A DNA stretch of 34,939 bases from IMG/VR virus record IMGVR_UViG_3300030389_001169, positions 1 through 34,939 of that record; one strand, written 5' to 3'. The notes under the pieces are model-generated. The model was not told the origin of the DNA. It did no database searches and worked only from the letters and a program-made list of their open reading frames with translations. The DNA comes from a virus. Positions 1 through 34,939 of this stretch are shown here, one piece after another; the first letter of the stretch is position 1; each line of letters opens with the position of its first letter. Position numbers and translations under genes: made by a program.

Positions 1-181
1 GAAAATAGATCGCTTAATTGAAATAATGTTAGAATTAAAAGAATTAGCAATATCACTAGATGATCCACGTAATGATCAAGACACTATTATAGCAACAATA
101 CTTGCACTAATCATCTGCGTAGATATACCAGATGTAACCATTTTACCTAATAATATGAACATAGGAATCGCATTAGCATGA
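1..181 (+). CDS. Small conserved phage protein, 5'-truncated copy
   Basis: This is the C-terminal 59 codons of a short protein whose complete version lies at 33942-34136. The window opens inside the gene, so no start is visible. The stop codon overlaps the start of the next gene as ATGA (178-181), implying translational coupling. Two residues differ from the intact copy (an Ile for an Arg, and an Ile for a Met); the other base changes are silent. The N-terminal part is charged and probably helical, followed by a hydrophobic segment containing IICVDIPDV. Its function is unknown. Its position just before the head-tail connector-like gene is the only clue. Confidence 0.7.
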   Translation, partial: KIDRLIEIMLELKELAISLDDPRNDQDTIIATILALIICVDIPDVTILPNNMNIGIALA

Positions 182-984
182 GTTATTTAACCGCATTTTG
201 TAATATAACAACCGATTTACAAGCAATTGTTAGTGATATAGATCGATATGATCGTAAAAGAGTTTTAATGTCTAATTGGAGCAACCCTAGTAGCAATCTT
301 TATCGGCTAAGTAACACAGGATATATAGAAAATTTATACAAGGATGGAGTAGAAATGACAAAAGTCACTGATACTCCAAACGCAGATAACGAATTTAAAT
401 ACAGCGAATCAACTGATTCTGTTGATTTCTTTTTAGCATCTAGCTCAGTAGCTGCACTCAATAGCAGTGTATTTGAAGCTGGTCAAGATTGGGAAGATCT
501 TAAAACACGCGTAGTAAAAGAACAAGCTGATCATATGCGCAGTTTTTTAAATAGACCTATATACAAGCGTGGTAATACCAATTACCAAGGCGCAGCAGAT
601 AGGCCATATGACTTTATAGTAATTCGATGCAATGCGTTGTTAGCCTGCGCTGATTTGGTGCGCAGTCAAGATCCAGAAAAAGCCGCAGAGCTTGATGAAT
701 TAGTATTAGGTGATGATGGTTTACTTACTAAGTTAAAAAGGCGTGATTATGTCATGTGGCATGAAACATCGTTTAGAAGTGAATCTGGTGTAATACGTGA
801 GGTAAGTGTCAATGGATCAACTACTGGGTATATCGAAGATATTAAAATGTTTGGACCACCTAGCACAGATTATGATGAGGTGCGTGTGGTTATTAGCACA
901 GCAGGTACATTTAGTCCTGGAACTGCATCTACAGTTAAGTATGATGTTTTTACTAAGGATGACACTGGATTACGTAGGCATAAA
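1..984. repeat. Terminal repeat, left copy (diverged)
   Basis: Bases 1-984 align without gaps to 33956-34939 (offset 33,955), with about 49-50 mismatches by eye, that is, about 95% identity. Differences are concentrated at third codon positions. This defines the genome unit length and shows that the two ends come from different strain variants. Confidence 0.95.
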
Positions 985-1149
985 TCAGTAGACGCAGAAG
1001 TAATGAATGGTGATTATCAAGCACTAGCATATGGTGCGCTAATTCGTTTTCAGGCAGGAGTATATACTCTAAATGATGAGTGGTCCATTACATTTCAATC
1101 TGATGAGGTACAGATGGGTACTGTGCGAAGTGGACAGATTTATAGATAA
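178..1149 (+). CDS. Putative head-tail connector / head completion protein
   Basis: A protein of 323 aa that starts by ATGA overlap with the preceding small gene. I do not recognise a named family. It is acidic and soluble, with no membrane segment. The middle (about residues 110-190) is helical and charged, and the C-terminal third looks beta-rich, with Gly/Ser/Thr-rich strands. In the circular gene order it sits between the lysis genes and a tail-completion-like gene followed by the tail tube, the usual place for head-tail adaptor proteins. The assignment is therefore from context. A second, 3'-truncated copy is at 34133-34939 with about 95% nucleotide identity and mainly synonymous changes, which shows the gene is under purifying selection and is really translated. 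Confidence 0.55.
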   Translation: MSYLTAFCNITTDLQAIVSDIDRYDRKRVLMSNWSNPSSNLYRLSNTGYIENLYKDGVEMTKVTDTPNADNEFKYSESTDSVDFFLASSSVAALNSSVFEAGQDWEDLKTRVVKEQADHMRSFLNRPIYKRGNTNYQGAADRPYDFIVIRCNALLACADLVRSQDPEKAAELDELVLGDDGLLTKLKRRDYVMWHETSFRSESGVIREVSVNGSTTGYIEDIKMFGPPSTDYDEVRVVISTAGTFSPGTASTVKYDVFTKDDTGLRRHKSVDAEVMNGDYQALAYGALIRFQAGVYTLNDEWSITFQSDEVQMGTVRSGQIYR

Positions 1150-1172
1150 TGTCATCCATAAAGGTATAAGTG

Positions 1173-1592
1173 ATGGCTATAACGTTTGAAAATGTCATCT
1201 TTGATAGAGTTATTGAAAATATAAATGATATTATTGCGAATGAATTTGGAATACAAATATTTTACGATGAACATCAAGGAAATCAAAGTTTTCTTTTGCA
1301 GCCTGTTAGTGATGAGATATTAGATACATTATCAAGTGGACAAATACGAGAAGTAACTATATCTATACAATACGAATTAGATTTAAGTAACAAAATAAAT
1401 AAAAATTCATTTAAACAAGTAATGATGGTAACAGAAAGATTAAAAAGATTATTGTTTAATAATAACACATATAGTGTAAGCGGTACGAATCAATTTCGTA
1501 ATGGCAGTGTGGGAAGTGTTGAATATGAACAAGAAGATGATAAAATCAGAAGCACCACAACATTTTCATGTCAAACATTGGAGTTAGTATGA
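1173..1592 (+). CDS. Putative tail terminator / tail completion protein
   Basis: A protein of 139 aa. I chose ATG 1173 over the in-frame GTG three bases upstream because AAGG at 1161-1164 then lies 8 nt before the start. The protein alternates predicted helix (first 30 residues) with amphipathic strands (for example VTISIQYEL and STTTFSCQTLELV), matching the small alpha/beta fold of tail terminators that cap the tail tube at the head end. It lies between the connector-like gene and the tube protein gene, where siphoviruses usually encode this function. No sequence family was recognised, so the call rests on position, size and general fold pattern. Its stop overlaps the next start as ATGA. Confidence 0.5.
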   Translation: MAITFENVIFDRVIENINDIIANEFGIQIFYDEHQGNQSFLLQPVSDEILDTLSSGQIREVTISIQYELDLSNKINKNSFKQVMMVTERLKRLLFNNNTYSVSGTNQFRNGSVGSVEYEQEDDKIRSTTTFSCQTLELV

Positions 1593-1780
1593 TTGTAAAG
1601 GCAAAAAAAGAGTATAAAGATTTACCAGATAATAAAAATTTTATTGGATTAGGAAAAGCAAGTACGCATTTAAAATTGTTAGCAGGTATGGAATGTGAAG
1701 TGTCAAAATCTTTACAGCCTTTATCAAAAGAACTATTAAAAGCATTAGAAACTAAAAAAATTAAAAGTGAGGACAAATAA
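1589..1780 (+). CDS. Small basic hypothetical protein
   Basis: A protein of 63 aa starting at ATG 1589, which overlaps the stop of the tail completion gene (ATGA, 1589-1592). An upstream in-frame start would lie wholly inside the neighbour and has no benefit. It is Lys-rich, with a conserved-looking centre around NFIGLGKASTHLKLLAG. Its stop overlaps the tail tube start (TAATG at 1778-1782). Small genes of this type sit between the terminator and tube genes in many siphoviruses, but I cannot assign a role. Confidence 0.6.
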   Translation: MIVKAKKEYKDLPDNKNFIGLGKASTHLKLLAGMECEVSKSLQPLSKELLKALETKKIKSEDK

Positions 1781-2796
1781 TGGCTAAAAGCGCACTATTT
1801 CAAACCAGCCAGCAAACCAATGTACTGATAGCTACTGAATCTACATTTGGCACAAAAGCTGCAACAGGAGCAGCAAGAATACACATGCCTGTTACTAGCT
1901 ATAGTTTTTCTGAAGTTGCTAATCACACATTAGCAGTTGCGCCATTTAGAGCAGGAGCAGGTGGAGCGACACAATCTACAGAGATGGTGAAAGCACAAAG
2001 ACATGATAGAATGTATGAAATTACTTTAGAGTTTATGGGTTCACCACAAGCAATTGATAGAGTTTGTTTAGCATTGTTTGGTGATGGTGCTAGTCCAAAT
2101 ATTTTGCTTGGATCTATGCCTACCACAAGTAATATAAGTGGTAGCACTGCAACACCAGTAACCATATATTTTGATAAAGGTAGTGCAAGCGCAGCAAATA
2201 CCGCACTTTCTTTTGCAAGTTGTATGTGTACATCGTTTACAATATCTGGTGATATTGGTAGTAATGGTGGTGTGATTATGGGATCAGCTACATTTGTTAC
2301 TGGATTTAATCCAGATAAAGCAAATATCTCATTTAGTGGTGGAACTGAAACTTCAATTGCAAATCAATCTTCTTATTTTAATATGCATGATCTTTCTGCA
2401 ACTACGATTACGCCTTCTGGTGGTAGCGCAGAAGATTTAGTTTTATTTTCTTTTGAATTAAATATTGCAAGAGCAGTGAACAGAGTAGGATTTGATACTG
2501 CTGGGAATAGCTTTGCTCCATTAGGATATGTTGTAGGTGGTTATGAAGTTACTGGATCAATGACAGTTAAAAGAGACGCAGAGTCTGATGCAGCTATAAC
2601 ATATGCAGATACCGCTGAACCAGTTTGCGCTGTAAGTATTACCGATGGAACATTTGCGATAGCAGCACCTAAAGCTATAATTGATCAATCATCAATTAAC
2701 TTTGATGAAGATGGATTTAAAAGTGTTATACCATTTAGATGTACTTATGATGCTGCAAATACAAGCAATACTGTAGTTTCAATAGCAACATCATAG
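1780..2796 (+). CDS. Major tail (tube) protein
   Basis: A 338-aa structural protein that polymerises to form the tail tube. It starts at ATG 1780 in a TAATG overlap. The N-terminal segment (about residues 10-30, NVLIATESTFGTKAA) is the usual opening of phage tail tube proteins, which begin with a beta strand and an extended loop. The rest is rich in Ser, Thr, Gly and Ala with alternating strands, and it lacks charged coiled coil. The length suits the longer members of the siphovirus tube family that carry an added surface domain. Placement directly before the tail chaperones and tape measure supports the call. Confidence 0.8.
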   Translation: MAKSALFQTSQQTNVLIATESTFGTKAATGAARIHMPVTSYSFSEVANHTLAVAPFRAGAGGATQSTEMVKAQRHDRMYEITLEFMGSPQAIDRVCLALFGDGASPNILLGSMPTTSNISGSTATPVTIYFDKGSASAANTALSFASCMCTSFTISGDIGSNGGVIMGSATFVTGFNPDKANISFSGGTETSIANQSSYFNMHDLSATTITPSGGSAEDLVLFSFELNIARAVNRVGFDTAGNSFAPLGYVVGGYEVTGSMTVKRDAESDAAITYADTAEPVCAVSITDGTFAIAAPKAIIDQSSINFDEDGFKSVIPFRCTYDAANTSNTVVSIATS

Positions 2797-2819
2797 ATTT
2801 AATCACGATCTCACGCCAT

Positions 2820-2838
2820 TTTCATCGAAGGATGAAAT
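2820..2838 (+). promoter_or_regulatory. Short hairpin over the RBS of the chaperone gene
   Basis: TTTCATC (2820-2826) can pair with GATGAAA (2831-2837) around a four-base loop. The Shine-Dalgarno-like AAGGA lies in the loop and the 3' arm, just before ATG 2839. The structure may lower translation of the tail chaperone relative to the abundant tube protein. No U-run follows, so it is not a classical terminator. Confidence 0.35.
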
Positions 2839-3105
2839 ATGAAAGTAAAAACAGATCATGGTACTTTTGAAGTACGTGATATAACGTTTAAGGCTCGTAG
2901 AGAGTTACATAAGCTAGAAGTCAAAGCAATCACTAAAGATGGTGAGATTAATACTGAAAAGTTTTTTGATGTATTAGACTGGGTACTCAACTTTAGTTTT
3001 ACTGATCCAGAAAAAATACTTGGTAAGCTAGATGATAATGAGATTGACGCAGTATTGATGTCAGTATATAACGCATACAAAGAGCCTAACCCAAAAAAGT
3101 CTTAA
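2839..3105 (+). CDS. Tail assembly chaperone, short form (gpG-like)
   Basis: An 88-aa protein, counterpart of lambda gpG: it binds the tape measure protein during tail assembly and is absent from the finished tail. It is small, charged and helical. The key evidence is the end of the gene, where codons CCA AAA AAG TCT TAA form the heptamer A AAA AAG (3093-3099) in the zero frame. A hairpin follows 9 nt later, and an open -1 frame continues to 3503. The stop codon overlaps an ATG in the -1 frame (TAATG). Position between tube and tape measure is the invariant place for this gene pair. Confidence 0.85.
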   Translation: MKVKTDHGTFEVRDITFKARRELHKLEVKAITKDGEINTEKFFDVLDWVLNFSFTDPEKILGKLDDNEIDAVLMSVYNAYKEPNPKKS

Positions 3106-3121
3106 TGCACCGCGTTGCGGT
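3093..3121 (+). promoter_or_regulatory. -1 programmed ribosomal frameshift site
   Basis: Slippery heptamer A AAA AAG at 3093-3099 lies in the zero frame of the chaperone gene. After 9 nt of spacer there is a perfect 5-bp GC-rich stem: ACCGC (3109-3113), loop GTT, GCGGT (3117-3121). Heptamer identity, frame, spacing and gene context all match known G/GT frameshift sites. Slipping by -1 bypasses the TAA at 3103-3105 and joins the downstream frame. Confidence 0.88.
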
Positions 3122-3503
3122 TTGGATGTCATATAAACAGCAACCAAGCCGCAATCTCCAGTTTCCATACGATGCGCAGTCTCCTACGCTCAAGAAAAAG
3201 ATTACCTATACAGAAGAGGTATTATGGGAAGAGATAGTAAGACTAGTAGAAGAAAGCAAAGATGGAAAATTTACGCTTGGTGCAGCGTTATATTACTCAT
3301 TAGTGTTTTGTGCTGACTCAACATATTTCTTAACGCCTGAGACTATTTTTGCGCTCGAGGAGTATATGTCTATGAAAAGGTTTAATTTACCATTAGCAAA
3401 AACTATAGATGACGCAGATTATCATCGCTTAGTCATCTTTTCTGCTATTGATGAAGAATTTAATGCACTCCAAAACGAAGATATAAAGAAGCAAAATGGC
3501 TGA
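3099..3503 (+). CDS. Tail assembly chaperone, frameshift extension (gpT-like)
   Basis: This segment is most likely made only as the C-terminal part of a G-T fusion (87 + 134 = 221 aa) after the -1 shift at 3093-3099. An ATG at 3105 exists and independent initiation cannot be excluded, but no good Shine-Dalgarno precedes it. The extension is about 40% Glu/Asp/Lys/Leu and helical, as expected of a domain that recruits tube protein to the tape measure. Its 3' end overlaps the tape measure start by 8 nt. The protein ends with a charged tail. Confidence 0.8.
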   Translation, partial: VLMHRVAVWMSYKQQPSRNLQFPYDAQSPTLKKKITYTEEVLWEEIVRLVEESKDGKFTLGAALYYSLVFCADSTYFLTPETIFALEEYMSMKRFNLPLAKTIDDADYHRLVIFSAIDEEFNALQNEDIKKQNG

Positions 3504-5439
3504 AAAAAGATTTATTATAGAGGTTCGCACAAAAGGTTTTGCACGAGCTACAAGAGATTTTAAAAATTTAGATACGAATGGTAAGCAATATGTAGAAACT
3601 GCAAGACGAATGCGCAATCAAAACAAAGGATTGATCGCATCTTTAGGATCACTGCGTAACAGAATTTTAGTGTATACCTTTGCAATTGGTGGTGCAGTTG
3701 GTAGTATGAACAAGTTTATTCAAGCTGCATCTGGCTTTGAGGATGTCAAAACTAGATTGGTTGGATTAACTGGTAGTGTTGAAGAAGCAGAGAAAGCCTT
3801 CAATACCTTTAATCAGATTGCAGCCACTACTCCATTTCAATTACAGGATGTAGTAAACGCAGGTGCGCAGTTAGAAGCCTTTGGTGTTAATTCCCAGGCT
3901 ACATTATCCTCAGTGACTGATTTGGCTGCGTTTATGGGTACAACTGCAACCGAAGCGGCAAGTGCATTAGGTCGTGCCTTCGCTGGAGGCGCAGGTGCTG
4001 CGGACATATTAAGAGAACGTGGGATACTACAATTAATTAAAGATTCACAAGGAATCAAAGATTTAACAAAAATTACTTTACCTCAGTTTAGGCAAGCATT
4101 ATTAAGTGCTATGGTTGATCCAGTAGCTGGTATTCAAGGAAGTAGTAAACGACTATCGCAAACATTTACTGGTGCAGTATCCAATATGAATGATGCGATT
4201 ACTAGGTTTGCAGCACGCATTGGATCGTTAATGCTACCATCACTAATAAAAGCAGCAAACTCAACAAGAGAGTTTTTTAATAGTTTAGACTTACAACGCC
4301 TTGCGCAGTTAGCTACTTCTATAACGGCAGCAACAGTTGCTTTTGTTGGTATTAGAAATGCAATTGTAATTACTGAAACAGTATCAAAAGCATACGCAGC
4401 AACCTTAGTATTGCTAAGAACAAGAACAGTATCTTTAACCACTGCAACAGCGTTATTATCTGGTAAATTTGCTTTATTAGCTACAATTGCAGTAGCAATT
4501 TTTGGTGGTAAAGTATTAGATGATCTTTTAAAAGCTAATAATGCCTTTAGTTCTTTAAATACAACTACACAAACATTAACAAATAGCACACAACAACTCA
4601 CTAATACAACGCAGCAATACATCAATACTTTAGGTAATCAGACTATTAATTTAGGTATGAGTGCAGATGCAAAAGATAGAATTAATAAAATACTAGCTGA
4701 TACAGTATTACTGACTATGCAGAATAATGATGTAGATGAAAAACGTATTCGGATTGCACAAACTATCTTTCAAGCAGAGCAAAGTTTAAGTGAAGCTATG
4801 AAAGGTAAACTAATTTTCGATCGTGAAGCAGCAGTTCTTGGTGAAGTAAGAATTGATATGGCAGAAGGCTTAACAGCGGCAGAACATCAAGAAGCAGAAG
4901 CAATACAAAGACTGATAATAGCAAGAGTGCAAGCAATTAATAATGGCAAAGAAATGGTTTCTGTTTCTAATCAATTATCAGGCGCAATTAGTGGTTTAGG
5001 TAATGCGATGAATATTATGAGTGAAGAAACAGATAACGCTGGTCAAAGAATGCAACAATTTATTCGAGTTGCTGGAGCGTTACTATCTATTGCAGGTGGT
5101 CCTGTGGGTGCTGCTGGATCAGTTCTAAGTGCCGTAGGTTCACTGCCTATCGGTCACACTGGTGGATTGATTCGCAATAATGGTATCCAACGCTTTGCTA
5201 CTGGTGGTATGGTCCAAGGTCAAGATAATGTACCTATACTTGCGCAGGCAGGTGAGTTTATCATGCAACGCAGCGCAGTGCAAAACATTGGAGTGCAAAA
5301 CCTAGCCGATATGAACAGAACTGGCAACGCAGGTGGTGTTACTATTAACATACAAGGTAATATGATTGGCAATGATGAATTTGTACGTGATAATTTAATT
5401 CCACAGTTAAAACAAGTCTCTGATCAAAATCTAGCGTAA
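3496..5439 (+). CDS. Tail tape measure protein
   Basis: A 647-aa protein that sets tail length and is ejected ahead of the DNA. It begins with a basic N-terminus, has an Ala/Thr-rich helical core, hydrophobic stretches near residues 55-70 and 270-345 that could cross a membrane during ejection, and a C-terminal region with the Gly-rich signature GGLIRNNGIQRFATGGMV followed by AGEFIMQRSAV. That signature is typical of the C-terminal part of siphovirus tape measures. At this length the tail should be short, about 90-100 nm if the usual 1.5 angstrom per residue rule holds. No peptidase or muralytic motif was seen. The stop overlaps the next start (TAATG at 5437-5441). Confidence 0.85.
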   Translation: MAEKRFIIEVRTKGFARATRDFKNLDTNGKQYVETARRMRNQNKGLIASLGSLRNRILVYTFAIGGAVGSMNKFIQAASGFEDVKTRLVGLTGSVEEAEKAFNTFNQIAATTPFQLQDVVNAGAQLEAFGVNSQATLSSVTDLAAFMGTTATEAASALGRAFAGGAGAADILRERGILQLIKDSQGIKDLTKITLPQFRQALLSAMVDPVAGIQGSSKRLSQTFTGAVSNMNDAITRFAARIGSLMLPSLIKAANSTREFFNSLDLQRLAQLATSITAATVAFVGIRNAIVITETVSKAYAATLVLLRTRTVSLTTATALLSGKFALLATIAVAIFGGKVLDDLLKANNAFSSLNTTTQTLTNSTQQLTNTTQQYINTLGNQTINLGMSADAKDRINKILADTVLLTMQNNDVDEKRIRIAQTIFQAEQSLSEAMKGKLIFDREAAVLGEVRIDMAEGLTAAEHQEAEAIQRLIIARVQAINNGKEMVSVSNQLSGAISGLGNAMNIMSEETDNAGQRMQQFIRVAGALLSIAGGPVGAAGSVLSAVGSLPIGHTGGLIRNNGIQRFATGGMVQGQDNVPILAQAGEFIMQRSAVQNIGVQNLADMNRTGNAGGVTINIQGNMIGNDEFVRDNLIPQLKQVSDQNLA

Positions 5440-8261
5440 TGTCTCTTACCAACGCACCAACTGTATCTAATATAAATGAAAACTGGTTATTTCAGTTTAC
5501 GGCTGATAATGATAAATGCTTAGAATTTGATGGTAGTAATGACTATATAGACTTTGGTAATGTATTTGATGATATTGTACCTATTGTAGATTTTAGCATA
5601 GAGTTTTGGATAAAGCCAGATTCTGTATCATTTAGTGGAAATAGAGGACTTGTAGTACGTTCAGTTAGCGATACTCCTAACGAAGCAGAAGTTACTAACA
5701 CTAATTTTCAAGTGTTTCAAAATAGCGCACAAATTTTAGTTCTATATGAATTTGGAACTGGATCAAATGTTTCCTTTACAACTTCTAATGTCAATTTATC
5801 AGCTAACACTTGGCAACACATTGCAGTAGTAAGAAGCGCAACAACAGATAATATTAAAGTTTTTAAAAATGGAGTTTTAACAGATACTTTATCTAGTAGT
5901 GACTCAGATGAAGATCCTACTGGTGCTACAGATGATAATATTCCATTATATATTGGAACAAATGCAGCTAAATCTGTTTTTTATGATGGTGAATTAGCTC
6001 ATATAAGAATATGGAGTGTCGCAAGAAATGATGACGAAATAGCATTTAGTTATAACCGATACGTTGATAATACTGCTTTTGGGTTAATTGGATATTGGAA
6101 GTTAGATGAAGGCACTGGAACTACAGCATTAGATTCTAGCGCAAATTCTAACAATGGAACTATAGATGGAGCTACGTTTACTAATGGCTTTGATCAGTTT
6201 ATTCATGCATTTGGTTTATCGTTTAGAGATACAGAAGTAGACAGTAACTTTTATCATGGATCAGTTGTAAATCGTAGTATATCTATAAGAGATAGCATTG
6301 ATATAACTAAAGGCACAGCAAATACATCTAACATATCGATCACTAGTGCTAATTTTAGTATAAAAGGCACTGATTTTTATAAAACATTATTTAATTACGC
6401 AGAGTCAAATTTTATTAATAGAAAAGTTATTGTTTATTCGCAGTTTCATAATGAAAGCACATTAAGTGATTGTCAAAAAATATTTATCGGTAAACTAGTC
6501 GATTTAAAATTAAATCAAAATGGTAACGTAACATTTCAGGTTAATACTCAACGACCTTGGGATGGTATTTCATTTCCACAAACACAAACTACTAACGGCA
6601 TCTATCAACCAGTTGTGTATGGTGACTATACAATACATGGAGATAAAGATTTAGTACGTGAACATGCAAACGCTGTTTTTCCTGTACCTTTTAAACATAA
6701 AGCTGCTACAACAGATTTTTTAATAGTAACACCATTGGCATCAACCAATATAAGACCATGCTATTATGACGCTACCGCAGATGCTTTTTTAGGAATTAAA
6801 GGAGATAATTATACTGCGGCTACAAAAAATTTAGATAGTGATTTTGACGCAAACACTAACATTGGTATAGTAAAACGCGAAATGCGTAGGCGTTTTAGAA
6901 TCAATCCAGTTACCTTTAGTTCTGATGGTTCTACTACATTTAATAATGCACAAAATTTACTGTTAAATCATTATAATCTATCTGGAGTTACACATGACTA
7001 TTCTAATTCAGTATCCGCTGAAGCAAAAAACTTTTTTGCTAATTTTGCTGTCGAAATTGCTAAAGTTAATGTTTTAGACTTAGATATAAAAGGCACTGTG
7101 ACTACTCCAAATGGACAAGATGAAACTGATTTACTTTTGCGAGTAAATTTTAGTGGTAATTCTGGAAATTATTTTAATGGTCAAGTAGCAGCAAATAATA
7201 GCGCAACAAGTTTTACAGCTTCTAACTTAGTAAATAATACGTCAGAATCTTCAACAAGCTATGCAAAAATAAGTTTACTTCCATCTTTAAGTTCTAATAA
7301 TTTAGCAGCAGTAAATTTAAGCAGTACAATTTCTTCACATACTGCTAATCCAGTTAGCTTAGTTCTTATTATTACAGATTTAGTGTTATATTGCGATATA
7401 CAACACTCATATGATGAAACCAAAGGCAGCACAAATAATAGTTTATCTAGTCTTTCTAATTTAAAACATCTTTACTTGCCTATTAATGGATTACCTGCAT
7501 CATGGGATAGTGACGCAATCAGTCATGGGCATGATGCACATAGAGACTTATTACAACGCTTTGCAGGTTTATCTAGCTCTGATCCAGTTGGCTGGAGTGA
7601 TTTAAATACAGATAGAGCAATAGATAATTGGAAAATACGATATTGGCAACTAGAACCAGTTAAATTAAAAGATAAGCTAGATAAATTAGCTTATGAGTTT
7701 GGTTTTGTAGCAAAGTATACTGCTACAGAGGAATTAAAATACATTTATGTAAAAAAATCTAGTGAATTAAGTGCAACATTAAATTTAACAAAAGATGACA
7801 TAAGCAATGTAAATATTGCAACTACTGGTATTAATAATGTTATTACAGAAATGAAAATATCTAATAAGTTGCATCCAGCAGTATCAAATAGATATTATGA
7901 CACAGTAACTGCTAAAAACACAACTTCAAGAATAAAATATAATTTAGGTGATAAAGAAGGTATACAAGCTATAAATCTTGATGCGCATGTTGGTGCAATA
8001 CCTACTAGTTCAAATGCAGATTGCAACGCAGATTTCTATTCATATTATGATAATATTGTTGGTGATATAAAGATGCTTGTATCTTGTGACATAGTCAATC
8101 CAGCAAAAGGTTATCAATTAGAAACAGGCGATATAATTACGTTTACAGATATGCCAGTTGAATTATTCAACACTAGTTTTAGTGCTAGTGTATTTTTTAT
8201 GATCGTAGAATATAAACGCTCACCTGGAAAGGTAAGTATTACAGCAAGAGAGGTAGGTTAA
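5439..8261 (+). CDS. Tail-tip / baseplate hub-like protein with N-terminal LamG domain
   Basis: A 940-aa virion protein encoded directly after the tape measure. Residues about 25-265 form a concanavalin A-like/LamG (Laminin_G_3) domain. The marks are the opening CLEFDGSNDYIDFG, the FSIEFWIKP strand, the TWQHIAVVR strand, and GYWKLDEGTGT near the end. Such domains bind carbohydrate. The remaining ~650 residues are beta-rich, with aromatic strands and a C-terminal segment (GDIITFTDMPVELF and onwards) reminiscent of hub or distal tail proteins. The protein probably combines a tail-tip structural role with glycan binding at adsorption. Ends in a TAATG overlap with the next gene. Confidence 0.7.
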   Translation: MSLTNAPTVSNINENWLFQFTADNDKCLEFDGSNDYIDFGNVFDDIVPIVDFSIEFWIKPDSVSFSGNRGLVVRSVSDTPNEAEVTNTNFQVFQNSAQILVLYEFGTGSNVSFTTSNVNLSANTWQHIAVVRSATTDNIKVFKNGVLTDTLSSSDSDEDPTGATDDNIPLYIGTNAAKSVFYDGELAHIRIWSVARNDDEIAFSYNRYVDNTAFGLIGYWKLDEGTGTTALDSSANSNNGTIDGATFTNGFDQFIHAFGLSFRDTEVDSNFYHGSVVNRSISIRDSIDITKGTANTSNISITSANFSIKGTDFYKTLFNYAESNFINRKVIVYSQFHNESTLSDCQKIFIGKLVDLKLNQNGNVTFQVNTQRPWDGISFPQTQTTNGIYQPVVYGDYTIHGDKDLVREHANAVFPVPFKHKAATTDFLIVTPLASTNIRPCYYDATADAFLGIKGDNYTAATKNLDSDFDANTNIGIVKREMRRRFRINPVTFSSDGSTTFNNAQNLLLNHYNLSGVTHDYSNSVSAEAKNFFANFAVEIAKVNVLDLDIKGTVTTPNGQDETDLLLRVNFSGNSGNYFNGQVAANNSATSFTASNLVNNTSESSTSYAKISLLPSLSSNNLAAVNLSSTISSHTANPVSLVLIITDLVLYCDIQHSYDETKGSTNNSLSSLSNLKHLYLPINGLPASWDSDAISHGHDAHRDLLQRFAGLSSSDPVGWSDLNTDRAIDNWKIRYWQLEPVKLKDKLDKLAYEFGFVAKYTATEELKYIYVKKSSELSATLNLTKDDISNVNIATTGINNVITEMKISNKLHPAVSNRYYDTVTAKNTTSRIKYNLGDKEGIQAINLDAHVGAIPTSSNADCNADFYSYYDNIVGDIKMLVSCDIVNPAKGYQLETGDIITFTDMPVELFNTSFSASVFFMIVEYKRSPGKVSITAREVG

Positions 8262-9319
8262 TGGCTAATCAAAACATACGCACACCAAGATTTTATACTG
8301 ATTTAATTAATTATCATAGAGCTAGAGGATCAGCAATTGGTAGTGTGACAGCTACCAATGCATCTAATCAGTTTATTGGATTACCAACAAGCAATAATGT
8401 TGGTGATTTGTTAGATTTGCGACCATTAAATCAAGTTACGTTTGATACTAGCGCAGATACCGATGGACATGTGTTATTTAATTTTACTTTTTCTGCTTCT
8501 AGTTACAAACAAACTTATGTTGCAATCTTAAATCATAATTTATTTAGTTGTGATGGAAGATTTAAAATATTTGCTGGTAATCAATCAAGTGATCATACGG
8601 CTTTAGATGGTGCTAACGCAGAGACTGCTGATATTAATTGGAGTAGTGCTGGAGCAACAGAAGTAGTAAATGCAGATACAATTGCAGCTTCTGACAGCAA
8701 TAAAACAGTTACAGTAACACCTGCAAGTGATGGATCTACAATTTTAACCTTCAATGAAACAAATTTACGTTATTGGGCAATACAATTTGAAGGTGATACT
8801 GCGTGGGATTCTAGCACTGATTTTAAATTAGGTGGTGTGATGATTGGTGAGCATTTTGACATGCCACAATCACCAGATCTACAACTTACAAGACGCATTC
8901 ATTATGATAAGGTAGATATTCAAGAATCATTAGGTGGTCAAAGATTTGCGAATGCAACTAGTTTTGGACGTACAGCATCAAGTACATCAAAAAGTCCATT
9001 TTCATTAGGTACGTATGGACAAACTACATATGGTGGTAGAATTATTTATGACATGAATTTTAGTTTTTTACAGGCAAGTGATTTATTACCTAATGAAACT
9101 ACAGTATATCAATTTACAAATGATTCAGTCATATCTGATGCTTGGAATTTAACAGATGGACCACATAGGCCATTTATATTTAGTATTGATAATACCAGCA
9201 CTGGTACAAACGCAGAATCAGAGCATATGTTTGCTAGATTTAATCAAGACTCACTTGATATGCAGCAAGTTGCGCCAGACGTATATAATATTAGTTTGAG
9301 TATCGCAGAAGAGTTCTAA
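8261..9319 (+). CDS. Minor tail / tail-tip protein
   Basis: A 352-aa protein that is beta-rich with abundant Ser, Thr, Asn and Asp, has no signal peptide, and starts in a TAATG overlap with the LamG tail-tip gene. The N-terminus (FYTDLINYHRARG) and the Trp/Phe-rich C-terminal half (RPFIFSIDNT) look like a structural protein with jelly-roll type domains. Position as the last gene of the tail operon suggests a baseplate-peripheral or receptor-proximal component. No specific family was recognised. Confidence 0.6.
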   Translation: MANQNIRTPRFYTDLINYHRARGSAIGSVTATNASNQFIGLPTSNNVGDLLDLRPLNQVTFDTSADTDGHVLFNFTFSASSYKQTYVAILNHNLFSCDGRFKIFAGNQSSDHTALDGANAETADINWSSAGATEVVNADTIAASDSNKTVTVTPASDGSTILTFNETNLRYWAIQFEGDTAWDSSTDFKLGGVMIGEHFDMPQSPDLQLTRRIHYDKVDIQESLGGQRFANATSFGRTASSTSKSPFSLGTYGQTTYGGRIIYDMNFSFLQASDLLPNETTVYQFTNDSVISDAWNLTDGPHRPFIFSIDNTSTGTNAESEHMFARFNQDSLDMQQVAPDVYNISLSIAEEF

Positions 9320-9334
9320 AATAATCCTTGCCAA

Positions 9335-9368
9335 GTGTTGACAAAGTTTCTTAGTTTCTGTCAACACC
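9335..9368. promoter_or_regulatory. Operator palindrome upstream of the HTH regulator
   Basis: GTGTTGACA (9335-9343) and TGTCAACAC (9359-9367) are perfect 9-bp inverted arms separated by 15 bp, ending 2 bp before the start codon of the XRE-type regulator. Each arm contains TTGACA on one strand, but no convincing -10 box follows in either direction. The right arm word TGTCAACACC recurs exactly at 19583-19592 and 19808-19817. The most likely reading is a repressor binding site used for autoregulation. Confidence 0.7.
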
Positions 9369-9557
9369 ATGAAAGAATTAAAACAACATATGAGAGAGTG
9401 TGGCTTTTCACAAAACCAATTAGCTAAACATATTGCACTCGATAAGTCCATGTTATCATTAATGATGAATGGCAAAAGAAAATTTAGACATGAACATAAG
9501 GTCCGCATTGCGCGTGTACTTGGTATTAAGATGGAATTTATTAAATGGCCTTATTAG
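9369..9557 (+). CDS. XRE/Cro-like helix-turn-helix regulator
   Basis: A 62-aa protein that is essentially one DNA-binding domain. The helix-turn-helix spans about residues 14-36: FSQNQLAKHIALDKSMLSLM, then a basic wing-proximal segment NGKRKFR and the IARVLGI helix. This is the Cro/C1 (XRE) pattern, with length as in Cro-type repressors. Its ATG lies directly after the operator palindrome at 9335-9367, so it probably represses its own transcription and may also act at the two further copies of the operator word in the control region at 19.6-19.8 kb. No partner repressor or integrase is visible, so a role in timing of gene expression is more likely than lysogeny. Confidence 0.8.
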   Translation: MKELKQHMRECGFSQNQLAKHIALDKSMLSLMMNGKRKFRHEHKVRIARVLGIKMEFIKWPY

Positions 9558-9572
9558 ATTTGCTCCATAACA

Positions 9573-9646
9573 CATGGGCAGTACCACTTTTAATAGTGTA
9601 CCCACAACTACTCTCTCTCTCTTAACACTATTAGGTGCTGCCCATG
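9573..9646 (+). promoter_or_regulatory. Long RNA hairpin sequestering RBS and start codon
   Basis: Bases 9573-9585 (CATGGGCAGTACC) pair with 9634-9646 (GGTGCTGCCCATG) as 13 bp with one U-G. Bases 9592-9599 (AATAGTGT) pair with 9625-9632 (ACACTATT) as 8 perfect bp. A 6-against-1 internal loop separates the stems, and the apical loop is a 25-nt pyrimidine-rich stretch (CTCTCTCTCT). The 3' arm contains both the AGGTG Shine-Dalgarno (9633-9637) and ATG 9644. Translation of the next gene should be blocked until the helix opens, so this is a candidate cis-acting translational switch. Confidence 0.7.
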
Positions 9647-9853
9647 AAATTTAAAATTACAATTAAAGACAGTGATGAGCGATTCAAGTTTGCACATGAT
9701 TGTCGCAAAATATTCGATAATTCGAATACATACAAACCGCAGTCTAAGGAATCAGATATTGGTATTCAGGCAGAAATAACTGAACAACAATATAAAAAAG
9801 TGATCGCCTTATTAGAAAGACGCGGATATTCATATAAACTAATTAAGGAGTAA
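9644..9853 (+). CDS. Small hypothetical protein behind a translational hairpin
   Basis: A 69-aa protein. I placed the start at ATG 9644, with AGGTG 6 nt upstream; both are inside the 3' arm of the long hairpin at 9573-9646. The protein is charged, with an N-terminal strand (MKFKITIKDS), a helix, and a C-terminal helix ending RRGYSYKLIKE, compatible with a small alpha/beta fold. No family was recognised. It precedes the SSB-like gene by 3 nt and so belongs to the replication operon. Confidence 0.65.
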   Translation: MKFKITIKDSDERFKFAHDCRKIFDNSNTYKPQSKESDIGIQAEITEQQYKKVIALLERRGYSYKLIKE

Positions 9854-9856
9854 TCG

Positions 9857-10354
9857 ATGAGTGGTTTACTTAATGCTGATTATAGCGTGCCTTCTAGTGG
9901 TGAAAGCAGCTATATGAAGTTTGTAAAAGGTGAAAATAGATTCCGAATATTAGATACACCAGTAGTTGGTTATCAATATTGGCAGGATGATAGGACACCA
10001 GTTCGTATTAAACTAGCTAATGAAGCACCTGCTGGTGAGAAGCCAAAGCATTTTTGGCAAGTGCCTGTTTGGTCTGGTGGTCAGGTAAAGATACTGGATA
10101 TTACGCAGGCTACTGTGCAGAAGCAGTTGCTAGACTTGGATCGTAATAGTGAGTGGGGCAACCTATCACAATATGATGTAATTGTTACTAGAAATGGCGA
10201 TGGTATGGATACTACCTACACTGCAACGCCATGTCCTAAGTCACCGATGACTGATGAAATGACGAAGGCTTACAAAGAGTTTAAAGCCGACTATGATCCA
10301 AACGCAGTATTTGAAGGAAACGCCGCTACTCAAGAAGAAGAGCTTCCTTTCTAA
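9857..10354 (+). CDS. Single-stranded DNA-binding protein (phage SSB-like)
   Basis: A 165-aa protein with a strong ribosome binding site (AAGGAG). The N-terminal two thirds are beta-rich and contain the segment ENRFRILDTPVVGYQYW, which I associate with phage ssDNA-binding proteins. The C-terminus is acidic and ends QEEELPF, the aromatic-tipped acidic tail by which SSB proteins dock replication partners (compare the DDDIPF tip of bacterial SSB). It coats ssDNA during replication and recombination. The next gene is a Holliday junction resolvase-like nuclease, which fits a replication/recombination operon. Confidence 0.7.
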   Translation: MSGLLNADYSVPSSGESSYMKFVKGENRFRILDTPVVGYQYWQDDRTPVRIKLANEAPAGEKPKHFWQVPVWSGGQVKILDITQATVQKQLLDLDRNSEWGNLSQYDVIVTRNGDGMDTTYTATPCPKSPMTDEMTKAYKEFKADYDPNAVFEGNAATQEEELPF

Positions 10355-10356
10355 AT

Positions 10357-10746
10357 ATGCCTTCTTCCGCATCTAGAAAAGGCTACAAAGGTGAAGTCGA
10401 GGTCGTAGAATTGCTCCGCGATCTTGGCTTCACCGCCGAGCGTTCGTGGGGAAGTGATGGGCGCAGCTTTGGCGAAAAGAGTGATATAGATGTCAAAGCT
10501 ACTAAAGGCGATCTTACCATCCTGGTACAAGTAAAGAGAAGAAAAAAGATCGCAGGATTTTTAGATTTTAAGAATGCAGATGTAGTGATGGTCAGGCAAG
10601 ATAGAAAGCCTTGGCTGTGGATTGCAAAGCATTCATGGATGAAAAATTTATTTAAACGCGGAGTCGTAGAAACCCATAACCAAGAAAATGGCGTGTCTAA
10701 TGATCGTGATAGTCAAGACTCCGCGAAATTTAAGGAGAGAGAATAA
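10357..10746 (+). CDS. Holliday junction resolvase, Hjc-like PD-(D/E)XK nuclease
   Basis: A 129-aa protein carrying the Hjc-type signature: RKGYKGEVEVVELLRDLGF with catalytic-type Glu13, AERSWGSDGRSFGEKSDID with Asp45, and the QVK core at 58-60 (Gln58, Lys60). These are the E-D-(Q/E)XK residues of the PD-(D/E)XK fold. Such enzymes cut four-way junctions and branched replication intermediates before packaging. About the last 30 residues are polar and probably disordered. The stop overlaps the next start (TAATG). Confidence 0.78.
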   Translation: MPSSASRKGYKGEVEVVELLRDLGFTAERSWGSDGRSFGEKSDIDVKATKGDLTILVQVKRRKKIAGFLDFKNADVVMVRQDRKPWLWIAKHSWMKNLFKRGVVETHNQENGVSNDRDSQDSAKFKERE

Positions 10747-10910
10747 TGCCATATCCAATGAAACCTAAAGCAGCTATGGTTGCTATCGTATCAAATAGTG
10801 TAATAAAAGCATTAAAGAAGCATATACCAGATCAGGACAAACGTGTTGATGTTGCGCTGGATGTATGTGATGATATTTTAAAAACCTTACAACGCAGGAG
10901 AGAGAAATGA
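10746..10910 (+). CDS. Small hypothetical protein, 54 aa
   Basis: A short gene between the resolvase and the next protein. It starts in a TAATG overlap (10744-10748) and ends in an ATGA overlap (10907-10910), so its position in a coupled operon supports real translation. The product is helical (MVAIVSNSVIKALKKHI), with a basic C-terminus (LQRRREK). No known family was recognised. Confidence 0.6.
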   Translation: MPYPMKPKAAMVAIVSNSVIKALKKHIPDQDKRVDVALDVCDDILKTLQRRREK

Positions 10911-11320
10911 AGTATAATGAATTTAATCAATTAAGAGATAGTTTTTTTAAAACTGCATCTGAGGTAAGTGATAACAAATCAATTGAGTATACCATTAGCA
11001 ATGATGATAAACTGTACAATTTTAAGCACGTAGCGGATCGGCTTGGAATTACGCCAAAGCAGGCACTAATGGTATATGTATTGAAACATGTTGATGCGCT
11101 GGCTAATGATGCAAAGACAGGCAAAACACACAGTGATGAAACCACATATAATCGTTGTCTCGATGTGGCAAATTACATGGTGCTTTTGGCTGCTATCGAT
11201 AAGGAAAATCCACATGCAAATAACATTAAGCCAAATGGAATTGCGGATAGCGAAGGGCGTAGCACAAGCAAAAATGAATCAGAATCAACGCAATGGAGTG
11301 ACATCTCGCGGTCAGCGTGA
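10907..11320 (+). CDS. Conserved phage protein with helical C-terminal core
   Basis: A 137-aa protein. The core (about residues 40-105) has the pattern LGITPKQALMVYVLKHVDAL followed by SDETTYNRCLDVANYMVLLAAI. That second segment resembles phage proteins of the DUF1599 / nucleotide-modification-associated type, where a Glu is followed by R-x-x-D-x-x-N-Y. I recognise the resemblance but cannot confirm it. The last 47 nt overlap the following nuclease gene in another frame, and the final Ser/Glu-rich residues are probably disordered. Starts in an ATGA overlap. Confidence 0.55.
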   Translation: MKYNEFNQLRDSFFKTASEVSDNKSIEYTISNDDKLYNFKHVADRLGITPKQALMVYVLKHVDALANDAKTGKTHSDETTYNRCLDVANYMVLLAAIDKENPHANNIKPNGIADSEGRSTSKNESESTQWSDISRSA

Positions 11321-11705
11321 TTTAACCATAGATATGCGTGGGGTGTGCGGAGAACTCGCTGTGTGTAAAAAATATAATGCCTATCCTGACTTTGTAATTG
11401 GACCACATTATAGTGGCTATGATCTTAGTATTAATGATGTAAAGATTGATGTTAAGACTACAAAGTATAATCCTGGGTATTTACAAGCAAAGCTAAAAAA
11501 GAACATAAAAGACTGTGATGCATTTATATTAGTGCATGATGCAAGTCCTGTATTTACGTTGCTAGGCTGGGCAAAGTCTGAAGAATTACTCTCTGAATCA
11601 AATATAAAGGACACTGGTTATGGTCCTAATTATAATATGGATAGTACATCGTTAACTACGATGGAGTTTTTTGAACCTTATATAGAATGGAAACAAAATG
11701 CATAG
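11274..11705 (+). CDS. Putative PD-(D/E)XK nuclease
   Basis: A 143-aa protein. ATG 11274 is chosen because the frame upstream of it overlaps the preceding gene and has no family features. The nuclease core is visible as GVCGELAV (Glu27), SGYDLSIND (Asp50) and KIDVKTTKY (Asp59-x-Lys61), the E-D-DxK arrangement of restriction-endonuclease-like folds. A hydrophobic strand (DAFILVHDA) follows. The target is unknown; in phages such proteins act as recombination nucleases or homing-type endonucleases. The next gene is a second nuclease of similar size, and the two overlap by 8 nt. Confidence 0.65.
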   Translation: MNQNQRNGVTSRGQRDLTIDMRGVCGELAVCKKYNAYPDFVIGPHYSGYDLSINDVKIDVKTTKYNPGYLQAKLKKNIKDCDAFILVHDASPVFTLLGWAKSEELLSESNIKDTGYGPNYNMDSTSLTTMEFFEPYIEWKQNA

Positions 11706-12084
11706 TCAATATAAAGGTGCAATAGGAGAGCTTGCAGTTCAAAAAGATTTGTTAATACAAGGATATAATGTGTATCATCCTTTGGTTGATGCAGATCAAG
11801 TTGATTTAGTGGTAGAAATGAAAAATGGTGCAATGAAAAAAGTGCAGATTAAATCAGTTGCACACAAAGCTAAGAGAACAGCAATAGAAGTTAATTTAAG
11901 TAAATATAAAAATACAAATCGAGTAGATGTAGTTGCAGTGTATTATTGTCCAAAAGATATAATAGCATACGTGCCATATGAAAATACACATGCACTTACA
12001 TTGGCACTAACAACAGGTAAGAACAATCAGAGCAAAGGCAGAAAATGGTTTTATTCTTACGAAAGGTTTCCAGAGTTTAGCTGA
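11698..12084 (+). CDS. Putative PD-(D/E)XK endonuclease, homing-type-like
   Basis: A 128-aa protein with the order KGAIGELAVQKDLLIQGYNV (Glu11), DADQVDLVVEM (Asp36) and KKVQIKSV (Gln50-x-Lys52). This is the pattern of the small PD-(D/E)XK family that includes group I intron-associated endonucleases (I-Ssp6803I type), as far as I can judge from memory. The C-terminal half has two strands (VDVVAVYYC, IIAYVPYE). It overlaps the preceding nuclease and is followed by a TGATG overlap. Because the capsid gene of this phage carries a group I intron with no ORF, a role in trans is conceivable but unproven. Confidence 0.62.
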   Translation: MHSQYKGAIGELAVQKDLLIQGYNVYHPLVDADQVDLVVEMKNGAMKKVQIKSVAHKAKRTAIEVNLSKYKNTNRVDVVAVYYCPKDIIAYVPYENTHALTLALTTGKNNQSKGRKWFYSYERFPEFS

Positions 12085-12302
12085 TGATAGAATATTACGC
12101 AGGAAGTATACAGTATGATACTGATGATTTACAAACGGCCGATGAGGTCATTACAAGGTTAGACTTAAAAGATTTAATTAAAGACCTTAAAAAGTTAAAA
12201 AGTTTAAGGAAAGGCGGAGAGTTATTGTTTGCTGCGCAAATATTATTTGATGGCTCTGAAGTAGATATAACTAACAAAGTAAGGAGAGAGATAAATGGAT
12301 GA
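12084..12302 (+). CDS. Small hypothetical protein, 72 aa
   Basis: Starts in a TGATG overlap with the endonuclease gene. The product is acidic at the N-terminus with a Lys/Leu helix in the centre (LDLKDLIKDLKKLKSLRKG). No motif, membrane segment or family was recognised. It overlaps the next gene by 8 nt, so it is embedded in the operon. Confidence 0.6.
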   Translation: MIEYYAGSIQYDTDDLQTADEVITRLDLKDLIKDLKKLKSLRKGGELLFAAQILFDGSEVDITNKVRREING

Positions 12303-12531
12303 TGTATTAAATTGGAGTAAAACTATATTTGAGTATAATAAAAACCAAGATCGAAAGAATACTGATGCATTTAAGGCAGATGAGCATATATACCATTGTA
12401 CTGCCTGCAATCGGTGTTGGGAGAGATCTAAGCAAACAACAAAGTATCATATAGAGTATTATGAAGATTTTGTGACATATGGTAAAGAGAAAAAGATTTG
12501 TAATCAATGCACACCTGACAAAAATGTTTAG
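12295..12531 (+). CDS. Small zinc-finger-like protein
   Basis: A 78-aa protein with two cysteine pairs, CTAC (about residues 36-39) with a nearby third Cys in NRCW, and CNQC near residues 70-73, spaced as in a zinc ribbon. The N-terminal half is charged. Such small treble-clef or ribbon proteins in phage replication operons bind DNA or partner proteins; nothing more can be said. A GGAGAGAG purine run precedes ATG 12295. Confidence 0.6.
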   Translation: MDDVLNWSKTIFEYNKNQDRKNTDAFKADEHIYHCTACNRCWERSKQTTKYHIEYYEDFVTYGKEKKICNQCTPDKNV

Positions 12532-12579
12532 AAGGATGATAAATGTATATTCCTTGGTTTGGCTATGGTTGAGGCAGCC

Positions 12580-13914
12580 ATGTCAGGTGTGAAACTTTTA
12601 GACTTATTTAGTGGCATAGGTGGATTCCATTTAGGCTTTGAACGTGCAGGCTTCGAGTTTGATTACGTTGGATTTGCCGAGGTAGACAAATATGCCAGTG
12701 CAGTATATAAATATAACAATCCATTTGCAGAGGAGTTAGGAGATGTTAAATCTATTCGATCAGAAAACCTTCCCAAAATCGACATTATCACTTTTGGCTC
12801 GCCTTGCCAAGATTTTAGCCTGGCTGGAAAACGCCTTGGCGCCTCTTCAGGAACGCGCAGTTCTCTTATCTGGGAAGCAATTAGGCTCATCGATGAGTGC
12901 AAACCACGTGTTTTTGTCTGGGAAAATGTTAAAGGAACATTCTCCTCAAACGATGGCGCAGACTTTTGGGCAATTATCCAGGCCTTTACCAACATTGGGA
13001 GCTATCGACTCGAATGGCAACTGCTTAATACACGCTGGTTTTTACCCCAAAATAGAGAGCGGCTATACCTTGTCGGATATACTGGAGACAGAGGTGGACG
13101 ATCGGTATTTCCTATCGGAGAAGATGGTGCAAGCATTAACACAAATAAAGGAAAAATAGATATAGTTGGTACAACTTTAGATACTGGAGCAAAAGGAACA
13201 AATTCTAGACATTGGGTTTATGATAGTAATGGTATCACTGGTGCTTTATCAGCAACAGATTATAAACAACCTAAACAAATTAAAATCGCAGATTTTCGCA
13301 ACGATGAAGGACTGCGTGTACGTAAAGATAGTGTGTCACCTACATTGGCTACGCGTAAGCATTCTCAGACAGATATTAGCACCATGCCGCCGTTTGTGTG
13401 GAAAGATACAGTTCAACCAGTATTAACACCAAATCGTGTAAATAAAAGACAGGATGGTCGCAGATTTAAAGAAGATGGCGAAGATATGTTTACGCTTACG
13501 CAACAAGATCAGCATGGAGTGATGTTAAAATCTGTACGATCAGCAGGTAATAAGGATGGAAGCAGATATTATTATGAAGATGATGTTACGCAAACTATAG
13601 CTTCTAATCCAACATCTGATAATCTTCCAATGGTTAATCAAAGAGAATATGCACCTTGCATGAGAGCAGAACATCATAACACTGCGGATGTACATTTTGT
13701 GAATGGAGTTAAAAAGAATCAAACTTCCATACGCAGACTTACGCCAGTGGAATGTATGCGCTTGCAAGGCTTTCCAGATAATCATAATGAGTTTGGATTG
13801 TTAGATGGTAAGAAGGTTGCCATTAGTGATACACAAAGATATAAACAAGCTGGTAATGCAGTGACTGTGGATGTAGTTGCAGCAGTAGCCAGAAAAATAA
13901 AGGAGTTATTATGA
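12580..13914 (+). CDS. DNA C5-cytosine methyltransferase
   Basis: A 444-aa enzyme that transfers methyl from SAM to C5 of cytosine. All main motifs are present: motif I LLDLFSGIGGFHLGFERAGF (SAM binding), motif IV GSPCQDFSLAGKR with catalytic Cys76, motif VI ENVKG, motif VIII QNRERLYLVGY, motif IX RRLTPVECMRLQGFPD and motif X QAGNAVTVDVV. The long variable segment between VIII and IX is the target recognition domain. I place the start at ATG 12580, with GAGG 5 nt upstream; ATG 12565 in the same frame has no such signal. No cognate restriction gene is clearly paired with it, so it is probably an orphan that protects phage DNA. Confidence 0.92.
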   Translation: MSGVKLLDLFSGIGGFHLGFERAGFEFDYVGFAEVDKYASAVYKYNNPFAEELGDVKSIRSENLPKIDIITFGSPCQDFSLAGKRLGASSGTRSSLIWEAIRLIDECKPRVFVWENVKGTFSSNDGADFWAIIQAFTNIGSYRLEWQLLNTRWFLPQNRERLYLVGYTGDRGGRSVFPIGEDGASINTNKGKIDIVGTTLDTGAKGTNSRHWVYDSNGITGALSATDYKQPKQIKIADFRNDEGLRVRKDSVSPTLATRKHSQTDISTMPPFVWKDTVQPVLTPNRVNKRQDGRRFKEDGEDMFTLTQQDQHGVMLKSVRSAGNKDGSRYYYEDDVTQTIASNPTSDNLPMVNQREYAPCMRAEHHNTADVHFVNGVKKNQTSIRRLTPVECMRLQGFPDNHNEFGLLDGKKVAISDTQRYKQAGNAVTVDVVAAVARKIKELL

Positions 13915-14078
13915 GTTTTTGGCTACAATCATTATCCGAAAATGGATTTGATGTATTTACATTAGTGTACATCGCAGTGCTGCTTATTGTATATCATTAC
14001 TTAATGCGCTGGTATATACATAAAGAATTAGCAGAAATAAAAGAAATGTTGATGGATTTATATTATGATCTTGATTGA
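13911..14078 (+). CDS. Small single-pass membrane protein
   Basis: A 55-aa protein starting in an ATGA overlap with the methyltransferase stop. One strong transmembrane segment covers about residues 15-34 (VFTLVYIAVLLIVYHYLM), followed by a basic then acidic helix (KELAEIKEMLMDLYYDLD). No family was recognised. It overlaps the next tiny membrane gene by 14 nt. Function is unknown; it could inhibit host functions at the membrane. Confidence 0.6.
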   Translation: MSFWLQSLSENGFDVFTLVYIAVLLIVYHYLMRWYIHKELAEIKEMLMDLYYDLD

Positions 14079-14175
14079 TATATCAGAATACCTGCTAAAT
14101 GGAATATTGGCACTTATTATAGTTCATTACATATTGTTTTTAATTAATACATACAAAAGGAAAGAGAATGAGTAA
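14065..14175 (+). CDS. Tiny membrane protein, 36 aa
   Basis: An overlapping small ORF of 36 codons. It holds one hydrophobic helix (about residues 9-27, YLLNGILALIIVHYILFLI) and a basic tail NTYKRKENE. It overlaps the previous small gene by 14 nt and the exonuclease gene by 8 nt, which fits translational coupling. The AAGGAAAGAG stretch inside its end serves as the ribosome binding site of the next gene. Too short for family assignment. Confidence 0.45.
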   Translation: MILIDISEYLLNGILALIIVHYILFLINTYKRKENE

Positions 14176-14824
14176 AACAAAGCTACATGGACAGAATTAT
14201 GTCCTGCAGAATGGCAATCGTGCTAGTTCTGTAACTACTATCATCAATGCGATGTTAGGTTGGAATAAGAATACGTTAATTGCGTGGGCAAAGCGGATGA
14301 CCGCGCAGGGTGAGGATGCAGATGCAGTAATGCGTGAAGCAGGTCGCATCGGAACGTTGACACACCTATTAATACAAGGTTTTTTCCAAGGTTTTGATGT
14401 TGACACACGTGATTTCACACCTAATCAAGAAGAAAAAGCACTCAAAGCTTTCTTTGGCTTTAAGTCATGGTACGATAATGCAGGCATAAAAATATTAGCC
14501 AGTGAACTTGTCCTGGTAAATGAAGAGTTGCAGGTTGGTGGTACAGTAGATGCCATTGCGAAGAAAGATAATGAATTAATTGTTGTAGATTGGAAAACTT
14601 CAAAAGGTGGTCCATACCCAGAAATGATTGTGCAGTTAGGTGCATATACTATGATGTACGAAGCTGCGCAGCCAAAGGCCAAAGTATCTCATGGTATCAT
14701 AATGCGCTTTGGGAAGGAAGATGGAAAGTTTCATCAACATGTTATTGATCGCAAAAAGCTAGACGCTGGTGCGCAGGTTTTTAAGCATTGCTGTGCATTA
14801 AATAAGTTGCGCAGTGCGCTGTGA
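14168..14824 (+). CDS. RecB/Cas4-type PD-(D/E)XK exonuclease
   Basis: A 218-aa nuclease. The motif order is that of RecB-like phage exonucleases: a helical N-terminus with GTLTH (His66), SELVLVNEEL (Glu113), GGTVDAIA (Asp128), VVDWKTSKG (Asp141-x-Lys143) and the downstream Gln in QLGAY (Gln156). It probably degrades or processes dsDNA ends during phage recombination or host DNA breakdown. No C-terminal cysteine set for an iron-sulfur cluster is seen. The stop overlaps the GTG start of the primase-helicase by 4 nt. Confidence 0.82.
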   Translation: MSKTKLHGQNYVLQNGNRASSVTTIINAMLGWNKNTLIAWAKRMTAQGEDADAVMREAGRIGTLTHLLIQGFFQGFDVDTRDFTPNQEEKALKAFFGFKSWYDNAGIKILASELVLVNEELQVGGTVDAIAKKDNELIVVDWKTSKGGPYPEMIVQLGAYTMMYEAAQPKAKVSHGIIMRFGKEDGKFHQHVIDRKKLDAGAQVFKHCCALNKLRSAL

Positions 14825-16671
14825 TTCGTCTAGAGGATGTATTTACTCGCATATCAAATAATCGGTTACGAGCTTGGTGTCCTGAGTGTGATTTAGGCTC
14901 TAGTCGTCCTCAAGGCACAGTAACTATTAATGAGGACTATGCCTTTTGCCATAAGTGTCAAAAAACATGGCAATTTGATGAAGATGAGAAAATACAAAAG
15001 AGAGAAGAATACGTATTAAAAAATACTAAGGCTGTTGTATCTGTAGATAAAGGTGGCTATGCAGATGCGCGGAATAAGTTTATTAATGGTTGGGAGAAAT
15101 ATATAAAAGATTTAGATCTGCCTTGGAATGATCAATGTCTTAAAATGCCTGTAGGCGTGCGAAAGAATGATGATGGTAAGCCACAGCTAGTATTTCAAAT
15201 TAATGATAATCATGTAAAGCATCACAAAGGAAAGCAGTTCGGTGATGCGCATTGTAAGATGTTTGGAACTCCGCAACTCTCCAAAGACTATCTTATATTG
15301 TGCGAAGGTGAAAAGGATGTAGTCACCGCTTACTGTCAAGGCGCACCTGCGATCACGTTTACGTCTGGTGCAGGTGCGCTGCCTGCTGAAGTAACCTTGC
15401 CATCACAATATAATAAACTATATATTATATATGATAACGATGAAAAAGGTATAGAAGGCTCAAAAAAGGTAGCAAAACGGCTGTTTTCTAAGGAATTGGA
15501 GTTGTATGCCGTTGATTGGAAAGATAAACCTTCTGGCTATGATATAACTGACTGGTTTAGTGATGGGAATACGCTGGAAAACCTGCTTAGTTTGTGCAAT
15601 CGGTATGGGGAGAGCGCGGTGGATCTGGGTGGTATGCAGTCGTTTAGTATTTCGCAGTTTCGGACCACATTCAACCAGTTGCCAAGGCCGATTATCGATT
15701 CGTTATTTTATGATGGTGATATTATGGGTATCGCAGGTGGTACGAATGTAGGTAAGTCGGTGTTCAGTTTGCAGTTGTCGATGTGCCTTGCTATGGGTGT
15801 GCCGTTTATGAACTATCGGATTCCTACTGCGCAGCGTGTGTTGCATGTGCAGTTTGAGTTGAAGGATGAGAGTTTTAGTGGATTGATTAAGAATGTGAGT
15901 AAGCCTTTAATGGACCAATATCCGATTGAGTCGAATAATCTCGATAAGAACCTGCGCTTTACTGGGGATGGGCAGTCGAATCTGTTTCAGGATAAATGGG
16001 ATATAATTGACGCTAATTTAGTGCATGAAGAATATGATGTGCTGGTGGTGGATAACTTGTATACTAGTACGCAGTTGTCGATGTCTAAGAACTCCGATAT
16101 AATGGAGTTGTTGCGTAAGATTGTGAATATTAAGAAAAGGCATAAGGTTGCTATTGTGTTGGTGTCGCATCATAAGAAGATTAGTGAGATGACTCCACTG
16201 GATGTATCGCAGTTGCTGGGTGGATCTGCCTATTCTAACTTCTTGGATTGTTTGGTGCAAATGGCTGATGCTAGGCGTGTTCCTGGATTAAAGGTGATGA
16301 AGATAACGAAGGTGCGCAGTCATAATGAGTTGCATAATGTACCAGTTGGGATTAAGATGATTAATATTGATGAAGAGGATCGGCGTGAATTGTATTTTAA
16401 ATATATGAAGCCGTTACCAAAAAATGAGATGTATTGGTATAGCGATCCGAAGGAGTCTAATGAAGAACGCGTGCTTGCTGCGGTTATGACAGATGGTCAT
16501 AATTTTAGTACTACTGCATTTGCTACTGCGCTGGAAAGTGTGATGAAGTTGAGCAGTAATAATGCAGTATATAGTTGGTTAGACAGAATGGTAAATCAAG
16601 GTTTAATTCGTAAGGTTGAGCGTGGTTTTTACTGCAAAATTACTACCGAATTAGATGATTTTCTTGATTAA
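14821..16671 (+). CDS. Bifunctional DNA primase-helicase
   Basis: A 616-aa replication protein with GTG start (14821) in a GTGA overlap. An N-terminal zinc ribbon has Cys20, Cys23, Cys43 and Cys46 for template recognition. A TOPRIM-type domain at about residues 155-225 shows LILCEGEKDVVTAY and LYIIYDNDEKG. A RecA/RepA-type ATPase follows, with Walker A GGTNVGKS (about 305), Walker B YDVLVVDNL (about 405) and the VLVSHHKK sensor region. The C-terminal 70 residues look like a winged helix (SNNAVYSWLDRMVNQGLIRKVERG). This fused arrangement resembles T7 gp4-type or RepA-like phage primase-helicases. The downstream half of the gene is richer in G and T than its surroundings. Confidence 0.85.
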   Translation: MIRLEDVFTRISNNRLRAWCPECDLGSSRPQGTVTINEDYAFCHKCQKTWQFDEDEKIQKREEYVLKNTKAVVSVDKGGYADARNKFINGWEKYIKDLDLPWNDQCLKMPVGVRKNDDGKPQLVFQINDNHVKHHKGKQFGDAHCKMFGTPQLSKDYLILCEGEKDVVTAYCQGAPAITFTSGAGALPAEVTLPSQYNKLYIIYDNDEKGIEGSKKVAKRLFSKELELYAVDWKDKPSGYDITDWFSDGNTLENLLSLCNRYGESAVDLGGMQSFSISQFRTTFNQLPRPIIDSLFYDGDIMGIAGGTNVGKSVFSLQLSMCLAMGVPFMNYRIPTAQRVLHVQFELKDESFSGLIKNVSKPLMDQYPIESNNLDKNLRFTGDGQSNLFQDKWDIIDANLVHEEYDVLVVDNLYTSTQLSMSKNSDIMELLRKIVNIKKRHKVAIVLVSHHKKISEMTPLDVSQLLGGSAYSNFLDCLVQMADARRVPGLKVMKITKVRSHNELHNVPVGIKMINIDEEDRRELYFKYMKPLPKNEMYWYSDPKESNEERVLAAVMTDGHNFSTTAFATALESVMKLSSNNAVYSWLDRMVNQGLIRKVERGFYCKITTELDDFLD

Positions 16672-16681
16672 CTCGATGCAA

Positions 16682-16806
16682 TGAGAAATGAGAATAACGA
16701 GAATAAGGAGAAAATGCTTTTCTCATATGAGAATAAAAAGAGAAAATGCGAAACTAAGTTTATAGAGAAGAGAGAGAGAGTTATTCTCCTTTTTCTCCTT
16801 ATTCTC
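16682..16806 (+). repeat. GAGAA-repeat leader with alternative hairpins
   Basis: A purine-rich segment after the helicase gene. GAGAATAAGGAGAAAA (16699-16714) is a perfect inverted repeat of 16791-16806. GAGAAAATGC occurs twice (16708-16717, 16740-16749), and either copy can pair with TTTTCTC at 16718-16724. Several mutually exclusive stems are therefore possible, and the AAGGAG at 16705-16710 lies in both the long and the short stem. This could be a translational or transcriptional attenuator for the following small genes. Confidence 0.55.
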
Positions 16807-16836
16807 ATTCCTACGCCTATCGATGATTTACCCTGA
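16714..16836 (+). CDS. Possible small hydrophobic peptide
   Basis: A 40-codon ORF with an excellent ribosome binding site (AAGGAG at 16705-16710) inside the repeat leader. The product is basic at the N-terminus, with one hydrophobic stretch (VILLFLLILIPTP). It overlaps the next gene start by 14 nt. Because much of it is encoded by the inverted repeat itself, it may be a leader peptide or an accident of the repeat. Confidence 0.3.
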   Translation: MLFSYENKKRKCETKFIEKRERVILLFLLILIPTPIDDLP

Positions 16837-17029
16837 AAAGTGCGTACTTTCGGATAAGAAAGAGAATTACTGCGAGTTTGCTCAAAACATACGTGGCGAG
16901 ACTCATTGTGCGCTGGTTTTGGAGTGGTGGCATGACACCAGAGTTAGCCAGTTGGATAAGTGTTTTTTAAAAATTAAGAACCGCGCCAAGTTGTCATGGC
17001 GCAACAGGCAAATCAAAAAACAAAAATAA
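16823..17029 (+). CDS. Small Cys-containing basic protein
   Basis: A 68-aa protein, last gene of the rightward replication operon. It has Cys7, Cys17, Cys29 and Cys47 with an aromatic centre (LVLEWWHDTR) and a very basic C-terminus (RNRQIKKQK), suggesting a small metal- or nucleic-acid-binding protein. No family was recognised. It may be controlled by the repeat leader immediately upstream. The next 150 nt are AT-rich and lead to a terminator. Confidence 0.5.
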   Translation: MIYPEKCVLSDKKENYCEFAQNIRGETHCALVLEWWHDTRVSQLDKCFLKIKNRAKLSWRNRQIKKQK

Positions 17030-17183
17030 CCTTGGCTATATAATATAATAACCCTAGCAGTATAATATAATTAGCACAAATATGTTGCGAAAAGTGTGAA
17101 AAAATCGATTAAAAATGCAAAAAAAAGTAGATCAAAAAACAATATGTACATAAAAAAAATTATGTATAATTAAAATTTTGAGC
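17030..17183. other. AT-rich non-coding segment
   Basis: A very AT-rich stretch without a credible gene. It contains the perfect palindrome TATGTACATA (17144-17153) and the word ATTATGTATAAT (about 17160-17170), which is also present in the control region near 19725. It may hold a protein-binding site or an origin-like element, but I see no iterons. Confidence 0.35.
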
Positions 17184-17216
17184 AAAAAAAAACCACGTAA
17201 AAACGTGGCTTTTTTT
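17184..17216. terminator. Bidirectional intrinsic terminator
   Basis: CCACGT (17193-17198), loop AAAA, ACGTGG (17203-17208), with a run of A on the left (17184-17192) and of T on the right (17210-17216). Read from either strand it is a stem followed by a U-run. It sits where the rightward replication operon and the leftward island converge. Confidence 0.9.
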
Positions 17217-17232
17217 GTTAAGTGTTGTTTAG

Positions 17233-17310
17233 TTATTCGGATGCGCTAAAGTACAAAATTAACGCCAAAATAAACCAAATTAAATACTCAAACATAGTTG
17301 CAATATCCAT
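17233..17310 (-). CDS. Tiny membrane peptide, 25 aa
   Basis: A leftward ORF starting at 17310, overlapping the preceding tiny membrane ORF by 31 nt. Nearly the whole product is one hydrophobic helix (MFEYLIWFILALILYF). It has no clear Shine-Dalgarno and would depend on coupling to its overlapping neighbour. It is the last ORF before the terminator. Confidence 0.4.
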   Translation of the reverse strand: MDIATMFEYLIWFILALILYFSASE

Positions 17311-17366
17311 ATTAAAACGCATATAGTTAAGTATATATGCGCTATTTTTTCTAGTGTTTTAAACAT
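17280..17366 (-). CDS. Tiny membrane peptide, 28 aa
   Basis: A leftward ORF whose ATG (17366) lies 2 nt after the stop of the 82-aa gene, with AAGGG about 8 nt upstream inside that gene. The product has a short basic N-terminus (MFKTLEK) and one transmembrane segment (IYLTICVLIWILQLCLSI). Spacing and ribosome binding site favour real translation. The function is unknown. Confidence 0.5.
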   Translation of the reverse strand: MFKTLEKIAHIYLTICVLIWILQLCLSI

Positions 17367-17368
17367 GT

Positions 17369-17617
17369 TTACACCCTTGCTTTTTGTTTTTCTTCTAATT
17401 CACTTTCAAAATAATCTAAAGCATTTTCAATAGTTTGCTTGGCAATTTCAAAGTTAGGCGCAACTCTATAAATCATATTAAATACACTGTATAGAATACC
17501 ATTTACAATTGCTAAAATATCATATTCTAAAAACTCATCTAAAGAATGCAACCAAATATTAGTAGTCCTAATTATTTCATTATATTCTTTTTCGATTTGT
17601 TTGACTGGTTTTTCCAT
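17369..17617 (-). CDS. Small helical hypothetical protein
   Basis: An 82-aa product from ATG 17617, chosen because AAAGGA lies 8 nt upstream; an upstream in-frame start would run through the intercistronic hairpin. The protein is helical and amphipathic throughout, with aromatic residues (NIWLHSLDEFLEYDILAIV) and a Glu/Lys-rich end. It shows general similarity in size and helical character to the next gene upstream, suggesting related host-interaction proteins. No family was recognised. Confidence 0.6.
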   Translation of the reverse strand: MEKPVKQIEKEYNEIIRTTNIWLHSLDEFLEYDILAIVNGILYSVFNMIYRVAPNFEIAKQTIENALDYFESELEEKQKARV

Positions 17618-17644
17618 TTTGTTTTTTCCTTTTATTTGACTAAG

Positions 17645-17664
17645 ACGGCGCAAAGTTGCGCCGT
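17645..17664 (-). promoter_or_regulatory. Intercistronic hairpin
   Basis: ACGGCGCAA (17645-17653) and TTGCGCCGT (17656-17664) form a perfect GC-rich stem between two leftward genes. No U-run follows on the minus strand. The flank at 17631-17646 is nearly the same as that at 18240-18255 beside another intercistronic hairpin, so the two spacers share a design (RNA processing or mRNA stability element). Confidence 0.6.
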
Positions 17665-17673
17665 TTCTAGCAT

Positions 17674-18048
17674 TTAGCCTTCGTCAGTTAGCCTTTTTCC
17701 ATTTAAGTATATACCAGATTCCAGGTGTTTAAGCGGCAACCCGTCTGGACCTAGATTTTTCCTATATTCAATAGCTTTATTTATTTCTTGTAGTGCGCCA
17801 TTTGTCCATTCTAAAAGTTCTTCAAAACTTTCTTTTTCTTCTTTATCATCCCAGTTATCCTCAATCGTTTCTTTTAATCCTTCAATGTCACCTTCTAAAT
17901 GTTCCTTAATTAAGTTAAGTGTCCATTCACCTAAGCTAACAATAGTTTCAAATGTTATAGGTTTTTCAAAATATGATCTTATATCATACATATTATCTAT
18001 AAAATAATCTAATGTAACTTCAACGGCGTTTCTTTCATACTTATTCAA
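17674..18048 (-). CDS. Acidic helical hypothetical protein
   Basis: A 124-aa product from TTG 18048. This start overlaps the stop of the previous ORF and has GAGAGG 6 nt upstream, better than any downstream ATG. The protein is strongly acidic and helical in the middle (LKETIEDNWDDKEEKESFEELL), and the C-terminal part is less charged (GPDGLPLKHLESGIYLNG). No known domain was recognised. Acidic small phage proteins of this kind often mimic DNA or bind host enzymes, but there is no direct evidence here. Confidence 0.6.
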   Translation of the reverse strand: MNKYERNAVEVTLDYFIDNMYDIRSYFEKPITFETIVSLGEWTLNLIKEHLEGDIEGLKETIEDNWDDKEEKESFEELLEWTNGALQEINKAIEYRKNLGPDGLPLKHLESGIYLNGKRLTDEG

Positions 18049-18218
18049 TTTATACCTCTCTTTTTGTTTAATGGTAAAGACATAATTAATTTTGCTAATC
18101 GTTTATAGCATTTTTGTTTTTCTTGATCGTATTCTTTTAAAGTTTGATTTTTATTTTTTAACAAATTAAAATCATCTGATAAAATCATTAAATCAAGTAT
18201 ATAATCTTTTTTTGTCAT
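18045..18218 (-). CDS. Small Lys-rich hypothetical protein, 57 aa
   Basis: A leftward ORF from ATG 18218 whose stop overlaps the TTG start of the next gene. A GAGAGAGG purine run lies 12 nt upstream. The product is helical (YILDLMILSDDFNLLKNKN) with a basic C-terminus. The 24-nt sequence repeated at 18053-18076 and 18851-18874 encodes part of its C-terminus here but is a spacer in the other copy. Confidence 0.5.
   Translation of the reverse strand: MTKKDYILDLMILSDDFNLLKNKNQTLKEYDQEKQKCYKRLAKLIMSLPLNKKRGIN
18053..18076. repeat. 24-nt direct repeat, copy 1 (leader with RBS)
   Basis: Identical over 24 nt to 18851-18874. On the minus strand it carries GAGAGG, which serves as ribosome binding site for the downstream gene in both places. 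Confidence 0.8.
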
Positions 18219-18253
18219 TATATTATTAAACCTCTCTCTTTTATTTGATTAAG

Positions 18254-18272
18254 ACTGCCATAAAATGGCAGT
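18254..18272 (-). promoter_or_regulatory. Intercistronic hairpin
   Basis: ACTGCCAT (18254-18261), loop AAA, ATGGCAGT (18265-18272): a perfect 8-bp stem in the spacer between two leftward genes, flanked by the same TTTATTTGATTAAGAC-type sequence as the hairpin at 17645. There is no U-run. Confidence 0.6.
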
Positions 18273-18300
18273 TTCGACTAATTAAGTCTCTTCAGTTAAT

Positions 18301-18846
18301 CTAGTATCTAATATTTGGAATTAAAGTAATTTTATCGGTAAATGCATCAACTTTATCTGTAAAAACTTGCCCAAATATTTGACCAAATGCGTTGCCTTCT
18401 TCGTCTTTCGAAAGTTCAATTTGATCATGTGATCTAAAAGTTTTTAAAAAATATGTTAATTCTTCAATCGTTTCGATCGTACCTCTTTTTTTAATAGTTT
18501 TCATAATTCTATCATATTTTCTGTCTTCATCTTTTTGCTTATCAATTTGTATTTCACGCATTATTTTATAATATTGTTTTCTTTCTCTCTCTTTCTCTTT
18601 CTCTTTCTTTGTTTTTGCATAAGGTGTATTAATTAAAGATTTTCCCAATTTTGTTAATTGATAATAACCTTTTTTATTCACACGAATGCGACCACTATAT
18701 TTTAAATTAGTTAAAACAGTTCCATAATAACCACTTTGATAAGGTCGATTATTTAAACTACATATAAAAGTAATTAACTTTTTATATCTTAATTTTGGCG
18801 TTTTATCGATATATTTAAATATTTTAGTCATTTTTGATTCTTTCAT
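18301..18846 (-). CDS. Basic winged-helix-like protein
   Basis: A 181-aa product from ATG 18846, with GAGAGG 6 nt upstream. The N-terminal ~75 residues look like a winged helix: helices around TKIFKYIDK and YKKLITFICSL, then TVLTNLKYSGRIRVNKKGYYQLTKLG, which reads as recognition helix plus wing. A highly charged coiled-coil-like stretch (about 76-125, repeated K/E/R) follows, then an uncharged C-terminal segment. It may be a transcription regulator of the leftward island or a DNA-structuring protein. No exact family was recognised. Confidence 0.5.
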   Translation of the reverse strand: MKESKMTKIFKYIDKTPKLRYKKLITFICSLNNRPYQSGYYGTVLTNLKYSGRIRVNKKGYYQLTKLGKSLINTPYAKTKKEKEKERERKQYYKIMREIQIDKQKDEDRKYDRIMKTIKKRGTIETIEELTYFLKTFRSHDQIELSKDEEGNAFGQIFGQVFTDKVDAFTDKITLIPNIRY

Positions 18847-18850
18847 TTTG

Positions 18851-18874
18851 TACCTCTCTTTTTGTTTAATGGTA
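18851..18874. repeat. 24-nt direct repeat, copy 2 (leader with RBS)
   Basis: Second exact copy of the leader repeat, spanning the stop codon of the upstream leftward gene (18866-18868) and the ribosome binding site of the gene starting at 18846. Confidence 0.8.
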
Positions 18875-19504
18875 TTTATAAGAAATGTTTTTTATTGATT
18901 CATCCCAACACATACGACACGATCCACATTCATTTTTATTTTTATAACTAATACATTCAACACCCATAAAAGACTTATCCTTATGCACTGTCGAGGTGTT
19001 AAAAAATGTTTTTGGTGGTTTAGTGTCAATCATATGCGCACTAAAACGAATCACTAAATTCTTAGGTATCTTACCACCTTGTTTAATGTATTTATTTACA
19101 ATTCCATATTCTCTAGTTGGTAACCAATGCTTTACATTTGGTGTCATTTTACAAACTTCAATAATTTTGTTTAAATGTTCTACACTTTGCAAGTCGCCAC
19201 TATCATGCCACCTAAAAAAGTTCTTATCTTTTTTATTACCTTGATTATTAATTAAATATGCTAATGCTTTGCACCAATCATTTTTACTTATGTTTTTTGT
19301 TTTGTGTTGTAGTTTTAAAGGTAAATTATATCTTTTATAGTTACCATTTAATGCATAGCAACCATAACAAACAGAACCTTTGACATTTACTAGTTTAGAA
19401 CCTTTAATGCAATCTAATGCGCTTAAATTATATGAGTAACATGGCATTTTAGAAGTACATGAAAGGTAACTACCTAAAATCTCTTTAGCTTGTATTTTAT
19501 TCAT
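18866..19504 (-). CDS. GP88-like Cys-rich phage protein
   Basis: A 212-aa product, first gene of the leftward island (ATG 19504, GAGAGAGAG purine run upstream). It shows the layout I associate with the phage 'gene product 88' family: an early cysteine cluster (CYSYNLSALDCIKGSK, then VCYGCYALNGNYKRYNL), a central FFRWHDSGDLQSVEHLNKI, then VKHWLPTREYGIVNKYI and VIRFSAHM, and a late cluster CGSCRMCW. The cysteines suggest a metal or iron-sulfur site. The biochemical role of that family is not known to me. It is probably expressed from the promoter-like boxes near 19560-19590. Confidence 0.65.
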   Translation of the reverse strand: MNKIQAKEILGSYLSCTSKMPCYSYNLSALDCIKGSKLVNVKGSVCYGCYALNGNYKRYNLPLKLQHKTKNISKNDWCKALAYLINNQGNKKDKNFFRWHDSGDLQSVEHLNKIIEVCKMTPNVKHWLPTREYGIVNKYIKQGGKIPKNLVIRFSAHMIDTKPPKTFFNTSTVHKDKSFMGVECISYKNKNECGSCRMCWDESIKNISYKYH

Positions 19505-19559
19505 TTTCTCTCTCTCTTTTGTTTGTTTTGAATTATTGCGCTCTCTCTATGCGCTTATA

Positions 19560-19592
19560 AATTTATTATATATATTAATCTGTGTCAACACC
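19560..19592 (-). promoter_or_regulatory. Leftward promoter-like boxes overlapping operator word
   Basis: On the minus strand TTGACA (19588-19583) is a perfect -35 box embedded in the operator word. A weak -10 (TAAATT, 19565-19560) follows at 17-bp spacing. A repressor bound to TGTCAACACC would block this promoter. It would drive the leftward island. Confidence 0.5.
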
Positions 19593-19718
19593 TATTGAAA
19601 TAAAAATATTGAATCAAAGCAAAAACAAAAAGAAACTTGGCGCATAATGTCAAATAGTCAAACTAACAAAATTAAAAATACTAACTTCAACAATATCAAC
19701 ACTTAGTATTGCGCATAA

Positions 19719-19735
19719 TATACATTATGTATAAT
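19719..19735 (+). promoter_or_regulatory. Rightward promoter -10 with palindrome
   Basis: TATAAT (19730-19735) overlaps the perfect 7-bp inverted repeat TATACAT-T-ATGTATA (19719-19733). The -35 region is poor (TTGCGC at short spacing), so an activator or modified polymerase may be needed. The same ATTATGTATAAT word is found near 17160. Confidence 0.4.
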
Positions 19736-19806
19736 AGAACTCGGATGCACCAAGGCACACCACCCAAAATGCCACTTACCGCGTCTTAAAATTTTCCTCT
19801 TCGTTT

Positions 19807-19834
19807 TTGTCAACACCTGTTTGTAAATTATGAT
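19807..19834 (+). promoter_or_regulatory. Promoter-like boxes directly before the HTH gene
   Basis: TTGTCA (19807-19812), 16 bp, TATGAT (19829-19834), ending right at ATG 19835. If used, transcription would begin inside the coding sequence or give a leaderless-type message. The -35 overlaps the operator word TGTCAACACC (19808-19817). Confidence 0.35.
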
Positions 19835-20167
19835 ATGGAAGAAGTCTGGAGTAACCTAACAGATGAGAACACTGATAAGTGGCTTCATGCTATCGACCGC
19901 GCAGATCGCTACCACACAATGATTCTAGTTTTCCGAAGTGGTTTGATCGAACCATCCCTGCGCCACCTACAACTCGCAGCGCACCAGTTCTACGATCGTA
20001 TGTCTCCACAGGAGTTACGAGTGTTTAAAGAACGTATTCGTGGCCATGCATTTGTAGATATTGCGCAGGAAATGGAAATAACCGAGTCCTCAGTCAAAGA
20101 ATACTGGCGCAGGACGTTAATTAAAATAAAAGCTGTCATCGAAAGCTCTAATAAGGAAGATGGATAA
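19835..20167 (+). CDS. HTH protein, sigma-region-4-like
   Basis: A 110-aa protein at the head of the packaging operon. The C-terminal half reads MSPQELRVFKERIRGHAFVDIAQEMEITESSVKEYWRRTLIKIKAVI, which follows the sigma-70 region 4 / LuxR pattern of an activation-loop helix, a turn and a recognition helix (ITESSVKEYWRRTL). The N-terminal half is helical. It could be a late-gene regulator or part of the terminase recognition machinery. No Shine-Dalgarno precedes ATG 19835, and a promoter-like -10 abuts it, so the start is less sure. It overlaps the small terminase gene by 8 nt. Confidence 0.6.
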   Translation: MEEVWSNLTDENTDKWLHAIDRADRYHTMILVFRSGLIEPSLRHLQLAAHQFYDRMSPQELRVFKERIRGHAFVDIAQEMEITESSVKEYWRRTLIKIKAVIESSNKEDG

Positions 20168-20567
20168 GAAAACAAAGAAAATAGATCCTGAGAAGGTAAA
20201 AATGCTTGCTAGTTTTGGCTGCAACTACATCGAAATCGGCAAATACTTTGAAGTGTCCGAAGGTACAATACGAAAACATTTCAAAGCAAAGGTAGAAGCT
20301 GGTAAAGAAGAGATGAAGTTCAAACTGCGCAGATCCATGTGGGTTAGCGCAATGGAAAACAACTCAATTGCTATGCAGATCTTCATGGCCAAGAATTATC
20401 TTGGCATGACAGATAAGACCGCTGTAGACATGACAGGTAATTTAGAAACAGTGCTAAAAGAGTGCGGTTTCGAGGATAATCCGATTGATAAAGTCAATAC
20501 TGAACAAGCAAAAGCTATGGAGGATTTTGGGATACCAACCGACTCCACAGCAGTTGGCCGTTCATAA
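20160..20567 (+). CDS. Terminase small subunit
   Basis: A 135-aa DNA-recognition subunit of the packaging motor. The N-terminal HTH (about residues 10-45: VKMLASFGCNYIEIGKYFEV then SEGTIRKHFKAKVEAG) and a central helical segment (RRSMWVSAMENNSIAMQIFMAKNYLGM) are typical of small terminases. In that family the phrase A-x-x-FLxKNxLGM(T/S)D recurs, and here it appears as AKNYLGMTDK. It is followed in an overlapping frame by the large terminase. The C-terminal tail is polar. Confidence 0.8.
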   Translation: MDKKTKKIDPEKVKMLASFGCNYIEIGKYFEVSEGTIRKHFKAKVEAGKEEMKFKLRRSMWVSAMENNSIAMQIFMAKNYLGMTDKTAVDMTGNLETVLKECGFEDNPIDKVNTEQAKAMEDFGIPTDSTAVGRS

Positions 20568-21829
20568 CTCTAAAGCTAGGTATCGCGTCTGTTTAATGGG
20601 CAGACGTAGTGGAAAATCCTACATGGCAGCGCATGAGATCATGCCTTGGCTGCTGACACCCAACACACGTGGTTGGATTGTAGGACCAAACTACTCACTG
20701 GCAAATAAGATTGCACGTGAGGTAAAGCGTATTGTAATGACAGAACTAAGACTGCCATTAGAAAGCAAAAAAGAGATTTCTGGCGATTTATACTATATGA
20801 AGCTAGCAGGCTTAAATAGTGAAATAGTTGTAAAATCGGCTGACGCAGTCGATTCTTTAATTGGAGATGGCTGAATGGGTTTCCCATTCACTTTTTAACA
20901 TTGGCATTGATTACTTAATAATAGATGAAGCAGCACTTATCCCACGTAATACATACGAGATGTATTTAAGACCTACATTAGCAGATCGCCAAGGTTGGTG
21001 TTTATTTATTAGTACACCTCGTGGATTCAACTACCTGCACAAGCTCTACAAAGACTTTGGTAAGAATCCTGAGTTTCCTGACTGGGAATCATGGCGATTT
21101 CCATCTACAGTATCTCCATATTTTAAAGATGATGTAGAGGAACTGAAGCGCACACTAACAAAAGAAACCTATCGTCAAGAGTTTCTTTGCGAGTTTCAGT
21201 CTTATCAGGGCAAGGTATATCCACTAGATAGAGAAAGACAGATACGCGAGGATGTAACCTACGATCCATCGAAGCCTGTATATATGGGTATAGATTTTGG
21301 CTATCGCCACAGCGCAGCAATTATCGTGCAGTTGCACAAGCGTGAGAAAAACTTTGCTGAAGTACATCAAATTGACGAAGTCAACCTGCAAAACACGCGT
21401 ACAGAGGAGTTTGCACGTAAAATTAACTCACTTGGCTACGAATTTACTGGTATATGGGGCGATCCAGCAGGATCTGGCACAAATTTGCAGTCAGGAATCA
21501 GTGATATAGCCGTTTTTAAGCAGCATGGCTTAAACGTCAAGATCAAACGCGACGCAGTAACCAGAAATGTAGTGTCTGGAGTATCGCATGTACGCAGGTG
21601 GTTTGAGGATGCGAATGGTGATCCTCACTTTTTTATTCATCCTAAGTGCAAGGCAAGTATCGAATCATACGAAAATTATCATTATCCAGAGCATCGTGAA
21701 GATCAAACTCTGCGCCACGAACCTAAAAAGGATGGTAAGTTTGACCATCACTGCGATGCACTTAGATTTTTGCTTACTAATTTGTTTCCAATGAAAAACC
21801 GACACGCTGGTGTCATCGATTTCTTTTAA
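20527..21829 (+). CDS. Terminase large subunit, interrupted by a 34-nt recoding element
   Basis: The packaging ATPase-nuclease. The N-terminal part has the adenine-binding segment YQPTPQQLAVH and Walker A MGRRSGKS. It runs to KSADAVDSLIGDG and then meets TGA (20872-20874). After 34 nt the coding continues in another frame as IDYLIIDEAALIP (Walker B, catalytic Glu), FISTPRG, and the RNase H-type nuclease with GIDFG, GDPAGS and DHHCDALRF. If the 34 nt are skipped, the product is about 422 aa with an uninterrupted G-(D/E)-G-(I/L)-D-Y junction, as expected of this family. If a +1 shift is used instead, 11 extra residues (EWVSHSLFNIG) appear. The start is uncertain: TTG 20527 with GGAGG close upstream, or TTG 20485; no ATG is available in frame near the N-terminus. 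Confidence 0.85.
20869..20905 (+). promoter_or_regulatory. Candidate translational bypass element in terL
   Basis: Take-off codon GGC (20869-20871) is followed at once by stop UGA (20872-20874). A perfect hairpin TGAATGGG / TTT / CCCATTCA (20872-20890) follows, then CTTTTTAACATT and a matching landing codon GGC (20903-20905). Conserved coding resumes at 20906. Same-sense take-off and landing Gly codons, a stop in the gap and a hairpin beginning at the stop are the defining features of the T4 gene 60 bypass. The gap here is 34 nt against 50 in T4. No Shine-Dalgarno-like triplet is obvious before the landing codon. Confidence 0.6.
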
Positions 21830-21838
21830 AGGTAGAAT

Positions 21839-23200
21839 ATGCTAATTATCCAAGATCAATCAGAAGGCGCATTATTAGGCGCATTGCAAGAGCAGTTAAA
21901 ATACATCGAGGATGAGCGCACTCGCGAGCGTGACTATTTGATGGACTTCTACGAAGGCATCAACCTAGAACACTACGTGAGTGACTATTTTGGTCCAGAA
22001 ACCCTGCGCCAGACAGTCATTCCAGAGAATAATTTAACACGCCGAGTTTGCAGCCTGCGCAGTATGACCTATAAACGTCCACCGCGCATGAGAGCAAGTG
22101 AATTGTATATGAATGCAATTGATAAGCATAACCTGAACGCGCAGCGCAGGATCTTGGAGCGTTTAACATTTCTTTTGGGTAATATGGCATTTAGGAGTAA
22201 GTGGAACGAAGTAGATCAAAAGATAGAATACGAGATATTATCTCATTTTACACCGCTTTTCTTAGCTGGAGATAGCAGAGAGAAGCCTATTGGCGTTATG
22301 TACCCAATCGAAAACCAAGGCAACGCCAGATCCTCGGATGTGGTCAACGCAGTATGGACCGAAGAAAGATATGGTGTACCAGGAAGGCATTTCTTAGTCG
22401 ATGAAGAAGGCAAAGTAATCAGTGTGAACGAAAACGATATAAATCCATATGGAGTCCTCCCAGTAACGTTTTGCCATCGCTATCCACCGATCAGAGATTA
22501 CCACGTAGGTAACGCACTAGATGTAGTCAAAACAGATTTAGCAGTCAATGTAGCACTCTTAGAATTAAACCTAGCTATTCGCTATGGATGTTTAGGTATC
22601 AAATTTATCACTGGTGTAGATGATCCAAGTCGTATCACTATTGGCACTGATAAAATTTTGTATCTTCCAGAGCAAAGTAATTTTGGTGTTACCTCAAGTG
22701 GCGGCAACCTCAACCAAATCATAGATTCCACAAGATTTCTAGTGGAAACCACATTAAATAACAATCATATTCGTGCAAAATACGCCAGAGATGACTCAGG
22801 CAACGCACCATCGGCAGCTAGTTTATCTATTATTGAAATGGAGAACATGGACGAGCGCAACGCAATGACTGAGGATACATGGCGTCCTTGGGAGCAGCGC
22901 AGATATAAGGTAGACAAAAAGATTTTAGAAGTAGAAGCAAATATTAACGTAGGTGATGAATATAGTGTTGACTTCTTAGAACCAAACTACGCATTAACAC
23001 CAGAAGCAGAGATAATGCTATGGAGTTGGCGTTTTGATCGTAATTTAGCACAGCCTATTGACTGGTTTCAATATTACAATCCAGATGCTGGACCAGATGA
23101 TATAGCTAAATTTGAAGAACAACAAGCACAAGCACAAGAACCTGCACCACAAAATAGACTACTAAATATCTTAAATGCCAACAATAGACCAAACAGTTAA
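21839..23200 (+). CDS. Portal protein
   Basis: A 453-aa protein forming the dodecameric DNA gate at the capsid vertex. Position immediately after the large terminase, the length, and features such as a helical N-terminus (LKYIEDERTRERDYLMDFYEG), the YGVLPVTFCHRYPPIRDYHVGNALDVV core and a long C-terminal clip/wing helix set match siphovirus portals. The tail is Gln/Pro/Ala-rich (EEQQAQAQEPAPQ) and disordered. Start ATG 21839 has AAAGG upstream. It overlaps the next gene by 26 nt. Confidence 0.85.
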   Translation: MLIIQDQSEGALLGALQEQLKYIEDERTRERDYLMDFYEGINLEHYVSDYFGPETLRQTVIPENNLTRRVCSLRSMTYKRPPRMRASELYMNAIDKHNLNAQRRILERLTFLLGNMAFRSKWNEVDQKIEYEILSHFTPLFLAGDSREKPIGVMYPIENQGNARSSDVVNAVWTEERYGVPGRHFLVDEEGKVISVNENDINPYGVLPVTFCHRYPPIRDYHVGNALDVVKTDLAVNVALLELNLAIRYGCLGIKFITGVDDPSRITIGTDKILYLPEQSNFGVTSSGGNLNQIIDSTRFLVETTLNNNHIRAKYARDDSGNAPSAASLSIIEMENMDERNAMTEDTWRPWEQRRYKVDKKILEVEANINVGDEYSVDFLEPNYALTPEAEIMLWSWRFDRNLAQPIDWFQYYNPDAGPDDIAKFEEQQAQAQEPAPQNRLLNILNANNRPNS

Positions 23201-23846
23201 CTCGTATGAAAGCAGTATCGATGATAGCATCACTGGATTTACAGAGGATGTGGAAAACCTTGAAGAAGAAGGTGTCTCTACAGCGGAAATATTGGGTATT
23301 GTCGCTGCAATTGATTTTTCGTCCTATTTTATTGAAGAGCTACGCTTTTCTACCGCAATCAACTCCTTTATGGCTACAACAGAAGATATTCTTACTGATT
23401 TGCCGTTTTTTGGGAATCCAAGCGAAACACAACTCTTGGCTATCCAAAATTTATCAAGGCAGGGCATAGAAGGAGTTAGCAGACAAGTGTTTAACTCAAT
23501 GCAGAATGCAATGGTTTCAGGTCTTTCCAGTGGTCTACGCGGTGAACAATTAAAGGATTTAATGCGTAATTCAGTTAAGACGAATGTACCTCGGTCTGAG
23601 AACATAATCGGTACGCTACTAGGCGATTACAGACGTTCTGTGATAGCTACAATGGCTATGGGTTTACCAGAGGATACTGAATATGAATATATTGGACCAG
23701 ATGATGAGAAAACAAGACCTGTATGCAGAAGTTTTTTAGCCAGTGGACCATTAACGAAATCTGAAATACGACAAGTCAAGCCAGATGCATATGAACATGG
23801 TGGTGGCGTAAATTGCAGACACTACTGGAGTCCTATAGATGTTTAA
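23175..23846 (+). CDS. Minor head / head morphogenesis protein (SPP1 gp7-like)
   Basis: A 223-aa protein after the portal. The C-terminal part has the minor-head signature: a helix with RRSVIATMAMGLPEDTEYEY, then GPDDEKTRPVCRSFLA and HGGGVNCRHYWSP, that is, the D-x-x-T-R-x-x-C and GG-x-x-C-R-H elements of the Mu gpF / SPP1 gp7 family. These proteins are packaged in the procapsid in low copy and affect DNA ejection. The N-terminus is acidic. It overlaps both neighbours (26 and 8 nt). Confidence 0.75.
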   Translation: MPTIDQTVNSYESSIDDSITGFTEDVENLEEEGVSTAEILGIVAAIDFSSYFIEELRFSTAINSFMATTEDILTDLPFFGNPSETQLLAIQNLSRQGIEGVSRQVFNSMQNAMVSGLSSGLRGEQLKDLMRNSVKTNVPRSENIIGTLLGDYRRSVIATMAMGLPEDTEYEYIGPDDEKTRPVCRSFLASGPLTKSEIRQVKPDAYEHGGGVNCRHYWSPIDV

Positions 23847-24297
23847 ACTGCAAGACATACTAAAGTTTAATGAATCCGATGTCAAAAAAATAGCACAGAA
23901 TACTGTTAGAAGGCATAAGAAACAGATTTTAGATGGTAAAGATTTTCAAGGTAGTAATTTTAAAGAATATTCACCTGCGTATGCAAAGCGCAAAGGTGTA
24001 TCTAGAGGTGATGTAAACTTAAAACTATCTGGTAAAATGCTAAATGCATTTAATGTACAGCGTACCAAAGTTAAAAAGAATCAAGAAATACAATATTTAT
24101 ACGGCATCAAGAAAAACAAACAAGGAACGAAGTTATTTAATCATAATGAAGGTACAGAAAAAATGCCTAAACGTTCCATAGCTGAAAATCAACAATTAGG
24201 CGAAGATGTTGAAGTAGGTGTCGTAAAAGACTTCGCTAATACCATAGCAAAGAACCTATCACGTATGAGCAAGACACACGTAAAGTTAAACATATAG
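23839..24297 (+). CDS. Virion morphogenesis / head-tail joining-like protein
   Basis: A 152-aa basic protein. The segment DFQGSNFKEYSPAYAKRKGVSRGDVNLKLSGKMLNAFNV is typical of small phage proteins related to HK97 gp10 or Mu-type virion morphogenesis proteins, which contain a 'YSPxYAxxK....NLxxTGxML' core. The C-terminus is basic and helical. It lies between the minor head and scaffold genes, an unusual but known position. Confidence 0.55.
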   Translation: MFKLQDILKFNESDVKKIAQNTVRRHKKQILDGKDFQGSNFKEYSPAYAKRKGVSRGDVNLKLSGKMLNAFNVQRTKVKKNQEIQYLYGIKKNKQGTKLFNHNEGTEKMPKRSIAENQQLGEDVEVGVVKDFANTIAKNLSRMSKTHVKLNI

Positions 24298-24307
24298 GAG
24301 TGACAGT

Positions 24308-24850
24308 ATGTCCGAAGAACAAAACGAAGTTGCACAGCCAGTGCCTGAACCTACAGTTGAGTCTGTAGAACCAGAAAAAAAAGAAGAAGAAAGCCAACCG
24401 CAACTCGAAGTTGGTAATCTTATCGCGGAAAGCAAGAAATACCGCGCTCGCGCACAAAAAAGTGAGCTGGAACTTGCAGAATTACGCAAAGAAATCGAGG
24501 ATTCTCGTGTATCTCAAATGGAAGAGCAAGAGCAATGGAAATTACTTGCCGAGGAACGCGCAGCAAAGTTAGCGGAACTTGAACCCATTGTTGAAGCTGC
24601 AAAGAAGCAAGAAGCAATGCTTCGTGCTGAATTGTTAATGGAGATACCAGAAGAAGAGCATGCCACATTCGGAGAGTTACCTCTGGAAGCATTGCGTGCT
24701 GTAGTAAAAAAACTAAAAACACAACGCGTTAGTGTTTCTAATGCTCCATCTAAGCCAGTCAATGATAGCAATGTTGAATTAAGGAAGATTAAAGACGAAG
24801 ATAGGCGTATGAACTGGAGTAACATATTAGATTCCTATAAACGCAAATAA
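24308..24850 (+). CDS. Capsid scaffold protein
   Basis: A 180-aa, highly acidic and Glu/Lys/Ala-rich protein with AGGAG 7 nt upstream. The first 35 residues are Pro/Glu-rich and disordered. Residues about 40-105 form a long coiled coil (SKKYRARAQKSELELAELRK and on), and the C-terminus is basic (RRMNWSNILDSYKRK) for contact with the coat protein. This composition and the place directly upstream of the major capsid gene define phage scaffolds, which assemble inside the procapsid and leave. Confidence 0.85.
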   Translation: MSEEQNEVAQPVPEPTVESVEPEKKEEESQPQLEVGNLIAESKKYRARAQKSELELAELRKEIEDSRVSQMEEQEQWKLLAEERAAKLAELEPIVEAAKKQEAMLRAELLMEIPEEEHATFGELPLEALRAVVKKLKTQRVSVSNAPSKPVNDSNVELRKIKDEDRRMNWSNILDSYKRK

Positions 24851-24869
24851 ATGAATAAGGAAAGAAACA

Positions 24870-25982
24870 ATGGCTGATGGTAACGTAACAACTACCACCG
24901 CGGCTAAGTTCATCCCAGAGTTCGACAGGACGTTTTCATAGGTAACTATGATTATTATGATTGCGGAATTAAGCGGGAAACCTAAGTGCAATAGCATAAG
25001 GCAATCCGAACCGAAGGCTGTGTTTAGCGCAGTCAGGGGCAGAGCATAGATGGTGAAAAGATATAATCCATCCAAGAGTCCGCGACTACTTACTGAGTAG
25101 AAAAGATATGCCGATACTCCATAGAAATGTGGAGATGTGAGATAAAAAACTCACTGTAACAATTGATGGCGTGACGCAATACTAGACTACGCAGAGCGTA
25201 AGTTTGAGTTGCGTAACCAGGTGATGGACTTTTCATCCGAATTACCTTCTGGAGATGTACTCCATATACCAAAGGTAACAGAGGAGACTGCCGCCGCAAA
25301 ATCCGCAGGAAGTGCGGTAACTTACACAAACAACACTGATGGTGAAGTCACCATTACTGTTGATCAACATCATTATGAAGCGAAGAGAATCGAAGATATT
25401 GTTCGCGTTCAGGAAAGTGCAAACCTTTTTGGTGCATATGCTCAGTCTATGGGTTATGCATTAGCTAAGAAAGTTGAAAACTACTTGGCAGTGGATGTAC
25501 TTCAATCTGCAACAGGTAATGATGTGTCTCTTTCAACAGATAACCAAGTAACCTCTGCGCTATTACGTAGTGGTTTACAGAAGTTATTAGATGCAGGTCA
25601 CGATTACGCTGATGGTGAAACATTTTTATATGCATCACCTGCTGCGTACATGTACCTCTTGAGTTTGCAGGATTTTTATGATTCATCTCGTAGAGGTGAT
25701 GAGCAAAATCCTAATGTCTCTGGTGGCGTAGGAATGATCTATGGTATGCCAACATACATTTCAACTGATTGGGATGATGATGGTGGATCTGGTGATGAAA
25801 CTGCGACTGTATTCAAAAAAGAAGCAGTGTACATGGCAATGCAGATCGCACCTCGCGTGCAGTCAGCATATGACATAGATCACTTAGCGACAAGCGTGGT
25901 TGCCGACATTTTGTTTGGCGCATCTTTGTCACATGGTGCTTCCAGTACATCACTTGGAGTTGTTAACTTTAACAATCCATAA
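24870..25982 (+). CDS. Major capsid protein, gene split by group I intron (exons 24870-24922 and 25166-25982)
   Basis: A HK97-fold-type coat protein of 289 aa after splicing. Exon 1 encodes MADGNVTTTTAAKFIPE plus two bases of a Leu codon, and exon 2 continues WRDAILDYAERKFELRNQ. The joined sequence IPELWRDAILDYAE reads like the N-arm of related capsid proteins. Without splicing, translation stops at TAG 24939-24941 after 23 codons. Exon 2 alone would begin at a TTG (25209) and lack the N-arm. Start ATG 24870 has AAGGAAAG upstream. The rest of the protein shows VLHIPKVTEETAAAKS (E-loop region), a long spine helix near NLFGAYAQSMGYALAKKVE and a P-domain ending ALSHGASSTSLG-like. It follows the scaffold gene directly. 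Confidence 0.85.
24923..25165 (+). ncRNA. Group I self-splicing intron (IA-like), 243 nt, no ORF
   Basis: Predicted splice sites follow the group I rules: exon 1 ends in U (24922) and the intron ends in G (25165). Core pairings visible: P3 TTGCGGA (24961-24967) with TCCGCGA (25079-25085); P4 CGGG (24974-24977) with TCCG (25005-25008); P5 CCT with AGG; P6 GGCTG (25016-25020) with CAGTC (25030-25034); P7 GCATA (25044-25048) with TATGC (25107-25111); P8 CTACT (25086-25090) with AGTAG (25096-25100). The extra hairpin GATGG/CCATC (25049-25072) between P7 and P3' is a P7.1, typical of subgroup IA, common in phages. The S element is AAGATATGCC, and the P9 and P9.1 hairpins are at 25117-25134 and 25137-25154. 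P1 pairing is less clear. The intron has no room for a homing endonuclease. Confidence 0.88.
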
Positions 25983-25992
25983 TCGATAAAAT

Positions 25993-26023
25993 ATGGGTGG
26001 ATCGTTTGGTCCACCCATTTTTT
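25993..26023 (+). terminator. Intrinsic terminator after the capsid gene
   Basis: ATGGGTGGA (25993-26001), 8-nt loop, TCCACCCAT (26010-26018) and a T-run to 26023. A strong stem plus U-run directly after the capsid stop. It probably sets high capsid mRNA levels relative to downstream genes. Confidence 0.88.
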
Positions 26024-26034
26024 AAGGAGATAAA

Positions 26035-26196
26035 ATGAAATATTTTAAAAGAAAAGATGGCTCAGTTTTTGGTAAGCTAGATTCAATTAGTAAAGAACAG
26101 GTTGATGCATACATTAAGGATGGTTGTGAGCCTTGTAACGAGAAAGGCGAAGTAAAAAAGCCTAAAAGAAAACTTTCATTAAAGAAAAAGAAATGA
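26035..26196 (+). CDS. Small basic hypothetical protein, 53 aa
   Basis: A short gene with an AAGGAG ribosome binding site just after the terminator. The product begins MKYFKRKDGSVFGKLDSISK, has a CEPC pair in the middle and a poly-Lys C-terminus (KPKRKLSLKKKK). I have seen similar short proteins downstream of capsid genes in marine phages, but there is no known role. It ends in an ATGA overlap with the next gene. Confidence 0.65.
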   Translation: MKYFKRKDGSVFGKLDSISKEQVDAYIKDGCEPCNEKGEVKKPKRKLSLKKKK

Positions 26197-26378
26197 AAAC
26201 AAACGATTTTTTGTGTCATCGTTGCAACTATAAGTGGGAACAGTTATGGTCCAAAGATGATAAAATACGTTGTCCAAAATGCGGATCATTTAAGTTTCGC
26301 AAACTGATCGCAAGTCCGATCATACATAGTAAAACAATTTCAGATGCCAGTCTAAGAAGTCAAGGTATCATAGATTAA
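26193..26378 (+). CDS. Zinc-ribbon protein (FmdB-like)
   Basis: A 61-aa protein with two CxxC pairs, CHRC (residues 8-11) and CPKC (28-31), spaced as in a zinc ribbon of the FmdB type, followed by a basic strand (FKFRKLIAS). Small zinc ribbons of this kind are common in phage structural regions. It starts in an ATGA overlap. Confidence 0.7.
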   Translation: MKTNDFLCHRCNYKWEQLWSKDDKIRCPKCGSFKFRKLIASPIIHSKTISDASLRSQGIID

Positions 26379-26384
26379 ACCAAA

Positions 26385-26444
26385 ATGCCCATGAGAGCAG
26401 CCAAGCTCGGTAAGGCATTAGCAAAGGAGAAAAAAGATGGCTGA
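26385..26444 (+). CDS. Possible 19-aa leader peptide
   Basis: A 19-codon ORF (MPMRAAKLGKALAKEKKDG) between the zinc-ribbon gene and the next structural gene. Its 3' end contains the ribosome binding site AAAGGAG of the downstream gene and overlaps its start by 8 nt. It may be a coupling leader rather than a functional protein. Confidence 0.25.
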   Translation: MPMRAAKLGKALAKEKKDG

Positions 26445-26769
26445 TCTATCCAAACATTCAGTGGTTGAATCACTGAATATGTCTAGCTCTGCACAGCATT
26501 CAGTACAATCCGCACAAAGCGTTACCACAGGAACAGAATATAATTTAGATGTATCTGCGGTTCACACAATCATATTACAACCTAGCAGCGATGTATATTA
26601 TGGCTTTAGTTCATCCTCAAGCGACATGATCAGTGCATCGAATAGCTTATATCTTGCAGGTGGTGATACCATTTATGAATTAGCAGTACCACAAGGTATT
26701 GGATCAGCGGTGTACCTGCACTTACTTGGTAAAGGTGCAACCTCGACAGTACGAATTGTTTTAGCATAG
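26437..26769 (+). CDS. Small putative virion protein
   Basis: A 110-aa protein that is Ser/Thr/Gly/Ala-rich and beta-predicted (for example AVHTIILQPSSDVYYGFSSSS and GSAVYLHLLGKGATSTVRIVLA). It resembles small capsid-decoration or fibre-base jelly-roll proteins in composition. It is located between capsid and the long fibre, with an AAAGGAG site. No family assigned. Confidence 0.5.
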   Translation: MADLSKHSVVESLNMSSSAQHSVQSAQSVTTGTEYNLDVSAVHTIILQPSSDVYYGFSSSSSDMISASNSLYLAGGDTIYELAVPQGIGSAVYLHLLGKGATSTVRIVLA

Positions 26770-26778
26770 GAGCATAGC

Positions 26779-29700
26779 ATGGCATCATTTAAAAATTTAG
26801 TTAGCACAACATCCGCACAAATATCATCTGGTGGTACAATTACAGGAGATTTAGTCATCAATGGAGATCTCCAGGTTGATGGTGGTGGTTCACTTAGCTT
26901 TGATGAGATAGTACAAGGTACGCAAGTTGTAGAAATAACTAATACAGAAGCATTATTGGTACGCAAAGCCTCAGATTCTGGTGATGTATTTATAGTAGAT
27001 ACCACAAATTCTAGGGTGGGTGTGGGTATAGCACCTTCACATGAACTTACTGTAAATAATCAAATAGGTATTAAAAGAGATGGTGTAGATACATTTGCTA
27101 CTATGACTTTTGATGGTGCTGGATTTACTTTGGATAATTCTGCAAGTTCTATAAATCCATTAACTGTTAGAGCTGGAGGTACTTTTTTAGCAAGAATTAC
27201 AGGAGATGGTGATTTTGGTTTAGGTACAGCACCTAACTCTGATACTCCATTACACATCCATAGAAACAGCAGTAATGCACAATCTATTTTCTTTGACAAT
27301 GATGGTACAGGCAGAATGGACTTTGTCATGCGAAATGATAGAAGTACAGAAGGTAGTGCATCCCATAGTATATTTTTTGATGGTGCAGATGCTAGTGGAA
27401 ATAACACAAGATACGCTACGATTGAAAATCATATTGTAGATAATGCTGATGCTTCAGAAGATGGTAAATTAGTATTTAGTACAATGGTTGCTGGTACTGA
27501 TACTGAAACATTAAGTATTACAGGAGGCAATGTTGGTATTGGTGGAGATCCCGTTATACAACCTGCAACGTTTGGCGATGCTACTACGCTTGGTATTCAA
27601 GGCACAGATGCAACAGGAAAAGGACCGAGTATTCAAATTGGTTTAGCTAATAATCAAAATGACAGACCAATGTCACTAATATTTTGTAATACAAATAATG
27701 CAAATATTAGTGGTGGAACAACAAAACATATTGCTGGTATAAGGTCATTTACTGTTACAAGTGATAATAATGCAAGTTCCGATTCTGGAGGTGATTTAAG
27801 ATTCTATACAAAACCAGAATCTGGTTCTTTTGATGAACGCATGAGAATTAACTCTACAGGTGTCGGCATCGGTGGAACACCAGATAAAACATTGCATTTA
27901 ATAGATGCTTCAAGGGTAGATATTAAATTTACAAGAACAGGCTCTAATGACCACTACATTAGAAAAGATGGAGATTTTTTACGTTTTCGTGGACATGATG
28001 ATTCAACTGTACTACTTGAACTTAAAAATAACTCTCAAAACAATGTAGTTTCATTTCCATCTGGGGGCAATGTTGAAATTGCTGGAAATGTTGGTATTGG
28101 TGGAACGCCTTTAGCACAATTAACACTTACAGATGCTACATCGCCATCGTTAGCTTTTTACGAATCAGATGAAGGCACACACGATAAGTTATGGCTTCAG
28201 AGTGTTTTTCAGCATGACTTAATACATCAAGTCAGATTTGATAATAATGGTGGTGGTAATCAGTATATGGTTATCAATCGTGATCAGTTAAAAATAAATA
28301 GCATCACTTTTAAGACTGGTGGGCAAGTAACAACTGCAAGTACATCTACAGATGCATTAACTATAGACTCCAATCAAAAAGTTCTTTTAAATCAAGATAA
28401 TAATGCAATAGCTCTTGAAATAGATTCAGAATCAACATCGACAAGCGTATTTAAAATAGATACTCCAACAACTACTACTGGAACTATTTTAGATATTAGC
28501 ACAGCAAATTCTCTTACCTCTGGTAAAATAGCACATTTTAAATCTAATGTAAATGATTCTACTGCAAGAAACCTTGTAGAAATAGAACAGGCTCATACAG
28601 GTGGGCATGGTGCTATAGGGCTTCATGTCAAACAAGTATCTCTTAATTATGCAATGACAATTAATAACCCTACAGACTTTGATGGTTGGGGAGATGGACT
28701 TGCAATTACTTCTGCAAATGACCACTCAAGTTCAAGATTAATTCATATAGAATCTGGACACGCTACACTTGGAAGTGGAACAACTAGATTTACTGTGCTT
28801 GGAGATGGTTCAATTGGTATTGGAACTTCAAGTCCCAGCCATAAAGTTCAGCTAGATGTATCAAATGGAAATGATAATTTTATTGGTATAAGACAAGCAG
28901 ATCAAAAATTATGGAGTATAGGATTAAAAGCAAGTAATCCAAAATTATATTTTAGAGCTGGAAATTCAGGTGTAGAAGTAGATCACTTTGTTCTTGATGA
29001 CAACTCCAGAATTTCACTAAGTAATAATGATAGTGGTGGTACAGGAGGAAGAGACACTACAAGTGGAAATACTATATTTGGATATAGTGCTGGAAATGTA
29101 AATAGTGGTGCTGTAAATAATACTTTTATAGGTCATGCTTCAGGAAGTGGCTCTATAAATGGAGGCGATAATAATACTGGTATAGGTGCTGAAACATTAC
29201 AAGCTTTAACAACTGCATCAAGAAATCAAGCTATCGGTTCATTTAGTGGATTTAGCGTTACTACAGGAGATGATAATGTATTAATCGGTAATGATGTAGG
29301 CTTTGCAATGACAGGAACTTCAGATACAGTTCTTATCGGTCATCAAGCTGGAACTGCTATAAATAGTACAGGAGCAGATGGTACAGTTGCCGTAGGTTAT
29401 CAATCACTCAAAGGATTGACTTCCGGTTCTGGGAATACAGCGATAGGTTATCAAAGTGCAGATGCTGTTTCTACAGGGTACGATAATACAGCTTTAGGTT
29501 ATAATTCTTTAGGTGCATTGCAAACAGGAAATTCAAATGTTGCTATTGGAAAAAATGCTCTTGATGGTGCAGATAATGGTGCAAGAAATGTTGCTATAGG
29601 TAATGGTTCAAATGGTGTTCAAGTTACAACACATGATTGTGTAACTATTGGACATGAATCAGAAGTAAGTGCGAATGGAGCATCTAATCAAATTGCAATA

Positions 29701-30402
29701 GGTAAAGGTGCAACAGGACAAGCAGATAATTCAGTAACACTTGGTAACAGTTCTGTAAATAAACTTTATGTAGCACCCGGAAGCACAGATCAATCTATTG
29801 TATTTAAAGACTCAGCAGAACAAGGTAAAATTAGATATGACCACAATAATGAACAATTTCAAATATTTGTAGGTGGGTCAGAAAAAATAAAGTTTGCAAG
29901 TGGTGGAGATATATTTTTATTAGGTGGTGGCATAAACTTTCCAGATGATGCAAGTAGTAGTGCAAGTTCAGATGCAAATACTCTGGATGACTACGAAGAA
30001 GGCTATCACAATATAGCAGTTACAGGTTCAAGTTCTGGAAGTATGACTTTTAATACAAGTTTTAATCAACTTAGTTATACAAAGATAGGTAGGCAAGTTC
30101 ATGTAACTGGTGAAGTAAGAGTGGCTTCTGATAATAGCATAAATGGAAATTTAAGATTTTCTTTGCCTTTCGCACTTGCCGATTTAAACCAAACTTCAGG
30201 ATATGCTGTAGGAAATGTTCATTTATCTGGTCATGGCGATGCAAGTATTGATGACAATAAAACTTTTTTATACGCTACTGATGGTACTCAATATTTTCAG
30301 ATTGCTCATGTCGCAGATGACGATACATTTACATTTCTAACCCATGCTAATGTAGACACAGCATTTAACATTACAGTTTCAATCACATATTTTTCAACTT
30401 AA
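26779..30402 (+). CDS. Long fibre / spike protein with YadA-like head repeats
   Basis: A 1207-aa structural protein, the largest in the genome. The N-terminal part has repeated motifs typical of phage fibres (GTITGDLVINGDLQVDGGGS; NVGIGGDP or VGIGGTP occurring several times, about every 100-150 residues). Residues roughly 750-1000 contain tandem YadA/Hep-Hag-like head repeats, seen as GNTIFGYSAG, NNTFIGHASG, NTAIGYQSAD, NTALGYNSLG, NVAIGKNALD and NVAIGNGS, each 14-20 residues apart. Such repeats fold as a trimeric left-handed beta-roll. The C-terminus has a beta domain (YHNIAVTGSSSGSMTFNT). It probably binds host surface. No intramolecular chaperone peptidase motif was seen. The strong similarity of repeats suggests a site of recombination. 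Confidence 0.8.
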   Translation: MASFKNLVSTTSAQISSGGTITGDLVINGDLQVDGGGSLSFDEIVQGTQVVEITNTEALLVRKASDSGDVFIVDTTNSRVGVGIAPSHELTVNNQIGIKRDGVDTFATMTFDGAGFTLDNSASSINPLTVRAGGTFLARITGDGDFGLGTAPNSDTPLHIHRNSSNAQSIFFDNDGTGRMDFVMRNDRSTEGSASHSIFFDGADASGNNTRYATIENHIVDNADASEDGKLVFSTMVAGTDTETLSITGGNVGIGGDPVIQPATFGDATTLGIQGTDATGKGPSIQIGLANNQNDRPMSLIFCNTNNANISGGTTKHIAGIRSFTVTSDNNASSDSGGDLRFYTKPESGSFDERMRINSTGVGIGGTPDKTLHLIDASRVDIKFTRTGSNDHYIRKDGDFLRFRGHDDSTVLLELKNNSQNNVVSFPSGGNVEIAGNVGIGGTPLAQLTLTDATSPSLAFYESDEGTHDKLWLQSVFQHDLIHQVRFDNNGGGNQYMVINRDQLKINSITFKTGGQVTTASTSTDALTIDSNQKVLLNQDNNAIALEIDSESTSTSVFKIDTPTTTTGTILDISTANSLTSGKIAHFKSNVNDSTARNLVEIEQAHTGGHGAIGLHVKQVSLNYAMTINNPTDFDGWGDGLAITSANDHSSSRLIHIESGHATLGSGTTRFTVLGDGSIGIGTSSPSHKVQLDVSNGNDNFIGIRQADQKLWSIGLKASNPKLYFRAGNSGVEVDHFVLDDNSRISLSNNDSGGTGGRDTTSGNTIFGYSAGNVNSGAVNNTFIGHASGSGSINGGDNNTGIGAETLQALTTASRNQAIGSFSGFSVTTGDDNVLIGNDVGFAMTGTSDTVLIGHQAGTAINSTGADGTVAVGYQSLKGLTSGSGNTAIGYQSADAVSTGYDNTALGYNSLGALQTGNSNVAIGKNALDGADNGARNVAIGNGSNGVQVTTHDCVTIGHESEVSANGASNQIAIGKGATGQADNSVTLGNSSVNKLYVAPGSTDQSIVFKDSAEQGKIRYDHNNEQFQIFVGGSEKIKFASGGDIFLLGGGINFPDDASSSASSDANTLDDYEEGYHNIAVTGSSSGSMTFNTSFNQLSYTKIGRQVHVTGEVRVASDNSINGNLRFSLPFALADLNQTSGYAVGNVHLSGHGDASIDDNKTFLYATDGTQYFQIAHVADDDTFTFLTHANVDTAFNITVSITYFST

Positions 30403-30426
30403 TTGGATAATTAAAAGGAAGTAAAA

Positions 30427-30672
30427 ATGAGTTTAAGTAAACAAACATCAGACGATTATGAAATTCGTACAGAGTATAAACACATTCAAGTACGCACTAA
30501 AACATCTATTATAGAAGATGGAAAAGAAATTTCGTATAAGTATAATAGAAAATCATTTTCACCAGATATGGATGTATCTGGAGAGTCAGCAGAAATACAG
30601 GCTTTGGCTAATGCTTTATGGACAGACGAAGTAAAGAAAGCTTGGGCAGATAAACAAGCTGAAGAAGTTTAA
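30427..30672 (+). CDS. Conserved small phage protein, 81 aa
   Basis: A protein with an AAAAGGAAG ribosome binding site, downstream of the fibre. It contains an N-terminal beta hairpin (EIRTEYKHIQVRTKTSIIEDG) and an acidic helical end (AEIQALANALWTDEVKKAWAD). Similar short proteins follow fibre genes in marine phages as I recall, but the function is unknown. Confidence 0.6.
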   Translation: MSLSKQTSDDYEIRTEYKHIQVRTKTSIIEDGKEISYKYNRKSFSPDMDVSGESAEIQALANALWTDEVKKAWADKQAEEV

Positions 30673-30689
30673 CAAACAAGGAGTCAAAC

Positions 30690-30944
30690 GTGGCCAAAAA
30701 AGAAAAACAAAATGGACCGATCTTGACACTCAACGATAAAGAGTATGACGTGAACAAAGATCTTAATGATGAACAAAAGCAGATTTATCTGCATCTAAAA
30801 AATATAGATGACAAAATAAATCAGAATAACTTTATTCAACAGCAGTTGATGGTTAGCAAAGATGGATTTGTTCGCATGATGGAAGAATCGTTAGCAAAAG
30901 AAAATGATCACTCACCACATGATCCTGGAGATGAGAACGACTAA
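30690..30944 (+). CDS. Small conserved protein resembling DUF6447
   Basis: An 84-aa product from GTG 30690 with AAGGAG 7 nt upstream. The segment GPILTLNDKEYDVNKDLNDEQKQIYLHLKNIDDKI recalls the DUF6447 pattern (a short 'P-x-L-x-x-x-x-x-Y' strand followed by a helix pair). The C-terminus is acidic and probably disordered (HDPGDEND). It overlaps the next gene by 1 nt (TAATG). Confidence 0.55.
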   Translation: MAKKEKQNGPILTLNDKEYDVNKDLNDEQKQIYLHLKNIDDKINQNNFIQQQLMVSKDGFVRMMEESLAKENDHSPHDPGDEND

Positions 30945-31237
30945 TGATTGTTAGACGATGCGCCCAAGATTTTGATGTAGTGATACATAAGAATACTAAG
31001 CCAGGAATGGTAAAGACGATTGCTATGGCTGATGGCACAAAGAAATCTTTGACCTATCCATCTGCTGCGAAAGATTATTTTTTGCTAGTAGATGGTGAGA
31101 TAACTAAAAAGTCAGATTCATTTGCTACGATAGAAACTGCGTATGTAAAAGCATGCAAAGATAAAGGTTGCGATTCTCATGGGCGCATCGACATTATAAA
31201 ACATAAAATTATAAATAACAAGGTGATGGATAGATGA
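30944..31237 (+). CDS. Hypothetical protein, 97 aa
   Basis: An alpha/beta, basic protein starting in a TAATG overlap and ending in an ATGA overlap with the membrane protein gene. It contains two cysteines in KACKDKGCD. No motif or family was recognised. Confidence 0.55.
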   Translation: MIVRRCAQDFDVVIHKNTKPGMVKTIAMADGTKKSLTYPSAAKDYFLLVDGEITKKSDSFATIETAYVKACKDKGCDSHGRIDIIKHKIINNKVMDR

Positions 31238-31527
31238 AAAATCCATTAGCAACTTTAGTGTCTTGGCAATATCGCACAGGACAGCTAGATGGATGGACTG
31301 CGTACCATTTAGCAGCAGGTGCGTTTTTATGTAAAATACTCCAATGGTTAAGTTGGTCAGATTTTTGGTGTGTTATGGGTGTATTCATAATCGGTGTATT
31401 ATGGGAGATATTTGAATGGTTTGTTGAAGGTGACGAAGAAACCTATGGCACAAAAAAAGCGTGGGCATACAATACGATGGCTGATATAGTGGTAGAAACT
31501 GGTATCGCATGGTGGATGGTGCTATGA
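31234..31527 (+). CDS. Small multi-pass membrane protein
   Basis: A 97-aa protein with an early hydrophobic segment (AYHLAAGAFLCKILQWL) and a clear transmembrane span (WCVMGVFIIGVLWEIFEWFV), then WAYNTMADIVVETGIAWWMVL that may be a third. It is rich in Trp. It starts in an ATGA overlap and stops in another. It may take part in lysis or membrane modification; no family known to me. Confidence 0.55.
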   Translation: MKNPLATLVSWQYRTGQLDGWTAYHLAAGAFLCKILQWLSWSDFWCVMGVFIIGVLWEIFEWFVEGDEETYGTKKAWAYNTMADIVVETGIAWWMVL

Positions 31528-31709
31528 ACAAAGTAATAGAAAAACTAGATAATGGAGATTTTAAAGTTGTTAGTACGAGTTATGATATTCCTATTAAGTA
31601 TCATTATAATTCAAAGTTGCGGAAGCAACGGCTGGATAATAGCAAGCATACCAGTCACACCACAGGATACAGTTACAAATACAGTTTTTATAGAGATAAT
31701 GGATGCTGA
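31524..31709 (+). CDS. Hypothetical protein overlapping the lipoprotein gene
   Basis: A 61-codon frame opening by ATGA overlap (31524-31527) with the membrane gene. The first 25 codons look coding (MNKVIEKLDNGDFKVVSTSY), but the remainder is Ser/Tyr/His-rich and reads like an out-of-frame shadow of the lipoprotein gene. Either the gene is truly nested, as with Rz/Rz1, or only its beginning is functional as a coupling leader. Confidence 0.35.
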   Translation: MNKVIEKLDNGDFKVVSTSYDIPIKYHYNSKLRKQRLDNSKHTSHTTGYSYKYSFYRDNGC

Positions 31710-31800
31710 TTCAACTGTTCATTGGTTTCATGGTAATATCAGCGATTATAGTAATTGGTGCTATAGGCATCAAAGATTGGAAGAGGTAAGAGTACAGTAA
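31552..31800 (+). CDS. Putative lipoprotein (outer-membrane spanin candidate)
   Basis: An 82-aa product from ATG 31552 (or ATG 31582, giving 72 aa). The N-terminus is a basic segment followed by the hydrophobic run MIFLLSIIIIQSC. The Cys is the lipobox residue, with Ser at -1 and Gly at +1 (IIQSCGS). The mature part is short and hydrophilic, with little Pro. The tandem with a transmembrane coiled-coil protein (31800-32117) resembles a two-component spanin system, although the order and overlap are not classical. It is nested in a second frame that begins at 31524. Confidence 0.5.
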   Translation: MEILKLLVRVMIFLLSIIIIQSCGSNGWIIASIPVTPQDTVTNTVFIEIMDADSTVHWFHGNISDYSNWCYRHQRLEEVRVQ

Positions 31801-32117
31801 TGGATTTTTTAGCTGTTTATTCGGAAGCAGGTATGATAGGCATTGTTGGAGCAATGTTTGTTTATCTAGTTATATCATTATCTAATAAAAGTGCTAGGCA
31901 GCAAGAACAACTTGAAAATTTAAAAGTAGAAAATAAAGGTCAGTCAGAAACATTAGAAAACATGGAAGGCATGATTATAAAATTAATCAATAGATGGAAT
32001 GCATCGGATGATAAGTTAGATCGTAAATTTGATGCATTAACTAAAGAAATCAATGACTTAGACAATCAAGTATCTCGTATAGATGGTAGTTTAAGTCGCA
32101 TCAATGGAAAACATTAA
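31800..32117 (+). CDS. Membrane-anchored coiled-coil protein (inner spanin or holin-associated)
   Basis: A 105-aa protein with an N-terminal transmembrane segment (about residues 11-29, GMIGIVGAMFVYLVISLS), then a long charged coiled coil to the end (KSARQQEQLENLKVEN and so on, with heptads). This N-in/C-out layout is that of an inner-membrane spanin or of BhlA/Hol-like phage proteins. It starts right after the lipoprotein stop and ends in TAATG with the next tiny gene. Confidence 0.5.
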   Translation: MDFLAVYSEAGMIGIVGAMFVYLVISLSNKSARQQEQLENLKVENKGQSETLENMEGMIIKLINRWNASDDKLDRKFDALTKEINDLDNQVSRIDGSLSRINGKH

Positions 32118-32263
32118 TGGACAGCTTAAAAGTAACATCAATCAGTTTTGCCAACTATGGCGTGTATCTCGCAGAATTAAATTTATTATTACAATGCATT
32201 GTTGCAGTAATGAGTATCATATATTTAGCAATTAAAATAAAAGGAAAAGCTAATGGACATTAA
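32117..32263 (+). CDS. Small membrane protein, holin candidate (48 aa)
   Basis: A 48-aa protein starting in a TAATG overlap. A hydrophilic N-terminal 20 residues is followed by LNLLLQCIVAVMSIIYLAIKIKGK, one transmembrane helix with a basic cytoplasmic end. Similar one-helix phage proteins with 'ISFANYGVYLAEL' before the membrane span are, as I recall, encoded with lysis genes. Likely a holin or pinholin-type pore former. It overlaps the next gene by 11 nt. Confidence 0.5.
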   Translation: MDSLKVTSISFANYGVYLAELNLLLQCIVAVMSIIYLAIKIKGKANGH

Positions 32264-32477
32264 ATCAATGTTAGTAAAAGTTGCTGAAGAGCAAGCAGAT
32301 AAAATGAAAGAACAAGCTGTTGGTTATACACAGTCTGAAGAGTTTGCAGATAAAATGGCGCAGTTAATGAATGACAAGATTAACATCCCATTTGTCAAAG
32401 AAGAGAAAGAAGGCGAGCTATTCAAAGAGTTTGCTGAAGTGGTCCAAGATTTAATTGCAGGTATCTTTAAAAAATAA
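32253..32477 (+). CDS. Acidic helical protein, 74 aa
   Basis: An amphipathic helical protein (KVAEEQADKMKEQAVGYTQS; FKEFAEVVQDLIAGIFKK) with an amphipathic C-terminus that could bind membrane. It overlaps the holin candidate by 11 nt and the next gene by 1 nt (TAATG). The function is unknown; part of the lysis cluster. Confidence 0.5.
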   Translation: MDIKSMLVKVAEEQADKMKEQAVGYTQSEEFADKMAQLMNDKINIPFVKEEKEGELFKEFAEVVQDLIAGIFKK

Positions 32478-32776
32478 TGGCTGTACCTGCACGAGTTAAA
32501 GCAACCATGCGCAGACTAGGACTGCGCGGAGTGAATAAGCCAAAGCGTACTCCTGGACATAAGACTAAGTCGCACGTAGTAATGGCGAAGTCAGGTAATA
32601 GATATAAGTTAATACGCTTTGGTCAACAAGGAGCTAAAACGGCTGGTAAGCCACGTAAAGGTGAATCAGAAAGAATGAAAGCAAAGCGCAGATCGTTCAA
32701 AGCAAGGCATGCTAAAAACATAGCAAAAGGTCGCATGAGCGCAGCCTTCTGGGCAGATCGCGTTAAATGGAGCTAA
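32477..32776 (+). CDS. Very basic conserved phage protein, 99 aa
   Basis: A protein with about a third Lys/Arg. The segment MRRLGLRGVNKPKRTPGHKTKSHVV and the C-terminal MKAKRRSFKARHAKNIAKGRMSAAFWADRVKWS are, as I recall, strongly conserved in small basic phage proteins of marine phages (DUF6321-like). Probably a nucleic-acid- or ribosome-contacting protein. It starts in a TAATG overlap. Confidence 0.65.
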   Translation: MAVPARVKATMRRLGLRGVNKPKRTPGHKTKSHVVMAKSGNRYKLIRFGQQGAKTAGKPRKGESERMKAKRRSFKARHAKNIAKGRMSAAFWADRVKWS

Positions 32777-32777
32777 A

Positions 32778-32951
32778 ATGAAAATAAAAGGTATTAGCGT
32801 AACAGGATTAAGTAAAAGACAAGTAGCAGCAATGCGCAGACATGCAAGGCATCACACTGCAAAGCATTTACGATCTATGGTAGCAGCAATGCGCAGAGGA
32901 GCTACGTTTAGTCAGTCACATACCAGTGCAATGAGGAAGGTGGGTAAATGA
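32778..32951 (+). CDS. Small basic His/Arg-rich protein, 57 aa
   Basis: From ATG 32778, right after the stop of the previous gene. The sequence has internal similarity: AAMRRHARHHTAKHLRSM and AAMRRGATFSQSHTSAMRK. It has HTH-like spacing but is too short for a firm call. It ends with an ATGA overlap with the next gene. Another member of the cluster of tiny basic proteins. Confidence 0.55.
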   Translation: MKIKGISVTGLSKRQVAAMRRHARHHTAKHLRSMVAAMRRGATFSQSHTSAMRKVGK

Positions 32952-33143
32952 GAAAAAAGAAAAGAAGCAAATCAAGAGTTAACGAAGCGGGTAACTACAC
33001 CAAGCCTACGCTTCGTAAAAGATTGTTCTACCGAATTAAGGCTGGGTCAAAAGGAGGTAGAGCTGGCCAATGGTCAGCTCGACATTCGGAAGGCACAATT
33101 ATTAGCAAGAGCGTATAAAAAAGCAGGCGGTGGATACAGATAA
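32948..33143 (+). CDS. Basic conserved protein, interrupted by 7 nt
   Basis: The frame from ATG 32948 reads MRKKKRSKSRVNEAGNYTKP..GSKGGRAGQWSAR and then runs into a non-conserved tail ending at TAA 33116-33118. From 33090 the +1 frame continues KAQLLARAYKKAGGGYR and stops at TAA 33141-33143, exactly in a TAATG overlap with the next gene. 'GQWSARKAQLLARAYKKAGGGYR' reads as one conserved C-terminus. The natural product would be 62 aa. The two frames are separated by 7 nt (33083-33089) between Arg CGA (33080-33082) and Lys AAG. It could be a recoding site, or an insertion from mutation or sequencing. Confidence 0.7.
33061..33089 (+). promoter_or_regulatory. Hairpin plus 7-nt gap in the basic protein gene
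   Basis: AGCTGGCC (33061-33068), AAT, GGTCAGCT (33072-33079) pair with one G-U. The hairpin ends directly before Arg codon CGA (33080-33082). The gap CATT-CGG follows, ending in a second Arg codon CGG (33087-33089), and conserved coding resumes at AAG 33090. Short direct repeats TCG flank the insertion (33079-33081 and 33086-33088). Confidence 0.45.
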
Positions 33144-33391
33144 TGGCGTTGAAGAAGTCACAGAAAAGTTTACGTAAGTGGACCAAACAAAAGTGGGGAT
33201 ATGTCACAAAAGGTGACGAGAAGAAACCGCGCAGGAAACGTGGTAGGTATTTACCTGAGAGTGTACGTAAAGGTTTGAGTAAGTCACAAAAGGCTTATGA
33301 GAACAGATTAAAGCGTGCTGCAAGCAAACGAGGTAAGCAACGCGCTAAATACAGTAAGAGAACAAGATCAAAAGTAAGGAGTGCAAGATAA
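33143..33391 (+). CDS. Basic conserved protein, 82 aa
   Basis: A Lys/Arg/Ser-rich protein, with the phrases SLRKWTKQKWGYVTKGD and RRKRGRYLPESVRKGLSKSQKAYENR, which I remember from short proteins in marine phage genomes. Probably nucleic-acid binding. It starts in a TAATG overlap with the interrupted gene and ends in one with the next. Confidence 0.65.
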   Translation: MALKKSQKSLRKWTKQKWGYVTKGDEKKPRRKRGRYLPESVRKGLSKSQKAYENRLKRAASKRGKQRAKYSKRTRSKVRSAR

Positions 33392-33477
33392 TGCCGTATC
33401 ATTATGGACATAGCAAGAAAAAAGGTAAGAAAAAAAAGAAGAAGAAAATGAAACGTGGGATGAAACGTGGTCGATAA
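33391..33477 (+). CDS. Tiny Lys-rich peptide, 28 aa
   Basis: Starts in a TAATG overlap. The product MPYHYGHSKKK.. is mostly Lys with a few Gly/Arg (KMKRGMKRGR at the end). Such 25-30 aa 'MPYHYG' peptides recur in marine phage genomes as I recall. It overlaps the endolysin GTG start by 11 nt. Could serve as a coupling leader, a DNA-charge neutraliser or a virion peptide. Confidence 0.55.
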   Translation: MPYHYGHSKKKGKKKKKKKMKRGMKRGR

Positions 33478-33949
33478 AAAGCAAATGCGCGGCATCATTA
33501 ACGATGTCCTACAGAAACTAGGCGAAAAATACGCTGATCCTAAAGCCTTAGACCTAGTGTATAATACTGGTTTAGTGGAGTCAAAATACGTTTATCTAAA
33601 GCAAATCAAAGGTCCTGCCGTTGGTTTTGCACAGATTGAGCCTTGGGTTGGTATTTCTATGATTCAGGACTATTTGCAATACAGAGATAAATTAATGAAA
33701 AAGGTAGCAGATGTATGCAAGATAGATTGGAAGTATTTTATTGATCCACAAGAAGAGGACTGGCGTTATATTTTAACAGTTAATATTGCCGCGCAAATTG
33801 TTTTTTGCAGATTACATTACTGGCGAGTACCTAAGTCACTACCAAGAACTTTGGAAGAACAAGCACAACAATGGAAAGTTTTCTATAATACTGCGAAAGG
33901 TGCTGGTACGCCAGAAAAATTTATTGAAATAGTTAAAAAATATGGATGA
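33467..33949 (+). CDS. Endolysin / lysozyme-fold protein
   Basis: A 160-aa product from GTG 33467. The region DLVYNTGLVESKYVYLKQIKGPAVGFAQIEPWVG is the lysozyme-like/transglycosylase core: Glu38 in the VES motif as general acid, followed by the GFAQIEPW strand-turn (compare G-x-x-Q-I-x-P of SLT-type domains). The C-terminus has a helix pair ending VFYNTAKGAGTPEKF. No signal peptide, so it depends on a holin; the membrane genes upstream fit. It overlaps the next small gene by 8 nt. Confidence 0.7.
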   Translation: MVDKKQMRGIINDVLQKLGEKYADPKALDLVYNTGLVESKYVYLKQIKGPAVGFAQIEPWVGISMIQDYLQYRDKLMKKVADVCKIDWKYFIDPQEEDWRYILTVNIAAQIVFCRLHYWRVPKSLPRTLEEQAQQWKVFYNTAKGAGTPEKFIEIVKKYG

Positions 33950-34136
33950 TGCGCAGAAAATAGATCGATTAATTGAAATAATGTTAGAATTAAAAGAACT
34001 AGCAAGATCACTAGATGATCCACGTAACGATCAAGACACGATTATAGCAACAATGCTTGCACTAATTATCTGCGTAGATATACCAGATGTCACCATTTTA
34101 CCTAATAATATGAACATAGGAATTGCATTAGCATGA
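33942..34136 (+). CDS. Small conserved phage protein, intact copy
   Basis: A 64-aa protein, intact version of the truncated gene at the window start. N-terminal half charged and helical (KIDRLIEIMLELKELARSLDD), then a hydrophobic region (IIATMLALIICVDIPDV). ATG 33942 overlaps the endolysin. Stop overlaps the next gene as ATGA (34133-34136). Confidence 0.7.
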   Translation: MDDAQKIDRLIEIMLELKELARSLDDPRNDQDTIIATMLALIICVDIPDVTILPNNMNIGIALA

Positions 34137-34939
34137 GTTATTTAACCGCATTTTGTAATATAACAACCGATTTACAAGCAATCGTTAGTGATATAGATCG
34201 ATATGATCGTAAAAGAGTTTTAATGTCTAATTGGAGCAATCCTAGTAGCAATCTTTATCGGCTAAGTAACACAGGATATATAGAAAATTTATACAAAGAT
34301 GGAGTCGAAATGACGAAAGTCACTGATACTCCAAACGCAGATAACGAATTTAAATACAATGAATCAACTGACTCTGTTGATTTCTTTTTAGCATCTAGCT
34401 CAGTAGCTGCGCTTAATAGCAGTGTCTTTGAAGCTGGTCAAGATTGGGAAGATTTAAAAACACGTGTGGTAAAAGAACAAGCTGATCATATGCGCAGTTT
34501 TTTGAATCGTCCTATATACAAGCGTGGTAATTCTAATTATCAAGGCGCAGCAGATAGACCATATGACTTTATAGTGATTCGATGCAATGCGTTGTTAGCC
34601 TGCGCTGATTTGGTGCGCAGTCAGGATTCAGAGAAAGCTGCGGAGCTTGATGAATTGGTTTTAGGTGACGATGGTTTACTTACTAAGTTAAAAAGACGTG
34701 ATTATGTCATGTGGCATGAAACATCGTTTAGAAGTGAATCTGGGGTAATACGTGAGGTGAGTGTCAATGGATCAACTACTGGATATATCGAAGATATTAA
34801 AATGTATGGACCACCTAGCACAGATTATGATGAGGTGCGTGTGGTCATTAGTACAGCAGGTACATTTTCTCCTGGAACTGCATCTACAGTTAAGTATGAT
34901 GTTTTTACTAAGGATGACACTGGATTACGTAGGCATAAA
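33956..34939. repeat. Terminal repeat, right copy (diverged)
   Basis: Second copy of the 984-nt segment. Because true phage terminal redundancies are identical within one molecule, divergence points to a composite of co-existing strains, or to a concatemer with recombination. Confidence 0.95.
34133..34939 (+). CDS. Head-tail connector-like protein, 3'-truncated copy
   Basis: The first 269 codons of the same protein encoded at 178-1149, cut by the window end. Differences from the first copy are mainly silent; amino-acid changes include Ser to Asn, Phe to Tyr and Thr to Ser. Reading frame and overlap with the upstream gene are preserved. Confidence 0.75.
   Translation, partial: MSYLTAFCNITTDLQAIVSDIDRYDRKRVLMSNWSNPSSNLYRLSNTGYIENLYKDGVEMTKVTDTPNADNEFKYNESTDSVDFFLASSSVAALNSSVFEAGQDWEDLKTRVVKEQADHMRSFLNRPIYKRGNSNYQGAADRPYDFIVIRCNALLACADLVRSQDSEKAAELDELVLGDDGLLTKLKRRDYVMWHETSFRSESGVIREVSVNGSTTGYIEDIKMYGPPSTDYDEVRVVISTAGTFSPGTASTVKYDVFTKDDTGLRRHK

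Follow-up and report, generated by a model that had tools for sequence, protein, structure and literature searches.

Short inserts at one site in phage terminase large subunit genes form a patchy family and are probably read by translational bypassing

The gene for the terminase large subunit (terL) in a 34,939-nt stretch of viral DNA from IMG/VR, hereafter the window, is divided between two reading frames (Table 1). A small-terminase-like gene adjoins it upstream, and terL therefore lies within an ordinary packaging module. The first terL segment ends with the residues SLIGDG, and the Walker B sequence IDYLIIDEA (ATT GAT TAC and onward) is read in a different frame. A first-pass annotation, made from the letters alone, had described a frame break at 20863-20911 with a perfect 8-bp stem and UUU loop beginning at the UGA; on re-reading, the break agrees with that description to the base, and the stem and loop are present as described. 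The 34 nt that it assigned to the element is correct for the insert as compared with uninterrupted relatives, one GGC included, whereas the gap to be bypassed is 31 nt (20872-20902). Taken alone, the hairpin of the window has an unexceptional fold (z = -1.42), and comparison of the window with Rfam at the gathering threshold gave no matches.

Table 1. The interrupted terL gene of the window and the elements at its junction
Feature	Position in window	Strand	Description and basis
terL upstream segment	20485..20871	+	Walker A GRRSGKS; C-terminal end ...VDSLIGDG; homologous to the N-terminal half of uninterrupted relatives, e.g. L145; start is a mechanically assigned TTG, and the true start codon may sit slightly downstream
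Take-off codon GGC (Gly)	20869..20871	+	Sequence
UGA stop	20872..20874	+	Directly 3′ of the take-off codon, within the hairpin; sequence
Take-off hairpin, 8 bp	20872..20890	+	UGAAUGGG-UUU-CCCAUUCA (DNA: TGAATGGG-TTT-CCCATTCA); sequence, fold, family comparison
AU-rich linker	20891..20902	+	CUUUUUAACAUU; sequence
Landing triplet GGC	20903..20905	+	Same as take-off codon; sequence
terL downstream segment	20906..21829	+	Carries Walker B (IDYLIIDEA) and the nuclease part; stop codon 21827-21829; Terminase_6N PF03237, 1.2e-6

Relatives were collected from IMG/VR by a search with the downstream TerL segment together with one DNA pattern scan, and removal of duplicates left 154 distinct terL junction contexts. 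The motif SL[IV]G[DE]G, or a near variant of it, is continuous with xDYLxxDE in a single frame in 119 of these contexts; this is the GDG-IDYLIIDEA-like junction that the first-pass annotation had expected of TerL homologues. L250 and L282, whose motif is divergent, are counted among the 119. The other 35 contexts carry a short insert at this position, and alignment of sites with and without an insert yields the codon-exact boundaries that had been predicted. What had been taken for a single oddity is instead one member of a patchy family of varied terL cassettes. The best TerL match among isolates is only ~31% identical, and every isolate match sampled is encoded in a single piece; a search of prophages returned nothing useful.

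A decaying, defective terL or an assembly artefact, the latter raised by the annotation itself, would account for the broken frame only. The 31-nt gap of the window recurs in contig L001, whose downstream protein part is 98% identical, and different inserts occupy the same terL site in many other contigs, so the insert is not an assembly error; the same or equivalent inserts are present in independent metagenomes. Comparisons between insert-bearing pairs, where dS could be estimated, gave dN/dS values of 0 to ~0.28 upstream and 0 to ~0.17 downstream. Because these values lie well below 1 on both sides of the insert, both parts of terL are maintained by strong purifying selection, and we regard a defective gene or an artefact as extremely improbable.

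The gaps in the 35 insert-bearing contexts range from 22 to 49 nt, and on the basis of their layout they fall into two structural classes. Class I (23 contexts) consists of a GGT or GGC take-off codon, a UGA, a hairpin beginning exactly at that UGA, an AU-rich linker, and a GGT or GGC landing triplet, which is replaced by AGC in five cases. A variant, class Ia (4 contexts), has the same layout one codon later, with ATT and ATC as take-off and landing triplets in L151, L164 and L220, and CTT at both positions in L231. Class II (8 contexts: L073, L154, L155, L159, L188, L189, L214 and L252) is characterized by a long, very stable hairpin built from runs of C and G, and its take-off lies two codons earlier, at SLIG, with GGT followed by GGC, or GGG by GGT in L252. 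A UGA directly follows the take-off codon in all 27 class I and Ia contexts and in none of the eight class II contexts. Class II inserts may work by another trigger.

In every one of the 25 distinct stop-type gaps, a stem of 5 bp or more begins exactly at the stop, a feature expected in 3.9% of cases per gap after shuffling. Fifteen different stem and loop sequences are represented, with GNRA, UUCG, UGCG or UUU loops, and the 8-bp stems include a compensated pair (UGAAUGGG/CCCAUUCA versus UGAAUAGG/CCUAUUCA) for which L139 supplies the G-U intermediate. Judged from this comparison, the hairpin is conserved as a structure and not as a sequence.

The distribution of the gaps over reading frames bears on a second explanation offered by the first-pass annotation, namely +1 frameshifting at GGC-UGA, by which EWVSHSLFNIG would be inserted just before Walker B. 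The +1 frame of the window is indeed open across the insert. Related inserts, however, occur in all three frames (9, 6 and 8 contexts in class I), and several of them have extra stops in the frame that would be required. Because gaps of 22-49 nt occupy all three frames, no single frameshift or readthrough rule can serve for the family. None of the relatives retrieved contains EWVSHSLFNIG in an otherwise uninterrupted frame, and frameshifting would leave the match between take-off and landing codons unexplained; we find this explanation hardly credible. An alternative genetic code in which UGA specifies tryptophan was also rejected, as gaps are in addition out of frame and contain TAA.

To assess codon matching, the landing triplet was defined solely by its position beside the first codon with homology to uninterrupted TerL. 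In 25 of the 31 distinct gaps, this triplet is cognate to the tRNA that would occupy the take-off codon, as with the two GGC codons of the window; the cognate pairs are GGY with GGY, together with ATT and ATC (three gaps) and CTT and CTT (one gap). Many of the matches are wobble-synonymous rather than identical (GGT and GGC; ATT and ATC), a pattern that fits re-pairing of a tRNA better than simple target-site duplication; the initial match may nonetheless stem from a short duplication created at insertion. At the take-off position, class I inserts have GGY in 23 of 23 cases, as compared with 73 of 118 at the same position in empty sites, where GGA or GGG occupies the other 45 (Fisher p 1e-4, indicative only, as the sequences are related). 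In five of the 31 distinct gaps (L144, L142, L099, L077 and L198, from two TerL lineages), the resume codon is preceded by AGC, a triplet with which a GGY-reading tRNA-Gly forms a mispair at position 1. These cases count against bypassing, and a near-cognate landing rule is one possible explanation for them.

The two segments could also be translated separately, with a first protein ending at the UGA and a second initiated or reinitiated near the stop, such that ATPase and nuclease halves assemble afterward. Starts that overlap a UGA are common in phages, and the window has an ATG at 20867, in the downstream frame, from which reinitiation could occur; in 10 other contexts as well, the resume codon has an ATG or TTG ahead of it in that frame. 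In 24 of the 35 contexts, however, the stretch from the last in-frame stop to the resume codon contains no ATG, GTG or TTG, and for 21 of these 24 the next start falls beyond the Walker B acids. In L205, a stop lies directly 5′ of the landing triplet. With no start codon in that stretch in 24 of 35 contexts, initiation of the second part on its own cannot account for the family in general. A split terL would also leave both the landing codon match and the placement of the hairpin at the stop unexplained, and we judge it quite improbable.

Removal of the insert before translation, either at the RNA level as a mini-intron or at the DNA level by exact excision, would be in keeping with the clean boundaries and with the likely group I intron in the capsid gene of the same genome. 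To our knowledge, however, no known self-splicing intron is as short as these gaps (22-49 nt). The codon-level rules, with a stop after take-off and wobble-synonymous landing, are translational in nature, and insert-bearing DNA is widespread, with both halves of the gene under selection. We accordingly consider removal of the insert very improbable.

The best explanation, and in our assessment a highly probable one given the patterns across these sequences, is that the inserts are programmed translational bypass elements within terL. The filled and empty sites, the codon-exact boundaries, the stop and hairpin in 25 of 25 stop-type gaps, and the occurrence of gaps in all three frames support the GGC-to-GGC hop that the first-pass annotation had proposed. 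On the model of T4 gene 60, the peptidyl-tRNA would dissociate, the ribosome would slide, and the tRNA would pair again at the landing site. In the window, a ribosome would reach the GGC with UGA in its A site, and the hairpin starting at the UGA would fold beside the P-site codon and favor release of peptidyl-tRNA-Gly from the codon over termination. The ribosome would then slide by ~31 nt, the tRNA would re-pair with the second GGC, and decoding would resume at ATT to yield a continuous ...SLIGDG-IDYLIIDEA... TerL protein. Besides the AGC landings and, for the window, the ATG at 20867, two observations count against bypassing: class II inserts have no stop at take-off, and a Shine-Dalgarno-like sequence upstream of the landing site is found in just one of 24 distinct stop-type linkers.

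Natural long-range bypassing is counted as rare, with T4 gene 60 as the only well-studied phage case (PMC5009743). Its known elements include a take-off stem-loop in the A site, a stop after the take-off codon, and matched GGA codons (PMC11194080, PMC5009743). Used as a control in our scan, gene 60 reads GGA-UAGCC-UUCG-GGCUA-...-GGA and displays the same geometry. As in that 50-nt GGA-to-GGA element, the terL inserts combine matched glycine take-off and landing codons with a stop directly after take-off and a small GC hairpin with a tetraloop starting at the stop. They likewise interrupt an essential enzyme subunit, and their gaps are below the 56 nt under which sliding in T4 is efficient (PMC11194080). 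They differ in that the host gene is terL, the stop is UGA rather than UAG, most gaps are shorter (22-32 nt for inserts of the stop type), ATT and CTT also serve as take-off codons, and many variants exist where T4 has one. A Shine-Dalgarno-like sequence before the landing site, which has a modest effect in T4 (PMC5009743) and is accordingly regarded as accessory, occurs among the terL inserts in the single linker noted above. T4-type bypassing also involves a KKYK nascent peptide signal and a 5′ stem-loop. The filled terL of L164 and the empty terL of L163 can share the same upstream protein, and an insert-specific upstream peptide is therefore probably not part of the system. Since relatives with and without an insert can have identical proteins, the bypass signal would reside in the cassette and not in the upstream peptide.

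Other systems share some of these features. In the mitochondria of Magnusiomyces capitatus there are 81 byp inserts, some with an imperfect match between take-off and landing (PMC5009743); there too, many short inserts are tolerated through hopping, but those elements are spread over 12 mitochondrial genes, whereas the present ones are in phages, at one spot in one gene, with a stop and hairpin at a fixed place. For Streptomyces phage Hau3, a terminase bypass tied to a UUA codon and with a much shorter gap has been suggested (PMC5009743), and the idea of bypassing in a phage terminase gene is therefore not wholly new; Hau3, compared here by description only, has no described stop-hairpin cassette. 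A 29-nt hop in the Prevotella loescheii adhesin, reported to be difficult to reproduce in E. coli (PMC5009743), is a bacterial hop of similar length for which no family is known. Given these two precedents, T4 is not the only prior case, and the first-pass view of the window as a second natural bacterial-type case needs amending. Within the literature covered, which leaves most subscription papers and bioRxiv preprints outside it, we found no report of a family of terL hop inserts, and it is this family that is new: a patchily distributed set of many short, exchangeable candidate hop cassettes, divided between two structural classes and using three take-off codons, all located at a single position of an essential phage gene.

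When the inserts were mapped on a TerL tree from which their own columns had been left out, presence and absence required no fewer than 22 changes, and well-supported branches force 15 of these. Close neighbors on the tree bear different cassettes (L137 and L138 versus L139), L164 and L163 have 0 amino-acid differences in the tree-aligned residues, and the junctions of L159 and L157 are identical save for the 52-nt insert of L159. From these patterns we infer that cassettes have been exchanged as DNA between phages. A further proposal, which we hold as tentative and slightly short of an even prospect, is that self-sufficient, portable hop cassettes of ~25-52 nt act as minimal DNA elements, either mobile or swappable, at a single terL hot spot. 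The cassette alone would suffice, Gly, Ile and Leu codons would all work, and spread would be harmless to the essential gene, possibly by way of a nuclease-resistant site.

Two cassette types were sought in IMG/VR by pattern scans, and related loci were scanned as well; no convincing inserts were found outside terL. A scan for the stop-hairpin-landing arrangement over ~2.1 Mb, both strands, recovered T4 gene 60 as a control, with one apparent chance match in the T4 region, and its non-terL matches resemble overlapping-frame or chance matches. Unlike T4 gene 60 with its mobA-type endonuclease, the terL inserts have none found nearby. In 45 records searched with PF11645, PF13392 and PF01541 and compared for gene content between filled and empty genomes, no linked homing endonuclease was found; these contigs are fragmentary, and other nuclease families are possible. 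HNH_3 occurs in none of the 45 records, and GIY-YIG in four, all insert-free. A PDDEXK_5 gene of the window (11698-12081; PF11645, 1e-14) was rejected as a cassette-linked nuclease, since it is found in 29 of 45 related records, whether filled or empty.

With dozens of natural variants, clean pairs of filled and empty sites, and three take-off codons, the rules of hopping become directly testable, including the roles of the hairpin, the stop, the landing codon, gap length and the nascent peptide. The terL inserts also suggest that essential phage genes tolerate inserts of a new kind, and gene callers will report terminases that bear them as broken.

Two further features of the window were observed. 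The major capsid gene is interrupted at 24870-25190 by a likely group I intron of ~240 nt (Rfam RF00028, 19.6 bits, E 0.008, below the gathering threshold), with exon 1 corresponding to MADGNVTTTTAAKFIPE(L) and exon 2 resuming at WRDAILDYAERKF; a similar capsid interruption is apparently present in L019 and L206 and is absent from most relatives (e.g. L145 and L141). The ends of the window (1-984 and 33956-34939) are near-identical over 984 bases, with 49 mismatches, which points to a genome of ~33.96 kb that is circularly permuted or redundant and was assembled from a mixed population.
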